From contig JAIQGG010000004.1 of assembly GCA_020072785.1 (NCBI GenBank), positions 238,108 through 302,107 on the forward strand: 64,000 bases of DNA, read 5' to 3'. The stretch comes from Terriglobia bacterium (GTDB lineage: Bacteria > Acidobacteriota > Terriglobia > Acidiferrales > UBA7541). Positions 1 through 64,000 of the stretch are shown piece after piece. The position numbers and the translations under genes were made by a program. Position 1 is the stretch's first letter, and the number at the start of each line of letters is the position of its first letter. The notes below the pieces were generated by a model that saw only the letters and a program-made list of their open reading frames with translations, had not been told where the DNA came from and ran no database searches.

Positions 1-657
1 ATCGGCGTCACCATTGATCTCCTCCCGGAGATCGTGCGCCACGCCCCGCCGGGCGCTTTGCTCACCGACGCCTGCAGCACCAAGATGCGCATCTGCCAGC
101 GCGCCACCGAAGTCTTCGCCGCCAACCCCGGCGACGGCCTCCTGCTGCTGCCCGGCCATCCCATGGCCGGCAAGGAGCTCTCCGGCGTGGCCCATGCGGA
201 TGCGGAACTCTTTCGCGACGCCACCTACGCGTTGATTGGCGAAGGAGAATTGCGCGACGCGCCCCGCGCGCGGGCGTTCGCCGCTCTGCTGGAGCGTCTC
301 GGCGCGCGCCCCCTGTGGATCGGCGCGCAGAAGCACGATTGGGCGGTGGGCATGGTCTCGCACCTGCCGCAACTCGCCGCCGTGGCCCTGGGATCGTTTC
401 TTCACGGGCAGATCGATGAAACCGGCCTGCCCATCACCCTCGCGGGCTCCGGCCTGCGCGACTCCCTCCGCCTGGCCGGCAGTCCTTACTCCACCTGGCG
501 CGACATTCTCCTCACCAACCGCGATTTTCTCTCCGCCGCCCTGGCCGTCTATGCCCGCCACATCGAGGACCTGCGCGAAAAACTTTCCTCCCGGGAACTC
601 GAAGCCGATTTCGACGCCGCCAACGAACTCTACAAACTCCTCCGCGATTTGAAGTAA
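1..657 (+). CDS. tyrA: prephenate dehydrogenase (5' partial)
   Basis: Oxidative decarboxylation of prephenate to 4-hydroxyphenylpyruvate in tyrosine synthesis. The frame is open from base 1, so the N-terminal NAD-binding part lies outside the window; the GTG at 34 is internal. Visible family motifs are TDACSTK and [13 protein letters not shown], the latter holding the conserved His near the active site, followed by the helical dimerisation domain ending at the TAA at 655-657. The scoA gene follows 35 bp later on the same strand. Arogenate specificity cannot be excluded from this fragment. Confidence 0.88.
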
Positions 658-692
658 ACTGCACCGTACACGTTCCTGGTGCGGGAGATTCC

Positions 693-1388
693 ATGGACAA
701 ACGCGTAGCCTCCGCCGACGCCGCCATCGCCAAGCTCACGGACGGCGCCACCATCCTCATGGGCGGCTTCGGCCTCTGCGGCATCCCCGAAAATCTCATC
801 GCCGCCGTGCGCCGCAAGGGCGCCAAGGACCTCACCATCGTCTCCAACAACGCCGGCGTGGACGATTTCGGCATCGGCCTGCTTCTGCAGACCCGTCAGG
901 TCAAGAAGATGATCTCCACGTACGTCGGCGAGAACAAACTTTTCGAGCAACTGGTCCTCAGCGGCGAGCTGCAGGTGGAGCTGAACCCCCAGGGAACCCT
1001 GGCCGAGCGCCTGCGCGCCGGCGGCGCGGGCATCCCCGGCTTCTACACGCCCACTGGCTACGGCACCATGGTCGCCGAAGGCAAGGAAGTGCGCGAATTC
1101 GACGGCCGCAAATACATCCTCGAGCGCGCCCTGCGCGGCAACTTTGCCTTCGTCAAGGCCTGGAAGGGCGATCGCTGGGGCAACCTCGTCTACCGCAAGA
1201 CCGCGCGCAACTTCAATCCCATGATGGCCACCGCCGCGGACTACGTCATCGCCGAAGTCGAGCAGCTCGTGGACAACGGCGAGCTCGACCCCGACCAGGT
1301 GCACACACCCGGCATTTTCGTGGACGCCATTTTTCAGGGCCCGCGCTACGAAAAGCGCATCGAGCGCCGCACCACGCGCAAGGCCTGA
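693..1388 (+). CDS. scoA: 3-oxoacid CoA-transferase subunit A
   Basis: Alpha subunit (231 aa) of the heterodimeric enzyme that moves CoA between succinyl-CoA and a 3-oxoacid such as acetoacetate. Typical motifs are [13 protein letters not shown] near residue 24, the VSNNAG stretch, and [15 protein letters not shown] around residue 110. ATG at 693 is preceded by a purine-rich GGGAGA. The partner scoB follows after a 165-bp gap that holds a hairpin repeat, which is unusual because the two subunits normally abut. With the thiolase set at 45.8-48.8 kb it would serve acetoacetate or butyrate metabolism (inference). Confidence 0.93.
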
Positions 1389-1396
1389 TTCTGTAG

Positions 1397-1416
1397 GGGC
1401 GGGGCTTGCCCCGTCC
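1397..1416. repeat. GGGC..TT..GYCC hairpin repeat between scoA and scoB
   Basis: Near-perfect 9-bp arms around a TT centre (GGGCGGGGC / GCCCCGTCC, one G-T pair), preceded by TGTAG. Similar GTAGGGG-type hairpins with different inner arms occur at 25222-25239, 27916-27954, 28060-28099 and 34121-34140, so this looks like a dispersed element family rather than a simple terminator. Downstream, around 1511-1540, lies a direct-repeat tract built from aactg/aaact words. Confidence 0.6.
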
Positions 1417-1553
1417 GCTGGTTCTAGCGGTGGCCAGCAGGAGCACAGGCTTCCATCTGTGCCAGCGTCAGCGCCGCATGGACGTTTCATTCGCAGCTGT
1501 TTTTCTCTTACTGTGAACTGTAAACTGACAACTGAAAACTCGGAGTAATCCCC

Positions 1554-2225
1554 ATGCCGCTCACTGAGGATCAAAAACGCGAACGCATCGCCCGCCGCAT
1601 CGCTCGCGAGCTGCGCGACGGCTACTACGTCAATCTCGGCATCGGCATGCCCACCCTCGTTGCCAACTACATCCCCGCGGGCATGGACGTCGTCCTGCAA
1701 TCGGAAAACGGCATGCTCGGCGTAGGCCCCTATCCGCTCGACGCCGAAGTGGATCCCGATCTCATCAACGCGGGCAAAGAAACCGTCTCGGAGATTTCCG
1801 GCTCCTGCTATTTCTCCAGCGCCGACTCCTTCGCCATGATTCGCGGCGGCCACGTGGACCTCACCGTCCTCGGCGCCCTGCAGGTGGACGAAAAGGGCAC
1901 CCTCGCCAACTGGGCCATCCCCGGCAAAATGCTCAAGGGCATGGGCGGGGCCATGGATCTCGTCGCCGGCGCCAAGCGCGTCTTCATCGCCATGGAGCAC
2001 GCCACGCGCGACAACAAGCCCAAAATCCTCAAGCACTGCACCCTCCCGCTCACCGGCGTGGAGGTCGTCGACCACATCGTCACCGAGCTGGCCCTGATCG
2101 ACGTCACCCCGGAGGGCCTGCTCCTCCGCGAACTGGCCCCCGACGCCACCCTCGCCCAGGTCCAGTCGCTCACCGAACCGCAGCTCCTGCTGCCCCCCGG
2201 CGGCCCCCAGCCCATGCCCGTCTGA
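1554..2225 (+). CDS. scoB: 3-oxoacid CoA-transferase subunit B
   Basis: Beta subunit (223 aa) of the succinyl-CoA:3-oxoacid CoA-transferase. It carries the catalytic glutamate in [13 protein letters not shown] (about residue 50), which forms the glutamyl-CoA thioester in this family, plus [13 protein letters not shown] near the N terminus and the [15 protein letters not shown] stretch. ATG at 1554 follows GGAGTAATCCCC. The product pairs with ScoA encoded just upstream. Confidence 0.93.
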
Positions 2226-2343
2226 CGCGACGCGGTGCCTCTCGCTTTCCGCCACGGCCCGCTATTCACTCTTTCTTCACCCGCAAGCCGCAAAATGACG
2301 AAACTGCGCTAGTCTCGGAACGAGGAGCACACCCAGGCCGCCC

Positions 2344-2652
2344 ATGGACATCCCTTCCATCGTTGTCGTCAGTCTCCACAACCCCAAGGAGAAGATCTGG
2401 GGCGAGTTGCTCTCCATTCAGCCTTCCGGCATCACCATCCGCGGCATCGACCTGAACTCCTTCGACCATTTCGTCCGCCAGACCAGCGACCCCGACGGCG
2501 AGCGCACCGGCCTGCCCACTCTCTTTTTCCCCATGAACCGCATCGAGCGCATCGCCCTCGACGAGCCCTCCGGCGCTATCCCTTCCATGGCCGAGCTCTT
2601 TGCGCGCAAGGCCGGCCGCACCCTGGCCGATTATCTGGCCCAGTTCGCCTGA
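2344..2652 (+). CDS. conserved hypothetical protein, 102 aa
   Basis: Small soluble protein with no signal peptide or membrane segment. It starts MDIPSIVVVSLHNPKEKIWG, has a beta-rich first half (GELLSIQPSGITIRGIDL) and a helical C terminus (SMAELFARKAGRTLADYL). The ATG at 2344 opens a frame with high-G+C codon use like its neighbours. It lies 22 bp before the phosphatidyltransferase gene and may be co-transcribed with it. No family is recognised, so function is unknown. Confidence 0.7.
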   Translation: MDIPSIVVVSLHNPKEKIWGELLSIQPSGITIRGIDLNSFDHFVRQTSDPDGERTGLPTLFFPMNRIERIALDEPSGAIPSMAELFARKAGRTLADYLAQFA

Positions 2653-2673
2653 ACTGCGTTACAATTTCTGCAA

Positions 2674-3225
2674 ATGTCTGGCCGGATCTGGACGGTCCCC
2701 AATCAGATTACGCTGTTGCGCCTCGGCTTCCTGCCGGGCTTCCTCATTCTGATTTTCTATGAGCGCTACGGCTGGGCTCTGGGCGTGCTGGTTCTGGCGG
2801 GTCTCTCGGACGGCGTTGACGGTCTGCTGGCGCGGCGCCTCAATCAGAAGTCGGAGCTCGGCGCCTATCTCGATCCCATTGCCGACAAGCTGATGCTCTC
2901 CTCTTCCTTCGTCATCCTGGCCTTCAAACACAAGATTGCCTGGTGGCTGACCATTCTCATCCTCAGCCGGGACGTCCTTATGCTCATGGTCGCCGCGGTC
3001 ATTCTGCTTATCTCCGGCTACCGCCCGTTTCCGCCCAGCATTTACGGCAAGCTCACCACCACGGTTCAGATCCTGCTGGTCTTCACCGTGATTGCCGCCG
3101 CGGCCTTCCACGCCGCCTGGCTGGAGACTATTCAGCACCCGCTCATCTACGTCGTCGCTGGCTTCACCGTGCTCTCCGGCTTTCACTACAGCTTTGTGAT
3201 CGCCCGCCGCCTGCACGTCGCCTGA
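2674..3225 (+). CDS. CDP-alcohol phosphatidyltransferase (PgsA-like)
   Basis: Integral membrane enzyme (183 aa) of phospholipid head-group synthesis. The CDP-alcohol motif D-x2-DG-x2-AR-x8-G-x3-D-x3-D is complete in DGVDGLLARR...GAYLDPIAD (about residues 49-73), with four to five hydrophobic helices around it. Probable product is CDP-diacylglycerol-glycerol-3-phosphate phosphatidyltransferase, but a second, more typical PgsA is encoded at 19123-19749, so this copy may act on another alcohol or be a cardiolipin synthase-like paralogue. Confidence 0.85.
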   Translation: MSGRIWTVPNQITLLRLGFLPGFLILIFYERYGWALGVLVLAGLSDGVDGLLARRLNQKSELGAYLDPIADKLMLSSSFVILAFKHKIAWWLTILILSRDVLMLMVAAVILLISGYRPFPPSIYGKLTTTVQILLVFTVIAAAAFHAAWLETIQHPLIYVVAGFTVLSGFHYSFVIARRLHVA

Positions 3226-3294
3226 GCACCCGGGCCGCCCCCTTCGCTTTGCCGCGCTCCGGAGCACAGCCGGCAGGACTTTTTCCGCACGCTG

Positions 3295-4191
3295 TTAAAT
3301 CTTCACAAACTGCTTCAGCATCATCGCGAAGCTGCCCACCACGATCAGTCCTGCGAGCCACCCCAGCGCCTGCGCCCTCTGCCACTCGGCTCCGGCCAGC
3401 GGCTCGCGGTCCGCGAACAGTTTCCCCAGTACGAAGCCCGCGGCCAGCCCTCCGAAGTGCGCCGCGTTGTCCACCCCCGGCAGCGAGAATCCGATCAGGA
3501 AGATGATGACCACCCAGGTCAGCAGCCGCGAGCGCATCACCTTCATATGCACTCCCCCGCGTTTCGTGGTGATCGCCAGCATCAGCCCGATCAGCCCCAT
3601 CAGCGCTCCGCTGGCTCCCACCGCCAGATGCCCGAACAGCGCGCTCACCATGAAACTGAATATTCCCGTGAACACGTAGAGAAACAGGTAGCGCGGTGAA
3701 CCGTAGAGCTCCTCCAGCGTCGGCCCGATGTCCAGCAGCACCATCATGTTGGACCCGATGTGGATCAGGCTCCCGTGCAGAAACATCGCCGTCACCAGCC
3801 GGAACCACTGCCCCTGCAGGATCAGGTCGATCCGGCTGGCCCCCAGCGTATTCAGCGCCTGCCCGCTGATCCCCCCGAACAGGCTGAAGCCCCCGCCCGC
3901 CTGCGCCGTCATCGCCAGGCTGATCCCATAGAGCAGGATATTTACGATCAGCAGCACGGAGGTGACCGGCGCGCGCCCCCCGAAGAAGCCGGCAAGCTTG
4001 CGGCTTGCCGCGGCCATCGAAAAATTGATCCCGCTGCCGCATTCGTGGCAGCGCGTCGCCGTGATGCCCACCAGCGCTCCGCAGGCCGGGCACACTTTCG
4101 GCCGCGGCTGCTGTTCGCCGCCGCCGAAAAATCCGCGCAACGCGCTCTTCCATCGTTCGATTCGCCATTGCCAGCGATAGGGAAGTGCCAA
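3295..4191 (-). CDS. rhomboid intramembrane serine protease with N-terminal zinc ribbon
   Basis: Membrane protease (298 aa). A CxxC...CxxC zinc ribbon (Cys34, 37, 48, 51) precedes about six membrane helices. The HGSLIHIGSN oxyanion region (about 139-148), catalytic Ser194 in GASG and His245 in NAAHFGG give a complete rhomboid dyad. The TTG at 4191 is chosen as start because it sits 4 nt after a perfect AAGGAGG. Longer frames exist (ATG 4269, TTG 4275), but they would run through a promoter-like region and overlap the divergent gene. Substrate unknown. Confidence 0.9.
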   Translation of the reverse strand: MALPYRWQWRIERWKSALRGFFGGGEQQPRPKVCPACGALVGITATRCHECGSGINFSMAAASRKLAGFFGGRAPVTSVLLIVNILLYGISLAMTAQAGGGFSLFGGISGQALNTLGASRIDLILQGQWFRLVTAMFLHGSLIHIGSNMMVLLDIGPTLEELYGSPRYLFLYVFTGIFSFMVSALFGHLAVGASGALMGLIGLMLAITTKRGGVHMKVMRSRLLTWVVIIFLIGFSLPGVDNAAHFGGLAAGFVLGKLFADREPLAGAEWQRAQALGWLAGLIVVGSFAMMLKQFVKI

Positions 4192-4200
4192 TCGTCCTCC

Positions 4201-4229
4201 TTGCGGCCCGTCCTGCGCATTCCTATAAT
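4201..4229 (+). promoter_or_regulatory. sigma70-type promoter in the rhomboid/4268 divergent region
   Basis: TTGCGG at 4201-4206 and TATAAT at 4224-4229 are 17 bp apart, giving a transcript start 38-40 nt before the ATG at 4268. The opposite strand reads TATTAT across the same bases, so the site may also drive the rhomboid gene leftward. This supports the short rhomboid start at 4191. Confidence 0.55.
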
Positions 4230-4267
4230 ACCGGAATCGCCCCGGGCGTCTGCGGTGCGTCTCACTC

Positions 4268-4459
4268 ATGGACAAATTTACTCAGATCGGCCAGCGCCTC
4301 GACGATGAGTTGAACCGTCTGCGCCATTTCCTCGAAGACCAACTCGCCCCCGAAGCCGAACGCCGCACCGCGGAATTTTTCCGCGAACTTTCGCAAACGC
4401 TCAATGCCGCCGCGAGCAAACTGGAGTCCCATGTGGCCTCGCGCCGCCCGCGCTCATGA
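4268..4459 (+). CDS. small helical hypothetical protein, 63 aa
   Basis: A 63-residue, almost entirely helical and charged protein (MDKFTQIGQRLDDELNRLRH..., AEFFRELSQTLNAAASKLESH), probably a coiled coil. It begins 39 bp after a good TATAAT and ends 13 bp before the GTG start proposed for the RlpA-like lipoprotein. No signal peptide or named domain is visible. The call rests on promoter placement and codon use; function unknown. Confidence 0.5.
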   Translation: MDKFTQIGQRLDDELNRLRHFLEDQLAPEAERRTAEFFRELSQTLNAAASKLESHVASRRPRS

Positions 4460-4472
4460 ACCAGGACTCCCA

Positions 4473-5357
4473 GTGACCGCCCGGCCGTTCCGGCGGTCTT
4501 ACCAGCCCCCACAGCCCGGGTCCTTCCGCGCGGCGCAGCTTCTCCGCCCGGGAGGCTCTCTCTCCGCTCTTTCTTTTCTCTGTGTCCTATGTGCGCTCTG
4601 TGTTTCTCTTTTCTCCGGCTGCGGCTCGCGCCGCCCCGTCGTTGATCGCCGGCAGCCTCCTCCTCTCGCTCCGGCGCCCGCGCCGCCGGAAAACAGCGCG
4701 CCCGCCGCCGCGCCCTCGGCCAAGCGGCCCGCGCGGACGCCCGCCGCCCCGGCCCCCGCCGGCCATGTCGTTGACCGCCTCGCGGTCACGCATACAGAAG
4801 AAGGCAACGCCTCCTGGTACGGCGTGCCCTTCGACGGCCGCCGTGCCTCCAACGGCGAAATCTACGACATGAACCGCATGACCGCCGCGCACCGCACCCT
4901 GCCTTTCGATACCATGCTGCGCGTCACCAATCTCAGCAACGGCCGCAGCGCCACCGTGCGCGTCACCGACCGCGGTCCCTTCGTCGAGAACCGCATCATC
5001 GATCTCTCCCTCGCCGCCGCCCGCGAGCTGGACATGGTCGGCGCCGGCGTCGTCCCCGTGCGCCTCGAAGTCCTTTCCGGCCCCGATCCTTCCCTCGGCT
5101 TCTTCACCGTGCAGGTCGGCGCCTTCCGCGACCGCAGCAACGCCGAGCGCCTCCGTGATCGCCTGAGCGCTGCCTATTCGCCCATCTTCATCCAGTCCTA
5201 TGATTCACCCGATGGTCTCTTCTACCGCGTGCGCGTCGGCCGCAGCAAGGACGAAGAGGCCGCGCGCCAGCTCGGCGAATCGCTGCGCGCCAGGGAAGGT
5301 TTCACGCCGTTCGTCATTCGCCTGGATGAAACCGCTGCCCCAGGAGGAACCCCGTGA
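4473..5357 (+). CDS. rlpA: RlpA-like septal-ring lipoprotein with SPOR domain
   Basis: Exported lipoprotein (294 aa) of the rare-lipoprotein-A family, which cleaves denuded glycan strands of peptidoglycan. The order is: hydrophobic signal ending FSGC with lipidated Cys50, a Pro/Ala linker, a double-psi beta-barrel (GNASWYGVPFDGRRASNGE ... VTDRGPF, about 111-200) and a C-terminal SPOR domain (about 215-290). GTG at 4473 follows AGGA by 6 nt. Residues 100-106 (VDRLAVT) come from an in-frame copy of the TGACCGC palindromic repeat. The core SFLCVLCALCVSLFS resembles a second repeat at 27.9-28.2 kb. The stop overlaps the HIT gene start (GTGA). Confidence 0.85.
   Translation: MTARPFRRSYQPPQPGSFRAAQLLRPGGSLSALSFLCVLCALCVSLFSGCGSRRPVVDRRQPPPLAPAPAPPENSAPAAAPSAKRPARTPAAPAPAGHVVDRLAVTHTEEGNASWYGVPFDGRRASNGEIYDMNRMTAAHRTLPFDTMLRVTNLSNGRSATVRVTDRGPFVENRIIDLSLAAARELDMVGAGVVPVRLEVLSGPDPSLGFFTVQVGAFRDRSNAERLRDRLSAAYSPIFIQSYDSPDGLFYRVRVGRSKDEEAARQLGESLRAREGFTPFVIRLDETAAPGGTP
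4772..4788 (+). repeat. TGACCGC palindrome, copy 1 (inside rlpA)
   Basis: TGACCGC-CTC-GCGGTCA with 7-bp perfect arms, flanked by GT on the left and CGC on the right as in other copies. It lies inside the rlpA coding sequence and is read in frame as part of the linker between the Pro/Ala region and the barrel domain. Confidence 0.8.
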
Positions 5358-5698
5358 GCGAGAATTGCCTGTTCTGCAAGATCGCGGCGAAGCAGATCCC
5401 CGCCAAGCTCGTCTTTGAGGACGCCGATCTCTTCGCCTTCGAGGACATCAACCCCCAGGCTCCCACCCACATTCTCGTCTGCCCGCGCAAGCATTTCGCC
5501 TCGCTCGACGCGGCCCAGCCCGCCGATCAGGCCGTGATCGGCAAGCTTCTCCTCGTCGCCGCGCAGCTCGCCCGCGCCCGCAATCTGCAGCCCGGCTACC
5601 GCACCGTGTTCAACACCGGCGCCCTCGCCGGCCAGTCCGTCTTTCATCTGCACCTGCACCTGCTCGGCGGCCGTCCCTTCCGCTGGCCCCCGGGATAG
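5354..5698 (+). CDS. HIT family nucleotide hydrolase
   Basis: Histidine-triad protein (114 aa), a nucleotide phosphoramidase or hydrolase of the HINT branch. The fold starts CLFCKIAAKQIPAKLV and ends with the catalytic triad HLHLHLLGG; FNTGALAGQSVFH precedes it. The GTG start overlaps the rlpA stop by 4 bp, so the two are translationally coupled. Length is typical of HINT proteins. The CxxC at residues 5-8 matches the zinc site seen in some members. Confidence 0.92.
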   Translation: MSENCLFCKIAAKQIPAKLVFEDADLFAFEDINPQAPTHILVCPRKHFASLDAAQPADQAVIGKLLLVAAQLARARNLQPGYRTVFNTGALAGQSVFHLHLHLLGGRPFRWPPG

Positions 5699-5811
5699 AC
5701 GCTGTTTCGTCAACCGTGTGACAACTAATCTGGAACCGTCATCTCTCAAAGCGCGTTCTGTGCGTTCCGGATGGTTTTGCGGAACGAGGAATCTCTCTTT
5801 GCTTGCCGCGC

Positions 5812-8268
5812 TCATTCCGCCACGCACAGCAGCGTCATCTGCGGATCGATCAAAATCTTCCGCGGCGCGCTGGGCGTCGTGAACCGGAAGCTGGTCTCCT
5901 CGCCTGACGCCACCACCGTCCCCAGCGCCACGCTGCGTCCCCCGCCCGTGCTGGCATAGAGCGGCACCGGTGTCACAAATCCTCGCGGCACGCCCGTCTG
6001 CTGCAGCTTCCCGCGCACCACGTACCCGCCGTCTTCTCCGCTCTTCACGCTATACTTCACCCGGTAGTGCGGAATCCCCACCCCGCGCACCCACTCCTCG
6101 AAGAACCAGTCCATGGACCGCCCGCCCTCCACGGCCATTGCCGGTGTCATCACCGCCTCCACTTCGCGCTGCAGATCGCCCGTGGACAGCGCCCGGTTGG
6201 CGTACTTCGTCGCCAGCGTGCGCAGCAGCGCCTCGAACCGCGCGTCCGGATTCCGGCTCCCCGGCTGGCGCAGCTGCATGCGCAGCATGTGCATCACCCA
6301 CGTGCCTTTGCCGTACACCACCTGGTCGAATCCCGCGGGCGATTTCGACGAGTTCAGCCGGCTGCCCAGCGTCAGCGGGCCGATCTCCGCCGGCGGCGCC
6401 TCCGCGCCCTCGCTTTTCGTGAGCAGCTGCTTGCGGTAGCGCTCCAGCCAGTCGCGCAGCGTGCGCTCCGGCTTCTTCTGGCTGTCGGCGAAGAGCAGCG
6501 CCAGATAGTTGGCAATGGCCTCGGTCACCCACTGGTCCCGGTAGCTCTGCCAGCCCACCACGTTGCCCCACCACTGGTGCGCCACTTCATGAAACGGCAC
6601 CAGCTCCGTGAAATGCTCCTGCGCGGCCGTGCTCAGCCCCGCGCGCTGCTGCGCTTCCGCGGGCAAAAAAGAAAACGTCGAAATGTACAGCAGCCCCGGC
6701 CAGCCCTGCCCGAACGTTCCGGGAATCTGCGAAACCTGCAGTTGCCGGTAGGGAAACGGCCCGCTGTAGCTCTCATAGAAATGTATGGACGAGCTGATCT
6801 CCCGGGCCAGTTGGCGCAGCATGTCCGCGGGGTTCGGAGCGGCTGCTGGAAGTTCCATCCGCGCGCTGGGCGGGACGCCGAAGGGCCGCGCACCCCGCAC
6901 CGTCGCGCCCGGCGCGTTGTCCGGCGCGCTGTCCGGCGCCGCCAGCCGTTTGCGCAGCGCCTCTTCGAGTTGCCGGTTTGCGTATACCTCTACGGCATAC
7001 GCGCCGCTGTCCAGCGACGTCGAGGCGTACTCCCCCAGATTGAAGCCCGCCACGGAAACTGGCTTTTCCGTGCGCCAGCGGCCCACCCGGAATTCACCCT
7101 CCTCGTGTTCTTCGAGCTTTGTCCCCGTGGCCACCAGGCGCAGCCGCCGCGGCCAGCGCAGCGTCAATTCGTAGTCCGCGAAGCTGTCCGCCCCGCCCAG
7201 GTGCGGATACCAGCTTCCGCGCTCCCCCACATACAGCACGCCGTTGCCCGCGTCGCTGATGACCCGGCCGCGGTACCGCACCCGCAGCGCAAATTCTTCC
7301 CCGCGCCGCGCCGCCCGCGGCAGCGCCACGTACAGCGCGTCGTTGCCCCGCTGGCTGCGCTCCTGCTTGTTCAGCCCCTCGTTCTGGAAAAAGTCCAGCT
7401 CCTCGCCGCCGGCTCCGCTCACCGATTCCGCCGCCAGATTCCGGGAAAGTTCGAAGGCCAGCAGGCGTTCCCCGCCGCGCTCCGCGCGCACCGCAATCGT
7501 CGCCGTTCCCTCCAGCGAGTGATCCGGCAGGACCGCGGTCTCGATGGCATAGCGCAGCGCGCGAAAGGCCGGAGCGGGTGGCGCGTTGCCGCCCGGCCGG
7601 TACGCCGCCCAGACGTCATACAGGTTCGCGCCGTCCGCCGCATGCATCTGCCCCATGGTCAGCGTTTCCTCGCGGCGCGCATCCAGCACGACCTCGAAAG
7701 CGCCCGTGCGCAGCCCTTCCAGCGCCGCGTAGAAGTACGGCCGCGGCTCCTCCGCGATCCAGTCCGCCAGGATGCGCAGTGCGTGCGGCGGGTTCATCGG
7801 GCCGGCGATAGTGTTCCACTGCGCCGCGTACTCGCGGTTTTCCGCCGCCGCTGCCCGGGTTTCGCGCAGTTGTTTCTGCAGCTCTTCCGCCGTTTCATCG
7901 GTGAAGCGCAGGTAGGCCGTGCGGAACTCCTCGTCCAGCACCGGCCTTCCCAGAAACCGCGCCAGCTGCTGCTTTTCCACCGGGTCCCGCGGCGCGGCCA
8001 GCGCGTGGCCGCGCCCGGAGAAGACCGCGCCGGTGATGTGTCCGTTGCAGGGGGTCAGGAAGGCCAGCGTGCCTTCGTCGAAGGCCAGGCGCACGTCGCC
8101 GCGGCGCAGCTCCAGGTGCTGCACTGGATAGACCGCTTGCTCATCCACCCGCACGCGGTTCAGCGCCTCGTAGATCTCCCGCGGAGAACCCGGAGAAGTT
8201 TGCGCCCCGGCGGGCCCACCAAGAAAGAAAAGGGCGGCAAAGCCCACGCCCAGCGCTCGGGCCTTCAT
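5812..8268 (-). CDS. exported M1 family metallo-aminopeptidase
   Basis: Exported zinc aminopeptidase (818 aa). It starts at the ATG at 8268 with signal peptide MKARALGVGFAALFFLGGPAGAQ. An N-terminal beta region of roughly 500 residues precedes the gluzincin site HEVAHQWWG (near residue 560) and, 18 residues after the second His, the zinc-ligand Glu in VTEAIAN. The C-terminal part carries the downstream M1 region. The open frame extends upstream to 9402, but that part is antisense to the 8347 gene. It is divergent from that gene. Confidence 0.88.
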   Translation of the reverse strand: MKARALGVGFAALFFLGGPAGAQTSPGSPREIYEALNRVRVDEQAVYPVQHLELRRGDVRLAFDEGTLAFLTPCNGHITGAVFSGRGHALAAPRDPVEKQQLARFLGRPVLDEEFRTAYLRFTDETAEELQKQLRETRAAAAENREYAAQWNTIAGPMNPPHALRILADWIAEEPRPYFYAALEGLRTGAFEVVLDARREETLTMGQMHAADGANLYDVWAAYRPGGNAPPAPAFRALRYAIETAVLPDHSLEGTATIAVRAERGGERLLAFELSRNLAAESVSGAGGEELDFFQNEGLNKQERSQRGNDALYVALPRAARRGEEFALRVRYRGRVISDAGNGVLYVGERGSWYPHLGGADSFADYELTLRWPRRLRLVATGTKLEEHEEGEFRVGRWRTEKPVSVAGFNLGEYASTSLDSGAYAVEVYANRQLEEALRKRLAAPDSAPDNAPGATVRGARPFGVPPSARMELPAAAPNPADMLRQLAREISSSIHFYESYSGPFPYRQLQVSQIPGTFGQGWPGLLYISTFSFLPAEAQQRAGLSTAAQEHFTELVPFHEVAHQWWGNVVGWQSYRDQWVTEAIANYLALLFADSQKKPERTLRDWLERYRKQLLTKSEGAEAPPAEIGPLTLGSRLNSSKSPAGFDQVVYGKGTWVMHMLRMQLRQPGSRNPDARFEALLRTLATKYANRALSTGDLQREVEAVMTPAMAVEGGRSMDWFFEEWVRGVGIPHYRVKYSVKSGEDGGYVVRGKLQQTGVPRGFVTPVPLYASTGGGRSVALGTVVASGEETSFRFTTPSAPRKILIDPQMTLLCVAE

Positions 8269-8334
8269 AGCCGCGACTGTAGCAACTTTCGTCATTGTCC
8301 GGCAAGCACGGTGCCCCGCGGCATCGCCCGGCGG

Positions 8335-8340
8335 TATAAT
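8335..8340 (+). promoter_or_regulatory. TATAAT box placing transcription start at the start codon
   Basis: A perfect TATAAT ends 6 bp before the ATG at 8347, so a start 7 nt downstream of the box would coincide with the A of that ATG. There is no room for a Shine-Dalgarno site, which implies a leaderless mRNA. No clear -35 box is seen 16-18 bp upstream. Confidence 0.5.
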
Positions 8341-8346
8341 TAAAAA

Positions 8347-9786
8347 ATGGGCCGCGCCGCACATCGCCTCGGGCTTTCCCTCCTCGCCGCGGCGCTGCTT
8401 GCCTCCGCGCCCCTCCGCGCGGACACCATTGTCCTGAAAAACGGCCGCCGCATCGTAGCCAGCGTCGTCGTTGAAGAAAAGGACAAGGTCAGCTACGAAA
8501 CCTCCGCCGGCCTCCTGACTCTCCCGCTCTCTATCGTGGACCACGTCGAGCGCGGCGCATCCGGGCCGCCGGCGCCCTCGCTGCCGTTGGGCATTGCCCC
8601 GCCGCCCGTCATTCTCGGCGACCCCGATCTCGCCGGGGACATCACCCGCTCCGCCGTGCATGACGGTTCGGTGGACCGCGAATTCATTGCCAAACTCGAG
8701 GCCGAGGCCCGCCGCGGCCGCCCCGAAGCCGCCGAGCACGCGGCCATGGCCCATCACGTGGCCGCGCAGTTCGAACTCGGTCGCGGCGATCTCGAGCACG
8801 CCCTCGACGATGAGCGTACCGCGCTTTCCTTCGCCCCCGAACAGCCCGGCTTGTTGCTTAACGTCGCCAATCTTCACCTCCGCCGCAGCGAGTACCGCCA
8901 GTCTCTCGAATACCTGCGGCGCGCCAGTCGCGTGGCTCCCGATTCTCCCGAAGTCCCCAAGCTTGCCGGTTGGGCCTGGTATGGCTTGAACAAGCTGGAC
9001 GAGGCCATCGCCGAGTGGAAGCGCTCTCTCGCGCTTCGCCGCGATCCCGATGTGCAGGCCGCGCTCGACAAGGCTCTGCGCGACAAGGAAGAGGAAGCGA
9101 CCTACAAGGAAAACGAGAGCGCTCACTTCACACTGCGTTACAGCGGTAGCGCCGAGCCCGCCCTCGCCCGCGAGGTCCTGCACACTCTCGAAGCCCATTT
9201 TTCCGCCATCTCCTCCGAACTCGATTTCACCCCTCCCGAGCCCATCGGCGTCGTCCTCTACACCCAGGAGGCCTTTGCCGATATCACCCGCGCTCCCGGC
9301 TGGGTCGGCGCCCTCAACGACGGCCGCATCCGCGTCCCCGTGCAGGGCCTTACCACCGTCTCTCCGGAGCTCTCCCGTGTGCTCAAGCACGAGCTGACCC
9401 ACAGCTTCCTGAATCAGAAAACGGACCGGCGCTGCCCCACCTGGCTGAATGAAGGGTTGGCCCAGTGGATGGAGGGATTGCGCAGCGGAGAAAATGCCCC
9501 GGAACTCGTGCGCATCTATGACGCCCAGCAGTTTGCCCAGCTCAGTTCGCTTGAAGGTCCCTGGATGCGCCTGAATGGCGATGCCGCGCAGTATGCTTAC
9601 GCCTGGTCGCTCGCCAACGTCGAATACATCGTGCAGACGGGCGGCATGGGCGATGTCACCCGCATCCTCGATCGCCTCGCCGCCGGCAGCCCTGCCGCGC
9701 CCGCCCTGCGGGAAGTTATCCGCGGCGATTACGGCGACCTCATGGAATCCACCGTCGCCTATCTCCGCAAGACCTACATCCCCTGA
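8347..9786 (+). CDS. exported TPR protein with peptidase MA-like metalloprotease domain
   Basis: Exported protein (479 aa). A signal peptide (LGLSLLAAALLASAPLRAD) is followed by a small SH3-like N-terminal domain (TIVLKNGRRIVASVV) and two to three TPRs (about 130-240). The C-terminal zinc-protease domain has HELTHSF near residue 349 and a third ligand in NEGLAQWMEG. This matches the gluzincin peptidase MA-like fold. The substrate is unknown; TPRs suggest protein-protein contact. The gene appears leaderless. Confidence 0.8.
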   Translation: MGRAAHRLGLSLLAAALLASAPLRADTIVLKNGRRIVASVVVEEKDKVSYETSAGLLTLPLSIVDHVERGASGPPAPSLPLGIAPPPVILGDPDLAGDITRSAVHDGSVDREFIAKLEAEARRGRPEAAEHAAMAHHVAAQFELGRGDLEHALDDERTALSFAPEQPGLLLNVANLHLRRSEYRQSLEYLRRASRVAPDSPEVPKLAGWAWYGLNKLDEAIAEWKRSLALRRDPDVQAALDKALRDKEEEATYKENESAHFTLRYSGSAEPALAREVLHTLEAHFSAISSELDFTPPEPIGVVLYTQEAFADITRAPGWVGALNDGRIRVPVQGLTTVSPELSRVLKHELTHSFLNQKTDRRCPTWLNEGLAQWMEGLRSGENAPELVRIYDAQQFAQLSSLEGPWMRLNGDAAQYAYAWSLANVEYIVQTGGMGDVTRILDRLAAGSPAAPALREVIRGDYGDLMESTVAYLRKTYIP

Positions 9787-9883
9787 TTTTTCCTGAGTTT
9801 GTCGCGGCGCGCGGAATTTATCCCGGCCTGGCCGGGAGCCGGCTATCTTTGTTTCTAGGGAATTCTGCGCACGAACTGTGCTT

Positions 9884-11044
9884 CTACGCCGTCGCCAGCA
9901 GCGCCGCCAGCAGCGCCGCGCGCTCCGGCATCCGCCGCAGCACTACGTGCTCGTTCCCGCTGTGCGCCCCGTCGCCCACCGCTCCCAGCCCGTCCAGCGT
10001 GGGCACGCCCAGCGCCCCGGTGAGGTTCCCGTCCGAGCCGCCTCCCGCTGTGCATTCTCCCAGCGCCAGGCCCATCTCTCGCGCCAGCTTCCGCGCTTGC
10101 GCGTACAGCCCCGCGCTCACCGTGCGCTCCAGCGGCGCGCGTTGGAATCCCCCGCGCACCTCGATCCGCGCGCCCGGCAGTTCCGGCCGCAGCGCGTGCA
10201 GCCGCTGCTCCACCTTGCGCATGTCGGCGATCGTCAGCGCGCGCAGGTCCAGCGCCGCGCGCGCTCTTTCGGCGATCACGTTCACGCGCGTCCCGCCCTC
10301 CACGATATCCGCGTTTACCGTGATCCCGCGCCGCAGATCGTTCCACTGCTCCAGCCGCGCGATCTGCCGCGCCAGCTCGTGCACCGCGTTCACGCCCTCC
10401 TGCGGTGCCAGCCCCGCATGCGACGCCCGCCCATGCACGATCAGTTCCGCCTCGCCCACTCCCTTGCGCGCCGTCTTCAGCAGGCCCTGCGGCCCGAACG
10501 ACGGCTCCAGCACCAGCACCGCGTCGCTCCTCCGCGCCTCCTGCTCGATCGTCTTCCGCGACGTTTCGCTGCCGATCTCCTCGTCGGACGTCCACAGGAA
10601 CACGATGCGCTTGCGCAGCTCCGCCGGCGCCTTCTGCAGCGCCTCCAGCGCATACAGCGCCTGCACGATTCCGCCCTTCATGTCGAACGTCCCCGGCCCG
10701 TACGCCTTGCCTCCGCGCACCCGGAAGGGCATCGTCCGCAGCGTTCCCGAGGCATACACCGTGTCGTAATGCCCCAGCACCAGGAGCTGTCCGCGGGGTT
10801 TGCCGCCCCTCGCGGGCTGCCAGGTGACGCGCAGATGATCCCCGCGCTGCTTCTCCCGCAGGATCTCCACGCGGGCCCCGCGCCGCCGCCATTCTCCGGC
10901 CAGCAGCCGGCAGCAGCGGTCCGCGGGACTCTTTTCCAGGCTGGGCGATTCGGCCAGCACCAGCCGCCGCAGCGTCTCGGTCATCGCCGGCAGGCTCGCC
11001 CGCAGCCCCTGCAACAGTCCTTTCGCCAGAGTCGTTTCGCTCAT
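9884..11044 (-). CDS. M20 family metallopeptidase (glutamate carboxypeptidase-like)
   Basis: Cytoplasmic zinc exopeptidase (386 aa) of the M20 family. The metal and catalytic pattern is complete: LVLGHYDTVY, GTFDMKGG, TSDEEIGS, LEPSFG and a late His in HSGNEHV. A lid/dimerisation domain (about 185-300) interrupts the catalytic domain. Without a signal peptide it is likely a cytosolic carboxypeptidase or deacetylase. It is divergent from fabZ. Confidence 0.85.
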   Translation of the reverse strand: MSETTLAKGLLQGLRASLPAMTETLRRLVLAESPSLEKSPADRCCRLLAGEWRRRGARVEILREKQRGDHLRVTWQPARGGKPRGQLLVLGHYDTVYASGTLRTMPFRVRGGKAYGPGTFDMKGGIVQALYALEALQKAPAELRKRIVFLWTSDEEIGSETSRKTIEQEARRSDAVLVLEPSFGPQGLLKTARKGVGEAELIVHGRASHAGLAPQEGVNAVHELARQIARLEQWNDLRRGITVNADIVEGGTRVNVIAERARAALDLRALTIADMRKVEQRLHALRPELPGARIEVRGGFQRAPLERTVSAGLYAQARKLAREMGLALGECTAGGGSDGNLTGALGVPTLDGLGAVGDGAHSGNEHVVLRRMPERAALLAALLATA

Positions 11045-11223
11045 TGTCCGCGTATGCTAGCAATCCACCGCCCGCCTGGCAAACCCCGCAAACCCCTTCC
11101 CGGCCGCGATCCTCGTTTCCCGCCGGGGCAGGCGTCGCATATAATAAACGTTTTGCGCCGGGGGTACGGCGGCGCACCGCGGGAAGCCGCCGGGCGGCCG
11201 CCGGAGAGCGCCAGGGAGCCGGA

Positions 11224-11691
11224 ATGATTTTCGACATCAACGAAATCCAGAAGATACTGCCGCACCGCTATCCGTTCTTGTTGGTGGACGGCATCCTCGA
11301 GATGGAGCGCCTCAAGCGCATCGTCGGCATCAAAAACGTCACCTTCAACGAGCCCCACTTCACCGGCCATTTTCCCGGCAAGCCCATCATGCCCGGCGTG
11401 CTCATCATCGAGGCCATGGCCCAGACCGGCGGCTTCCTCCTCCTCCAGGAGGTCCCCGACCGCGAGAAGAAGTTGATCTACTTCGTCGCCGTGGATGGCG
11501 CGCGCTTCCGCCGCCCCGTGGTCCCCGGCGACCAGTTGCGCATGGAAGTGAAGGTGCTCTCCTGGCGCGGCAATTTCTGCAAGCTCGAGGCCACGGCCAT
11601 GGTCGGCGGCGAACTGGCCGCCGAAGCCATCCTCATGTGCAAGACCGTGGACCGCGATCCGCCTCCCGCGGCAGAAGCCCCCTCCAAATGA
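11224..11691 (+). CDS. fabZ: 3-hydroxyacyl-[ACP] dehydratase
   Basis: Dehydrates 3-hydroxyacyl-ACP in fatty-acid elongation and competes with LpxA for 3-hydroxyacyl-ACP. The protein has 155 aa and starts [22 protein letters not shown]; active-site His and Glu lie in [23 protein letters not shown]-type sequence around residues 48-70. ATG 11224 follows AGGGAG. A TATAAT at 11140-11145 could be its promoter. The stop overlaps lpxA (ATGA), opening a lipid A operon. Confidence 0.95.
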
Positions 11692-12473
11692 GCAGCACCG
11701 GCATCCATCCGCATGCCGTCATCGCCGCCAGCGCCCGCCTCGCTCCGGGCGTGCGCGTCGCCGCCTTCGCCGTCGTCGGCGAGCACGTCGAGCTCGGCCC
11801 CGGCTGCGTCCTGCACTCGCACGCCGTCGTGCAGGGCCCCGCGCGCATCGGCAAGGACAACGTTTTTCATCCCTTCTGCTCGGTCGGCGGCGATCCCCAG
11901 GACATCACCTTTCACGGCGAACACACCGAGCTGGTCGTCGGGGACGGCAACATTTTCCGCGAATACGTCACCATTAGCCGCGGCACCCAAAAAGGCGGCG
12001 GCATCACCACCCTCGGCAGCGGCAACTTCTTCTTGGCTTACTCGCACGTCGGACACGATTGCCACGTGGGCGACCATACGCTCTTCGTCAACGGCGCCAC
12101 GCTCGCCGGACACGTGACCGTGGAAGATTTCGCCACTCTCGGCGCCTTCTCCCCCGTGCACCAGTTTTGCCGCATCGGCCGCTACGCCTACATCGGCGCC
12201 TGCACCGTCATCACCCAGGACGTCCCGCCCTTCTCCCGCGTGGTCACCGAACGCGAAACCAAATCCTACGGCGTCAACGCCATCGGCCTCGAGCGCAAGG
12301 GCTTCGACGCCCCGCGTATCGCGGCCCTCAAGCGCGCCTTCCGCTTGCTTCTGCACTCCAAACTCAACACCTCGCAAGCTCTCGCCGAAATGCGTTCCCA
12401 GTTCGCCGGCTCCCCCGACGTGGACGAGCTGGTCCGCTTCATCGAAGCCGCCGAGCGCGGCATCGTGAAATAG
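11688..12473 (+). CDS. lpxA: UDP-N-acetylglucosamine acyltransferase
   Basis: First step of lipid A synthesis: transfer of a 3-hydroxyacyl chain from ACP to UDP-GlcNAc (or UDP-GlcNAc3N). The 261-aa protein has the left-handed beta-helix hexapeptide pattern from the start (GIHPHAVIAASARLAPG), the catalytic His in YSHVGHDCHVGD (near residue 120) and a helical C-terminal tail. The ATG start overlaps the fabZ stop. The following lpxI and oxidoreductase complete a lipid A block. Confidence 0.95.
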   Translation: MSSTGIHPHAVIAASARLAPGVRVAAFAVVGEHVELGPGCVLHSHAVVQGPARIGKDNVFHPFCSVGGDPQDITFHGEHTELVVGDGNIFREYVTISRGTQKGGGITTLGSGNFFLAYSHVGHDCHVGDHTLFVNGATLAGHVTVEDFATLGAFSPVHQFCRIGRYAYIGACTVITQDVPPFSRVVTERETKSYGVNAIGLERKGFDAPRIAALKRAFRLLLHSKLNTSQALAEMRSQFAGSPDVDELVRFIEAAERGIVK

Positions 12474-12483
12474 GCGCGCCGCC

Positions 12484-13386
12484 ATGAGCTCTCCTTCCAA
12501 CCCCGTTGCCTCCGCCTCCGGCTGGGGCCTGATCGCCGGCAACGGCCGCTTCCCGTTTCTGGTCCTGGAGGGCGCGCGCAGCCAGGGCATCGAGATGACT
12601 GTCCTTGCGATCAAGGAAGAAGCCTCGCCGGAGCTCGCCACGATCGCCAGGCGCTTGCACTGGGTCAGCCTCGGCGAGCTCAGCAAGGCCATCGAGTTGT
12701 TGCAGAAGGAAGGCGTCAAGCAGGCGGTGATGGCCGGCCAGGTCAAGCACAACAAAATTTTCAGCTCCATCCGCCCCGACTGGCGCCTGGCCAAGCTGCT
12801 CTTCTCCCTCCCGCGCAAAAACACCGACGCCCTCATCGGCGCCGTCGCCCGCGTTCTCGAAGATGAAGGCATCCGCCTCGTGGACTCCACCGCCTTCCTC
12901 AAGCCCCTCGTGCCCGAGCCCGGCGTGCTCACCCGCCGCGCCCCCGGCGAGCGCGAAGCCGCGGACATCGCCTATGGCCTGAGCGTCGCCCGCCAGATCG
13001 CCGCCATGGACATCGGCCAGACCGTCGTCGTATCGGACTGCGCCTGCGTCGCCGTCGAAGCCATGGAAGGCACGGACGAAACCATCGCCCGCGCCGCGCG
13101 TCTCACTGCGGGCCAGCCCCTGGTCGTCGTCAAAGTCAGCAAGCCCGGCCAGGACATGCGTTTCGATGTACCCGTTATCGGCCTGCCCACCATCGAACAG
13201 ATGCGCCAGTCCGGGGCCACGGCGCTGGTCGTGGATGCGCACAAGACTCTTCTCTTTGACCGCTCTCAATTGATCGCCGCGGCCGACGCCGCGGGCATTG
13301 CCATCCAGGCGGTCCCCCCGGCGAGCGCCGGGGAACTTAAACCGGGTTCCGGGGCAAGTACTAAGATGGGCGAAACTCGTTCATGA
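12484..13386 (+). CDS. lpxI: UDP-2,3-diacylglucosamine pyrophosphatase
   Basis: Hydrolyses UDP-2,3-diacylglucosamine to lipid X plus UMP, the step done by LpxH in enterobacteria. The 300-aa protein has the two LpxI domains: GWGLIAGNGRFPFLVLEGAR at the N terminus, GQVKHNKIFSSIRPD mid-domain and KPGQDMRFDVPVIGLPTIE, which holds the conserved Asp implicated in catalysis. It lies 10 bp after lpxA, and its stop overlaps the next gene (ATGA). Confidence 0.93.
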   Translation: MSSPSNPVASASGWGLIAGNGRFPFLVLEGARSQGIEMTVLAIKEEASPELATIARRLHWVSLGELSKAIELLQKEGVKQAVMAGQVKHNKIFSSIRPDWRLAKLLFSLPRKNTDALIGAVARVLEDEGIRLVDSTAFLKPLVPEPGVLTRRAPGEREAADIAYGLSVARQIAAMDIGQTVVVSDCACVAVEAMEGTDETIARAARLTAGQPLVVVKVSKPGQDMRFDVPVIGLPTIEQMRQSGATALVVDAHKTLLFDRSQLIAAADAAGIAIQAVPPASAGELKPGSGASTKMGETRS

Positions 13387-14390
13387 ACGATAAAAAGATT
13401 CGTGTCGCGGTCGTGGGTGCCGGGGAATTCGGCCGCAACCACGCCCGTGTCTACCGCGAGCTGGAGGGCGCCGAGCTGGTGGCCATCGTCGATCGCGACC
13501 CCGCGCGCGCCGCGCAGGTCGCCGCGCAGTTCGGCGGCGTCCCACTCGCCAGCGTGGACGAATTGCCGGGGCGCGTGGATGCCGTCAGCCTGGCCGTCCC
13601 CACTGTGGACCATTTCGCCGTCGGCGTGCGCCTTCTCGACATGGGCCTCGATCTCCTCGTCGAAAAGCCCATGGCCGCCTCGCTCTCCGAAGCCGACGCG
13701 CTTCTCGCCGCCGCCCAGCGCGGCGCGCGCATCCTCCAGGTGGGCCACCTCGAGCGTTTCAACCCCGCCGTCACTGCCGTCGTGCCCATTCTCAACCGTC
13801 CGCTTTTTTTCGAAGTGCACCGCCTCGGCGTCTTCACCCCGCGCAGCCTCGATGTGGACGTCATCTACGACGTCATGATCCACGATCTGGACATCCTTCT
13901 CGCCCTGGTCGGCGAGCCGGTCGCCGAAGTCAAAGCCGTGGGCATCCCCGTGCTCACCGACAAAGTGGACATCGCCCACGCCCGCATCGAATTTGCCGGT
14001 GGCGCCGTGGCCAACGTCACTGCCAGCCGCGTTTCCACCGAGCGCGTGCGCAAGATGCGCTTCTTCCAGCAGCACGAATATGTTTCGCTGGACTACGCCC
14101 GCCGCGACGCCCTGCGCGTCCGCGTGGCCCGCCCCGGCCCGCAGCCCGAATTTGCTTTCGAAAAGCTGGCCGCCGAACCCCTCGAGCCCCTGCGCGCCGA
14201 ACTCCTCGACTTCCTCGGCTCCGTGCGCACCCGCCGTGTGCCGCGCGTTAGCGGCGCCGCCGGCCGCGCCGCGCTGGAACTCGCTGTCCGCGTCATGGCA
14301 AGCATCCAGGAGCATGCCGCCCGCGTCCAACTGGGTGCGCTCCATGGAATGCCTCCAGGCATGCCCCCGGACATGCACACGACCCGATGA
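13383..14390 (+). CDS. Gfo/Idh/MocA oxidoreductase, possible UDP-GlcNAc 3-dehydrogenase (GnnA-like)
   Basis: NAD-dependent sugar oxidoreductase (335 aa). The Rossmann motif GAGEFGRNHARVY (about 12-24), the conserved Lys in EKPMA and the C-terminal alpha/beta domain fit the family. It is translationally coupled to lpxI. In bacteria that make 2,3-diamino lipid A, an enzyme of this family (GnnA) oxidises UDP-GlcNAc beside lpxA; here the aminotransferase partner GnnB is not adjacent. The role in lipid A is therefore inferred from context only. Confidence 0.82.
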   Translation: MNDKKIRVAVVGAGEFGRNHARVYRELEGAELVAIVDRDPARAAQVAAQFGGVPLASVDELPGRVDAVSLAVPTVDHFAVGVRLLDMGLDLLVEKPMAASLSEADALLAAAQRGARILQVGHLERFNPAVTAVVPILNRPLFFEVHRLGVFTPRSLDVDVIYDVMIHDLDILLALVGEPVAEVKAVGIPVLTDKVDIAHARIEFAGGAVANVTASRVSTERVRKMRFFQQHEYVSLDYARRDALRVRVARPGPQPEFAFEKLAAEPLEPLRAELLDFLGSVRTRRVPRVSGAAGRAALELAVRVMASIQEHAARVQLGALHGMPPGMPPDMHTTR

Positions 14391-15727
14391 TCCCCCGCAT
14401 TCTTGTTCCCATCGATGCCCGTCCCCCCGCCGCCGATCCCGCGGCGGATGGAGCCCGCCGCCGTCCCTCTTCCATGGACGAGCGCGCCCTGATTCCCCCC
14501 GCCCTGCCCATCGTGACCCTCGATGGCCGCACCAATATTCCGGCTTCGCTGCCGCTCGAATCCATCGCCGCGCGCACCCTCGTGCCCCGCGACGTCAACT
14601 GGGAGCTCTTCCAATCCGAAGTGCAATCTTCCGCTCCGCTCATTCCCACCGACATGGACGAGCGCGTCGCCGTCCCCTCCGGCGCCAGGCCTCCCGCGAT
14701 TTTGCAGCCCATCGAGCATGTTCCCCTCGATCTCGTCGACCCCGACATTCTGACCACCGGCGAAATCCAGCTGCTGGCCAGCGAGCAGAAGGAGAAGGCC
14801 GCCAAGTCGGAACTCCTGGTGCGTATCTCCTCGGGCCTGATTCACGCCCTGATCATCCTGGCCTTGATCTACATGCCCCAGTTTTCGCGCCGCGATCGCT
14901 CCCAGGAGGAGACGGAGATTGCCCGCCGCCAGCTCAGCTACGTCTTCCTGCCCCCGGGCTTGCGCAATCCTCCCCGGGTGACGCAACCCGCGGAACCCCG
15001 CAGCGATAAACTGCACATTGACCCGCGCATCCTCCGCCGTATTGCTCCGCCCGAGCCGCAGCCCCTGCCCGGTCCGCCGGAGCCGGAGCGCGTCATCAAG
15101 AATTTGCCAAATGCGCCCACGGCGCAGCCCAGCGTCGCCCCGCCGCAGCCCGCCCCGCCGAAATCCGATCAGCCGCGGCCTCCGCTCAAGCTGGAGCTGC
15201 CCGACCAGCCGCAGCCTTCGCGCGGCCTGGTCCTGCCCAAGCTTTCTCCGGGCCGGGCCATCGAGGAATCCGCCAAGGAAGCCGCGCGCAGTTCCGGCCG
15301 CAGCGCCGCCATCAGCGGGCCCTTGCCCGGCAGCCGCGGCGCTCCTGGCGGCGGAGGCCCCAGCCAGGGCCTGATGAGCAATGGCATCGAGATGCTGACC
15401 CCCACCGAAGGCGTGGACTTCAGCAACTATCTCGCCCGTGTTCTCGCCAGCGTCCGCCGCAACTGGTATTCGGTGATTCCGGAGTCCGCGCGCCTGGGCG
15501 ACCGCGGCCGCGTCATTCTGCAATTCAAGATCCTGCGCCAGGGCGCCGTGCCCGCCGGCGAGCCCGCCCTGGTCGACACCTCCGGCAAGGAGCCGCTCGA
15601 CCGCGCGGCTGTCTCCGCCATTCGCACCTCCAGCCCCTTCGAGCCCCTTCCTCCGGCTTTCAGCGGGCCCTACATCGAGTTGCGCTTCATCTTCCTGTAC
15701 AATCTGCCCATTGATTACGCCCAGTGA
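14387..15727 (+). CDS. TonB-family protein with a long N-terminal cytoplasmic region
   Basis: A 446-aa protein. The single membrane segment is at about 146-165 (ISSGLIHALIILALIYM), far from the N terminus. The preceding 140 residues carry repeated short motifs such as RxLVP, MDERALIP and MDERVAVP. After the helix come a Pro-rich periplasmic spacer (about 200-310) and a TonB/TolA C-terminal domain (NYLARVLASVRRNWYSVIPE ... GRVILQFKI). It overlaps the previous gene by 4 bp. No exbB/exbD is nearby, so its energising partner and receptor are unknown. Confidence 0.82.
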   Translation: MIPRILVPIDARPPAADPAADGARRRPSSMDERALIPPALPIVTLDGRTNIPASLPLESIAARTLVPRDVNWELFQSEVQSSAPLIPTDMDERVAVPSGARPPAILQPIEHVPLDLVDPDILTTGEIQLLASEQKEKAAKSELLVRISSGLIHALIILALIYMPQFSRRDRSQEETEIARRQLSYVFLPPGLRNPPRVTQPAEPRSDKLHIDPRILRRIAPPEPQPLPGPPEPERVIKNLPNAPTAQPSVAPPQPAPPKSDQPRPPLKLELPDQPQPSRGLVLPKLSPGRAIEESAKEAARSSGRSAAISGPLPGSRGAPGGGGPSQGLMSNGIEMLTPTEGVDFSNYLARVLASVRRNWYSVIPESARLGDRGRVILQFKILRQGAVPAGEPALVDTSGKEPLDRAAVSAIRTSSPFEPLPPAFSGPYIELRFIFLYNLPIDYAQ

Positions 15728-15822
15728 AACTCCAGCGCCAGCAGATTCTCGGCACTTTTCTCATCGGCCTTCTTGTGCTGATTGTTCTGCTCGTGCGCTC
15801 GCGTCATCTGCTGTTCCGTTGA
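15724..15822 (+). CDS. small single-helix membrane protein, 32 aa
   Basis: GTG at 15724 overlaps the tonB-like stop (GTGA) and opens a 32-codon frame ending at TGA 15820-15822. The product starts MKLQRQQILG, has one strongly hydrophobic segment (TFLIGLLVLIVLLV) and a basic tail (RSRHLLFR). It fills the gap before miaA, which starts 11 bp later. The coupled start and clean membrane helix support a real gene. No family is recognised. Confidence 0.5.
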   Translation: MKLQRQQILGTFLIGLLVLIVLLVRSRHLLFR

Positions 15823-15832
15823 AGCTGGGATC

Positions 15833-16831
15833 ATGACCGAGCCGGACGCCTCCTCGCCGCTTGTCGCGCCCCTTGGCGCGCCGCTCGTCGTCCTCGTCGG
15901 CCCGACCGCCTCGGGCAAGTCGGCTCTGGCCGTATGGCTCGCCGAACGCCTCCGCGGGGAAGTCGTGGCTTGCGATTCCACGCAGCTCTACCGCGGCTTC
16001 GACATTGGCACCGCCAAGCCTTCGCTCGCCGAGCGCCGCGGCGTTCCCCATCATCTGCTGGGCATTCTCGATCCCCACGAAACGGCCAGCGCCGGCGGCT
16101 ACCGCCAGCACGCCCTCGCCGTCCTCGACGATCTGCGCCGCCGCGCCCGTCTTCCCATTTTCACCGTCGGCACCGGCCTCTACCTGCGCGCGCTCCTCGA
16201 AGGCCTCGCCGATGTTCCGCAGCGCTCGGAAGAGCTGCGCGCGCGCCTGCGCCAGAGTGCCGCGGCCCATCCCCCGGGCCATCTCCATCGCCTTCTCCAG
16301 CGCCTGGACCCCGCGGGAGCGCCGCGCATCGCCCCCACCGACGTGCAGAAAATCATCCGCGCCCTGGAAATCTGCCTGCTCGCCCGCCGCCCCCTCTCCG
16401 AAGTGCATCGTGCCGGGCGCGCGCCGCTCGCCGGCTGGCGCGCCGTGAAGCTCGGCCTCTCTCCGCCCCGCGATGCGCTCTATGCCCGCATTCAGGTGCG
16501 TCTTGAATCCATGCTCGCGGCCGGCTGGCTCGACGAGGTCCGCCATCTGGTCGCCGCGGGCCTGCCCGAGGACGCCAAGCCCTTCGACTTCATCGGCTAT
16601 CGCGAACTGCGCGCGCACCTGCGCGGCCAGTTGTCCCTCGCCGAGGCCCAAGCGGCCATCGCCCAGGCCACCCGCCGCTACGCCAAGCGCCAGATGACCT
16701 GGTTCCGCAGGGATCCCGAGATCGCCTGGATCGAGGGCTTCGGCGACGCCCCCCGCGTCCAGGAAGAATCCCTCCGCCGCCTCGCCGCCCGCGGCATTTC
16801 TTCCCCCCAGCCAAGCCACCCATCCTCCTGA
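15833..16831 (+). CDS. miaA: tRNA dimethylallyltransferase
   Basis: Adds the dimethylallyl group to A37 of tRNAs that read codons starting with U. The 332-aa protein has the P-loop GPTASGKS (about 23-30), the DSTQLYRG motif with the catalytic Asp, GTGLYLRALLEG, and the C-terminal RRYAKRQMTWFRRD. ATG 15833 is preferred over the frame-open start at 15782, which lies within the small membrane ORF. hflX follows on the same strand, a common neighbourhood, though hfq is not between them. Confidence 0.95.
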   Translation: MTEPDASSPLVAPLGAPLVVLVGPTASGKSALAVWLAERLRGEVVACDSTQLYRGFDIGTAKPSLAERRGVPHHLLGILDPHETASAGGYRQHALAVLDDLRRRARLPIFTVGTGLYLRALLEGLADVPQRSEELRARLRQSAAAHPPGHLHRLLQRLDPAGAPRIAPTDVQKIIRALEICLLARRPLSEVHRAGRAPLAGWRAVKLGLSPPRDALYARIQVRLESMLAAGWLDEVRHLVAAGLPEDAKPFDFIGYRELRAHLRGQLSLAEAQAAIAQATRRYAKRQMTWFRRDPEIAWIEGFGDAPRVQEESLRRLAARGISSPQPSHPSS

Positions 16832-16870
16832 GGGCCCGAACTCCTGCCCACACCCGAAGAATCTCAATCC

Positions 16871-16900
16871 TTAACGGCGCCGAGCGCGTCAGCGTATAAT
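16871..16900 (+). promoter_or_regulatory. promoter upstream of hflX
   Basis: TTAACG at 16871-16876 and TATAAT at 16895-16900, spaced 18 bp. A palindromic repeat copy starts 7 bp after the box and would be at or near the 5' end of the hflX leader (ATG at 16997). Confidence 0.45.
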
Positions 16901-16906
16901 AGAAAT

Positions 16907-16923
16907 TGACCGCTTCGCGGTCA
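16907..16923 (+). repeat. TGACCGC palindrome, copy 2
   Basis: Perfect TGACCGC-TTC-GCGGTCA followed by CACAT. It lies in the miaA-hflX gap just after a TATAAT box. Confidence 0.85.
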
Positions 16924-16996
16924 CACATAGCAACGATGGAGATCTCCCCGCCTCGAGCATCCGCGGTCGCACGATGACGGCACGACTCCCGGGACG

Positions 16997-18355
16997 ATGA
17001 AAACTCACTACGATACGATGAGTTCGGAACGCGCTTTGCTGATTGGTGTCGGCTGGAAGCGTTCCCCGCGCTTTCCGGGGATGCCTGCGGGCGAACCCGA
17101 GCGCGAATCCCTGGCCGAGCTCGTCGAGCTGGCGCGCAGCGCTGGCGCCGAAATCGCCGGCACTATCTTCCAGATGCGCGACTCCGCCGACCCGGCCACG
17201 CTGGTCGGCAAAGGCAAGCTCGAAGAGATCCGTGCGGAAGCCGTGGCCCGCGATGTCCCGCTGATCATTTTCGACCGCAATCTTTCCCCCATCCAGCAGC
17301 GCAATATCGAGAGCGTCACCGAGTGCCGCGTCATCGACCGCACCCAGCTCATCCTGGACATCTTTGCCCGTCATGCGCGCAGCCGTGAAGGCCAGTTGCA
17401 GGTCGAGTTGGCTCAGCTCAACTACCTGCTCCCCCGGCTCACCGGCCGCGGTGCTTCGATGTCTCGCCTCGGCGGCAAGGGCGGCGGCGCCGCAGGCCGC
17501 ATCGGTGTCCGCGGGCCCGGCGAAAAGAAGTTGGAGACCGACCGCCGCCGTATCCGCGAACGCGTCCAGAAGATTCAGAAGGGCATTGACCAGATTCGCA
17601 AGCAGCGCACCCTGCGCCGCGAAGCCCGCCAGGCCGTGCCCCTCGGCACCATCGCCATGGTCGGCTACACCAATGCCGGCAAGTCCACCCTCTTCAACGC
17701 TCTCAGCCGCGCCGAGGTCCTCGTCTCCTCGCGCATGTTCGCCACCCTGGACCCCACCATCCGCGCCATTCGCCTGCCCTCCAACCGCCGCGTCCTGGTC
17801 TCTGACACCGTCGGTTTCATCCGCGATCTTCCCAAGGGCCTGCTGAACGCCTTCCGCGCCACCCTCGAAGAGGTTCAGGAAGCCGCGCTGATCGTTCAGG
17901 TCAGCGACGTCTCCAATCCCCATCATGCCGAACTGGACGACGAAGTGGACAAAGTCCTCCAGGAACTCGGCGTCGCCGACCGCCCCCGCCTGCGCGTCTT
18001 CAACAAAATCGATCTGCTCACTCCTGAACAGATCGCTCCCCTCCGACATCCCTACGCGGGCATCCATGAGGGTGGCCCCGTGCTGGTTTCCGCGAAAACC
18101 GGCCAGGGCCTCGACGAGCTGCTGCGCCGCATGGACATGGCTCTGCCCATCGATCCCGTGGTGACCCTGGCGCTGCGCCTGCCCATGTCCGAAGGCCGCA
18201 CCCTGGCGCTGATTCACGCCCTTGGCAAGGTGCTCCATTCTGAAGTCGAAGATGCACATATGAATCTTCGGGCCGAAGTGCCGGTTTCCGTTGCGCGCCG
18301 CCTGCGCCTTTCCAGTTTCCTCCGTTCCGGAACTTCCGGCGCTTTGCCTGCGTAA
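16997..18355 (+). CDS. hflX: ribosome-associated GTPase HflX
   Basis: GTPase (452 aa) that binds the large ribosomal subunit and splits stalled ribosomes in known homologues. It shows the N-terminal HflX domain (VGKGKLEEIRAEA, DRNLSPIQQRN), the glycine-rich linker GGKGGGAAGRIGVRGPGEKKLETDRR, and G motifs GYTNAGKST, DTVGFIRDLP, NKID and SAKTG. ATG 16997 is used; a second ATG at 17018 is possible. Palindromic repeats flank the gene on both sides. Confidence 0.95.
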   Translation: MKTHYDTMSSERALLIGVGWKRSPRFPGMPAGEPERESLAELVELARSAGAEIAGTIFQMRDSADPATLVGKGKLEEIRAEAVARDVPLIIFDRNLSPIQQRNIESVTECRVIDRTQLILDIFARHARSREGQLQVELAQLNYLLPRLTGRGASMSRLGGKGGGAAGRIGVRGPGEKKLETDRRRIRERVQKIQKGIDQIRKQRTLRREARQAVPLGTIAMVGYTNAGKSTLFNALSRAEVLVSSRMFATLDPTIRAIRLPSNRRVLVSDTVGFIRDLPKGLLNAFRATLEEVQEAALIVQVSDVSNPHHAELDDEVDKVLQELGVADRPRLRVFNKIDLLTPEQIAPLRHPYAGIHEGGPVLVSAKTGQGLDELLRRMDMALPIDPVVTLALRLPMSEGRTLALIHALGKVLHSEVEDAHMNLRAEVPVSVARRLRLSSFLRSGTSGALPA

Positions 18356-18368
18356 CAACATGCAGAGT

Positions 18369-18412
18369 TGACCGCTTCGCGGTCACACCTGGAGTTGACC
18401 GTTCCACGGTCA
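18369..18412 (+). repeat. TGACCGC palindromes, copies 3 and 4 in tandem
   Basis: Copy 3 (18369-18385) is the perfect consensus. Copy 4 (18396-18412) reads TGACCGT-TCC-ACGGTCA, where the innermost C-G pair has become T-A on both arms. This is a compensatory change that keeps the 7-bp stem. Unit spacing is 27 bp, the same as at 27081-27124. Confidence 0.85.
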
Positions 18413-18430
18413 CGCCTGCAGGAGGGTGCG

Positions 18431-18631
18431 ATGATAGCTTTTCTTCTGTGGTGCATCCTGTTCGTGCTGTGCTGGCCTCTGGCCTTGCTGGCTCTCGTCC
18501 TCTATCCCATCGTCTGGTTGCTGACCCTGCCGCTCCGGCTCCTTGGCATTGCCGTCCACGGCGTTTTCGCCTTGCTGCACGCTATTCTCTTCCTGCCGGT
18601 GCGTTTATTGCGGGGGCCGCGCGCGGTCTGA
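18431..18631 (+). CDS. small hydrophobic membrane protein, 66 aa
   Basis: A 66-residue protein that is nearly all membrane: MIAFLLWCILFVLCWPLALLALVLYPIVW, then LLTLPLRLLGIAVHGVFALLHAILFLPVRLL, suggesting two or three helices with short basic loops. ATG 18431 has GGAGG 5 nt upstream. The upstream part of the open frame is only repeat DNA. Function unknown. Confidence 0.7.
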   Translation: MIAFLLWCILFVLCWPLALLALVLYPIVWLLTLPLRLLGIAVHGVFALLHAILFLPVRLLRGPRAV

Positions 18632-19040
18632 GGCCGCCGCAGGAGTACCTTCTGGGTAAACTTTTCGTTTTCGCCTGCGCCGTGCCCCGCAACACGTGGA
18701 GAAATAAGGCCTTTTTCGGGGTATGCCGCAGGCCGCTAATGTGGAAAACCTTGTGGAAATCAAGAAGACCATGTCCTCGGATTTGCCTTCCGCCGCCGCG
18801 ATCCTATTTCCGGTCTTTCGTGGATGCTTGTAACCTGCTTTCCTGTCAACTGTTTAACCCATTAGGAAAGGTCGTCCCGCAAGCCTCTGCTTCTCTTTAA
18901 CCGCCCATTAACAACCGCTAATTTGCACAGCTTTGCAGCAAGATGTTACGCATGAGTATAGCTACCGGCAATCCTCCGTGCGTTCTTCCTGTTGCTGTTC
19001 TAGTACCCACTCCCGGGCTCCTCTCCGGCCCTCCGAGGCG
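18632..19040. other. 409-bp gap without a supported gene
   Basis: G+C is lower than in the flanking genes and no frame has a credible start and codon use. Two TGTGGAAA words occur at about 18741-18760; one matches a relaxed DnaA-box consensus, but there is no cluster. The pgsA promoter lies just downstream. Confidence 0.5.
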
Positions 19041-19069
19041 TTGACGCGGGCCTCCGCGAAGTCTATAGT
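19041..19069 (+). promoter_or_regulatory. strong sigma70-type promoter of pgsA
   Basis: TTGACG at 19041-19046 and TATAGT at 19064-19069 with exactly 17 bp between them. The transcript would start near 19076, about 47 nt before the pgsA ATG at 19123. Confidence 0.65.
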
Positions 19070-19122
19070 GAGGCCCGAGTTGGTGGAGTCCACAGGGCGG
19101 CGCCTCCGCCGGCCGCACACTC

Positions 19123-19749
19123 ATGAATCTTCCGAATTCGCTCACACTTTTGCGGATTTTCTTTGTTCCGCTGTTGATCGTTGTCCTGCTGACACGCAGC
19201 CCCAACCTCGTGCTGTGGGGCCTCCAGGTCCATTTTGAAGTCTGGGGCGTGCTCATCCTGCTGATGGCCGCAGCCACCGACTGGGCCGACGGCTATTTCG
19301 CGCGCCGCCGCCTGGAAGTGACCACCCTGGGCATTCTCCTCGATCCCGTCGCGGACAAGCTGCTCATCTGCGCCGCTTTTGTCTCTCTCGTGGACATGCA
19401 TCTCGTGCAGGCCTGGATGGTGGTCATCATCATCGGCCGCGAGCTGACCGTCCTGGGCCTGCGCAACATCGCCACCGCGGAAGGTTTCACCATCCTCCCC
19501 TCGCTGCTCGGCAAGACCAAGATGGTCCTCCAGGTTCTTGCCTGCGCCACGCTCATCCTCGGCGCGCGCCATCTCTTTCTCAAGCCCCTGAGCGTGGTTT
19601 TGCTCTGGATGGTGGTCATCAGCGCCTTGGTTTCCGCCGCCCAGTACTTCCTCCGCTTCTGGAGCCAGCTCGACGACCGCATCAAACAGCGCCACACCCT
19701 CAATCTGCTCGAGCGTCGCAAAAAAACGCAGGATGTCCCCACTCTCTGA
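19123..19749 (+). CDS. pgsA: CDP-diacylglycerol-glycerol-3-phosphate 3-phosphatidyltransferase
   Basis: Makes phosphatidylglycerol-phosphate in the inner membrane. The 208-aa protein begins MNLPNSLTLLRIFFVPLL, typical of PgsA, and has the full CDP-alcohol motif in DWADGYFARRR...GILLDPVADK (about 54-80), followed by GRELTVLGLRN. It overlaps the next gene by 17 bp. Its match to PgsA is better than that of the paralogue at 2674-3225. Confidence 0.92.
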   Translation: MNLPNSLTLLRIFFVPLLIVVLLTRSPNLVLWGLQVHFEVWGVLILLMAAATDWADGYFARRRLEVTTLGILLDPVADKLLICAAFVSLVDMHLVQAWMVVIIIGRELTVLGLRNIATAEGFTILPSLLGKTKMVLQVLACATLILGARHLFLKPLSVVLLWMVVISALVSAAQYFLRFWSQLDDRIKQRHTLNLLERRKKTQDVPTL

Positions 19750-20299
19750 TTCCGAGAAACAAGTGCTGCTGGCCCTGGCGCGCCGTGCGATCGAGGCCGC
19801 CGTGCGCGAAGCGCAACTCCTCGACACTCCTCCCTGGCCTGGCATTCTCGCCGAGCCGCGCGGCATTTTCGTCACCCTGCACTGCCGCGGCCGCTTGCAG
19901 GGCTGCATCGGCGTCATCGAGCCCCTGGAACCCCTCGGCGACAGCCTCGTGCGCTGCGCCGTCGGCGCCGCCCTCAGCGATCCGCGCTTTCCAGCCCTCC
20001 GGGCGGAAGAGCTCTTCGATCTGCATATCGAACTCTCTCTCCTCTCGCGTCTCCAGCCCATCCTGCCCCAGGAGGTCGAGCTCGGGCGCCACGGCCTGTT
20101 CCTGCGCCGCGTTGCGCACCGCGGCCTGCTCCTTCCGCAGGTGGCCACGGAGCATGGGTTCACCCGCGAGCGCTTCCTGGAGGAGACCTGCCGCAAGGCT
20201 GGCCTGCCCCCCGGCGCCTGGCTGGATCCTGAGACCCAGCTTTATGCCTTCACCTGCGAGATCATCACCGAATCCCGGGCAGGCCCGCCGCGGCCCTGA
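19733..20299 (+). CDS. amrA: AMMECR1-domain protein (AmrA-like)
   Basis: A 188-aa protein made of one AMMECR1 domain: FVTLHCRGRLQGCIGVIEP (about 46-64, with the LQGCIG signature), DPRFPAL and the C-terminal YAFTCEIITE. In the AmmeMemoRadiSam set it partners a MEMO-family dioxygenase and a radical SAM protein, neither of which is in the window. The ATG at 19733 lies inside the pgsA end. A strong terminator follows. The biochemical role of the family is unsettled. Confidence 0.88.
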   Translation: MSPLSDSEKQVLLALARRAIEAAVREAQLLDTPPWPGILAEPRGIFVTLHCRGRLQGCIGVIEPLEPLGDSLVRCAVGAALSDPRFPALRAEELFDLHIELSLLSRLQPILPQEVELGRHGLFLRRVAHRGLLLPQVATEHGFTRERFLEETCRKAGLPPGAWLDPETQLYAFTCEIITESRAGPPRP

Positions 20300-20342
20300 A
20301 AGGGCCCGCCCGCGGTCCCGCATCCTTTCCCGGAAAAACAAA

Positions 20343-20370
20343 AGGCCCGGACCCTTGCGGGTCCGGGCCT
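20343..20370. terminator. bidirectional intrinsic terminator
   Basis: A perfect 12-bp stem, AGGCCCGGACCC / GGGTCCGGGCCT, around a TTGC loop. It has an A-rich left flank (AAAACAAA) and a T-containing right flank, and sits between two convergent genes, amrA and the 20399 gene. Confidence 0.85.
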
Positions 20371-20398
20371 GCCTCAATCTTTCCGGTTCAGCGGACTC

Positions 20399-21316
20399 TT
20401 ATTCGATTTCGACGTAGTCCCCGTCGTAGATTTCGCTGGACGCTTCGGTGATCTGCACCACCGAGGAATTCCGCGTCACATTCAGGACGATTCCCTCCCC
20501 AAGCACCTCCCGGGGCAGATCCTCCGGGCCATATTCTTCGCGCGTGCCTCCGAATCCGTAGAGCTTGAAATGGTAATTCTCCGCCTGGGGAACTGTCTCA
20601 TTGCGCGTGCCCTGGTACCGGAACACGCGGAAGTACTCGCCCACTCTCACGCCCTGGTTGCTGCCGAGGTTTACATACACCACGTCGTTCTGCCCGGCGC
20701 TCGGCTGGAACGTCGACGTCGTCACCACCATGGCCACTTCCTTGCCGCTCTTCGGCGCGAAATGATCAAACGCTGCTGGTTCTTTGTACGTGGGCACCGG
20801 CCGCGCTTCGAAGGGCCGGATGATATCGCCGCGCTGCATCGCGCCGCAGGAGAAGATCACCTTGGCGATGGAAATCTTCTCTTTGACCTGCACTACCTGG
20901 ATCCGCCCTTGGTCTTCATATGGCGTGCCCATGGCGCGCATCAGCTTTTTCTGCCACTTGAACCAGGGCAGGGGCATGGGATCCTTGCTGCGGCGCAGCA
21001 CCAGGAACTCGTCCCCCGCCTTCACTCCCTGGCTCCCTCCCCGGTTGATATACACGTAGTCGCCGGAGCTGAACGTGGTCTGGTAGGTCGATTGCTCCCC
21101 GGAGATGACGTGCATGTCCTCGGGGACAAGCTGGTCCGTCACAAATCCCGAGCAATACACCGTCGAATAGTCCGGCTGGTGAACCGCCGGTGCCGCTGCC
21201 GGCTCTGCTGCCACCGCCGCCGGTGCGCCGGGGGTGGGCGCGGGTTCCGTCTGGGCCGCACATAGGCCGGCCCCTGCCAAAATCGCGAAACACAATCCTG
21301 CAGCATTCATGCGCAT
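20399..21316 (-). CDS. exported hypothetical protein with two SH3-like repeats
   Basis: Exported protein (305 aa). The ATG at 21316 has GAAGGAG 8 nt upstream, followed by signal peptide MRMNAAGLCFAILAGAGLCAAQ and a Pro/Ala linker. Two related beta segments occur: YVYINRGGSQGVKAGDEFLVLR (about 94-115) and VVYVNLGSNQGVRVGEYFRVFR (about 213-234). These resemble the repeated barrel of FlgT-C-like domains. No catalytic motif is seen; periplasmic scaffolding or binding is a guess. Confidence 0.75.
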   Translation of the reverse strand: MRMNAAGLCFAILAGAGLCAAQTEPAPTPGAPAAVAAEPAAAPAVHQPDYSTVYCSGFVTDQLVPEDMHVISGEQSTYQTTFSSGDYVYINRGGSQGVKAGDEFLVLRRSKDPMPLPWFKWQKKLMRAMGTPYEDQGRIQVVQVKEKISIAKVIFSCGAMQRGDIIRPFEARPVPTYKEPAAFDHFAPKSGKEVAMVVTTSTFQPSAGQNDVVYVNLGSNQGVRVGEYFRVFRYQGTRNETVPQAENYHFKLYGFGGTREEYGPEDLPREVLGEGIVLNVTRNSSVVQITEASSEIYDGDYVEIE

Positions 21317-21350
21317 CGAAACACTCCTTCGGAAAACCAGCCGCACGAAT

Positions 21351-21367
21351 CGACCGCTTTGCGGTCG
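21351..21367 (+). repeat. TGACCGC palindrome, copy 5 (variant)
   Basis: CGACCGC-TTT-GCGGTCG. The outermost T-A pair is changed to C-G on both arms, a second compensatory pair change in the family. It lies upstream of both the 20399 gene and aroDE. Confidence 0.8.
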
Positions 21368-21522
21368 CGCAATATCGCCGTGCGGGGACTCTTCTTTTTC
21401 ACGCTAACAAAGCTGCCGGGGAGCGTCAAGAAAATGCCGGGGGTGGCTTTACAGGTTGGATACCGCATGGTAAAAGCCCTGTCTTGCCCACCGTGACCCG
21501 CAAACCACAGGGAAGGACTCTT

Positions 21523-23043
21523 TTGGCCACCGGCGCGGACCGCATCTGCGCGGTCGTGGCGGCCCCCACGGCTCGCGAGATGACCCGCCAGTTGCACTCC
21601 GCCCTGCGCCTCACCCGCACCGTCGAGCTGCGCCTGGACTGGCTGCACAGTGCTGCCGAGCGCGCCGCCTTCCTTGCACGCCTGCGAACCGGCCGCATCC
21701 CCGCCACATTCCTGGCCACCTGCCGCCGCACCGCAGGCGGCGGACGCTTCACCGGTTCACCCGCCGCCGAGCTGGCCGCGCTGTCCGCCGCCGTGCGCAG
21801 TGGCTGCTCCTGGTGCGACGTCGAAATCGAAACCGCGCGCAGGGTCTCCCCGCAGACCCTGCAGCGGGCCCTGGCCCCCGCAAAAATTCTCCTTTCCTTT
21901 CACGATTTCCGCGCGACGCCCAGGTCCTTCGCCCCGCTTTTCACCCTCGCCCGGCGTTTTGCCGCCGACGGCGTCAAAATCGCCGCCCAGGCCTGCACCA
22001 TTGCCGACAGCCGGCGCATCCTGCGCCTCGCCACCGGCCGCCGCGACGTCGTGGCCGTGCCCATGGGCGAAGCCGGCCTCCCCGCGCGCATCCTCGCCCT
22101 GCGCGCAGGCAGTGCCCTCGCCTATGCCCCCGTCGCCGCCGCTACGGCCCCGGGCCAGGTCTCGCTCCACGACCTGCACCACCTCTACCGCGCCCATGCC
22201 CTGACCCCACGCACGCGCGTCTACGGCGTCATCGGCGACCCCGTCGGCCACTCGCTCTCCCCGCTTCTGCACAACACCGGCTTCGTGGAACGCCAGATCG
22301 ACGCCGTCTATCTCCCCTTCCTGGTCAAGGACCTGCCCGACTTTCTCCGCGCCCTCCCGGAATTCGGCATCCGCGGCTTCAGCGTCACTCTTCCCCACAA
22401 GCAAACCATCCTCCGCCACCTCGCGGAGTGCGATCCCCTGGCCGCCGAAATCGGCGCCGTGAACACTGTGGTCGTCCGCGCCGATGGTTCGCTCTTCGGT
22501 TGCAACACCGATTACGTCGGCGTGCTGCGCGCCCTCGAATCCCGCCTGCAACTCCCCGGCAGCCGCGTTCTCGTCTTTGGTGCCGGCGGTTCGGCGCGGG
22601 CCGCGGCCTTCGCCCTCGCCCGCGCCGGCGCCGTCGTCGCCGTCTGCGCCCGCCGCGAAAAGCAGGCCCGCGAGCTGGCTCGCGCCGTCGGCGGAGAGGC
22701 CCTTCCGCGCCGCGCCCTGCGCAGCGAATTCTTCGACGCCATCCTCAATTCCACTCCCGTTGGCATGCACCCCCGCGTCGGCATTTCCCCTCTTTCTCTC
22801 GCCGAGTTACACTGTAAGATTGTCATGGATCTCATCTACCGTCCCGGGAAGACCCAGTTGCTGAAGCTGGCCGCGCGCCGCGGCTGCGCAACCGTGTCCG
22901 GTGTGGACATGTTTCTCGCCCAGGGCATCGCCCAGTGGGAGATCTGGACTCGCCGCCCCGCCCCCGAAGCCCCCATGCGCCGTGCCGTCCTGCGCGCCCT
23001 GCGCGCCGAAGAACAAGCCTCCCCTTTGCGGAGCCGGCCATGA
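21523..23043 (+). CDS. aroDE: fused 3-dehydroquinate dehydratase (type I) / shikimate dehydrogenase
   Basis: Bifunctional shikimate-pathway enzyme (506 aa). Residues about 1-220 are a type I dehydroquinase with the His of SFHDF and the Schiff-base Lys in ADGVKIAAQA. Residues about 230-490 are shikimate dehydrogenase: GDPVGHSLSPLLHN, VTLPHK (catalytic Lys), GAVNTVV, NTDYVG and Rossmann GAGGSARAA. TTG 21523 is preferred because AAGGA lies 5 nt upstream; GTG 21493 is an alternative. The stop overlaps trpE (ATGA), coupling shikimate and tryptophan synthesis. Confidence 0.92.
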   Translation: MATGADRICAVVAAPTAREMTRQLHSALRLTRTVELRLDWLHSAAERAAFLARLRTGRIPATFLATCRRTAGGGRFTGSPAAELAALSAAVRSGCSWCDVEIETARRVSPQTLQRALAPAKILLSFHDFRATPRSFAPLFTLARRFAADGVKIAAQACTIADSRRILRLATGRRDVVAVPMGEAGLPARILALRAGSALAYAPVAAATAPGQVSLHDLHHLYRAHALTPRTRVYGVIGDPVGHSLSPLLHNTGFVERQIDAVYLPFLVKDLPDFLRALPEFGIRGFSVTLPHKQTILRHLAECDPLAAEIGAVNTVVVRADGSLFGCNTDYVGVLRALESRLQLPGSRVLVFGAGGSARAAAFALARAGAVVAVCARREKQARELARAVGGEALPRRALRSEFFDAILNSTPVGMHPRVGISPLSLAELHCKIVMDLIYRPGKTQLLKLAARRGCATVSGVDMFLAQGIAQWEIWTRRPAPEAPMRRAVLRALRAEEQASPLRSRP

Positions 23044-24638
23044 TCCAGCCGGGCTTTTCCGAATTTCAGCGTCTCGCCAGGCACGGCAATCTCGTCCCGG
23101 TCTATGAAACGCTCTCCGCCGATCTGCTCACTCCCGTCGCCGCCCATATGCGTCTGGCGCAGGGCGCGCGCTACTCCTTTCTCCTGGAAAGCGTCGAGGG
23201 TGGCGAGAAGATCGCCCGCTACACCTTCGTCGGCGCCCACCCCGAAGAGACCTTCCGCTACGTCGCCGGCGCCTGCGTCCTCGAAAGCCGCGATCGCCTC
23301 GTCTGGGAGGAGCGTGATCCCGTGGCTTTTCTCCGCGAGCGCATGCGGCGCTTCCGCCCCGTGCGCGTGCCGGGGCTGCCCCCGCTCGTCGGCGGCGCCA
23401 TCGGCCATTTTTCCTACGACATGGTCCGCCTCATCGAGCGCCTGCCCCGCCGCCTCCGCGACGACATCGGCCTCAGCGACGCCATGCTCATGTTCTACTT
23501 CGGCCTCGTTGCCTTCGATCACGTCCAGCACCGCCTGTGGATCATCCGCAACGTCTTCACCGAGGGCCCCGGCAACCTGCGCTCCAAATACGACGCCGCC
23601 GTCCGCGAAATCGCCGCCACCCGCAAGACCCTCGCGCAGCCCGCCGCCGCCGAGCTGCCTCCCGCGCCGCAGGCCTCCGCGAAGCGCGCCCCCCTCCGCG
23701 TCACCTCCAATTTCCAGCGCCGCGAATATCTCGCCGCCGTCCGCCGCGCCAAGCAATACATCCGCGCCGGCGATATCTTTCAAGTCGTTCTCAGCCAGCG
23801 CTTTTCCGCCCGGACCCACGCCGACCCTTTCCAGGTCTACCGCGAGCTGCGCGCCCTCAACCCTTCGCCCTATCTCTTCTACCTGCGCCTCAACGATGTC
23901 AGCGTCATCGGCAGCTCTCCCGAGATGCTCGTCAAGGTCCAGGGCCGCGATGTTTTCTACCGTCCCATCGCCGGCACGCGCCCCCGCGGCCGCGATGAAA
24001 AAGAAGACTTGCGCCTCGAGGCCGATCTCCTCGCCAGCGAGAAGGAGCGCGCCGAGCACATCATGCTCGTGGACCTCGGCCGCAACGACCTCGGCCGCGT
24101 CTGCGACTACGGCACCGTGCGCCCCGAAAAGCTCCTCAGCGTCGAGCGCTACTCCCACGTCATGCATCTTGTCTCCAGCCTGCGCGGCCGCCTCCGCCCC
24201 GATGTCGACTGCTTTGACGCCCTCATGGCCTGCTTTCCCGCCGGCACCGTTTCCGGCGCACCCAAGGTCCGCGCCATGGAAATCATCGAGGAGATGGAAA
24301 AGACCCGCCGCGGCATTTACGCCGGCGGCATCCTTTATCTCGATTTCGCCGGCAATCTCGATTCCTGCATCGCTCTGCGCACCATGGTCATGAAGGGCGG
24401 CACGGCCTACGTCCAGGCCGGCGGCGGCATCGTCGCCGATTCCACTCCCGCGGGCGAGTATCAGGAGACGGTCAACAAAGCCCGCGCCCTGATCGCCGCT
24501 CTCGAAGCCGCGCACCTGCGCACGCCCCTGCAACCGGAGAAACCGCGCAGGAAAGATTTCCGGGGGAAGAAAGCCGGAGCGGGCAAGCGTCGTGCCAGAA
24601 AGCGCGCAACAAAGAAACACGGAATGAAACGCCAATGA
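23040..24638 (+). CDS. trpE: anthranilate synthase component I
   Basis: Uses chorismate and ammonia from TrpG to make anthranilate. The 532-aa protein has the N-terminal LLES motif ([10 protein letters not shown]), which binds tryptophan in feedback-sensitive enzymes, and the chorismate-binding core ([57 protein letters not shown]). It overlaps both aroDE and trpG by 4 bp. The last ~30 residues are an unusual Lys/Arg-rich tail not needed by the fold. Confidence 0.95.
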
Positions 24639-25198
24639 TCCTGCTGCTCGACAACTACGATTCCTTCACCTACAACCTCGCCCAGTACCTTGGCGAGCTC
24701 GGTTGCGACGTGGAAGTCCGCCGCAACGACAAGATCTCCGTCGACCAGGTCGCGCGCCTCACGCTAGAACGCGTGGTCATCTCGCCCGGCCCCTGCACCC
24801 CGCAGCAGGCCGGCATCTCCATCCCCTTGATCCAGCGCCTGGCCGGCAAGCTGCCCATTCTCGGCGTCTGCCTGGGCCATCAGGCCATCGGCGCGGCCTT
24901 TGGCGCGAAGATCGTCCGCGCCCACGAGCTCTTCCACGGCAAAACCAGCGAGATCTATCACGACGGCAAGGGTATCTTCCGCAACCTTCCCAATCCCTTC
25001 ACCGCCACCCGCTACCATTCCCTCATCGTCGAGCGCAAATCCCTCCCGCGCGTTCTGCACATCTCCGCCGAAACCAAGGACGGCATCATCATGGGCCTCC
25101 GCCACCGCAAATTCCCCATCGAAGGCGTTCAGTTCCACCCCGAATCCGTCCTCACCGAATCCGGCAAGCAGCTCCTGAAAAATTTCCTTTCCCTGTAA
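24635..25198 (+). CDS. trpG: anthranilate synthase component II (glutamine amidotransferase)
   Basis: Class I glutamine amidotransferase (187 aa) that supplies ammonia to TrpE. Motifs: [28 protein letters not shown], nucleophile Cys in [10 protein letters not shown] (about residue 79) and the His-Glu pair in VQFHPESV. The start overlaps the trpE stop. It may also serve PabA function, as no separate pabA is visible. Confidence 0.95.
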
Positions 25199-25221
25199 CT
25201 GCCTCCGCTGTCCTCTCGTAG

Positions 25222-25310
25222 GGGTACGACATTGTCGTGCCCGTCCGACGGCGCAAAAAAAACGGTTGAACAGTTCAACTCTTCAACCGTCTAACCGTTC
25301 AACCCCCACT
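25222..25310. repeat. hairpin repeat plus ttcaac-rich direct repeats after trpG
   Basis: GGGTACGAC-ATT-GTCGTGCCC (25222-25239) belongs to the GTAGGGG hairpin family. It is followed at about 25262-25307 by a run of GTTGAAC/TTCAAC/CAACCG words in both orientations that can fold back on itself. The tract may act as a terminator between the convergent trpG and M20 peptidase genes. Confidence 0.5.
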
Positions 25311-25338
25311 GGCCAGTGACACGCATCGCAACCACCGG

Positions 25339-26892
25339 TTACCAGCTCACATCCGCCAGTATCGCCCCGTAAATCTCCATCCCCCGCCACAAATTCCCCA
25401 GCCGCAGATTCTCATCCGCCGCGTGCTGCCGGTTGTCGTGGTTCACGATCGGCACGCCAATCACCGGCAGCCCCAGCTCCTCGAAGATGTACATCGGCAC
25501 GCTCCCGCCCGACGTCGGCATCTTCACCGTCTTTCCCGCCGCGCCCTCCACCACTTCCGCCAGTTTCCGCGCCACCGCCGTGTCCATCGGCGTGCGCGTT
25601 GCCGCATAGCCTCCGCTGGTCGTCACCATCGCCACCCGCGCATACTTCAGCCGCTCCTCCTTCGTCGGCTCGCGGTCCACCACGTAGTATCCCTGCTTGC
25701 GGATGTGCGCCACCAGCCGCCCAAACTGCACTTGCGGGTCGATGTTCTTCACCAGCCGCATGTCCAGCGAGGCTTCGGCCTTTTCCGGCACCACGTTCTG
25801 CGACTCTTTTCCCACATACGCGCTGCGCAGCCCGCGGATATTCAGCGACGGCTGGTTGATCAGCTCCACCAGCTTCTGCCCGCCGCCTTCCGCTTTGGCG
25901 AATTCCAGCTCCTGCATCAGCTCCGCGTCGTTCGCCGGCATCTCCGCCAGCGCTTGCTGTTCCCGCGCGCTGAGCGGCACCACGTCGTCGTAGAAGCCTT
26001 CAATCAGCACCCGCCCGTCTTCATCCTTCATCGACGCCAGCAACCGCGCCAGATGGAACGCCGGATTCGGCGCCCAGTTCCCGTAATGCCCGCTGTGCAG
26101 CGGCCGTACCGGCCCGTACACCGTCACCTGCACATCCACCACCCCGCGGTTCCCGAAATCGATCAGCGGCAGCCCCGACTGGTCCACCGGTCCGTCGGCA
26201 ACCAGCAGCAGATCGCCCGCCAGCAGGTTGCGGTGCGCTTGCAGCGTCCGCTCCAGGTTCGGCGAGCCGTCCTCCTCCTCTCCGTCCAGCACCACCTTCA
26301 GGTTCACACCCAGCGCAATCCTCTTCGCCCGCAGCGCATCCAGCGCCGCCAGCAGCGCCACGATCGGCGATTTGTCGTCCGACGCCGATCGCGCATAGAT
26401 TCGCCACTCGTCGTTGTAGTGCGCCGCGTTCGGCCCCGTACCCTCCGGGAAGGGAATCCGCTTTCCGCCGGCCTCGATGGCCTTTGTCCGCAGCTCCGGT
26501 TCAAACGGTTTCCCGTCCGTCCACGCTTGCGCATCCACCGGCTGCCCGTCGTAGTGCGCGTAAAAGATCACCGTGCGCGTCGCTTCCGGCGTCGTAAGCT
26601 TCCCGAAGATCACCGGCCCGCGCCCCGGAATGGACAGCGGATGCGCCTCAATCCCCCGCGCCTCCAGCATTTCCATCAGCCGCGCCGCGTTTCTCTGGAT
26701 GTTTGGGGTGTCCGAGGCGGTGTTCGGGATCGCCAGAAACTCCCGCAACTCCCGCACGATCCGCGCTTCGTTGTTCACGCGGTAGTCGCGCACCTCCTGC
26801 GCCACCTGCGCCGGCGCCACCGCAACCGGCTTCTGGCCCAGCGCGGGCAAAGGCAAGCAAACCGCCAGCAAGAGTACAATTTTGCGTTTCAT
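25339..26892 (-). CDS. exported M20 family dipeptidase
   Basis: Exported zinc peptidase (517 aa): signal peptide MKRKIVLLLAVCLPLPALGQ, start supported by GGAGG. Metal and catalytic residues are in FYAHYDGQP, SASDDKSP, DGEEEDGSPN, LLVADGPVDQ and the late NHDNRQHAADE. A large lid domain (about 220-390) is typical of carnosinase-like dipeptidases. It probably degrades peptides in the periplasm or outside the cell. Confidence 0.9.
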   Translation of the reverse strand: MKRKIVLLLAVCLPLPALGQKPVAVAPAQVAQEVRDYRVNNEARIVRELREFLAIPNTASDTPNIQRNAARLMEMLEARGIEAHPLSIPGRGPVIFGKLTTPEATRTVIFYAHYDGQPVDAQAWTDGKPFEPELRTKAIEAGGKRIPFPEGTGPNAAHYNDEWRIYARSASDDKSPIVALLAALDALRAKRIALGVNLKVVLDGEEEDGSPNLERTLQAHRNLLAGDLLLVADGPVDQSGLPLIDFGNRGVVDVQVTVYGPVRPLHSGHYGNWAPNPAFHLARLLASMKDEDGRVLIEGFYDDVVPLSAREQQALAEMPANDAELMQELEFAKAEGGGQKLVELINQPSLNIRGLRSAYVGKESQNVVPEKAEASLDMRLVKNIDPQVQFGRLVAHIRKQGYYVVDREPTKEERLKYARVAMVTTSGGYAATRTPMDTAVARKLAEVVEGAAGKTVKMPTSGGSVPMYIFEELGLPVIGVPIVNHDNRQHAADENLRLGNLWRGMEIYGAILADVSW

Positions 26893-27080
26893 AGTTCCTC
26901 CCGGAGCCCGGCTCGAAATCCTGCTCCCCCGCCCGCCTCCAGCGTGATCCCTTGGGCAATGCCGCGCCCGGAGATTCTAGCGGATTCCCGCGTTTTCCCC
27001 CAAAGCCCAGGGAATCGGGCGCATCCGGGCATTGCCTCCAGCCGCTGGAATCGCCCCCCCCGCAGCTCACCCTGTTTCGT

Positions 27081-27124
27081 TGACCGCTTCGCGGTCACAC
27101 TTATCGTTGACCGCTTCGCGGTCA
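27081..27124 (+). repeat. TGACCGC palindromes, copies 6 and 7 in tandem
   Basis: Two perfect TGACCGC-TTC-GCGGTCA units (27081-27097 and 27108-27124) with a 27-bp period, each followed by CAC(A/C). They lie between the divergent M20 peptidase and FecR-like genes. Confidence 0.9.
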
Positions 27125-27235
27125 CACATATCAAGGTACAGATTGAGCACATCGCTTTGACGAAGCACCTGCCGAGTCTTCCTGCCTGGCCTACTCTCTC
27201 TTGTGGGGGCTTCCCGTGGGGGCTCAACAAAGATC

Positions 27236-27895
27236 ATGAATAGAGCTCTCGTGGCCTTGCTCTTGTCGGCCATGCTGGGGAGCGCACCTGTCGTCTGGGC
27301 GCGCCCGGCCGCTATGGGTGTGGTCCTTCAGGCCTCTGGGGCCCAGCTGGGTTCGGGCGCAGTCTCGGCCGGAGCCACGGTCTTCGACGGCGATCAGTTC
27401 CGGACCATTACAGATGGCGCCTTGCGCCTGCGCATTGGTACCGCGCAGGTTCACCTCGGTGGGGGGAGCGTGGTCACCCTGCGCCGCGCGGATTACGGCA
27501 CGCAGGCCACTCTGCTTGGCGGCACCATGAGTGTTTCCGCCGCGCCAGCGGCATCCGTCGGTATCGCGGTCAACGGCGCTGCATTGCGCACTGTGGGCGA
27601 CCGTGTAACCGTTGCCCAGGTCAGCATCCTGGGGCCCAAGGAGTTCTACGTTGTCGTGCGCCGCGGCGCACTGGAATTCAGCTACAACGGCGAAAGCGAA
27701 GTGATCCCGGAAGGTGCCACGTATCGGGCCGTCCTCGATCCGCCTCGCGGCCAGCCTTCCGCGGAACAGGCTCCCTTGCCGGTGCGCGCCGCCGGGCGCA
27801 GCCGCGCAAAGTACAAGCTCTACATTATTATCCCCATCGCCTGGGCCACCGAGTGGGCCATCCACGAAGTTTTCGAAAGCCCCGACCGCCCCTAA
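27236..27895 (+). CDS. exported FecR-like protein
   Basis: A 219-aa protein with signal peptide MNRALVALLLSAMLGSAPVVWA and a FecR-type beta domain (GAQLGSGAVSAGATVFDGDQFRT ... GALRLRIGTAQVHLGGGSVVTLRR). A likely C-terminal membrane segment follows (KYKLYIIIPIAWATEWAIHEVF). FecR-domain proteins relay periplasmic signals or act as beta scaffolds; no sigma factor is adjacent. ATG 27236 is chosen because the signal peptide begins there. Confidence 0.7.
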   Translation: MNRALVALLLSAMLGSAPVVWARPAAMGVVLQASGAQLGSGAVSAGATVFDGDQFRTITDGALRLRIGTAQVHLGGGSVVTLRRADYGTQATLLGGTMSVSAAPAASVGIAVNGAALRTVGDRVTVAQVSILGPKEFYVVVRRGALEFSYNGESEVIPEGATYRAVLDPPRGQPSAEQAPLPVRAAGRSRAKYKLYIIIPIAWATEWAIHEVFESPDRP

Positions 27896-27915
27896 CCCGC
27901 ATTTCTCACAAGCGT

Positions 27916-28191
27916 CACGCTGTAAGGGATGGGCCAGCTTGCCCCGCCCGCTGCAGCGCGAGCACGTTTGCCTGTTCCGCCGCTTCCCGCGCCAGGCCCT
28001 CTTCTTTTCTTCCCTCTGCGTTCTCTGCGTCTCTGCGTTATCCTGTCTCTCCCCAGAATCACGCTGTAGGGGGATGGGCCAGCTTGCCCCGCCCGCTGCG
28101 GCACAGCACCATTGCATGTCCCGGTTCTCCCCGCGCCAGGCCCTCTTCTTTTCTTCCGTCTGCGTTCTCTGCGTCTCCGCGTTATCTTTCT
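27916..28191. repeat. tandem duplication of a 144-bp intergenic repeat
   Basis: Two units start at 27916 and 28060 with CACGCTGTA, a GGATGGGCCAGC-TT-GCCCCGCCC hairpin and CTGC. After a divergent middle they share CGCGCCAGGCCCTCTTC, TTTTCTTCC and a pyrimidine-rich tract of TCTGCG/TCTCTGCG words. Similar pyrimidine tracts code for the RlpA signal peptide at about 4571-4615. No gene lies in this stretch. Confidence 0.8.
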
Positions 28192-28222
28192 CTTCTCCTG
28201 TTCGCCTTCTTCGCCAATCTTT

Positions 28223-29278
28223 TCAGTGGTACTCCACCAGCTCCCGCAGCTTCTCCCACGCCGCCCCGCTATCGATCGCTTGCGCCGCCCGCCGCGCCCC
28301 CTCACGGAAATTCTCACTGACGCCGGCGGCCACCAGCGCGGCCGCGGCGTTGATCGCCACGATGTCCCGCGGCGCACCCGGCTCGCCGGCCAGGATGCGC
28401 CGGATCAGCGCGGCATTTTCCGCGGCGTCCCCGCCGCGGATCGCTTCCTGCGCTGCCCGTGCGACCCCAAACTCTTCCGGGGTCACCGTGTAGCGGCGCA
28501 CGCTTCCGTGCCGCACTTCGGCGACCTGCGTCTCTCCCGCCAGCGCAATTTCGTCCAGCCCTCCGGCCCCGTGCACCACAAACGCCCGCTCCACTCCCAG
28601 CTCCACCAGCGTCGCCGCCATCAGCTCCAGCACCTCGGCCGTGAACACGCCCAGAACCTGCGCCGGCGCTCCCGCGGGGTTCGTCAGCGGCCCCAGCAGG
28701 TTGAACACCGTGCGTCCGCCCAGCTCCCGCCGCGCCGCCACCGCATGGCGCATGGAAGTGTGCGCCAGTTGGGCAAAGATGAATCCGATGCCGATCTCGC
28801 GGATGGCCGCGCCCACGCGCTCCAGCGGCAGATCCAGGCATACCCCCAGCGCTTCCAGCACGTCGGCGGAGCCGCTGCCATTGCTCGCCGAACTGCGGTT
28901 GCCATGCTTGGCCACCCGCGCTCCCGCTCCCGCGGCCACAATCGCCGCCGCCGTGGAAATGTTGAACGTGCCCGCTCCGTCCCCGCCCGTGCCGCAGGTG
29001 TCCACCAGGTGTTCCGGCCGCGCTTCCCCTGGCGCGAAGACCGGCTGCGCATGCCGCCGCATGGCGGTGGCGAAGCCCGTCAGCTCTTCCACGCCGTAGG
29101 GCCGTGCGCGCAGCGCTCCCAGTAGCCGCACGATCTCCTCGTGCCCGGCCCGCCCGGCGAGCAGCTCTTCCATCGCCCCTTCGGCTTCCGCGCGCGCGAG
29201 GTGCCCGCCCGCTTCCACCCGTTCCAGAATTTCCTTGTGCATAAGCGCGGCTGAATCCGCGTTTTCTCCCTCTTTCAT
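28223..29278 (-). CDS. trpD: anthranilate phosphoribosyltransferase
   Basis: Joins anthranilate and PRPP, the second step of tryptophan synthesis. The protein (351 aa from ATG 29278; 339 aa from ATG 29242, closer to the family norm) has DTCGTGGDGAGTFNIST, KHGNRSSASNGSGSADVLEALG, GIGFIFAQLAHTSMRHA and FNLLGPLTNPAG. It is separated from trpEG by about 3 kb and lies on the opposite strand, so the trp genes are split here. The remaining trp genes are not in the window. Confidence 0.94.
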   Translation of the reverse strand: MKEGENADSAALMHKEILERVEAGGHLARAEAEGAMEELLAGRAGHEEIVRLLGALRARPYGVEELTGFATAMRRHAQPVFAPGEARPEHLVDTCGTGGDGAGTFNISTAAAIVAAGAGARVAKHGNRSSASNGSGSADVLEALGVCLDLPLERVGAAIREIGIGFIFAQLAHTSMRHAVAARRELGGRTVFNLLGPLTNPAGAPAQVLGVFTAEVLELMAATLVELGVERAFVVHGAGGLDEIALAGETQVAEVRHGSVRRYTVTPEEFGVARAAQEAIRGGDAAENAALIRRILAGEPGAPRDIVAINAAAALVAAGVSENFREGARRAAQAIDSGAAWEKLRELVEYH

Positions 29279-29739
29279 ACTATCCCAGTGGCGCCCCCGC
29301 CACACAAAGCCGCAGGGCCTGCGCCGCATCATCATCCCTGCGCCGCAAAAGATCGCCTCTCCGCCTTCTCTCACCCGCCCTGCAGCCACTCCCGGCGCGC
29401 CGCGAGGCTGCCCGCGGGAAATGTGAGCCCGGGTAGCGGGTCAGTTTCGGTTGAGCGCGTGATACAAACAAGCGCATTACTTCAGAGTGCGTCGTCACTC
29501 GGACACAATCGCCACAAAGGAAAGGCGCACCACGTCTCCGGTTAGTCGACCGCTCGGCCAAATGGCCGCCGAGTCGGGCATGGTGACAGTCCGGTCGCTG
29601 GAGTCAGGGGCCGTTCATACCAATAAATGTAAATCTGGAAGATCACGACGGAATCCGGGCGAGAATTTTCATGCATATTATGGCTGCAGACACGGCTCCG
29701 CACTCTAATAAACGAATATGCTTGATCCGTCGATAATTT
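29279..29739. other. 461-bp gap with a G+C drop at the left edge of the OLD island
   Basis: From about 29440 the base composition falls and the high-G+C codon periodicity is lost. No frame has convincing start or codon use. I found no tRNA, integrase, terminal inverted repeat or direct repeat that would define how the island arrived. Confidence 0.45.
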
Positions 29740-31281
29740 ATGGTTCTAATGAAAAGCACGATGGATACAAACTTGGCACATCAAAGCCAAATCAGAAGCT
29801 CGTCGATAAACCAACTACTTGAGAAGGTCTCGAATAAAAACTACGGTAAGTACCTGCTCAAGATCAGCATTGTAAAAGCCAGAGCCTTTAGTGATAAAAC
29901 GCTCTCCTTTGACTTTCCGGTGACAGCGCTTGTCGGACCGAACGGGGGTGGCAAGACAACTGTCCTCGGCGCTGCGGCATGTGCTTATAAAAATATTAAG
30001 CCATCCCTGTATTTCTCAAAGAGTGGAAAGTTCGATGAGAACATGCAGAATTGGCGTTTTGATTACGAACTGATTGACCAAGCGATCCGCAAAAACGACA
30101 CTATTCGCCGATCTGCTAACTTTACCAACTACAAGTGGTCGCGCGAGGGACTAGATCGCGACGTGAGAATTTTTGGCGTGTCGCGTACAGTTCCGGCAAC
30201 CGAGCGAAAAGAGATGCGACGATGCATCTCCGGACGCTTTGATGTGCCACAAGATCAAATAGTTAAGCTTGGAACAGCGGCGGCCCAAGCTGTCGGTCAG
30301 ATTCTCGACAAGAATGTTTCGACATTTTCTGTCGTGAAGGTTGATAAGCGGGGCCGAGTTACGTTACTCGCTGGGACGACTTCAGATGGCAAGGGTTACT
30401 CGGAGTTCCATTTCGGTGCAGGGGAGTCGAGTGTCATCAGAATGGCGACCGTTCTCGAGTCAGTGCCGGAAAACTCGCTTGTTCTCATTGAAGAGATTGA
30501 GAATGGGCTCCATCCGGTTGCCACTGTCAGGATGGTTGAGTACCTTATCGAATTGGCCGAGAGAAGAAAGATTCAAGCCATATTTACAACGCATTCAAAT
30601 GATGCGCTGCGACCACTTCCTGATAAAGCGATATGGGCAGCAGTGAATGGCCAACTCTTCCAGGGTAAATTAGACATCGGTTCCCTTAGAGCTATCAGCG
30701 GCCAGGTTGATTCAAAGCTGGTCATTTTCGTTGAGGATACATTTTCAAAAGTGTGGGCAGAGGAAATATTACGCTCGATTCCAGGGCTCGCCATGGACGC
30801 CATAAGCGTTCACTCCATGGAGGGTGATGGCACAGCCGTACGGGTGTGCCGCTCCCACAATCTAGATCCGACAGTTCAACAACCGGGAATTTGCCTTATC
30901 GACGGCGACTCGAAGCAGGTGGAAGACGCAAGCGGTGGAATATTTCGACTTCCCGGCCAGAGTCCTGAGTCCTTCATATTCGACCAAATAATGGCGAAAT
31001 TGGATACAGTTGCAGGAGAATTGGCGGTCGCGCTGCTGCGTCCATACGAAGAGCACGATAGGGTAACGCAGATTATTCGCAGCGTGCGAAACACCAACCG
31101 GGATCCACATTTGCTTTTCAGTCAGGTTGGGAAGCTGCTCGGACTGATTCCCGAGACACGGGTGCGGGAGGCATTTGTTGCTACCTGGACCCGAAGTTAT
31201 CCCGACGCAGTTTCGAGTATTGTTGGTGTGTTCCGTTCCAAACTGCCAAGAGACCTTGATGAACAATCGCTAGTGCCATGA
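29740..31281 (+). CDS. OLD-like ATPase with C-terminal TOPRIM nuclease domain
   Basis: A 513-aa protein. The ABC-type ATPase has Walker A GPNGGGKTT (66-74), signature GAGESSVIR (226-234), Walker B VLIEEIENG (248-256) and H-loop His285. A TOPRIM-like domain follows, with Glu332 (VIFVED) and Asp388/Asp390 (CLIDGDS) as the metal triad. This is the layout of overcoming-lysogenization-defect nucleases, many of which act in phage defence. The gene stands alone, lacks a clear Shine-Dalgarno site and has much lower G+C than its neighbours. The defence role is inferred. Confidence 0.78.
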   Translation: MVLMKSTMDTNLAHQSQIRSSSINQLLEKVSNKNYGKYLLKISIVKARAFSDKTLSFDFPVTALVGPNGGGKTTVLGAAACAYKNIKPSLYFSKSGKFDENMQNWRFDYELIDQAIRKNDTIRRSANFTNYKWSREGLDRDVRIFGVSRTVPATERKEMRRCISGRFDVPQDQIVKLGTAAAQAVGQILDKNVSTFSVVKVDKRGRVTLLAGTTSDGKGYSEFHFGAGESSVIRMATVLESVPENSLVLIEEIENGLHPVATVRMVEYLIELAERRKIQAIFTTHSNDALRPLPDKAIWAAVNGQLFQGKLDIGSLRAISGQVDSKLVIFVEDTFSKVWAEEILRSIPGLAMDAISVHSMEGDGTAVRVCRSHNLDPTVQQPGICLIDGDSKQVEDASGGIFRLPGQSPESFIFDQIMAKLDTVAGELAVALLRPYEEHDRVTQIIRSVRNTNRDPHLLFSQVGKLLGLIPETRVREAFVATWTRSYPDAVSSIVGVFRSKLPRDLDEQSLVP

Positions 31282-31571
31282 TAAGGAATGGCACGCGGTT
31301 TCAGTCTGTTTGTACTTGATTGCATTACACGCTACCCGTAGAAGTGGCCGTACTCGGCATCTCGATTCGAGCCATCATGCGGTAACTTCCGTATGATCGC
31401 GCACTCGGAGGTTATCGTCGGACCCGATTTGCTCGGCGGTTACGTGAACGCATAGTTGGCATACGGAAACTAATCCACTAACCGATCCCGCTCTTCCTTG
31501 CCCCTGCGCGCTGTTCCGGGTACACTTCTATGTTTTGAGAGCAGCCAAAATCCAGAACAGACGGTAGCCCG
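31282..31571. other. 290-bp low-G+C gap after the OLD-like gene
   Basis: GTGCCAT/ATGGCAC (31273-31279 and 31288-31294) forms a 7-bp hairpin across the stop codon, without a T tract. The rest holds no supported gene. Composition returns to the chromosomal norm around 31490, shortly before sucC. Confidence 0.45.
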
Positions 31572-32741
31572 ATGAAGATTCATGAGTACCAGGCAAAAGC
31601 CATTCTCGCCCGTTATGGCGTAACCACGCCGCGCGGCGAAGTGGCCTTCAGCAAGGAAGAAGCCCGCGAGGCCGCGCAGCGCCTGAAATCGCCGGTGGTC
31701 GTCGTCAAGGCGCAGATCCACGCCGGCGGCCGCGGCAAAGCCGGCGGCGTCAAGCTGGCCCGTTCGGCCGACGAAGCCGCGGAGCTGGCCAGCAAAATTC
31801 TGGGGATGAAACTGGTCACCCCGCAGACCGGCCCCGCCGGCCGCATCGTGAAGCGCCTGCTCATCGAAGAGGGCCTGGATATCAAGCGCGAGCTCTATCT
31901 CGGCATCCTCGTGGACCGCGCTACCGGTTCCCCCGTTTTCATGGCCAGCGCCGCGGGCGGCATGGAAATCGAAGAGGTCGCCAAGGACAATCCCGGCGCC
32001 ATCCTGCGCGAGGCCATTAATCCCGTGGTCGGTCTGCAGCCGTACCAGGCGCGCAAAATCGCTTTCGGCCTGGACCTGCCCGCCGAAGTGGTCGGCACCG
32101 CCACGCCGTTTTTCCAGGCGCTGTACCGCGCGTTCGTTGACACTGACGCCTCCATGCTCGAAATCAATCCCTGCGTCCTTACCGGCGACGGCCGCCTCGT
32201 GGCCCTCGACGCCAAGATGACCTTCGATGACAGCGGCCTCTACCGCCACAAGGAGCTTCGCGAACTCCGCGACCTCGACGAGGAAGATCCCCTCGAGGTG
32301 GAAGCCTCCAAGTACGGCCTCAACTACATCAAGCTCGACGGCAGTGTCGCCTGCATGGTCAACGGCGCGGGCCTGGCCATGGCCACCATGGACATCATCA
32401 AGTACGCCGGCGGCTCGCCTGCCAACTTCCTCGATGTCGGCGGCGGCGCCTCGGCCGACCAGGTCAAGAACGCCTTCCGCATCCTCATGAGCGACCCGGC
32501 CGTGAAGGCCGTGTTCATCAACATATTCGGCGGCATCCTCCGCTGCGACGTCCTCGCCACCGGCGTGGTTGCCGCCGCGAAAGATTTGCATCTGGGGGTT
32601 CCGGTGGTGGTCCGCATGGAAGGCACAAACGTGGAACTCGGCCAGCAGATTCTCCGCGACAGCGGTTTGAACTTCACCATCGCCAACGGCATGAAGGACG
32701 GCGCGCAAAAGGTCGTAGCGCTGGCGGGAGGTGCGCGATGA
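31572..32741 (+). CDS. sucC: succinate-CoA ligase (ADP-forming) subunit beta
   Basis: TCA-cycle enzyme subunit (389 aa) that converts succinyl-CoA to succinate with nucleotide phosphorylation. The N-terminal ATP-grasp domain starts [17 protein letters not shown] with [34 protein letters not shown] gives metal and nucleotide contacts. The C-terminal flavodoxin-like domain has FLDVGGGAS and [10 protein letters not shown]. The stop overlaps sucD (ATGA). It also regenerates succinate after ScoAB action (inference). Confidence 0.96.
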
Positions 32742-33607
32742 GTGTTCTGGCCAGCGAAAAAACGCGCCTCCTCGTCCAGGGCTTCACCGGACGCGAAGGC
32801 ACCTTCCACGCTCAGCAGATGATCGAGTACGGCACCAACGTCGTCGGTGGCGTCACCCCCGGCAAGGGCGGCACCAAGCACCTCGAGCGGCCCGTCTTCA
32901 ACACCGTGTTCGACGCCGCGAAAGAGACCGGCGCCAACGCTTCCGTGATTTTCGTTCCGCCGCCTTTTGCCGCGGACGCCATCCTGGAAGCCGCCGACGC
33001 GCGCATCCCCCTCGTCGTGTGCATCACCGAAGGCATTCCCGTGCTGGACATGGTGCGCGTGAAGGCCGCCGTGGATTTCAGCACCCTCCGTCTGATCGGC
33101 CCCAACTGCCCTGGCATTATCTCTCCGGGGAAGTGCAAGATTGGTATCATGCCCGGACGCATCCACCGGCAGGGCCACGTCGGCGTGGTCAGCCGCAGCG
33201 GCACCCTGACCTACGAAGCCGTGGACCAGTTGTCGCGCCTCGGCATCGGCCAGTCCACCTGCATCGGCATCGGCGGCGATCCCATCATCGGCACCACTTT
33301 CCTGGACGCCATCAAGCTTTTCAACGAAGATCCGGATACGCAGGCCGTCATTCTCATCGGCGAAATCGGCGGCAACGCCGAAGAGGTGGCCGCGGAATAC
33401 ATCAAGACCCACGTGAAGAAGCCCGTCGTCGGCTTCATTGCCGGGCAGACGGCGCCGCCGGGCCGCCGCATGGGCCATGCCGGCGCGATCATCAGCGGCG
33501 GGCAGGGCACCGCCAAGGACAAATACGCGGCCATGAGCGCCGCCGGCATCCGCTGCGTCGAAACCCCCGCGGACCTCGGCTCGACCGTCGCTGCCGCTTT
33601 GAAATGA
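32738..33607 (+). CDS. sucD: succinate-CoA ligase subunit alpha
   Basis: CoA-binding subunit (289 aa). The protein has [22 protein letters not shown], the VTPGKGG CoA loop, [11 protein letters not shown], and the phospho-His in [14 protein letters not shown] near residue 245. It pairs with SucC in a translationally coupled operon that continues to ndk. Confidence 0.96.
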
Positions 33608-33666
33608 CGAGGCTCTTCTCGTTACCTCGATACTTCGCGATCTCATTACTTCGCTAGGAGATATTC

Positions 33667-34086
33667 GTGGCACTCGAACGCACCTTCGCAATCATCAAGC
33701 CGGACGCCGTCGGGCGCGGCCTCACCGGCGAAATTCTATCCCGCATCCACAAGGCCGGCTTCGCCATCGTGGCCATCAAGTCCATGCGCCTCACCAAAGA
33801 GGAAGCCGGCGGCTTCTACGCCGTGCACAAGGCCCGGCCCTTCTTCGGCGAACTCACCGACTTTATGAGTTCCGGCAAGATCGTGGCCCTGGTCCTCGAA
33901 GGTGAAGGCGCCATCGCCAGGTGGCGCGATACCATGGGCGCCACCGACCCCGCTAAGGCCGCTCCCGGCACCATCCGCCGCGACCTCGGCACCAGCATCG
34001 GCAGCAACTGTACCCACGGCTCCGACGCTTCCGATACCGCGGCCTTCGAGATCGGCTACTTCTTCGCCGGCCTCGACCTCATCTGA
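33667..34086 (+). CDS. ndk: nucleoside diphosphate kinase
   Basis: Transfers the gamma phosphate between nucleoside triphosphates and diphosphates by a phospho-His intermediate. The 139-aa length is typical. It begins [21 protein letters not shown] and carries the catalytic His in SNCTHGSD (about 113-119). GTG start 33667 follows AGGAGA. The sucD-ndk gap (33608-33666) contains repeated CGTTACCTCG/TCATTACTTCG words. A hairpin terminator follows at 34121. Confidence 0.96.
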
Positions 34087-34120
34087 GGCCCGCGCAAATT
34101 CCGATGGAGTTCGATTGCAG

Positions 34121-34150
34121 GGGCGCAGCTTGCTGCGCCCTTTCTACTTT
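34121..34150 (+). terminator. hairpin and T-rich tail after ndk
   Basis: A perfect 9-bp stem, GGGCGCAGC-TT-GCTGCGCCC (34121-34140), is followed by TTTCTACTTT. It works as an intrinsic terminator for sucCD-ndk. It also belongs to the dispersed GTAGGGG-type hairpin family (left flank GCAGG). Confidence 0.7.
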
Positions 34151-34722
34151 CCCATCGTCACCTGCATTGTCCTTTCTAGGCGTGACCGCGAAGCGGTCAA
34201 CGGCCTCGGCCTTAGTTTGCTGCTTTGGTTCGCCGGCCACTTTCGCCGCTGATGTGGGTGGGCCCTTTGTTCCTTCCGGCTCCATCCGAGCCGGTGCAGC
34301 AGGTAGGGAATATGGTCCCGGGTATAGCGAACCCGGAAGCGCTTCCAGAGCAGATCGGCGATGCGTTGCGAGGTCCACACCGCTGCCGCAAAGCCGTAGG
34401 CTCTGGCATCACGCGCTAAAAGGCGCGGGAGTTGCGCCAGTTGCCCGGGGGTCAGCTTCGGCGGACGCCCAGGCCGGGCCCGGCGGCGCAATCCCTCTGC
34501 ACCTTGCCGGCGATATTCCTGGGCCCATTGATGAACCGCCTGGCGGCTCACCCCGAATTTCCGGGCAATCGCGGACAACGATTCGCCGCTCGCAAGGAGC
34601 GGCAGGGCCGAGAGGCGGCGGGCCTCGAGCTCTTCTGCGGCTCTCCGCTTGGGTTCAGAAGCTCCTCCGGCAACCGAAGGTACTGTCAGAAGTGTTTGGA
34701 TGGACCCTCCCGCTTGCTCCAA
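34144..34722 (-). pseudogene. winged-helix/HTH part of an IS630-type transposase, truncated
   Basis: The frame codes for the DNA-binding half of an IS630/Tc1-type transposase: LASGESLSAIARKFGVSRQAVHQWAQEYRRQG, then RRARPGRPPKLTPGQLAQL and the second HTH with RFRVRYTRDHIPYLLHRLGWS. The DDE catalytic domain is absent. After about residue 160 the sequence runs into a copy of the TGACCGC palindrome (34183-34199) and stops. No good start is visible (TTG 34722 is the best guess). It is either a remnant or a domesticated DNA-binding protein. Confidence 0.6.
34183..34199 (-). repeat. TGACCGC palindrome, copy 8
   Basis: Perfect TGACCGC-GAA-GCGGTCA on the plus strand (loop TTC on the minus strand), inside the last codons of the transposase-type frame. 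Confidence 0.85.
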
Positions 34723-34977
34723 GCCGCATCTTCGGCCCCGCGCAGTTAGAAGGCAAACGCAAAAAACTGATGCCAGGAATTGATGAGGGTTTGCAGAAAA
34801 GTTGTCAGCAAAAATCCGCCGTTGGCAAGTCTTTCCGCTCCGCGAGGAGGAAACTTCGCGGCATTCCATTTTCAAGAGCAGCAGCCCCTTGCGCTGCGGC
34901 TCAAAATAGTATTTTCTTGTGACGCGCCTCTGTTTCCGGACCACGAACCACGGGTCAGGGAAAACGCCGCACTCCTT

Positions 34978-36333
34978 ATGAGCCAGCTCACCTTCAATCT
35001 GATGCCGGAGCGCAAAACCTGGACGGTCAGCGAACTGACCGCGCGCATCCGCGACCTGCTGGGCAAAAACTTCACCGACATCCTGGTGCAGGGCGAAATC
35101 TCCAACTGCAAACTGGCGCAGTCCGGGCATTTCTACTTCACGCTGAAGGACGAAAAGGCCCAGGTGCGCTGCGTGTTTTTCAAGAACCAGCAGCGCGGCA
35201 TGAAGTTTCGCCCCGAGGACGGATTGAAGGTCACGGTGCGCGGCTCGGTGAGCGTGTATGAAGCGCGCGGCGAGTATCAGATCTACGTGGAAAATATCGA
35301 GCCGCTCGGGCAGGGCGCGCTGCAACTGGCCTTCGAGCAGATGAAGAAGCGCCTGGAAGCCGAGGGGCTCTTCGATCCCGTGCGCAAAAAGCCGCTGCCG
35401 CTGCTGCCGCAGCGCATCGGGCTGATCACCTCGCCGACCGGCGCCGCGGTGCGGGACGTCGTGCGCATCCTGCGGCGGCGTTTTCCCAACGTGCATCTGA
35501 CACTTTATCCGGTGCGCGTGCAGGGCGAAGGCGCCGCGGCGGAAATCGTGGAAGCGCTGCGCTACTTCAACCGCAAGCGGCTCGCCGACGTGGTCATCCT
35601 GGCGCGCGGCGGCGGCTCGCTCGAGGATCTCTGGGCTTTCAATGAAGAGATCGTAGCGCGGGCCATCTCCGCTTCGCTGATCCCGATTATCTGCGGCGTG
35701 GGCCACGAGACCGATTTCACCATCGCCGATTTCGCCGCCGACGTGCGCGCCTCGACGCCCTCCGCCGCGGCCGAGCTGGTGGTGCAGACGCGCCGCGAAT
35801 TCGACAAGCACATCGCCGACCTGCGCGAGACACTGGCGCAGCAGCTGCGTTACCGGCTGAGTGTTCTCAGCCGCCGGGTGCACGAGCTCTCCGCGCGGCG
35901 GGGTTTCCGCCGGCCGCTCGATTTGCTGCGCCAGCAGCGGCAGCGCGCCGACGAGATGACCGCGCGGCTGACGCTGGGCCTGCGCGCGCGGCTGCAGCAG
36001 GCGCGCAAGCGCTACACCGCGGCGCACCTGCGCATTGCTTCCTTCGATTTCCGCGCCAAGATCGGGCGGCTGCACATCCGCCTGGAGCGCGTGGCCGCGG
36101 AGCTGGGCGTGCGCGCGGAGCGGATGCTGCGCAGGAAGCGCGAGCGGCTCGACCGGCTGCGCCTGCAGCTCGAAGAGCGCAGCCCGCTGCGGGTGCTGGA
36201 GCGCGGGTACGCGATTGCCACTGACGCAGCCGGCAACGTCCTGCGCTCCACAGACCAGGTCGCGCTGGGCGATGCCGTCAGCGTCCAGTTGCACCGCGGC
36301 CGGCTCACCACCGAAGTGAAGAAAAAAGAGTAG
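34978..36333 (+). CDS. xseA: exodeoxyribonuclease VII large subunit
   Basis: Large subunit (451 aa) of the single-strand nuclease ExoVII. The N-terminal OB fold (WTVSELTARIRDLLGKNFTDILVQGEISNCK) is followed by the catalytic region (ARGGGSLEDLWAFNEE, GHETDFTIADFAADVRASTPSAAAEL) and a long Arg-rich coiled coil (about 285-400). ATG 34978 is used because the OB fold begins there; the open frame upstream to 34780 shows no family sequence. The small subunit gene xseB is not adjacent. Confidence 0.94.
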   Translation: MSQLTFNLMPERKTWTVSELTARIRDLLGKNFTDILVQGEISNCKLAQSGHFYFTLKDEKAQVRCVFFKNQQRGMKFRPEDGLKVTVRGSVSVYEARGEYQIYVENIEPLGQGALQLAFEQMKKRLEAEGLFDPVRKKPLPLLPQRIGLITSPTGAAVRDVVRILRRRFPNVHLTLYPVRVQGEGAAAEIVEALRYFNRKRLADVVILARGGGSLEDLWAFNEEIVARAISASLIPIICGVGHETDFTIADFAADVRASTPSAAAELVVQTRREFDKHIADLRETLAQQLRYRLSVLSRRVHELSARRGFRRPLDLLRQQRQRADEMTARLTLGLRARLQQARKRYTAAHLRIASFDFRAKIGRLHIRLERVAAELGVRAERMLRRKRERLDRLRLQLEERSPLRVLERGYAIATDAAGNVLRSTDQVALGDAVSVQLHRGRLTTEVKKKE

Positions 36334-36650
36334 AGCGGCCTCCGCGCGAAGCGGAAAGGCATGGGAGCACAGCCAGGAATGGCTGTGCCACGAAGAGGTG
36401 TGCTGCGACGGGCGGTGACTCGGGGAGGAGGGGTCCGGATCAAGAGAGGTAACGAGGGAAAGAGGCGAAAGAAGCGTGCGCGATGGGATTTGAAGAGTGC
36501 GGAAGTTGTTGAAAATAAAAGGCGGAAAGAGCGGGGGTACCCCACCCCCCGTGCGATGGAAAAGAGTGGGGAAGTGGTTGATTGTAAAGGGATTGCTGGG
36601 CGCCGTGGTTGAAAAGAGTGCGCAAGAGTGTGAAACAAAAGAGGATAGAG

Positions 36651-36733
36651 GCCCCGATAAACTATTCGGGGCGCGCGAGAGACCCCGATAAAGAATTCGG
36701 GGCAAGCGAGCGGCTCCGATAAAGCCTTCGGGG
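36651..36733. repeat. three tandem 31-bp hairpin units
   Basis: Units at 36652, 36683 and 36714 share CCCCGATAAA...TTCGGGG (first base pair changed in the third), each folding into a 6-bp CCCCGA/TCGGGG stem. The sequence between the hairpins diverges while the stems are kept. This looks like an array of short mobile palindromes or a structured RNA element; direction is unclear. Confidence 0.75.
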
Positions 36734-36817
36734 CGAGCTGGTGGCGAGAGAGGGGAAGAGGGCAGAGACGGGAGGCTGACGGGGTTCGAGTGGCGAAGCA
36801 CGGGCAATGGTAGCAGG

Positions 36818-36837
36818 TATTGTATATTGATACAATA
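36818..36837. promoter_or_regulatory. AT-rich perfect palindrome (operator-like)
   Basis: TATTGTAT-ATTG-ATACAATA: 8-bp perfect arms in an otherwise G+C-rich region. It resembles a regulator-binding site, but no start codon follows at a useful distance on either strand, so its target is unknown. Confidence 0.45.
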
Positions 36838-36923
36838 TGTTACTGACATGTATTCGAACGGCTGTGGAAAAGCATTCGAATGAAGAGCCGGATAGCTTTT
36901 GGGCAGGATAAATACTTTGTAAC

Positions 36924-37124
36924 TTACTTGCGGGAACGTTTTATGCGCGCCGTGGCTTCGTCAAAGGGGAGGGGAGTTTCTCCCGATGCCTGGGCGGCTA
37001 CAAAGTCGAGGTGGGCTTCCAGTTCATCGAGTTCGTCGAGGAGTTGTTCGGATACCTCGTCACCGAGGACGGCCGGGAGTTTTTCGCCCCGTTTCTTGAC
37101 GACAAATTGCGGATCTTTCGCCAT
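36924..37124 (-). CDS. small antitoxin-like protein, 66 aa
   Basis: From ATG 37124 the product reads MAKDPQFVVKKRGEKLPAVL..., a short beta-rich start followed by an acidic helix (SEQLLDELDELEAHLDF) and a basic end. The pattern resembles small type II antitoxins of the Phd/RelB kind, which pair with a toxin gene. No toxin frame is seen on either side, so it may be solitary or unrelated. Composition is lower in G+C than the core genes. Confidence 0.45.
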   Translation of the reverse strand: MAKDPQFVVKKRGEKLPAVLGDEVSEQLLDELDELEAHLDFVAAQASGETPLPFDEATARIKRSRK

Positions 37125-37396
37125 GAGACTGCCTATGGCGCGGAGTTTACTGCGGGTCCGGGAGAAGCGGCAAGATGAAATTGCAAGGATTGTCCGGGGC
37201 TCAGCCATCCGCCGAGGTGAAAGGGGTGCCACAGCTCTGGCAGAAATTCCGTGCTGCAGGCGCCTAACCTAATTCAGAACGAGCGGCGCCACATTTGGCG
37301 CGGAATTTGCCGGATTCGGCGAGGGACGCCCCACGTTTTGCACAGGCCATCTGTGTCCCCTCTCGAAGGAGCAAAAGCAGGACACGGGACACAGGC

Positions 37397-38077
37397 TCAT
37401 TTTTTAATCATCGCTTCTTCGTAGTGAACCTTCTGGACGCTGCCATCTTTGAGGTGCATTTCGGAGTCGAGGGAGAATTTCACGGGGCAGCCCTGCGAGG
37501 TGACCCAAACGGTTCCTCTTTCGAAGCCACCGGATCCCAGCGTGCTGCGATAGAGGGCGGTTTCGGCATCCGAACCTCGCGCCGTGTCGATGGAGTATCG
37601 GATCGCGTCGTAGCCGTTCACTTTTTCGGTGCCTTCGCGGACCATCGCGGAGCTATGATTCACAAGCGCGACTGTACTGGACATTCCCGAAATCCCCGTC
37701 AAGCTCGTCCACGCCGTTTGCCAGCTATCCCGGTCGGAGCGCACACCGTGAAACGTGCGAGAAATGTCATTGTTCTTGAAGGTGCCATCTATGGTCTGCG
37801 GGGTGACATCCGCTTCCTCGTTTACGTAGTTGGACCCGTCTTTCTTATAGGAATAGTGGAACGCTTCTGGCGGATTCTGAATACGATCAATGATGCAATT
37901 GAGGTCAATGCCAGGACCGGTGGTGTTTTGCGCCGACGACGTGGAATTCTGTTCTGCGGGCTTCTCTTCCGTCTTTTTCAGGGACGGCCCAGAATTACAA
38001 GCAGATGCAGCGAGCAGTACGAATGCCGTCGCCGGGTAAATCCACCACCTTGAGAGAAATTTGCCTGTCGGGTTCAT
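37397..38077 (-). CDS. putative lipoprotein, 226 aa
   Basis: From ATG 38077 (GGAGG 5 nt upstream) the protein has a lipoprotein signal, MNPTGKF...ATAFVLLAASAC, with a lipid-anchored Cys, then a Ser/Thr/Asn linker and a beta-rich domain (FHYSYKKDGSNYVNEEADVTPQTIDG, NGYDAIRYSID, GTVWVTSQGCPVKFSLDSEM). The last part resembles LolA/LppX-like proteins that report on lipid or ligand binding, but this is weak. A hairpin with a tetraloop lies 4 nt upstream of the Shine-Dalgarno site. Confidence 0.72.
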   Translation of the reverse strand: MNPTGKFLSRWWIYPATAFVLLAASACNSGPSLKKTEEKPAEQNSTSSAQNTTGPGIDLNCIIDRIQNPPEAFHYSYKKDGSNYVNEEADVTPQTIDGTFKNNDISRTFHGVRSDRDSWQTAWTSLTGISGMSSTVALVNHSSAMVREGTEKVNGYDAIRYSIDTARGSDAETALYRSTLGSGGFERGTVWVTSQGCPVKFSLDSEMHLKDGSVQKVHYEEAMIKK

Positions 38078-38570
38078 CACTGCCTCCATTCCTAGCCTTC
38101 GGGCTAGAAGAGAAAGCCCCGTACTCGCGGAAACTTCTGCGCGTGGGCGCGAAGGGGCTGCCGGTTCCACGTCAGAAATCGGCAATAACGGGTGGGATGA
38201 TAACATGGGCCACCCGAACGGCGCTTACCGGGTCACGAAAAGAATAACAAGCGCTTCCTTTGACGCTTGCTGTCCTGCGATGGTCTCGTGGGTGACGCTC
38301 CAGGGCACCGTTCGGCAGACAAGATGCAGAGGACTGCAATTTTCAGGATTCGCATCATGCTCTCTTTGATTGAAGAAAATCCTAGTCCTCTGTTACAGAA
38401 ATCGGTCAATCTGTTTGGTTAGCACCCGGCAGGTCTCGCCTCAGTCCTGATTAACGCTAATCGGGCAAGTGCCACCCGGCTTCCCAGAAGTCCGCTTCCA
38501 GGAAGTCTGATTCCGCAAATCACTCCGCTGAATAGCCGGCTGTCAGAGAATGAGGTGGTGAGTTTGGCGG
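38078..38570. other. 493-bp gap without a supported gene
   Basis: It contains a CTAGCC-TTCG-GGCTAG hairpin (38092-38107), located in the 5' leader of the lipoprotein gene, and loosely repeated CAGAAGTCCG/CAGGAAGTCTG words near 38485-38510. No convincing frame. Confidence 0.45.
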
Positions 38571-40382
<1,812 letters not shown>

Positions 40383-40526
40383 CAGAGCTTTCTGCCGCCC
40401 GGCTTGCGGCCCGGGGCGGGCCTCGGCGACGCGGCACCCTGCGGGGGCCGGCAGGGCACCTGCGAGAGTCCTGCGCGCCGTTTAATCTTTTAGTTTGCCA
40501 TAGTTCGGGTGCGGCGTCAGCCTGGG

Positions 40527-40535
40527 CGAGAAGCG
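40527..40535. repeat. left target-site duplication of the R-M element
   Basis: CGAGAAGCG next to the left inverted repeat. The same bases recur at the right end from 42935 (CGAGAAGCG). Depending on where the inverted repeat is cut, the direct repeat is 8 bp (GAGAAGCG) to 10 bp. Confidence 0.75.
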
Positions 40536-40559
40536 GGTAGTGGTGTCATTTGAAATTGT
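40536..40559 (+). repeat. left terminal inverted repeat of the R-M element
   Basis: GGTAGTGGTGTCA followed by TTTGAAATTGT. It pairs with 42912-42935, 23 of 24 positions matching. Both repeats are followed inward by a GCC-containing stretch, but similarity ends there. Confidence 0.82.
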
Positions 40560-40758
40560 AGCCTAAACGATCTCCAAAGAGGGCTCTGGGGCTTTGCCCA
40601 ATTATGGAAATAGCTACCCGCAGTGAAAATGAGTTGGGTACGCTCTCCTACAAGTAACCGAGTGCTGCCAGCAGCCCAAAGCCCTCGCGGAGTTTAACCC
40701 TATCAGCCGTAATTATGGCCTGTAGCTATCGGTTGCAATCATGGCTTTTATTAGTCGT

Positions 40759-41877
40759 TCATTTCTTCTCAATCAAAAAGAGGAATTCCCTGTTTGGAGT
40801 TTCGGCTTCTCGAATCCATTCGTTTGTCCATCTCATTTCCGCCATCACGTTCTTCTTGTAATCAACTTCCACCAAGTTGATAAGCTTACCGGTTGTCTTA
40901 ATCACACCATTCAGTTCATCAGCGGTCGCCCGTCCCCCTGAACTATATGAGAGAAGAATGTGCTTCGCCTTAGTCTCTCGCAAAAGCTTTTCTATGGCTT
41001 CAACGACAATGAATCGCCCACTCTTTCCGCGTCGAAACTCTTCAAATTGGGAAGCCGCGACGGTGTCCCTTGAATCCGCTCTACGCCTAACCTTGCCAAA
41101 AAGACGGGGGTTGTCAAAAAGGCAAATAGATGTCCACAAATGGTAATAGGCCGCATAGCGTATTCTCGAGGGGGGCATCTTTTCATTGCTTGACCCGTAG
41201 GGAGGGTCAAAATAGGCTAGGTCTGCTTCCGTGTCCGCAATCAGGTCAAAAATGTCTTGTTGATATACGGCGTGATCGTTCTTTTTGGGGATGATTCTAG
41301 GGACTCTTAAGACTAAGGGTTTGTACGAACGCGGGGACCATTCCTTAAGATACGACGCATAATGCCCAAGCGTGCTGTCAACTTCGTCTAACGCAAGAAT
41401 GAGACTTGTAATTGCAACTGCTCGTTCCACTTCGCAAAGAAGGAGGTGTTCGATTTCGTCTCTGATTGCATCTGCCTTCCTCGTGTTACGTCGTTGCCAC
41501 GGGTGCTTTAGTCCATTCGCGTTGTGTAAGTCTCCCCCATAGTGTTCCGTCAGCCATCCGTCTTTACCTTCAAGGCTGTTCAAATGAGCTATCAGTTTTT
41601 CATATTGAGAAGGTCGGTGTTCACCCAACAAATAGCAAGTCCCGAAGAAGCGCGACCACACAGCCACATCGTTACAAATCACGGAATATCCAAGCTGTGC
41701 CAAAGCTTGTGAAACACGGGTTGTTCCGGAAAAACCGTCTAACACAGTTCTTGGCTTTACGCTTGCAATCAGGTCCAAGATGTGAGGGAGTAGTTTTAGT
41801 TTTGAACCCGTGTACTTGATTCCTTCGGTCTCGGGGCATCGAACGGAGGCATCATCGAAAAGCGGGAGGGTCGCCAT
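40759..41877 (-). CDS. D12-class adenine-specific DNA methyltransferase
   Basis: N6-adenine methyltransferase (372 aa) of the alpha (Dam-like) order. Motif X is KYTGSKLKLLPHI (21-33), motif I VLDGFSGTTRVS (45-56) and catalytic motif IV DPPY at 224-227. The target recognition region lies between motifs I and IV, with a long tail after it. It starts 1 nt after the stop of the putative restriction gene, so the pair is one operon. It would protect host DNA from the partner enzyme; the target sequence cannot be read from the sequence. Confidence 0.9.
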   Translation of the reverse strand: MATLPLFDDASVRCPETEGIKYTGSKLKLLPHILDLIASVKPRTVLDGFSGTTRVSQALAQLGYSVICNDVAVWSRFFGTCYLLGEHRPSQYEKLIAHLNSLEGKDGWLTEHYGGDLHNANGLKHPWQRRNTRKADAIRDEIEHLLLCEVERAVAITSLILALDEVDSTLGHYASYLKEWSPRSYKPLVLRVPRIIPKKNDHAVYQQDIFDLIADTEADLAYFDPPYGSSNEKMPPSRIRYAAYYHLWTSICLFDNPRLFGKVRRRADSRDTVAASQFEEFRRGKSGRFIVVEAIEKLLRETKAKHILLSYSSGGRATADELNGVIKTTGKLINLVEVDYKKNVMAEMRWTNEWIREAETPNREFLFLIEKK

Positions 41878-41878
41878 G

Positions 41879-42766
41879 CTACTTCAATACTCCCTTTTTC
41901 TGCTTTTCTATGTCTTCTTTTAGTTTCTCCAAAGCACTTTCATGCCCCTTGTCCGTCGCTACAAGGGCATGGGAAAACAGCTTTACGAGTACGAGGTTAT
42001 GCGAATAGTCGATCCATCCGTTTGTAACGCTGTCGAAATAGGCCAGTCCATTTTTCGTGTGTGTCCACAGTCCTCGTTGCAAAGCATTCGCTGTGGTGCC
42101 TCCATACCTCACCTCGCAGATATAATTTCCCTTTCCATCGTAGAAACGATAAACGGGATGCTTGCGGCCATGCCCTTCTTCCTCATACTTGATTAGCGAT
42201 ATAGCGTTCCTCGCTTTTTGGTAATCGAATACGAGGATATTGCATCTTTGCTTCGTTTCGTTGTAAATCAAAGGCAGTACATTAATCTTCCAAAAATCAG
42301 CGAAAGCGGCGCTCTCTAAAATCTCTCCGATAGCCTTTTTATCTGCAACCTTTTGCCCGTGCTTCTTCAACGTTGTGAACATTTCGGAATTCTTGTCCGT
42401 GGACAACTGCAACGGGCCATCACCATAAGCCTTAAGGCTGATGGGAAATTCGGCTTTCGTCACTTCGTTAATCACCTTAATATCTTCTTCATGCTCCTTC
42501 GCCCTAAACATGTCCTTCCCAACATGCACGGATTTGAAGTCGTACATAAACTGGTTTATGAACTCCGAGATTCCGATTTCCGCGAGGTCACCGTGCGTCT
42601 TGTTGCCAATCAGCCGCATTGTGAAAATGTTGCTCAAAGTGACCGTGATGAGATTCGGATTCTTGCCAATAAGGAGGCGGAGGCGTTTGATGAAATCTTC
42701 AAAAGCCTTCTTGCTTTCGACAAGAGATTTCTTGGGTTCCATTGGGTCCGGCGGCAAAATTACCAT
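41879..42766 (-). CDS. putative type II restriction endonuclease
   Basis: A 295-aa protein encoded directly upstream of the methyltransferase (1-nt gap), with the same low G+C. It has no membrane segment and is not similar to any family I recognise. A segment at about 105-123 (AEFPISLKAYGDGPLQLST) looks like the Lys-bearing core strand of PD-(D/E)xK nucleases; acidic candidates precede it (YDFKSVHVGKD, about 75-85). Identification rests mainly on the partnership with the methyltransferase. Start at ATG 42766, or ATG 42742. Confidence 0.65.
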   Translation of the reverse strand: MVILPPDPMEPKKSLVESKKAFEDFIKRLRLLIGKNPNLITVTLSNIFTMRLIGNKTHGDLAEIGISEFINQFMYDFKSVHVGKDMFRAKEHEEDIKVINEVTKAEFPISLKAYGDGPLQLSTDKNSEMFTTLKKHGQKVADKKAIGEILESAAFADFWKINVLPLIYNETKQRCNILVFDYQKARNAISLIKYEEEGHGRKHPVYRFYDGKGNYICEVRYGGTTANALQRGLWTHTKNGLAYFDSVTNGWIDYSHNLVLVKLFSHALVATDKGHESALEKLKEDIEKQKKGVLK

Positions 42767-42911
42767 AGTTCTTCTACGCGCGCATCTATGATCTCATGAT
42801 GGTGGTGCGGGTGGGCTTCATTCCAGATGGGTCGACCAAATGCAATAAGGTAACCTAAAACCAATAAAGCGCAGCAAGTTAAGTTCCGAGTACCGCGACT
42901 ATTCGGCTCTA
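42767..42911. other. leader region of the R-M operon inside the element
   Basis: About 145 bp of low-G+C DNA between the right inverted repeat and the restriction gene start. It must hold the operon promoter on the minus strand. No controller-protein gene or controller-box pair was recognised. Confidence 0.4.
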
Positions 42912-42935
42912 ACAATTTCAAGTGACACCACTACC
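42912..42935 (-). repeat. right terminal inverted repeat of the R-M element
   Basis: ACAATTTCAAGTGACACC followed by ACTACC, the reverse complement of the left repeat with one mismatch. GAGAAGCG (42936-42943) follows directly as the right copy of the direct repeat. Confidence 0.82.
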
Positions 42936-42960
42936 GAGAAGCGGGGCGGGAGCGGAGGAA

Positions 42961-42989
42961 AGAAAAAGCCCGCCCTCTGAAGAGGGCGG
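42961..42989 (-). terminator. CCGCCCTC hairpin, terminator-like on the minus strand
   Basis: CCGCCCTC-TGAA-GAGGGCGG (42970-42989). On the minus strand it is followed by GCTTTTTCTTT, the form of an intrinsic terminator. A related GGCGGC-GGAAA-GCCGCC hairpin is at about 43150-43166, so this may also be a dispersed repeat. Both lie just outside the mobile element. Confidence 0.45.
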
Positions 42990-43188
42990 CTACAAGGGTT
43001 GGTAGAAGGGGCGGGAACGGGGGCGGGACGGTGGCGCATACTACATCGCGGCGGAGGGGCGGTTTTGCCCGCTCCGGGGTGGCGGAGTATAGTTGGGAGG
43101 TTCCGTTCGCGCGCCGGGCGGCCAGCGGCCGGCGGCGCGCTCCGCAGTGGCGGCGGAAAGCCGCCTCTACAGAAGGCAACCCGTTTCG

Positions 43189-45765
43189 ATGGCCGTAGAC
43201 GTCAGCAAACATCTGGACCGCGCCAAGAGGTGCCTCGAGAAAAATCGCGTCGAGGAAGCCATCGAGGCGTATCAGGCGGTCCTGAACGAGGCGCCCAACC
43301 ACCAGGAAGCGACCCAGGCGCTGGGGGACCTCTATGCCCGGCTGGAGAAGCCGGAGCGCGCGGCGTTTTATTACGGCCTGCTCTTCGACCTGCTGGTGGA
43401 CGGGCGCGACGAGACCAAGGCCCTGGCCATCTACAACCGCTTTCTGAAGCCCTCCTCGGCGCAACATCCCCCCGAACGCATCGCGCGCTACGCCTTTCTG
43501 CTGCAGAAGCAGAACCGCGCGGAAGAGGCCATCGAGCAGTTCACCCGCGCCGCCGATCTGTTCACCACGGGGCGGCGCGAAGAAGACGCGCTCTTCTGCT
43601 TTGAGCGCATCGCGCAGCTGGATCCCGAGAATCTTCCCCGGCAGTTGCGCCTGGCAGAAAGCGCGGAGCGCATCGGCAAGAATGCCATCGCGGTGCGCGC
43701 GTTTCTGCGCGCCGGGCAGCTGGCCTCCGCCACCGGCGCCGAAGAGGACGCCCTAAAGCTGCTGGGCCGCGCCTACCAACTGGCTCCCAACGAGCGCAGC
43801 GTGGCCCTGTTGTATGCCGAAGCCAAGCTGCGGGTGGGAGCGGCGGGGGAGGCTGCGGCGCTGCTGGAGCCCTTCTCCGTTTCCGAGAATGACGACGCAT
43901 TTCTGGAGACGTTCGGGGACGCGCTGATGAAGGCCGGGCAGCTGGACCGCGCGCGCAGCGTTTTCGAGCGGCTGAGCAAGGAAAAAGAAAAGAACGGAGC
44001 CATAGCGCGCCTGTTCGATCTAGCCGACCGCTATGCGGGGGCCAAGGAAGAGGCCAAGGCCGTCGATCTCCTGCAGGCCGTGAAGCGCAAGATGTTCGCG
44101 GCGCGGGCCCAGAACGAGTTCGCCGCGCAACTGGATGCGGTGGCCGAGCGGCATCCCGATTCGCTGCCGATCCTGGAGTTCTGGGCCGCGCTGTACAACG
44201 AAATCAACCGGGAATCCAAATACTTCGAGATCCTGCTGCGCCTGTTCGATCTGTATCTGAACGGCGGCGACGTGCAGAAGGCCCGGGAGTCGCTGGAGCG
44301 GCTGGTGGATATCGACGCCTACGACTACCGGAATCAGGAACGGCTGGAGCGCCTGCGCGGGCACATCGACAATGCGGCTCTAAAGACCCTGGCCGCGCGC
44401 CTGGCCAGCACCACTTCATCCCTGGCCCCGGCGACGGACGGCAGTTCCTCCGGGGGGCCGGCACAGCAAGCGCTCTCTTCCGGCGGCCGCACGCAACAGA
44501 CGCTCGAAGATCTGATCGTGCAGACGGAGATCTTCATTCAGTATTCGCTGCAGAACAAAGCCGTGGAACAGCTGCAGAAAATCGCGGCCCTGTTTCCCGG
44601 GGAGGAAGAAAACAACGCGCGGCTGCGCGGGCTGTACGAGAGCGCCAACTGGTGGCCATCGGGAGGGCCCAGGGTCAAGGCGGAAGTGGCGGCCATGCCG
44701 GTAGGGTCTGGCGAGGGGGTCACGGTTACCGGCAGGACCGGCATCTACAGCGCGGAGACGCTGCGCGACCTGACGAAGATCACCGAAGTCACGCAGAAGA
44801 TCTACCGGCAGCAGACGCCGCGGGCCATGCTGAGCACGGCGGTCAACGAGGCCGGGACGTATCTGCGTACGGCGCGTTGCTTTGCGGTGATCGGCGCGCC
44901 CGGGCGCGCACCGGAGATGGCCGCGGAGTATTGTGCGCAAGGGATCAAGGCGGCTCCCGGGGCGCAGGTGGTTTTCCTGATCGCGCAAATGGAAAAGGCC
45001 ACCCCCGACGCCCTGGGCGGACTGATCATCGAGGCCGAGCCGGGCTCCATCCTGGTGGAACTGGGGCTGACGACGGCCCTCGGCGTGGTGCTGACGGACA
45101 AAGAGACCCAGGTGCCCGCGGGCATGCTGATCGTGGCGCACGCAGAGGCGCACCAGTGGAAGCCCAACGAGACGTATTTCCTGCAGGCCATCGGGGACCA
45201 GATGCTGATGAGCGTCAGCCACACGCGGCTGCGTTCGCTGGTGCGGCGCATGGGGGTTTCCGACGAGCGCACCGGGCTGCTCAGCCGCACCTCCTATCAG
45301 GGCTGCCTGCTCTCCGAAGCGGATCGCGCGCGGAGCCAGGGCACGGCGCTGTCCATGACCATCCTGCAGATTGACCGCGGCGCGGAGATCCTGCGGCAAC
45401 AGGGGGAATCCCCGCTGGAACGCTATCTGGAGCAGTTGACCCGCTCGCTGCAGCCCATCGTGCGGCACAACGATGTAGCCGTGAAATACACGGCGTGGTC
45501 ACTGGCGTTCATTCTGCCGGACACCGCGCTTCCCGGGGCGCGCAACCTGGCCGACAAGCTGCGCCGGGCCGCAGCCGCGGTGCGCCCGCCGTGGGATGGC
45601 GCGCCCTTGACGATGAGCGCCGCGATTGTGGAAGCCGTGCCGCGGCCGGAGTACGACAGCGAGGATATCGTCACGGATTTGATCAACCGCGCCGAATTTT
45701 CCCTGGAAGAGGCGCGGAAGCGGGGCGGCGACGCCGTCGTGGCCCCGGACACACCCAAACCCTAA
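43189..45765 (+). CDS. TPR protein with GAF domain and degenerate GGDEF domain
   Basis: An 858-aa cytoplasmic protein. TPR-like helices cover about 1-400 (EEAIEAYQAVLNEAPNHQEATQALGDLYARLEKPERAAFYY). A low-complexity Ser/Gly linker and another helical repeat follow, then a GAF-like domain (about 560-690) and a C-terminal diguanylate-cyclase fold. In the last, the GGDEF loop is replaced by TAWSL (KYTAWSLAFILPDT, near 767), so cyclase activity is unlikely. It may be a signalling scaffold. ATG 43189 is the first codon of the TPR region; upstream frame is repeat DNA. Confidence 0.8.
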   Translation: MAVDVSKHLDRAKRCLEKNRVEEAIEAYQAVLNEAPNHQEATQALGDLYARLEKPERAAFYYGLLFDLLVDGRDETKALAIYNRFLKPSSAQHPPERIARYAFLLQKQNRAEEAIEQFTRAADLFTTGRREEDALFCFERIAQLDPENLPRQLRLAESAERIGKNAIAVRAFLRAGQLASATGAEEDALKLLGRAYQLAPNERSVALLYAEAKLRVGAAGEAAALLEPFSVSENDDAFLETFGDALMKAGQLDRARSVFERLSKEKEKNGAIARLFDLADRYAGAKEEAKAVDLLQAVKRKMFAARAQNEFAAQLDAVAERHPDSLPILEFWAALYNEINRESKYFEILLRLFDLYLNGGDVQKARESLERLVDIDAYDYRNQERLERLRGHIDNAALKTLAARLASTTSSLAPATDGSSSGGPAQQALSSGGRTQQTLEDLIVQTEIFIQYSLQNKAVEQLQKIAALFPGEEENNARLRGLYESANWWPSGGPRVKAEVAAMPVGSGEGVTVTGRTGIYSAETLRDLTKITEVTQKIYRQQTPRAMLSTAVNEAGTYLRTARCFAVIGAPGRAPEMAAEYCAQGIKAAPGAQVVFLIAQMEKATPDALGGLIIEAEPGSILVELGLTTALGVVLTDKETQVPAGMLIVAHAEAHQWKPNETYFLQAIGDQMLMSVSHTRLRSLVRRMGVSDERTGLLSRTSYQGCLLSEADRARSQGTALSMTILQIDRGAEILRQQGESPLERYLEQLTRSLQPIVRHNDVAVKYTAWSLAFILPDTALPGARNLADKLRRAAAAVRPPWDGAPLTMSAAIVEAVPRPEYDSEDIVTDLINRAEFSLEEARKRGGDAVVAPDTPKP

Positions 45766-45789
45766 GCAGCAAAGAACAGAGAGGACTCT

Positions 45790-46980
45790 ATGTTTCCAAC
45801 CGATGTGGTGATTGTCGCCGGAGCGCGCACGCCGATGGCGCGGTATACCGGGGCGTTCAAGGATGTTTCGGCGATTGATCTTGGGGCGTACGCGGCCAAG
45901 GAGGCCATCCGGCGCTCCGGAGTGGAGCCCGGCGAATTCGATCACGTGATCATGGGCAACGTGATACAAAGCAGCGCCGACGCGATCTACGGAGCGCGCC
46001 ACGTGGGGCTCAAGGCCGGGCTGAAAATCGAGACGCCCGCGCTCACGGTGAACCGGCTGTGCGGGTCGGGGATCGAGGCCATCGTGGAGGCGGCGCAGCG
46101 GCTGCTGCTGGGGGAATCCCGGTTCGTGCTGGCCGGGGGCATGGAGAACATGACCCAGGCTCCCTTCGTGGTGCGCGGAGCGCGCAGCGGGTTGAAGCTG
46201 GGCAGCAGTCCGATGGAAGACTCGCTGATGGTGGGCCTGACGGACTCCTTCTGCAATCTGCCGATGGCGCTGACCGCGGAAAAACTTGCCGAGCAGCACG
46301 GCATCACGCGGCGCGACGCCGACGCCTACGCCCTGCGCAGCCAGCAGGCCGCCGAGGCGGGCTACAAGGCCGGGCGGTTCAAGGAAGAACTGCTGGCCGT
46401 GGAGGTAAAGGAAGGGAGGAAGGTCATCACCGTGAGCGAGGACGATCATCGGCGTCCGGAAACGACGATGGAATCGCTGGAAAAACTGCCGCCGTCGTTC
46501 CGCAAGGACGGCATCGTGACCGCGGGGAACGCCAGCGGCATCGTGGACGGAGCCGCGGCGGTGGTGGTGACGCGCGAGAAGACCGCCAAGGAGCGGGGGC
46601 TGAAGCCCATCGGGCGGGTGATCTCCTGGGCCGCGGCGGGCGTGGACCCCAGCATCATGGGCATCGGGCCGGTGCCCTCTTCGCAGGCGGCGCTGAAAGC
46701 CGCGGGGCTGAAGCTGGAGCAGATGGACCGCATCGAGGTCAACGAAGCCTTTGCGCCGCAGTATCTGGCGGTGGAGAAGGTTCTCGGGCTGAACCGCGAC
46801 AAGACCAACGTGAACGGCGGAGCCATCGCCCTGGGCCACCCGCTGGCCGCTTCCGGGACGCGCCTGGTGCTCACCATTCTCCATGAACTGCGGCGCAACA
46901 ATCTGCGCTACGGGCTGGCCAGCGCCTGCATCGGGGGCGGGCAGGGCATAGCCATAATCGTCGAGGCGCTGCACAGCTAA
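45790..46980 (+). CDS. acetyl-CoA acetyltransferase (thiolase)
   Basis: Thiolase (396 aa) that condenses or cleaves acyl-CoA. Nucleophile Cys is in VNRLCGSGIEAI (near 89), the His in NGGAIALGHPLAASG (near 351) and the second Cys in ACIGGGQG (near 381). Length and motifs fit biosynthetic/degradative acetoacetyl-CoA thiolase. It heads a same-strand set with 3-hydroxyacyl-CoA dehydrogenase and enoyl-CoA hydratase; together with ScoAB these could run acetoacetate and butyrate metabolism. Confidence 0.93.
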   Translation: MFPTDVVIVAGARTPMARYTGAFKDVSAIDLGAYAAKEAIRRSGVEPGEFDHVIMGNVIQSSADAIYGARHVGLKAGLKIETPALTVNRLCGSGIEAIVEAAQRLLLGESRFVLAGGMENMTQAPFVVRGARSGLKLGSSPMEDSLMVGLTDSFCNLPMALTAEKLAEQHGITRRDADAYALRSQQAAEAGYKAGRFKEELLAVEVKEGRKVITVSEDDHRRPETTMESLEKLPPSFRKDGIVTAGNASGIVDGAAAVVVTREKTAKERGLKPIGRVISWAAAGVDPSIMGIGPVPSSQAALKAAGLKLEQMDRIEVNEAFAPQYLAVEKVLGLNRDKTNVNGGAIALGHPLAASGTRLVLTILHELRRNNLRYGLASACIGGGQGIAIIVEALHS

Positions 46981-47052
46981 GAGCAGCGGTTTCTGTTAAA
47001 CTCTTTGATTTCCGGCGGGTTGTACCTGGCCGCGGAGGAAGCGGGGGTCTGT

Positions 47053-47934
47053 ATGGCAATACAAAAAGTAGGCGTGATCGGCTGTGGCTTGATGGGCTCG
47101 GGCATCGCGCAGGTGTCCGCGCAGGCGGGGTTTACGACGGTGGTGCGCGAAGTGAGCGGCGAACTGGTGGAGAAGGGCCTGAAAGGCATCGAGAAGAACC
47201 TGGCGCGCCTGGTGGAGAAGGCGACGATCACGGATGGAGCCCGGAATGAGATCCGCAGCCGGCTCAAGGGCACCACGAATCTCGAGGACCTGAAGGACTG
47301 CGACGTTATCGTGGAAGCCATCATCGAGCAGCTGCCCGCCAAGCGCGAGCTGTACGCGGCGCTCGACGCCATCTGCAAGCCCGCGACGATCTTCGCCAGC
47401 AACACCTCTTCGCTGACCATCATCGAGATGGCCACGGCCACCAAGCGGCCGCAGCGCTTCGTCGGACTGCACTTCTTCAATCCCGTCCCGGTGATGAAGC
47501 TGGTGGAGGTGGTGAAGTCCATCGCCACCGATCCGGAGGTCTACGAAGAGATGGTGGCCTTCGGCACCAAGCTGGGGAAATCGCCGGTGCGGGCCACGGA
47601 CAGCACCGGGTTCATCGTGAACCGCCTGCTGGTGCCGTATCTGCTGGACGCCATCCGCGCGCTGGAAGAGGGCGCCGGGTCCATCGAGGACATCGACAAC
47701 TCCATGAAGCTGGGCTGCGGCTACCCCATGGGGCCGTTCACGCTGCTGGACTTTGTCGGTCTGGACACGACGTATTACATCGCCAACATCATGTTCGAGG
47801 AGTTCCGCGAGCGGCGCTTCGCCGCGCCGCCGCTGCTGAAGCGCATGGTGCTGGCGGGCTGGAACGGGCGCAAGACCGGGCGCGGCTTCTACGACTATTC
47901 CGATCCGCAGAAGCCGAAGCCGATGAACCTGTAA
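47053..47934 (+). CDS. 3-hydroxyacyl-CoA (3-hydroxybutyryl-CoA) dehydrogenase
   Basis: NAD-dependent dehydrogenase (293 aa). Rossmann motif VGVIGCGLMGSGIAQ (about 6-20), catalytic His in GLHFFNPVPVMKLVEVV, ATDSTGFIVNRLLVPYL and the helical C-terminal domain (KLGCGYPMGPFTLLDFVGLD). The size fits single-domain Hbd/PaaH enzymes rather than the long FadB type. ATG 47053 starts the Rossmann fold. It lies between the thiolase and crotonase genes. Confidence 0.93.
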   Translation: MAIQKVGVIGCGLMGSGIAQVSAQAGFTTVVREVSGELVEKGLKGIEKNLARLVEKATITDGARNEIRSRLKGTTNLEDLKDCDVIVEAIIEQLPAKRELYAALDAICKPATIFASNTSSLTIIEMATATKRPQRFVGLHFFNPVPVMKLVEVVKSIATDPEVYEEMVAFGTKLGKSPVRATDSTGFIVNRLLVPYLLDAIRALEEGAGSIEDIDNSMKLGCGYPMGPFTLLDFVGLDTTYYIANIMFEEFRERRFAAPPLLKRMVLAGWNGRKTGRGFYDYSDPQKPKPMNL

Positions 47935-47977
47935 CTCTTGACTTTCGAGTTTCCATCCCATTTAGCGGAGCAACGCC

Positions 47978-48760
47978 ATGGCCTATGAAAACCTGCTTTA
48001 TGAAAAGAAAGACAGCATCGCGCGCATCACCTTCAACCGGCCGCAGGTGATGAACGCCCTGAACCGCCATACGGTGGAGGAGCTGCGCGACGCGCTGCTG
48101 GATGCGCGGAACGACGCCGCGGTGCGCGTGCTGATCCTGACCGGCGCGGGCGAGAAGGCATTCGTCGCGGGGGCGGACATCAACGAGCTGGCGAAGCGCA
48201 CGCCGGTGGACGGCAAGGAGTTCTCGCTGTTCGGCCAGAGCGTCGTGCATCTACTGGAAACCATGGGCAAGCCCTCCATCTGCGCGATCAACGGCTTCGC
48301 GCTGGGCGGGGGCTGCGAGCTGGCGCTGGCCTGCTCCATCCGGCTGGCCAGCAAGAACGCCAAGCTCGGGCAGCCGGAAGTGAAGCTGGGGATTATTCCC
48401 GGCTACGGCGGCTCGCAGCGCCTGACACGGCTGTGCGGCAAGGGCGTGGCGCACGAGCTGTGCCTCACCGGGGAACTGATTTCCGCGGAAGAGGCTTATC
48501 GCATCGGGCTGGTCAACCACGTTTACGAGCTGGCGGAACTGCTGCCGGCGGCCGAAGCCATAGCCAGGAAGATCATCGAGAAGGCGCCGCTGGCCGTGAA
48601 GTACTGCATGGAAGCGATCGAGCGGGGCGCGGAAATGCCCCAGGAAGAGGCCCTCTTCCTGGAAGCCACGCTCTTCGGGCTGTGCTGCGCCACGGAAGAC
48701 ATGCGCGAAGGAACGCGCGCGTTCATCGAGAAGCGCGCGGCGCAGTTCAAAGGGAAGTAG
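47978..48760 (+). CDS. enoyl-CoA hydratase (crotonase family)
   Basis: A 260-aa crotonase. Oxyanion-hole segments are [11 protein letters not shown] (about 63-73) and [17 protein letters not shown]; the two catalytic glutamates lie in GCELALAC and [14 protein letters not shown]. It completes the thiolase-dehydrogenase-hydratase set. ATG 47978 follows GGAGCAACGCC. Confidence 0.93.
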
Positions 48761-48780
48761 AGGAACGGCGCAGAGCGGCA

Positions 48781-49305
48781 ATGGCAAAAGCAGAGGCTGG
48801 GAAAATCGAGGGCGGGCTGAGTGCGGCGGGGCTGCGCTTTGGCGTCGTGGTGAGCCGCTTCAACAGCTTCATCACCGAGCGGCTGCTGGCCGCAGCGCTG
48901 GATGCGCTGGAGCGCGCGGGGGCCACGGACAAGCAGGTGGATGTGCTGCACGTGCCGGGCTCCTTCGAGCTGCCGCTGGCCGCGAAAAAGCTGGCCGCCT
49001 CGGGACGCTACGGCGCGATCATCGCCATCGGCTGCGTCCTGCGCGGAGAGACCTCGCATTACGACTACGTCTGTTCGGAAACCGCGCGCGGGCTGCAGCT
49101 CGCGCAGATGGATACCGGCGTGCCGGTCATCTTCTGCGTGCTCACCTGCGACACGCTGGAGCAGGCCATCGACCGCGCCGGGCTGAAGGGCGGCAACAAA
49201 GGCTGGGAAGCCGGACTGGCGGCCATCGAGATGGCGCAGCTCTCGCGCAAACTCGCGGGGCAGCCCGCGGCGCGCGCCTCAGGCAAGAAGGCGGCGCGCC
49301 GCTGA
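48781..49305 (+). CDS. ribH: 6,7-dimethyl-8-ribityllumazine synthase
   Basis: Penultimate step of riboflavin synthesis. The 174-aa protein has [47 protein letters not shown] (with the catalytic His) and GVLTC-type [13 protein letters not shown] longer Lys/Ala tail than usual follows residue 160. It is coupled with nusB, which starts 1 nt after the stop. Confidence 0.95.
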
Positions 49306-49306
49306 C

Positions 49307-49711
49307 ATGAGCTTGCGCAGCAAATCCCGGGAATTTGCCCTGCAGATGCTCTTTCAATGGGACATGAGCCCCGAGGAGCCGGCCAAGCTGGAAGAGCGCT
49401 TCTGGCGCGCGGCCAAGGCCGCGCCCAATACCCGCGCCTTTGCCAACCGGCTGTTCGAAGGCGCGGCGAAAGAGGTGGCCGAGCTGGACGCGCTGATCAG
49501 CAAGCACGCCGAAAACTGGCGCATCGAGCGTCTCGCGGCCATCGACCGCGCCATCCTACGCCTGGCCATCCATGAGCTGCGCCAGCCGGAGACCCCGCAC
49601 AAAGTCGTGCTGAACGAGGCCATCGAGCTGGCCAAGAAATTCTCCGGCGCCGACGCCGCCCCGTTCATCAACGGCATTCTGGACGCGGTGCGCAAAACCC
49701 TGCCCAGTTAG
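49307..49711 (+). CDS. nusB: transcription antitermination factor NusB
   Basis: All-helical RNA-binding factor (134 aa) that binds boxA with NusE. The N-terminal SLRSKSREFALQMLFQWDMS and C-terminal ILRLAIHELR, HKVVLNEAIELAKKFSGADAAPFINGILDAVRK are family signatures. The ribH-nusB pair is a common bacterial arrangement. An intrinsic terminator ends the unit. Confidence 0.95.
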   Translation: MSLRSKSREFALQMLFQWDMSPEEPAKLEERFWRAAKAAPNTRAFANRLFEGAAKEVAELDALISKHAENWRIERLAAIDRAILRLAIHELRQPETPHKVVLNEAIELAKKFSGADAAPFINGILDAVRKTLPS

Positions 49712-49732
49712 CGCGCGGACCCGCGCAGCGCA

Positions 49733-49761
49733 CCTGTACGGACGTACAGGCTTCTTTTTTT
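49733..49761 (+). terminator. intrinsic terminator of ribH-nusB
   Basis: CCTGTAC-GGAC-GTACAGG (49733-49750) followed by CTTCTTTTTTT. Stem, loop and T run are all typical. Confidence 0.85.
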
Positions 49762-49848
49762 GCAACCCGGAAAAACTTTCCTGCGCCCCGGGTGTTTATC
49801 CCCCTAGAGTGGTGGTAACCCCGGAACGAAATTACAGGAGAAATAAAG

Positions 49849-50340
49849 ATGACTCTTGAACGATTCGTAAGCCGCGGCCTGCTGGGAATGGCGCTCGCGG
49901 GCCTGCTGGCCGCCGGCGCTTATGCCCAGGGCCCGGACAAGACCGGCGGCGTCAAACAGGACATCCACAAGGACAAGCGGGACCTGCGCCAGGACCGCCA
50001 CGACCGCAATCAGGACCAGCGCGACATTAACCAGGACCGCCGCAAGCTCCGCGGCGAGCGCGCCGACCGCAACGGCGATCAGCGCGATATCCGTCACGAC
50101 AGGCACGGCCTGGCGCAGGATAAGCGGAAATACGGGGCCAAGAGTTCCCAGGTTGCCAGCGACAGAAAAGATATCGTCAAGGATCGCAAAGATCGCAACC
50201 AGGACCAGCGCCAAATCAACCGCAACCGCCGCGATCTACACGCCGACCGCCGGGACCGCAACGCCGACCAGCGCGACATCCGCAAGGACAAGCGCGATCT
50301 CCATCACGACCGGGCAAAGGCGAACCCGGGCAAGAACTAA
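49849..50340 (+). CDS. exported, highly charged repeat protein, 163 aa
   Basis: Signal peptide (RGLLGMALAGLLAAGAYAQ) followed by about 135 residues made mostly of Asp, Arg, Lys, Gln, Asn and His. Four related units of 22-30 residues follow the pattern DRNxDQRDIxxDRRxL. The sequence suggests a long charged helix or a disordered polyelectrolyte in the periplasm. AGGAG precedes ATG 49849 and a terminator follows, so it is a monocistronic unit. Function unknown; metal, stress or envelope roles are guesses. Confidence 0.75.
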   Translation: MTLERFVSRGLLGMALAGLLAAGAYAQGPDKTGGVKQDIHKDKRDLRQDRHDRNQDQRDINQDRRKLRGERADRNGDQRDIRHDRHGLAQDKRKYGAKSSQVASDRKDIVKDRKDRNQDQRQINRNRRDLHADRRDRNADQRDIRKDKRDLHHDRAKANPGKN

Positions 50341-50371
50341 AAGCTGTTTCCCATCTGGGATTCCGAAGAAC

Positions 50372-50410
50372 AAAGGGCCGTTCCGAGGAGCCGGGACGGC
50401 CCTTTCTTTT
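50372..50410 (+). terminator. intrinsic terminator after the charged repeat protein
   Basis: AAAGGGCCGT (50372-50381) pairs with ACGGCCCTTT (50396-50405), followed by CTTTT. A 14-nt loop separates the arms. On the minus strand it could also stop the convergent phzF-like transcript. Confidence 0.75.
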
Positions 50411-50552
50411 CTCCAACCTGCGCAGTTCTTTCGTTACGGATTGCAAGAATGGGTGGTGGAGATCCTTTCCGACAGGAGTCGGAATCCGAGATCGATCGGT
50501 CCGGCAAAAACCGCCGGGAGCTCAGGAGCACAGGGGATGCAGAGGCTGGGCC

Positions 50553-51440
50553 TCAGATCTGAATGGTGCCCTGAAAAACGCGAACCGCGGCGCCGCTGAC
50601 GCGAGGCACCAGCTTTTTTCCGCTTTGCAGGACTTCCACTTCGATGTGGCCGGGGCGGCCCATCTCCACGCCCTGCGTCAGGCTCAGCTTCTTTCCCGGG
50701 AGCAGGCGGCCGTTGCGCACCAGGTAGGCGCCCAGCGAGCCCGCCGCCGAGCCCGTGGCGGGATCTTCGTACAGTTCCCAGGGGACCATGCTGCGCGCAT
50801 AGGCCTTGTCCTTTTCGCCCAGGACGAAGCAATAGGCCACCGTGCCGTTGCGGCCGAGGACCCGGCGCAAGGCCTGCATGTTGGCTTCGATCTTGGCCAG
50901 GGCCGCGCGGTTGCGCAGCGGCACCATGAGGTTGAAGATGCCGGTGGAGACGAATTGGGGCTCGAGCGCGGTGTGGAAATCGCTTTTGGAGATGCCCAGC
51001 GCGGCGGCCAGCGCTCCCTTGTTCACCTTCACGGGACGGAACGTCGCTTCTTTCTGGATCATGCGCACGAAATCCGGGCGGCCGTCGTGGAAGTGGATCT
51101 CGACGGGGAGCACGCCCGCGCCGGTCTGCTGCAGTACGTGCACTACGCCTTCCTGTGCGGGGACCACGCCCAGTTCCGCCAGCAGAAACCACGTGCCGAT
51201 CACCGGGTGCCCCGCGAGCTTCAGCTCCTCCTGGGTGGTGAAGATGCGCAGGCGGGCCAGGGCGCGGTTGTCCGTGGGCTTCTGCACGAAGACCGTCTCG
51301 GCGAGGTTGAACTCGCGGGCCATGGCCTGCATCTGCGCCGGGGAGAGGCCGTCGCCGTCGGTGATCACCGCCAGCGGGTTGCCTTCAAAGCGCGTTCTCG
51401 TGAATACATCGAGCGTGTAAAAACGGCGGTCCATGATCAT
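50553..51440 (-). CDS. PhzF family isomerase-like protein
   Basis: A 295-aa protein of the diaminopimelate-epimerase fold. It starts with FYTLDVFTRTRFEGNPLAVI; the conserved Glu is in NLAETVFV (about 45-52), GHPVIGTWFLLA follows, and the second half has EDPATGSAAGSLGAYL. Members act as isomerases on varied small molecules; PhzF itself acts in phenazine synthesis, but no other phenazine genes are here. It is the last gene of the minus-strand run. ATG 51440 or the next ATG 51434. Confidence 0.9.
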   Translation of the reverse strand: MIMDRRFYTLDVFTRTRFEGNPLAVITDGDGLSPAQMQAMAREFNLAETVFVQKPTDNRALARLRIFTTQEELKLAGHPVIGTWFLLAELGVVPAQEGVVHVLQQTGAGVLPVEIHFHDGRPDFVRMIQKEATFRPVKVNKGALAAALGISKSDFHTALEPQFVSTGIFNLMVPLRNRAALAKIEANMQALRRVLGRNGTVAYCFVLGEKDKAYARSMVPWELYEDPATGSAAGSLGAYLVRNGRLLPGKKLSLTQGVEMGRPGHIEVEVLQSGKKLVPRVSGAAVRVFQGTIQI

Positions 51441-51481
51441 TTTGTGCGCCCCGTCTGGCTGCGGACCCGCGTGAAAATTCT

Positions 51482-51841
51482 TCAGATCCGTTCCGGGGTG
51501 GCGACAGTCCTTTCGTTCGTAAGGTTTCCTGTATTCAAGGTGGACTTCGGTTCGAGCAGCAGGACGTGAGTTTCCTCGTCGGCCACGGGCAGGTGCTCTA
51601 CGCCGCGGGGCACGATAAGGAACTCGCCTTCGCGGACGATTGCCTCGCGGCCGCGGAATTTCATTTTCAGCGTGCCTTTGAGGACGAGAAACAACTCATC
51701 CTCGCGCTCGTGATGGTGCCATACGAACTCGCCCTGGAGCTTCACGGCCTTCACATAGCTGTCATTCAATTCCCCGATGATTTTAGGGCTCCAGCAATCG
51801 CTGAAGCGCTGGAATTTCTCCCGCAAATTGACGGTTTCCAT
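51482..51841 (-). CDS. cupin-domain protein, 119 aa
   Basis: Single cupin barrel. The metal-binding motif is WHHHEREDELFLVLKGTLKM (about 45-64) and the second motif is GEFLIVPRGVEHLPVADEE. It begins METVNLREKFQRFSDCW from ATG 51841, 10 bp after the PMM/PGM stop; the longer frame is antisense noise. Cupins of this type bind sugars or small ligands. The mannose cluster context hints at a sugar but does not prove it. Confidence 0.85.
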   Translation of the reverse strand: METVNLREKFQRFSDCWSPKIIGELNDSYVKAVKLQGEFVWHHHEREDELFLVLKGTLKMKFRGREAIVREGEFLIVPRGVEHLPVADEETHVLLLEPKSTLNTGNLTNERTVATPERI

Positions 51842-51851
51842 GAGCCACGTC

Positions 51852-53261
51852 CTAGACGCTGCGCGCCAGCCGGCCGACTTCCTCGAGGACGCGGCGGGTG
51901 GTTTCCGGGCGCGGAGTTTCGGCATAAATGCGCAGCACGTGCTCCGTTCCCGAGGCGCGCACCATCGCCCAGCCGGTGTCTCCAAGATACACCTTGATGC
52001 CGTCCAAATCTTCCCGCCGGACGATGGGCCAGTCGAGCAGTTTCTCCAATTTGGCATCCGCAAAGCGGGCGATGGCTTTTTCCTTCTGCCCGGGCTGGAG
52101 ATCCAGGTCCAGGCGGCCGTAGTGGTGTTCGCCGAACTCGGCGTGCAGGGCGCCCACCAGCGCGCCGAGGGATTTGCGGTGCCAGGCCATGACTTCAGCG
52201 AGGAGCAGCGCGGAGACCGTGGCGTCGCGCTCCGGCAGGTACAGGCTGGTGCCGATGCCGCCGCTCTCTTCGCCGCCGATGAGGATATTCTGCTCGAGCA
52301 TCAGCTCGCAGACGTATTTGAAGCCGATGGGGATTTCGTAAAGCTTGCGGCCGAGCTGGGCGGCGATCTTGTCGATGAGCTTGGTGACGGAGAAGGTTTT
52401 GACAACGTCGCCGGGGAGCTGGCGGGCGCCGGCCAGATGCTGGAAGAGGAGGGCGAAGATCTGGTGGGGGGTGATGAAGGCGCCGTCGCGGTCCATGGCG
52501 CCGATGCGGTCGCCGTCGCCGTCGGCGGCGAAGCCGGCGTCGTAGCCGCCGGCGCGCACAGCCTGGCGCAGGGCCTCGACGTGGGGCTCGATGGGCTCGG
52601 GGTTGACGCCGCCGAAGAGCGGGTCGCGGGTGCCGCGAATCTCGTCGCAAACCACGCCGTTGCGGGTGAAGAGCTCGTGCAGCAGGCCGGCGGCGGAGCC
52701 GTGCATGGGGTCGGCCAGGAAGCGGAACTTGGCGGCGCGGAGGCGCTCCCAGTCCACGAGTTTTTCGATGGTGGCGAGGTAGGGGGCGCGGGGGTCGAAG
52801 GACTGGATCAGTTCCTTGCGCGGGGGGAGTGCGGGGACGTCCTGGCGCAGCACCTGCTCGAGTTCCTTTTCGATCTGGGCCACGATGGAGGGCAGCGCGG
52901 AGCTGCCGTAGGTGGCTTTGTACTTGATGCCGTTCCAGCGGTAGGGATTGTGGCTCGCGGTGACCATCATGCCGCCAGCGGCGCCGCGCTGGCGGACGAG
53001 CAGGGAGATGGCGGGGGTGGGGCAGGGCTTGTCGGCCAGCCAGACGGGGGTGCCCGTGGAGCTGAGCACTTCGGCGGCTACGGCCGCGGCGCGGTCCGCG
53101 GCGTAGCGGTGGTCGTAGCCGACCAGGACGCCTTTGCGGGGGTCCTCGCAACGCACCACGTAGCGGGCGATGGCCTGCGCCACCTTCTTGACGTTGTCCA
53201 TCGTGAAGTCGTCGGCGATTACGCCGCGCCAGCCGTCGGTTCCAAAGCGAATCGCAGTCAT
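51852..53261 (-). CDS. phosphomannomutase / phosphoglucomutase
   Basis: Alpha-D-phosphohexomutase (469 aa) that interconverts hexose 6- and 1-phosphates. All four sites are present: phosphoserine loop VTASHNPYRWNGIK (near 97), metal loop DGDGDR (near 236), sugar loop GGEESGGIG (near 330) and phosphate loop RASGTEHVLRI (near 438). ATG 53261 begins MTAIRFGTDGWRG. With ManA and ManC it supplies mannose-1-P for GDP-mannose. Confidence 0.92.
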   Translation of the reverse strand: MTAIRFGTDGWRGVIADDFTMDNVKKVAQAIARYVVRCEDPRKGVLVGYDHRYAADRAAAVAAEVLSSTGTPVWLADKPCPTPAISLLVRQRGAAGGMMVTASHNPYRWNGIKYKATYGSSALPSIVAQIEKELEQVLRQDVPALPPRKELIQSFDPRAPYLATIEKLVDWERLRAAKFRFLADPMHGSAAGLLHELFTRNGVVCDEIRGTRDPLFGGVNPEPIEPHVEALRQAVRAGGYDAGFAADGDGDRIGAMDRDGAFITPHQIFALLFQHLAGARQLPGDVVKTFSVTKLIDKIAAQLGRKLYEIPIGFKYVCELMLEQNILIGGEESGGIGTSLYLPERDATVSALLLAEVMAWHRKSLGALVGALHAEFGEHHYGRLDLDLQPGQKEKAIARFADAKLEKLLDWPIVRREDLDGIKVYLGDTGWAMVRASGTEHVLRIYAETPRPETTRRVLEEVGRLARSV

Positions 53262-53337
53262 TGTGGAGCAGTATACGCGAAAGGAAATGCCCGCCAAGAG
53301 CCGGATTGGCCGGACGCGAGCGGAGGGGCGGGCGCGC

Positions 53338-54450
53338 CTAGAGGAGGTCTTTTCTGCCGCGGGCTTCCAGCCACTTCACGACTTTGCCGACGTCCTGGGC
53401 GCGGTCGCGGGGGCAGATGAGGATCGCGTCGGGGGTCTCTACGACGACGAGGTCGCGGACGCCGATGGCGGCGACGAATTTTCCGGGGCTCCAGAGGAAA
53501 TTGCCCTCGGCGTCGAGGGTGTGGAAGGGGCTGGCGGAAACGTTTTCGCCGGGCTGCCTGGCCAAGAGTTCGTAGACGGCGGCCCAGGAGCCGATGTCGC
53601 TCCAGCCCACCTCGGCGGGGATGACGAAGACCTGCGGGGCGCCGGGCTGGAGCGTGGCGGGTTCGAGGATGGCGTAGTCCACGGAGATGTTTTCGAGCTG
53701 GGGATAGATGGCGCGCAGGCGGCGCTGGTAGCGGCGGGTGCCGATGGTTGCGGCGAGGGATTCGAGAGCGGCGTGCGTTTTCGGGAGATGGCGCTGGAGA
53801 TTTTGAAGAAAGGTAGAGATACGCCAGAAGAACATTCCGGCGTTCCAGTGGTAATTGCCGGAGGCGACATAGGCTTGGGCGGCCGCCAGCTCCGGTTTTT
53901 CCGTGAAGCGGCGGACGGCGAAGGCCGGGAAGCCTTGTGCCATCAGCGGGTCGCCCATGCGTTCGACGTAGCCGAAGCCGGTGTCCGGGCGCGTCGGGGG
54001 GATGCCCAAAACGATCATGCGGCCGGCCTCGCGGGCGAGGTGCAGGGCGGCGCGGACGATCTTGCGATAGGGAGCGGGCTTTGCAATGTAGTGGTCGGCG
54101 GGGAGGACCGCCAGAAGGGCGTCGCCGCCGGCTGCATGGCGTACGTGCAGAGCGGCGAGGGCGATGGCCGCGGCGGTGTTGCGGCCGAGTGGCTCGGTGA
54201 GCACGCGGCGGCGGGCCGCGGCGGGGAGCTGCTTGCGGACGGCCGGGGCCTGCTCGGCGTTGGTCACCGTCCAGATCCGGGCGGCGGGGACGAGCGGGAG
54301 CAGGCGCGCGACGGTCTGCTCCAGCATGGTTTCCGCGCCGGCGATGTTCAGCAGTTGCTTGGGGAAGCGCGTGCGGCTGCGTGGCCAGAAACGCGTGCCG
54401 CGGCCTCCGGCGAGGATCACGGCATGCGCGCTGAGGCCGGTTTTCTTCAC
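53338..54450 (-). CDS. manC: mannose-1-phosphate guanylyltransferase
   Basis: Makes GDP-mannose from GTP and mannose-1-P. The 370-aa protein has the nucleotide-binding VILAGGRGTRFWPRSR (about 11-26), EPLGRNTAAAIALA, the FTEKPE motif, WNAGMFFWR and VGWSDIGSW. It lacks the C-terminal isomerase domain of two-domain enzymes, which is consistent with a separate manA just upstream. Confidence 0.94.
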   Translation of the reverse strand: MKKTGLSAHAVILAGGRGTRFWPRSRTRFPKQLLNIAGAETMLEQTVARLLPLVPAARIWTVTNAEQAPAVRKQLPAAARRRVLTEPLGRNTAAAIALAALHVRHAAGGDALLAVLPADHYIAKPAPYRKIVRAALHLAREAGRMIVLGIPPTRPDTGFGYVERMGDPLMAQGFPAFAVRRFTEKPELAAAQAYVASGNYHWNAGMFFWRISTFLQNLQRHLPKTHAALESLAATIGTRRYQRRLRAIYPQLENISVDYAILEPATLQPGAPQVFVIPAEVGWSDIGSWAAVYELLARQPGENVSASPFHTLDAEGNFLWSPGKFVAAIGVRDLVVVETPDAILICPRDRAQDVGKVVKWLEARGRKDLL

Positions 54451-54462
54451 GAGCGGTTCACC

Positions 54463-55515
54463 CTATTCAAAGACCACACTGGAGATGGCGGCGTCTTCCT
54501 CGCCGGCATCGCGCAGGCGGTTGCGCAGCGCCAGCAGGTCCGGGACGTAAATGCGCAGCAGCGTGGTGGGTTCCGCGGGGATGATCTGCGGGGAGTCCAG
54601 CGCGGCGGGGAGAAACCAAGCCTGCCCGCGGCGGTAGGACGCAACGCCGTCCCGGCAGTTGATCTCTCCGCTCCCGCTCAGGAACACCAGAAGATTGAAG
54701 TGCTCCTTGTCGGTGAAGAGTTCCGCGGCTTGCGCAAACTCCCAGCGCTCAGTGGCGAAATATTTGCAGGCCGCCAGCAGCGACTTCTTCATCCCCCGCG
54801 CGGGCAGGGGCAGGGAAGCGATCTTGCCCCCGGCAATCTTCCCGAAATTCATCACCGCCAGGGCCTTTTCGATGTGCAGCTCGCGCGGCTGGCCCGCATC
54901 GTCCAGCCGCCCGTAATCGTAGACGCGATAGGTCAGGTCGGAATACTCCTGCACCTCGCAGAGAACCATGCCCGGCCCGATGGTGTGGGGTGCGCCCGCG
55001 GGGACGTAGAAGGTATCTCCGGGGTGCACGGAGCGGCTTTCCAGCAGTTCTTCGGCCTTCTGCACGGCCAGGGCGGCCAGAAATTTTTCTTTGTTGGTTC
55101 CGGGCTTCAGCCCCACCAAGACGCGGGCTTCGGACTCCGCGGAGAGAGCGTGCCACATCTCGGTCTTGCCGCGGCCGCCGGCGGCCTGCTCGTGGGCGGC
55201 GGCGTAGGCGTCGTGGGGATGCACCTGGATGGAAAGCTTGTCGGTGGGGAAGAGAAACTTGACGAGAAAAGGGAACTGCGCCGCGCCGGTGAGCCGCGTG
55301 CCGCGCCATTGCGGATTCATCTCCTGCCAAGCGGCCTGCAGGCCGCGCCCGGCGTAGGGGCCAGTGGCGATGCGGCAGTCCAGCGCGGTCAGCCAGGCCT
55401 CGCCGACGGGCTGCGCGAGCCCGGTCTGCTCCGGAAAGAGGGGAGCGAGGGAGCGCGCGCCCCAGATGCGCGGGCGGAAGACCGGCTCGATGCGGGTTAG
55501 TTCAGGCCCGGCCAT
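54463..55515 (-). CDS. manA: mannose-6-phosphate isomerase (class I type)
   Basis: Zinc isomerase (350 aa) for fructose-6-P and mannose-6-P. Cupin-fold motifs: PFLVKFLFPTDKLSIQVHPHD (zinc His), the Glu in GKTEMWHAL, and HPGDTFYVPAGAPHTIGPGMVLCEVQEYSDLTYR. It sits between the aminotransferase (3-nt gap) and manC, in the first of three steps to GDP-mannose. Confidence 0.94.
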   Translation of the reverse strand: MAGPELTRIEPVFRPRIWGARSLAPLFPEQTGLAQPVGEAWLTALDCRIATGPYAGRGLQAAWQEMNPQWRGTRLTGAAQFPFLVKFLFPTDKLSIQVHPHDAYAAAHEQAAGGRGKTEMWHALSAESEARVLVGLKPGTNKEKFLAALAVQKAEELLESRSVHPGDTFYVPAGAPHTIGPGMVLCEVQEYSDLTYRVYDYGRLDDAGQPRELHIEKALAVMNFGKIAGGKIASLPLPARGMKKSLLAACKYFATERWEFAQAAELFTDKEHFNLLVFLSGSGEINCRDGVASYRRGQAWFLPAALDSPQIIPAEPTTLLRIYVPDLLALRNRLRDAGEEDAAISSVVFE

Positions 55516-55518
55516 GGC

Positions 55519-56721
55519 TCATGAAGCGGCTTCGGCGCGGGTGAGAAAGCGCTCGATGCGGCGCAGCCCTTCTTCGATCCGCGCGATGGAGGTGGCGTAG
55601 GAAATGCGCAGATAGCCAGGCATGCCGAAAGCCTCGCCCGGCACGAGAGCGACATGGGCTTTTTCCAGGAGCAGCCTGGAGAGCTCGAAGGCGTCCCTGG
55701 CGCGGCACTGCGGACCAGTGCCCAGATGCGCGGAGACGTTCGGGAAGGCGTAGAAGGCGCCGCCGGGATCGATGCAGGTGACTCCGGGAATAGCGCGCAG
55801 GCCTTCGAGGATGCGCTTGCGGCGCTTGGCGTATTCGGCGAGCATCGCCGGCACGGTTTCCATGGTGCCGGTCATGGCCTCGAGCGCGGCGTACTGCGCG
55901 ATCGAGGTGGGATTGGAGGTGGACTGGCTCTGCAGCTTGATCATGGCCTGGATGAGCGCTTCCGGCCCCAGGGTGTAGCCGATGCGCCAGCCGGTCATGG
56001 CGAAGGTTTTGGAGACCGAGCCGACGATGATGACGTTGTCCTTGGCGCCGGCGGCGCTGGCGATGGAGTAGGGCTTGTGCGGCTCATAGACGAAGTGCGA
56101 GTAGCACTCGTCGCCCAGCAGCCAGATGTTGTGCTTCTTGCACAGCGCCAGGATCTTCTCGTACTCCGCCGGCGGCACCACGGCTCCGCTGGGATTCGAC
56201 GGAGAGTTGATGATCATCATCCGGGTCTTCGAGGTGATGGCCTTCTCGATCGCCGCGGCCTTGACGCTGAAGCCGTCCTCCGGCCGCGTCTCCACGTGCA
56301 CCGGGGTGCCGCCCGCGTATTTCACGATGTCCGGGAAGCTGACCCAGTAGGGCGCGGGGATGATGACTTCGTCGCCGGCCTGGATCAGCACGCCCACGAC
56401 GTTGAAGATGGAATGCTTGCCGCCGACGTTGACGATGCATTCCCGGGGCTCGAAGCTGGAGCGCAGTTCGCGCTTGTGCCAGGCGCAGATGGCCTCGCGC
56501 AGGGGCATGATCCCCGGCGTGGCGGTGTACTTGGATTTGTCGCTCTCGATGGCGCGGATGGCCGCCTTCTTGATGTGTTCCGGAGTGGGAAAGTCCGGCT
56601 CGCCGGGCCCGAAGTCCACCACGTCGATGCCGCGGGCCTTGTACTTTTCGGCTTCGGCGATGACCGTGGCGGTCGGCGAAACGGAAATGCGGTTGATGCG
56701 ATTGGTCAGTTGCGGTTGCAC
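55519..56721 (-). CDS. class I aminotransferase (aspartate aminotransferase-like)
   Basis: PLP enzyme (400 aa) of fold type I. Motifs: GPGEPDFPTPEHIKKAA, INSPSNPSGAVVPPAEYE, the Schiff-base Lys in GSVSKTFAMTGWRIGY (near 238) and the C-terminal Arg in GYLRISYATS. GTG 56721 is used because it has GGGGAGA nearby and starts the family sequence; the longer frame begins in repeat DNA. Aspartate is the likely amino donor; prephenate or aromatic activity is possible. Confidence 0.92.
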   Translation of the reverse strand: MQPQLTNRINRISVSPTATVIAEAEKYKARGIDVVDFGPGEPDFPTPEHIKKAAIRAIESDKSKYTATPGIMPLREAICAWHKRELRSSFEPRECIVNVGGKHSIFNVVGVLIQAGDEVIIPAPYWVSFPDIVKYAGGTPVHVETRPEDGFSVKAAAIEKAITSKTRMMIINSPSNPSGAVVPPAEYEKILALCKKHNIWLLGDECYSHFVYEPHKPYSIASAAGAKDNVIIVGSVSKTFAMTGWRIGYTLGPEALIQAMIKLQSQSTSNPTSIAQYAALEAMTGTMETVPAMLAEYAKRRKRILEGLRAIPGVTCIDPGGAFYAFPNVSAHLGTGPQCRARDAFELSRLLLEKAHVALVPGEAFGMPGYLRISYATSIARIEEGLRRIERFLTRAEAAS

Positions 56722-56838
56722 GCTGTCTCCCCTGGCTCTTTGGTGTGGCTGCAGTCTCCTGGCGAAACTCGAAACGCGAAATTCGAAACTCGGAAGAATT
56801 ACGCTTCGCCGCCGCCGTTTTCTAAACTTCCGTAATGG

Positions 56839-56855
56839 TGACCGTGAAGCGGCCA
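56839..56855 (-). repeat. TGACCGC palindrome, degenerate copy 9
   Basis: TGACCGT-GAA-GCGGCCA, with one mismatch and one wobble pair in the stem. Upstream (56763-56792) lies a run of CGAAACTCGAAA-like direct repeats. Confidence 0.6.
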
Positions 56856-56892
56856 ACTCCATGTGTTACCACATAGCGGCCACAGTTCTTGC

Positions 56893-57378
56893 TTACGCGG
56901 TCTTGGCGCGCAGGCGCGCTTCGACCTGCGGCGGCACCAGCCCCGTCAGCGGCCCGCCGAGCATGGCGATCTCGCGCACCAGGCGCGCGCTCAGGTAGCT
57001 GTAAGTCTCTCCCGGGAGCATGAACACGGTCTCCAGGCGCGGCTCCAGCTTGCGGTTCATCATGGCCATCTGCAGCTCGTATTCGTAGTCGGAGATGGCG
57101 CGAATCCCGCGCAGAATCACGCCGGCCTCGCGCTTGCGCGCGTAATCCACCAGCAGCCCTTCGAAGACTTCCACTTCCACGCCCGGCCACGCCCGGGTCA
57201 CTTCGCGCAGCATCTCCACGCGCTCGGTGACGTTGAAAAGCGGCTGCTTCTCCAGATTGCGGAGCACGGCCACGATCACGTGTCCGAATATCTTCTGGGC
57301 GCGCTCGATGAGATCCAGATGACCGTTGGTGACCGGATCGAACGATCCGGGATAGATGGCGATGGAGGTTTTCAACAT
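56893..57378 (-). CDS. coaD: phosphopantetheine adenylyltransferase
   Basis: Penultimate step of coenzyme A synthesis. The 161-aa protein begins MLKTSIAIYPGSFDPVTNGHLDLIERA with the TxGH motif, then ILRGIRAISDYEYELQMAMMNRKL and SYLSARLVREIAMLGG. ATG 57378 is used as the longer frame lacks family sequence. It is the first gene of the minus-strand run through phzF. Confidence 0.95.
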   Translation of the reverse strand: MLKTSIAIYPGSFDPVTNGHLDLIERAQKIFGHVIVAVLRNLEKQPLFNVTERVEMLREVTRAWPGVEVEVFEGLLVDYARKREAGVILRGIRAISDYEYELQMAMMNRKLEPRLETVFMLPGETYSYLSARLVREIAMLGGPLTGLVPPQVEARLRAKTA

Positions 57379-57671
57379 AGTGTGCCCGTGTGCCCGCGGC
57401 TGCCTGCGCCCCGCGGCGCTCCCGTTGGAATGACCCCGTATTTTAACCCAGCCGGGCGGTACAACGCCCCGCAAACTTTGCCAGCAGGTCAATTTGGCCG
57501 CAGCAGAGCTGCTCCGGCTGGCCCTGAATTTATCGAGGGATGGATGCCAGCGGCACCGGCTTCAGCCGATGTCTGCGCGAGGGAAGAGCAGAGACTGAAA
57601 TCTGTGCTACCAAAGCCGCGCAAGGTCTTCCATGCCGAGCCGCTGAAAAACTTCGCTCCAGCCGGCCGGGT
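57379..57671. other. 293-bp gap without a supported gene
   Basis: Sequence is moderately G+C-rich without a good start or codon pattern in any frame. It should contain the coaD promoter on the minus strand; no clear boxes were recognised. Confidence 0.4.
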
Positions 57672-58637
57672 TCAGCGCGGGTGACAGGTCCCCGAGCCGG
57701 AGTCGCGGAAGGTCTGGCCCTCCTCCGGAAGGAACTCCCAGGTGTAGCGGCCCTGCGCGAGGGTCAGCTTGAGAACGCCGAAGGTGTCGGCATTGCGCAC
57801 TTCGCTGTTCTTCGTGGGCCGCCCGAGCGGAGTGTGACTCCGCCCCCCGGTGCCTACCACGAATTCGCGGATCCCACCCTGCGGGTCCGCGCGGCCCTGC
57901 GGGTTCTGCGGGGCAAACCGCTCATAGGAGTGCTCGTGGCCGGCCAGAACGATCTCCGCGTGGGCCTCATAGAGCGCCTGCCACAGCGGACGAAGCTCCG
58001 GATGAATGGCGTGGCTGGGGAAAAACCCGCTGCTGAAGAGGGCATGATGGCCATAGGCCAGGATGCACGCCGCGGGATGCTCGGCCAGATCCTTGCGTAG
58101 CCACTGCTCCTGCGGCGAACCTGCCGCGCAGCCTCCCACGCCGGGCTGATCGCAGTTGGTGTTCAAGACCACGATGTGCCAGGCGCCCAGTTTGTAGCTG
58201 TAGTAGCCCTTCCCGGCGGGACCGGCGACGGGGCCCCAATAGGCGAAGTACGGAGCGGCCCCACCTGCCTTGTATTCGTGATTGCCGAGGGCCGGGCGCG
58301 TGCGTTCCTTGAAGCGGCCCCAGGTCCGCTCGTAGCAGACGGTGAAGTCCTCCGCGCTGCCGTTCCCGTACGCCAGGTCCCCTGCGGTGAAGACCGTGCC
58401 GGGGATCATGGCTATCAATTTGGCCGTCGCCAGCGCGTCCTCGGGTCTGCGGCAACTCACGATATCCCCGGCACCGATCAGGGTCTGCGGCGCTGGGCCA
58501 GCCGTGGACTCTGGCTTGCGCGCGGAGGGAGACGGTCTTGCGTGCCGCTGCTGTGCAGCGGCCGGCCACCCCGTGCCGGCCAGCGCAGCTCCCAGGAGCA
58601 GACCTGCTTGCAGAATGCTGAACTTCCGCGGAGTCAC
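57672..58637 (-). CDS. exported metallophosphoesterase (purple acid phosphatase-like)
   Basis: Exported phosphatase (321 aa) with signal peptide FSILQAGLLLGAALAGTGWPAAAQ. The metal-site motifs are in order: GAGDIVSC, FTAGDLAYGNG, RPALGNHEYKAGG, LAYGHHALFSS and LAGHEHSYERFAPQ. The pattern is that of the calcineurin-like/purple acid phosphatase group, acting in the periplasm on phosphate esters. GTG start at 58637. Confidence 0.9.
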   Translation of the reverse strand: MTPRKFSILQAGLLLGAALAGTGWPAAAQQRHARPSPSARKPESTAGPAPQTLIGAGDIVSCRRPEDALATAKLIAMIPGTVFTAGDLAYGNGSAEDFTVCYERTWGRFKERTRPALGNHEYKAGGAAPYFAYWGPVAGPAGKGYYSYKLGAWHIVVLNTNCDQPGVGGCAAGSPQEQWLRKDLAEHPAACILAYGHHALFSSGFFPSHAIHPELRPLWQALYEAHAEIVLAGHEHSYERFAPQNPQGRADPQGGIREFVVGTGGRSHTPLGRPTKNSEVRNADTFGVLKLTLAQGRYTWEFLPEEGQTFRDSGSGTCHPR

Positions 58638-58894
58638 CCTCAGAGTAGTTCTCCCCCTGCGCTCTATCGCGCGAACCTTGCTCCTCTATATGCGTAACGG
58701 CGAAGCGGTCAATATGTGATGCCTTTGTAGGCTACCACGGCGCCCCCGATTTCTGATGCCGGTTACCGTTAGCTGGCTGCTGCGTGCAACTGACTGCAGC
58801 GAATAGCAGTTGGAGGGAAAATGATCGTATACAGGACTCAATTGGTCGTATTATTTGTGACGGGGAAGAGATGTCTTTTCGGCTCCAGATAAGC
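58638..58894. other. intergenic DNA with a degenerate palindrome
   Basis: A decayed TGACCGC-family copy (10) lies at about 58694-58710 (taacggcgaagcggtca). No gene is supported; the short minus-strand frame at 58732-58947 has atypical composition and overlaps the isc promoter. Confidence 0.5.
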
Positions 58895-58923
58895 TTGACG
58901 CGCAGATGATTTGCGGTTATTCT
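58895..58923 (+). promoter_or_regulatory. promoter of the isc operon
   Basis: TTGACG at 58895-58900 and TATTCT at 58918-58923, spaced 17 bp. The predicted start is near 58930, at the edge of the palindrome described next; iscR begins at 58967. Confidence 0.6.
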
Positions 58924-58929
58924 TATATA

Positions 58930-58944
58930 CGACTGAAACAGTCG
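58930..58944. promoter_or_regulatory. palindromic operator at the isc transcription start
   Basis: CGACTG-AAA-CAGTCG, 6-bp perfect arms, directly after the -10 box. Its position is ideal for repression by the Rrf2-type regulator encoded just downstream. It does not match the long type 2 IscR site of enterobacteria, so the link is inferred. Confidence 0.5.
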
Positions 58945-58966
58945 CATTTCGAGGTGGCAGCGCTAC

Positions 58967-59404
58967 ATGTTCAAGCTATCGAAGAAGGCCGATTACGCGC
59001 TGATTGCCGTCAAGCACCTGGCCACGCGCCGCGAAGAACACGCTTGCAGCGCGGGAGAAATAGCCGAAGAGTACGGTATTTCGGGGACGCTGATGGCCAA
59101 GGTGCTGCAGCGGCTGGCCAGAGAAGGTCTGGTGCAGGCGCGCCATGGGGCGACCGGCGGCTATCAGTTGACCCGCGACCCGGCGCAGATGAGCGCCCTG
59201 GAAGTGATTTCGGCGATCGACGGGCCGGTACTGATTACCTCGTGCGTGACGAATCACGGTAATTGTGAAACCTCGTTGCGGTGTTCGATCCGCGAGCCGT
59301 TGCGGCGGGTGAACGAAAGCATTTTGCAGGTACTCAGCACCGTGACCATCGCGCAATTGAGCGAGGACCCGCAGGAACCAGCGCTGGTGGCGCTGCGAAC
59401 TTAG
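58967..59404 (+). CDS. iscR: Rrf2 family Fe-S regulator (IscR-like)
   Basis: A 145-aa winged-helix regulator: FKLSKKADYALIAVKHLA, then the recognition region GISGTLMAKVLQRLAREGLVQARHGATGGYQLTR. Cys93, Cys100 and Cys106 can ligate a 2Fe-2S cluster, as the three cysteines of IscR do. It is the first gene of the isc operon and probably represses it when the cluster is bound. The spacing of the cysteines (x6, x5) differs by one from E. coli IscR (x5, x5). Confidence 0.9.
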   Translation: MFKLSKKADYALIAVKHLATRREEHACSAGEIAEEYGISGTLMAKVLQRLAREGLVQARHGATGGYQLTRDPAQMSALEVISAIDGPVLITSCVTNHGNCETSLRCSIREPLRRVNESILQVLSTVTIAQLSEDPQEPALVALRT

Positions 59405-59427
59405 GAATTTTTTAGGAGAATTTGCAT

Positions 59428-60648
59428 ATGGCCGTCAAGCTTCCCGTTTACATGGACAATCACGCGACCACCCCGGTGGACCCCCGGGTCCTCGAGGCTA
59501 TGCTGCCGTACTTCACCGAGAAGTTCGGCAACGCCGCCAGCCGCAACCATCCTTTCGGGTGGGCCGCCGAGCAGGCCGTGGAGCAGGCGCGCGCGCAGGT
59601 GGCATCGCTGATCAACGCCACGCCCAAGGAGATTATCTGGACCAGCGGGGCCACGGAGTCCGACAACCTGATGATCAAGGGCGTCGCGGAGATGTACCGC
59701 GAGAAGGGCAACCACATCATCACCCAGGCCATCGAACACAAAGCGGTGCTGGATACCTGTAAACGCCTGGAAAAGAACGGGTACGAGGTGACCTACCTGC
59801 CGGTGCAGAAGGATGGGCGCGTCGATCCCGAGGATGTGCGCAAGGCCCTGACGCCGAAGACCATCCTGATCACGATCATGTACGCCAACAACGAGATCGG
59901 GGTGATCAACCCCATCGCCGAGATCGGCAAGATCGCCCGGGAGCACGGGGCGTTTTTCGCGGTGGACGCGGTGCAGGCGGTGGGCAAGATCCCCGTGGAC
60001 GTGCAGAAGGACAACATCGACCTGCTGGCCATCTCCGCGCACAAGATTTACGGCCCGAAGGGCGTTGGCGCGCTGTATGTGCGCCGGCGCAACCCCCGCG
60101 TGCAGCTTTCGGCCATCATTGACGGCGGAGGCCACGAACGGGGCATGCGCTCCGGCACGCTGAACGTGCCCGGCATCGTGGGGCTGGGCAAGGCCTGCGA
60201 GATCTGCCAGAAGGAAATGGCGGAGGAGGGCGCGCGGATGCGCAAGCTGCGCGACCGGCTGAAGGACGGGCTGATGGCCAAGCTCGACGAGCTGTTCATC
60301 AACGGCTCGATGGAGCACCGCCTGCCGAACAATTTGAACATCAGCTTCGCCTACGTGGAAGGCGAATCGCTGCTGATGGGCATCAACGACGTCGCGGTAT
60401 CCAGCGGATCGGCCTGTACTTCGGCCACGCTGGAGCCCAGCTACGTGCTGAAGGCGCTGGGCGTGGGCGAAGACCTGGCTCACACGTCGATCCGTTTCGG
60501 TTTGGGACGATTTAATACCGAGGAGGAAGTGGATTACGTGACCAACCGCCTCGTGGAAGTTGTAAGCAAGCTGCGCGAACTCTCTCCGCTCTATGAAATG
60601 GCGAAAGAGGGCATCGACGTCAGCAAGGTGAAGTGGCAAACGGCCTAA
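59428..60648 (+). CDS. iscS: cysteine desulfurase IscS
   Basis: PLP enzyme (406 aa) that removes sulfur from cysteine for cluster assembly. [36 protein letters not shown] Lys in [18 protein letters not shown] and the mobile-loop Cys in [21 protein letters not shown] are present. ATG 59428 has AGGAG upstream; TTG 59422 is less likely. Confidence 0.96.
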
Positions 60649-60671
60649 GGGCCTTTATAAGGAAAAGGTGT

Positions 60672-60974
60672 ATGACACAGGACGGAATAATTCGAATTCA
60701 ACGGTCCATCGGAGGCAGCGGGGCTGCTTTTCAGGTGACCTTTACTCCCTACAACGCGGAAGAGGAAGCGGGAGGGGTGCGGCGTTTTCATGAACTGCAG
60801 CAGGTGCGGGAATTCCTGCGCGTGCTGGGGATTGGCGCGGACTTCATCCGCGAGGCGCTGCGGCAGCTGGCCGCAGGGCGCTCGGCTTCGGTCTCCGATG
60901 TCCGGCTGACGGACAAGGTGGCACGCCGCGCAGGGTTTCTGAGCACGGAAAATCTGGCAAGGAGTGTCGGCTAA
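60672..60974 (+). CDS. uncharacterised protein encoded between iscS and iscU, 100 aa
   Basis: From ATG 60672 (GGAAAAGG upstream) the product is MTQDGIIRIQRSIGGSGAAFQVTF..., a beta-strand start and a helical remainder (FHELQQVREFLRVLGIGADFIREALRQLAAGRSASV, then LTDKVARRAGFLS). It has no cysteines, so it does not hold a cluster by itself. The 1-nt overlap with iscU shows tight coupling. I do not recognise the family; a role as helper or regulator of cluster assembly is inferred from position. Confidence 0.75.
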   Translation: MTQDGIIRIQRSIGGSGAAFQVTFTPYNAEEEAGGVRRFHELQQVREFLRVLGIGADFIREALRQLAAGRSASVSDVRLTDKVARRAGFLSTENLARSVG

Positions 60975-61390
60975 TGGCATACAGCGATAAGGTGGTCGAT
61001 CATTTCAACAACCCGCGCAACGTCGGGAGCCTGCCCAAGGAGGATCCCAACGTCGGCACCGGCCTGGTGGGCGCGCCGGAGTGCGGCGACGTTATGAAAC
61101 TGCAGATGAAGATCAATCCCGAGACGCAGGTCATCGAAGAGGCGCGCTTCAAGACCTTCGGGTGCGGCTCGGCGATCGCCAGCTCCTCGCTGGCCACCGA
61201 GTGGGTCAAGGGCAAGACTGTCGAGGAGGCCCTGTCCATCAAGAACACGGACATCGTGAAGGAACTGGCCCTGCCGCCGGTGAAGATTCACTGTTCGGTG
61301 CTGGCCGAAGACGCCATCAAGTCGGCGATCAACGACTGGAAGAAAAAGAAGGGCCTGGAAGTGCCCGTGGCGGAGAAGTCCGCGCACTGA
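60974..61390 (+). CDS. iscU: Fe-S cluster scaffold protein IscU
   Basis: Scaffold (138 aa) on which 2Fe-2S clusters are built. Three conserved Cys are in VGAPECGDVMKLQ (with the Asp), KTFGCGSAIASSS and PPVKIHCSVLAEDAI. LPPVK (about 96-100) is the HscA-binding motif. AAGGAG precedes ATG 60974. Slightly longer Lys-rich C terminus than E. coli IscU. Confidence 0.96.
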   Translation: MAYSDKVVDHFNNPRNVGSLPKEDPNVGTGLVGAPECGDVMKLQMKINPETQVIEEARFKTFGCGSAIASSSLATEWVKGKTVEEALSIKNTDIVKELALPPVKIHCSVLAEDAIKSAINDWKKKKGLEVPVAEKSAH

Positions 61391-61425
61391 GCGGACGACG
61401 CACTGCGGCTAGAAGGCATCCGGTT

Positions 61426-61803
61426 ATGGAAACGAACGTCGCCAATGCGAACACGCAGGCCCCTAACGCCGCGGTCATTCACCTCAGCGAGCGCGCCGCG
61501 GAAAGAATCCGCGCGCTGCTGGCCAAAGAGGGCGTAGCCGCGGAAAGCGGCGGGCTGCGCGTCGGCGTGCAGGGCGGGGGCTGCTCCGGCCTCTCTTATG
61601 CCATGCGCCTCGATACGCAGGCCCGTGACCGCGACAAGATTTTCGAAGAACACGGCGCGCGGATCTTCGTGGACCCCAAGAGTTTTCTCTATTTGAGCGG
61701 CACGACGCTCGACTACGAAGTCACCGTGATGCGCCAGGGATTCGTCTTCCAGAATCCCAACGCCGCGCGGAATTGCGGCTGCGGCAGTTCCTTCACCGCC
61801 TAG
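61426..61803 (+). CDS. iscA: A-type Fe-S carrier protein
   Basis: A 125-aa carrier with the three-Cys pattern GVQGGGCSGLSYAM and NCGCGSSF at the C terminus. The N-terminal ~15 residues (METNVANANTQAPNAA) are a family-variable extension. It lies between iscU and hscB. ErpA-type function is equally possible from sequence. Confidence 0.93.
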   Translation: METNVANANTQAPNAAVIHLSERAAERIRALLAKEGVAAESGGLRVGVQGGGCSGLSYAMRLDTQARDRDKIFEEHGARIFVDPKSFLYLSGTTLDYEVTVMRQGFVFQNPNAARNCGCGSSFTA

Positions 61804-61947
61804 GAGCAGCACAAACTGGCGTTTGGCGCACTTCCGGGCCTTGCAGGCAGACCGCGCCGGGCACGTGGTTGGCCGCCGCATCCGCCAGCCACTTTTTTTG
61901 TGCCCATGAGAGGAAATTCGGCCGGGGTTCCGGCCGCAGGAATAGAG

Positions 61948-62634
61948 ATGGCCGCGCCGTTCACAATCACGAATCCGCCGCTGGTCTGCTGGAGCTGCCA
62001 CGACCGCACGCTGGGCACGCACTTCTGCTCGAGCTGCGGCAAGCTGGTGCAGCTGCGCGGGGGAATCGACTACTTCGCGCTCTTTGAGATGCCGCGCAAG
62101 CTGTGGGTCGAGCTGCCCGCGCTGGAGAAGAAATTTCTGCAGCTCAGCTGGAAGCTGCATCCGGACAATTTCGTGAGGGCCAGCGAGCAGGAGCGCGAAC
62201 TCTCGCTCCAGCACAGTTCGGAACTGAACGACGCCTACCGCACGCTGCGCGATCCCGTGGCCCGCCTGGAATATCTGCTGGGCATCGAGGGCATGCGCAA
62301 GGAGGGCGAGCACAAGCAGCAGGCCCCGCCCGAGCTGCTCGAAGAGGTTTTCGAGCTGAACGAATCGCTCGATGAGCTGCGCGAAGCCAAGGCTACCGGC
62401 GGCGATCTGGCGGCGCTGCAGACGCGGCTGCAGGCCGCGGAAAAGAGTTTTCAGGCCCAGCTCGGGGAAGTGGACGCCCAGCTGCAGAGCGCGGCCCGCG
62501 AGTGGGACGCGGCGTTCGACGCCCAAGCGGATGAGTCCGCGCGCAAGCAACTATTGTCCCGGATGAACGAGCTGCTCAACCGCCGTTCCTACATCCGAAA
62601 TCTGGTCACCAACGTTCAAAAGGAGTTGCAGTAG
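61948..62634 (+). CDS. hscB: co-chaperone HscB with N-terminal zinc ribbon
   Basis: J-domain co-chaperone (228 aa) that delivers IscU to HscA. A CxxC...CxxC zinc ribbon ([21 protein letters not shown]) comes first, as in eukaryotic-type HscB. The J domain follows ([34 protein letters not shown], with HPD), then the three-helix IscU-binding bundle. ATG 61948 has AGGAAT upstream; ATG 61906 would add 14 residues. Confidence 0.92.
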
Positions 62635-62681
62635 CGCGGGGCGGCAGCCTTGCGGTTTTTCCCGAGTCACCGGTCAGGACC

Positions 62682-64000
<1,319 letters not shown>

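Follow-up and report, generated by a model that had tools for sequence, protein, structure and literature searches.

A restriction-modification pair between IS1-related ends: a probable mobile insertion cassette without a transposase in a Terriglobia bacterium

Mobile insertion cassettes (MICs) such as MIC231 of Bacillus cereus and mic-qnrD consist of two inverted repeats that enclose cargo in the place of a transposase gene and are accompanied by a target duplication (PMC3913671). MIC231A1 was reported to be mobilized in trans by the IS231A transposase (PMC3913671). Restriction-modification (R-M) systems spread widely, and some of them move as repeat-bounded units without a visible mobility gene. 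Units with a short target duplication and imperfect terminal repeats were described by Furuta, Abe and Kobayashi (2010), as summarized in PMC3874152, and laboratory work has demonstrated that R-M genes can move in connection with IS elements (PMC3031569). Transporter IS, which carry passenger genes, and the relation between IS1 and IS1595 are the subject of Siguier, Gagnevin and Chandler (2009), as cited in PMC3129680. MICs moved in trans, IS with passengers, and R-M units bounded by terminal repeats are thus already known. What is new here is the link between an R-M cassette and an IS1-related, defence-carrying family; no description of an R-M unit assigned to an IS1-related passenger-carrying family was found in the open-paper literature.

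The locus is a block of 2,400 bp at positions 40536 to 42935 of a 64,000-nucleotide stretch of DNA, referred to below as the window. Its parts, in window coordinates, are the following.

40528..40535, no strand: left target-site duplication GAGAAGCG; the empty site of the congener G214 has a single copy, GGGGAGCG
40536..40559, plus strand: left terminal inverted repeat GGTAGTGGTGTCATTTGAAATTGT (GGTAGTG-N6-TTTGAAATT)
40560..40758, no strand: left subterminal non-coding stretch; no match among 398 other class genomes
40759..41877, minus strand: predicted type II DNA adenine methyltransferase (M) of the D12 class, 372 aa, with the motifs DGFSGTTRVSQALAQLG and DPPYGS
41879..42766, minus strand: predicted type II restriction endonuclease (R), 295 aa, PADLOC type II REase 1.3e-132
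42767..42911, no strand: right subterminal non-coding stretch, lying upstream of R
42912..42935, minus strand: right terminal inverted repeat, inward reading GGTAGTGGTGTCACTTGAAATTGT
42936..42943, no strand: right target-site duplication GAGAAGCG

The original prediction, made from the DNA letters, had named inverted repeats, a direct repeat of 8 bp with a shiftable edge, a low-G+C interior, and a cargo limited to a D12 methyltransferase and a probable restriction enzyme, and all of these were borne out. The 24-bp inverted repeats are complementary at 23 of 24 positions, which lies beyond all 500 shuffles of the region: no pair of at least 20 bp with one mismatch arose, and the longest reached 17. 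The direct repeat is exact over 8 bp, a match that at fixed edges has a chance of about 8e-5 at the local composition. The word common to both block edges is CGAGAAGCGGG (11 bp): each copy of GAGAAGCG has C before it and GG after it, which leaves the edge ambiguous by up to three bases. G+C is 0.45-0.49 in the block versus 0.60-0.68 outside (about 47% versus 65%). The two genes are one base apart and have matches in Pfam or PADLOC, the margins beyond them are only 145-199 bp, and a search of the 2,400-bp block for a transposase or its remnant found none (best match E 0.19). The block is also not a composite transposon with two IS copies flanking the cargo, as its sides have the 24-bp ends alone in common, and its duplication of 8-11 bp is not the approximately 100-bp duplication of the long-duplication type of R-M insertion.

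With MIC231 and mic-qnrD the block shares the two inverted repeats, the target duplication, and cargo where a transposase would be (PMC3913671). It differs in having IS1-related ends, an 8-bp duplication, and R-M cargo, whereas MIC231 has IS231 ends and mic-qnrD a 2-bp duplication, and in that movement in trans was reported for MIC231A1 but would be deduced here from the ends. The units of Furuta et al. likewise combine an R-M pair with inverted repeats, a short duplication, and no transposase; judged by the summary through which they are known here, the block is set apart by ends that can be traced to a transposase family separate from the R-M genes. Like the transporter IS, as far as the citing paper presents them, the family described below has passengers between IS ends and an IS1-like transposase. 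Unlike them, the window block has no transposase, and the related clade scores below the NCBIfam IS1 equivalog cutoff.

The block lies between the divergent genes lepA (38571-40382, minus strand) and a TPR/GGDEF-like gene (about 43189-45765, plus strand; its function was read by eye). Its flanks, joined with one copy of the direct repeat, were searched against 36 genomes of the genus; genome searches throughout this work covered samples, not complete sets. Removal of the block and one direct repeat rebuilds a continuous G+C-rich lepA upstream region, as the original prediction stated, and in G214, whose flanks are approximately 95% identical, the DNA runs through the joined flanks with one target copy. 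The block is therefore an insertion with target duplication. The expected single copy is present, but as GGGGAGCG it is identical to GAGAAGCG at only 6/8 positions, a difference that plausibly reflects drift at approximately 95% identity. The R gene was sought in 298 other genomes of the class and found in none, and within the genomes sampled the insertion is confined to the host species. A REP-like short palindrome, GCCCGCCCTCTGAAGAGGGCGGCTACAAGGG, is located at 42960-43005, some 25 bp beyond the right duplication; the G214 empty site lacks it, and members of the genus have many copies.

The methyltransferase matches Pfam MethyltransfD12 (1.5e-21) and the PADLOC type II MTase model (2.5e-152). 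The endonuclease has no match in Pfam. D95...S110-x-K112, which is invariant in 34 homologues, is a candidate PD-(D/E)XK site, and a fold search returned weak PD-(D/E)XK-type matches to R.SwaI, Hjc, and HinP1I (E about 0.01). From the adjacent endonuclease and methyltransferase genes, which belong to known families and are both open, the cargo is predicted to be a full type II R-M operon in the order R, M. Relatives of the pair were detected at 45 loci (one genome per species scanned), with 55-81% identity over the best-matching segment. These loci come from Verrucomicrobiota, Planctomycetota, Proteobacteria, Spirochaetes, Patescibacteria, Bacteroidota, and others. The gene order is R then M in every homologous locus with both genes on the contig. 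The closest full-length relatives belong to other groups than the host, namely a gammaproteobacterial MAG (73%) and Limisphaerales and Puniceicoccales MAGs (72%), and two acidobacterial relatives have 60% identity. Plasmid and phage collections yielded no relatives of the R protein.

Among the 39 R-M loci with both flanks, the window locus alone has terminal repeats and an 8-bp duplication. It reaches an inverted-repeat score of 19/20 and a duplication of 8/8, compared with at most 14/20 for 120 mismatched flank pairs, and such ends were found at none of the 38 testable homologous loci. The repeats are therefore not part of the R-M unit, and foreign ends have captured the R-M pair. The original prediction had held that R-M relatives without edge repeats would count against it; the 38 loci are just such relatives, but what they show is capture of the pair by the ends, which does not speak against a transposition. 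In 22 R-M-bearing genomes, the first 13 bases of the end occur at chance level.

Some of the homologous loci have repeats of other kinds. L028 (Parcubacteria) was considered as a second inverted-repeat R-M case and rejected, as it sits between copies of a dispersed repeat of about 30 copies, through which alone it scores 15/20. These flanking copies (L028 4766-4943 and 7025-7205) are inverted, and the 162-bp repeat has inverted repeats, TTGAATTATGA, as its own ends. The R homologues of L029 (5001-5870) and L028 (5001-5837) each have a single TAG in an otherwise open frame, and the M gene of L028 is open. The R-M relative in L026, a deltaproteobacterial MAG, is bounded by unique 81-bp inverted repeats (78/81, at 5-85 and 2424-2504), the contig starting 4 bp outside them.

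Within the host genome, the opening 13-mer of the end occurs twice with at most one mismatch, namely at the two block ends. A Pfam PF03400 search detected no IS1-related transposase there, the clade being scored modestly by that model. When the edges of the element were used as a query against 399 genomes of the class, matches over the opening 20-28 bases of the end turned up at six sites. These lie in five further genomes from the genus and family, and every match but one begins at position 1 of the end (same end over 20-21 bp: G289, G1091, G256, G106 at two sites, and G138). One G106 element, 3,012 bp long, has both ends and is flanked by a perfect 8-bp duplication (CGCAGCGG). It contains the C-terminal piece of a decayed IS1-related transposase, with 64% identity to a Mesorhizobium loti transposase. 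Transposase pieces also adjoin the end in G1091 and at the other G106 site; the end in G047 has a frameshifted transposase beside it. The edge query was more sensitive than a 20-mer end search of 396 phylum genomes, which gave 7 matches in relatives versus 5 control matches and overall looked like chance; its G047 match is real because of the adjoining transposase. In viral contigs the exact 20-mer had no match, and shorter versions gave unpaired matches only. These searches revealed no intact transposase whose end is identical to that of the window block. The element in G138 (L199, 8442-9093) is 652 bp long with one perfect end, one end with four mismatches, and a duplication of 6/8, and its single ORF has a sub-threshold match to Mrr-type endonucleases; it may perhaps be a second transposase-less cassette with nuclease cargo. 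At L195 (8466 inward) and L197 (9361 inward), the end is followed by a proteasome-family (PF00227) gene and then by a transposase remnant, and such a gene may perhaps be one passenger type of the family in the host's class.

The G106 piece resembles plasmid-encoded proteins of Mesorhizobium, Acidiphilium, and Hoeflea that are annotated as IS1 family transposase; further homologues occur in Methylocapsa and Methylobacterium. With 29-44 bits, the full-length transposases exceed the Pfam IS1 (PF03400) cutoff of 24.1. Their best NCBIfam match is also IS1, but at 59-67 of 100 bits it stays under the equivalog cutoff; the transposases therefore form a divergent IS1-related clade. The plasmid elements end in GGTAGTGGGTCAGTTTGAAATT, GGTAGTGTCTCAGTTTGAAATT, or near variants, and exact 8-bp duplications flank 3 of the 4 with both ends found. 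A scan of IMG/VR with four transposases delivered 80 loci on contigs classed as viral (L219-L298). Paired ends (at least 15/20) and duplications of 7-8/8 were observed at 49 of the 78 testable loci, the elements measuring 1.3-5.6 kb around a 0.9-kb transposase gene. The original prediction had looked to a DDE element with the same ends. None was found in the host genome, and the IS1-related transposases next to these ends in relatives are decayed; dozens of complete elements of the family share the bipartite end and the 8-bp duplications.

The 31 tabulated ends read GGTAGTG, six variable bases, and TTTGAA(A)TT; positions 1-3, 6-7, 14, and 16-18 are invariant, and positions 4-5, 15, and 19 are nearly so. 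The window end (GGTAGTG-N6-TTTGAAATT) has the commonest base at all of these positions with the same spacing, and its alignment exceeds all 5,000 shuffles for 4 of the 5 IS1-related elements tested. Because its six middle bases are GTGTCA versus nnTCAG in the commonest form, it is uncertain whether the plasmid-borne transposases would recognize it. Classical E. coli IS1 has ends that also begin with GGT and a homologous DDE transposase (PF03400), but its ends align to the window end no better than chance. To our knowledge, classical IS1 carries no passengers. An IS1 reference stretch, L143, extends into an annotated secretion-effector gene on an enterobacterial plasmid; it belonged to the loci of one local search and contributes nothing to the evidence given here. 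The window block thus has the end pattern and the 8-bp duplication of the passenger-carrying family; as it encodes no transposase, it is filed as a non-autonomous relative and not as a member IS.

We consider it probable that the block is a mobile insertion cassette that carries an R-M pair and owes its movement to an IS1-related transposase acting in trans. Its two terminal inverted repeats surround cargo with no transposase gene, a target-site duplication and an empty site attest the insertion, and its ends match an autonomous transposon family. The original prediction called the block MITE-like; mobile insertion cassette is the better name. In the proposed mechanism, a transposase of the IS1-related clade, supplied by another element in the donor or in a former state of the host lineage, would recognize and act on the 24-bp ends. 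It would then have inserted the cassette into the region between the divergent lepA and TPR/GGDEF-like genes and duplicated 8 bp of target. Although unable to move alone, the cassette would be kept because post-segregational killing by the R-M pair would resist its loss. Against movement in trans stands the result of the PF03400 and 13-mer searches, which revealed no present-day partner in the host; an intact IS1-related transposase gene with the ends GGTAGTGGTGTCATTTGAAA would be such a partner.

The main rival holds that a complete IS1-related element with an R-M passenger was inserted and subsequently lost its transposase by internal deletion, and the ends and the chemistry are identical under both readings. 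Complete family members do carry DNA methyltransferases, including a methyltransferase-endonuclease fusion beside the transposase, and G106 shows a transposase that has decayed while the ends around it are intact. The window block, however, retains no trace of a transposase, and R and M fill it to within its short margins, so that we regard a deletion derivative as rather unlikely. The ends might also stem from another family with 8-bp duplications, such as IS1595 or IS6. IS1595 is related to IS1 and its duplications are likewise 8 bp long, and beside their NCBIfam IS1 matches the transposases have weak scores for IS6 and IS1595. No IS1595 transposase (PF12762) is present in the host genome, though, and the few repeat pairs found to flank IS1595 transposases in the phylum to which a Spartobacteria locus belongs differ from the window ends; the block was accordingly not assigned to IS1595. 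With the IS1-related clade matching the window end at fixed spacing, an origin from either family seems very improbable.

A self-moving R-M system, with the inverted repeats as part of the R-M unit, would be in line with PMC3874152, which reports R-M units that have imperfect terminal repeats and are flanked by short target duplications. This reading is largely refuted and extremely improbable, since the homologous loci with both flanks are without such ends and the same ends occur elsewhere without this R-M pair. R-M genes are also known to integrate by other routes, for example IS-linked cointegration (PMC3031569), and the repeats could then be chance repeats around DNA that entered by another kind of recombination. 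This has next to no likelihood: the shuffle, mismatched-flank, and composition controls speak against it, the clean G214 empty site with its single target copy refutes it, and the ends match the IS1-related family.

Beyond the window, we tentatively propose, with some doubt, that the IS1-related family, which would be widespread, may specialize in carrying defence and addiction genes (R-M, solitary methyltransferases, and RmrA-type and PD-Lambda-2-type modules) and give rise to transposase-less cassettes moved in trans, the window block among them. If true, this would explain the travel of naked R-M units with terminal repeats. As the repeats of the window block can be assigned to a transposase family, movement in trans becomes testable with named ends and transposases. 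The IS1-related family, with R-M, toxin-antitoxin, and other defence genes among its passengers, is a small-scale counterpart to the Tn7-like transposons, for which defence cargo is reported (PMC8649781).

The passengers were surveyed in 74 ORFs scanned from the complete elements. Pfam matches comprise helix-turn-helix (10), IrrE-like peptidase (10), P63C (6), Panacea antitoxin (3), and DNA methylase (2) domains, along with AbiEii-like AAA, Abi_2, and NYN. PADLOC identified PD-Lambda-2_B in 8, RmrA in 6, and type II methyltransferases in 2, compared with at most 4 weak matches to four models among 74 control ORFs taken from these contigs beyond the element boundaries. Should the 8, 6, and 2 matches all fall on different proteins, the comparison is 16 versus about 3 (Fisher p 0.002), and if only the ten surely disjoint passengers are counted, p is 0.08; the enrichment of defence genes among the passengers, on contigs classed as viral, is thus suggestive. 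Of the two DNA methylases, the one in L268 is a solitary type II methyltransferase, and the one in L220 is a 540-aa methyltransferase fused to an Mrr-type endonuclease domain. L224 and L244 are further examples of passenger-carrying IMG/VR elements.
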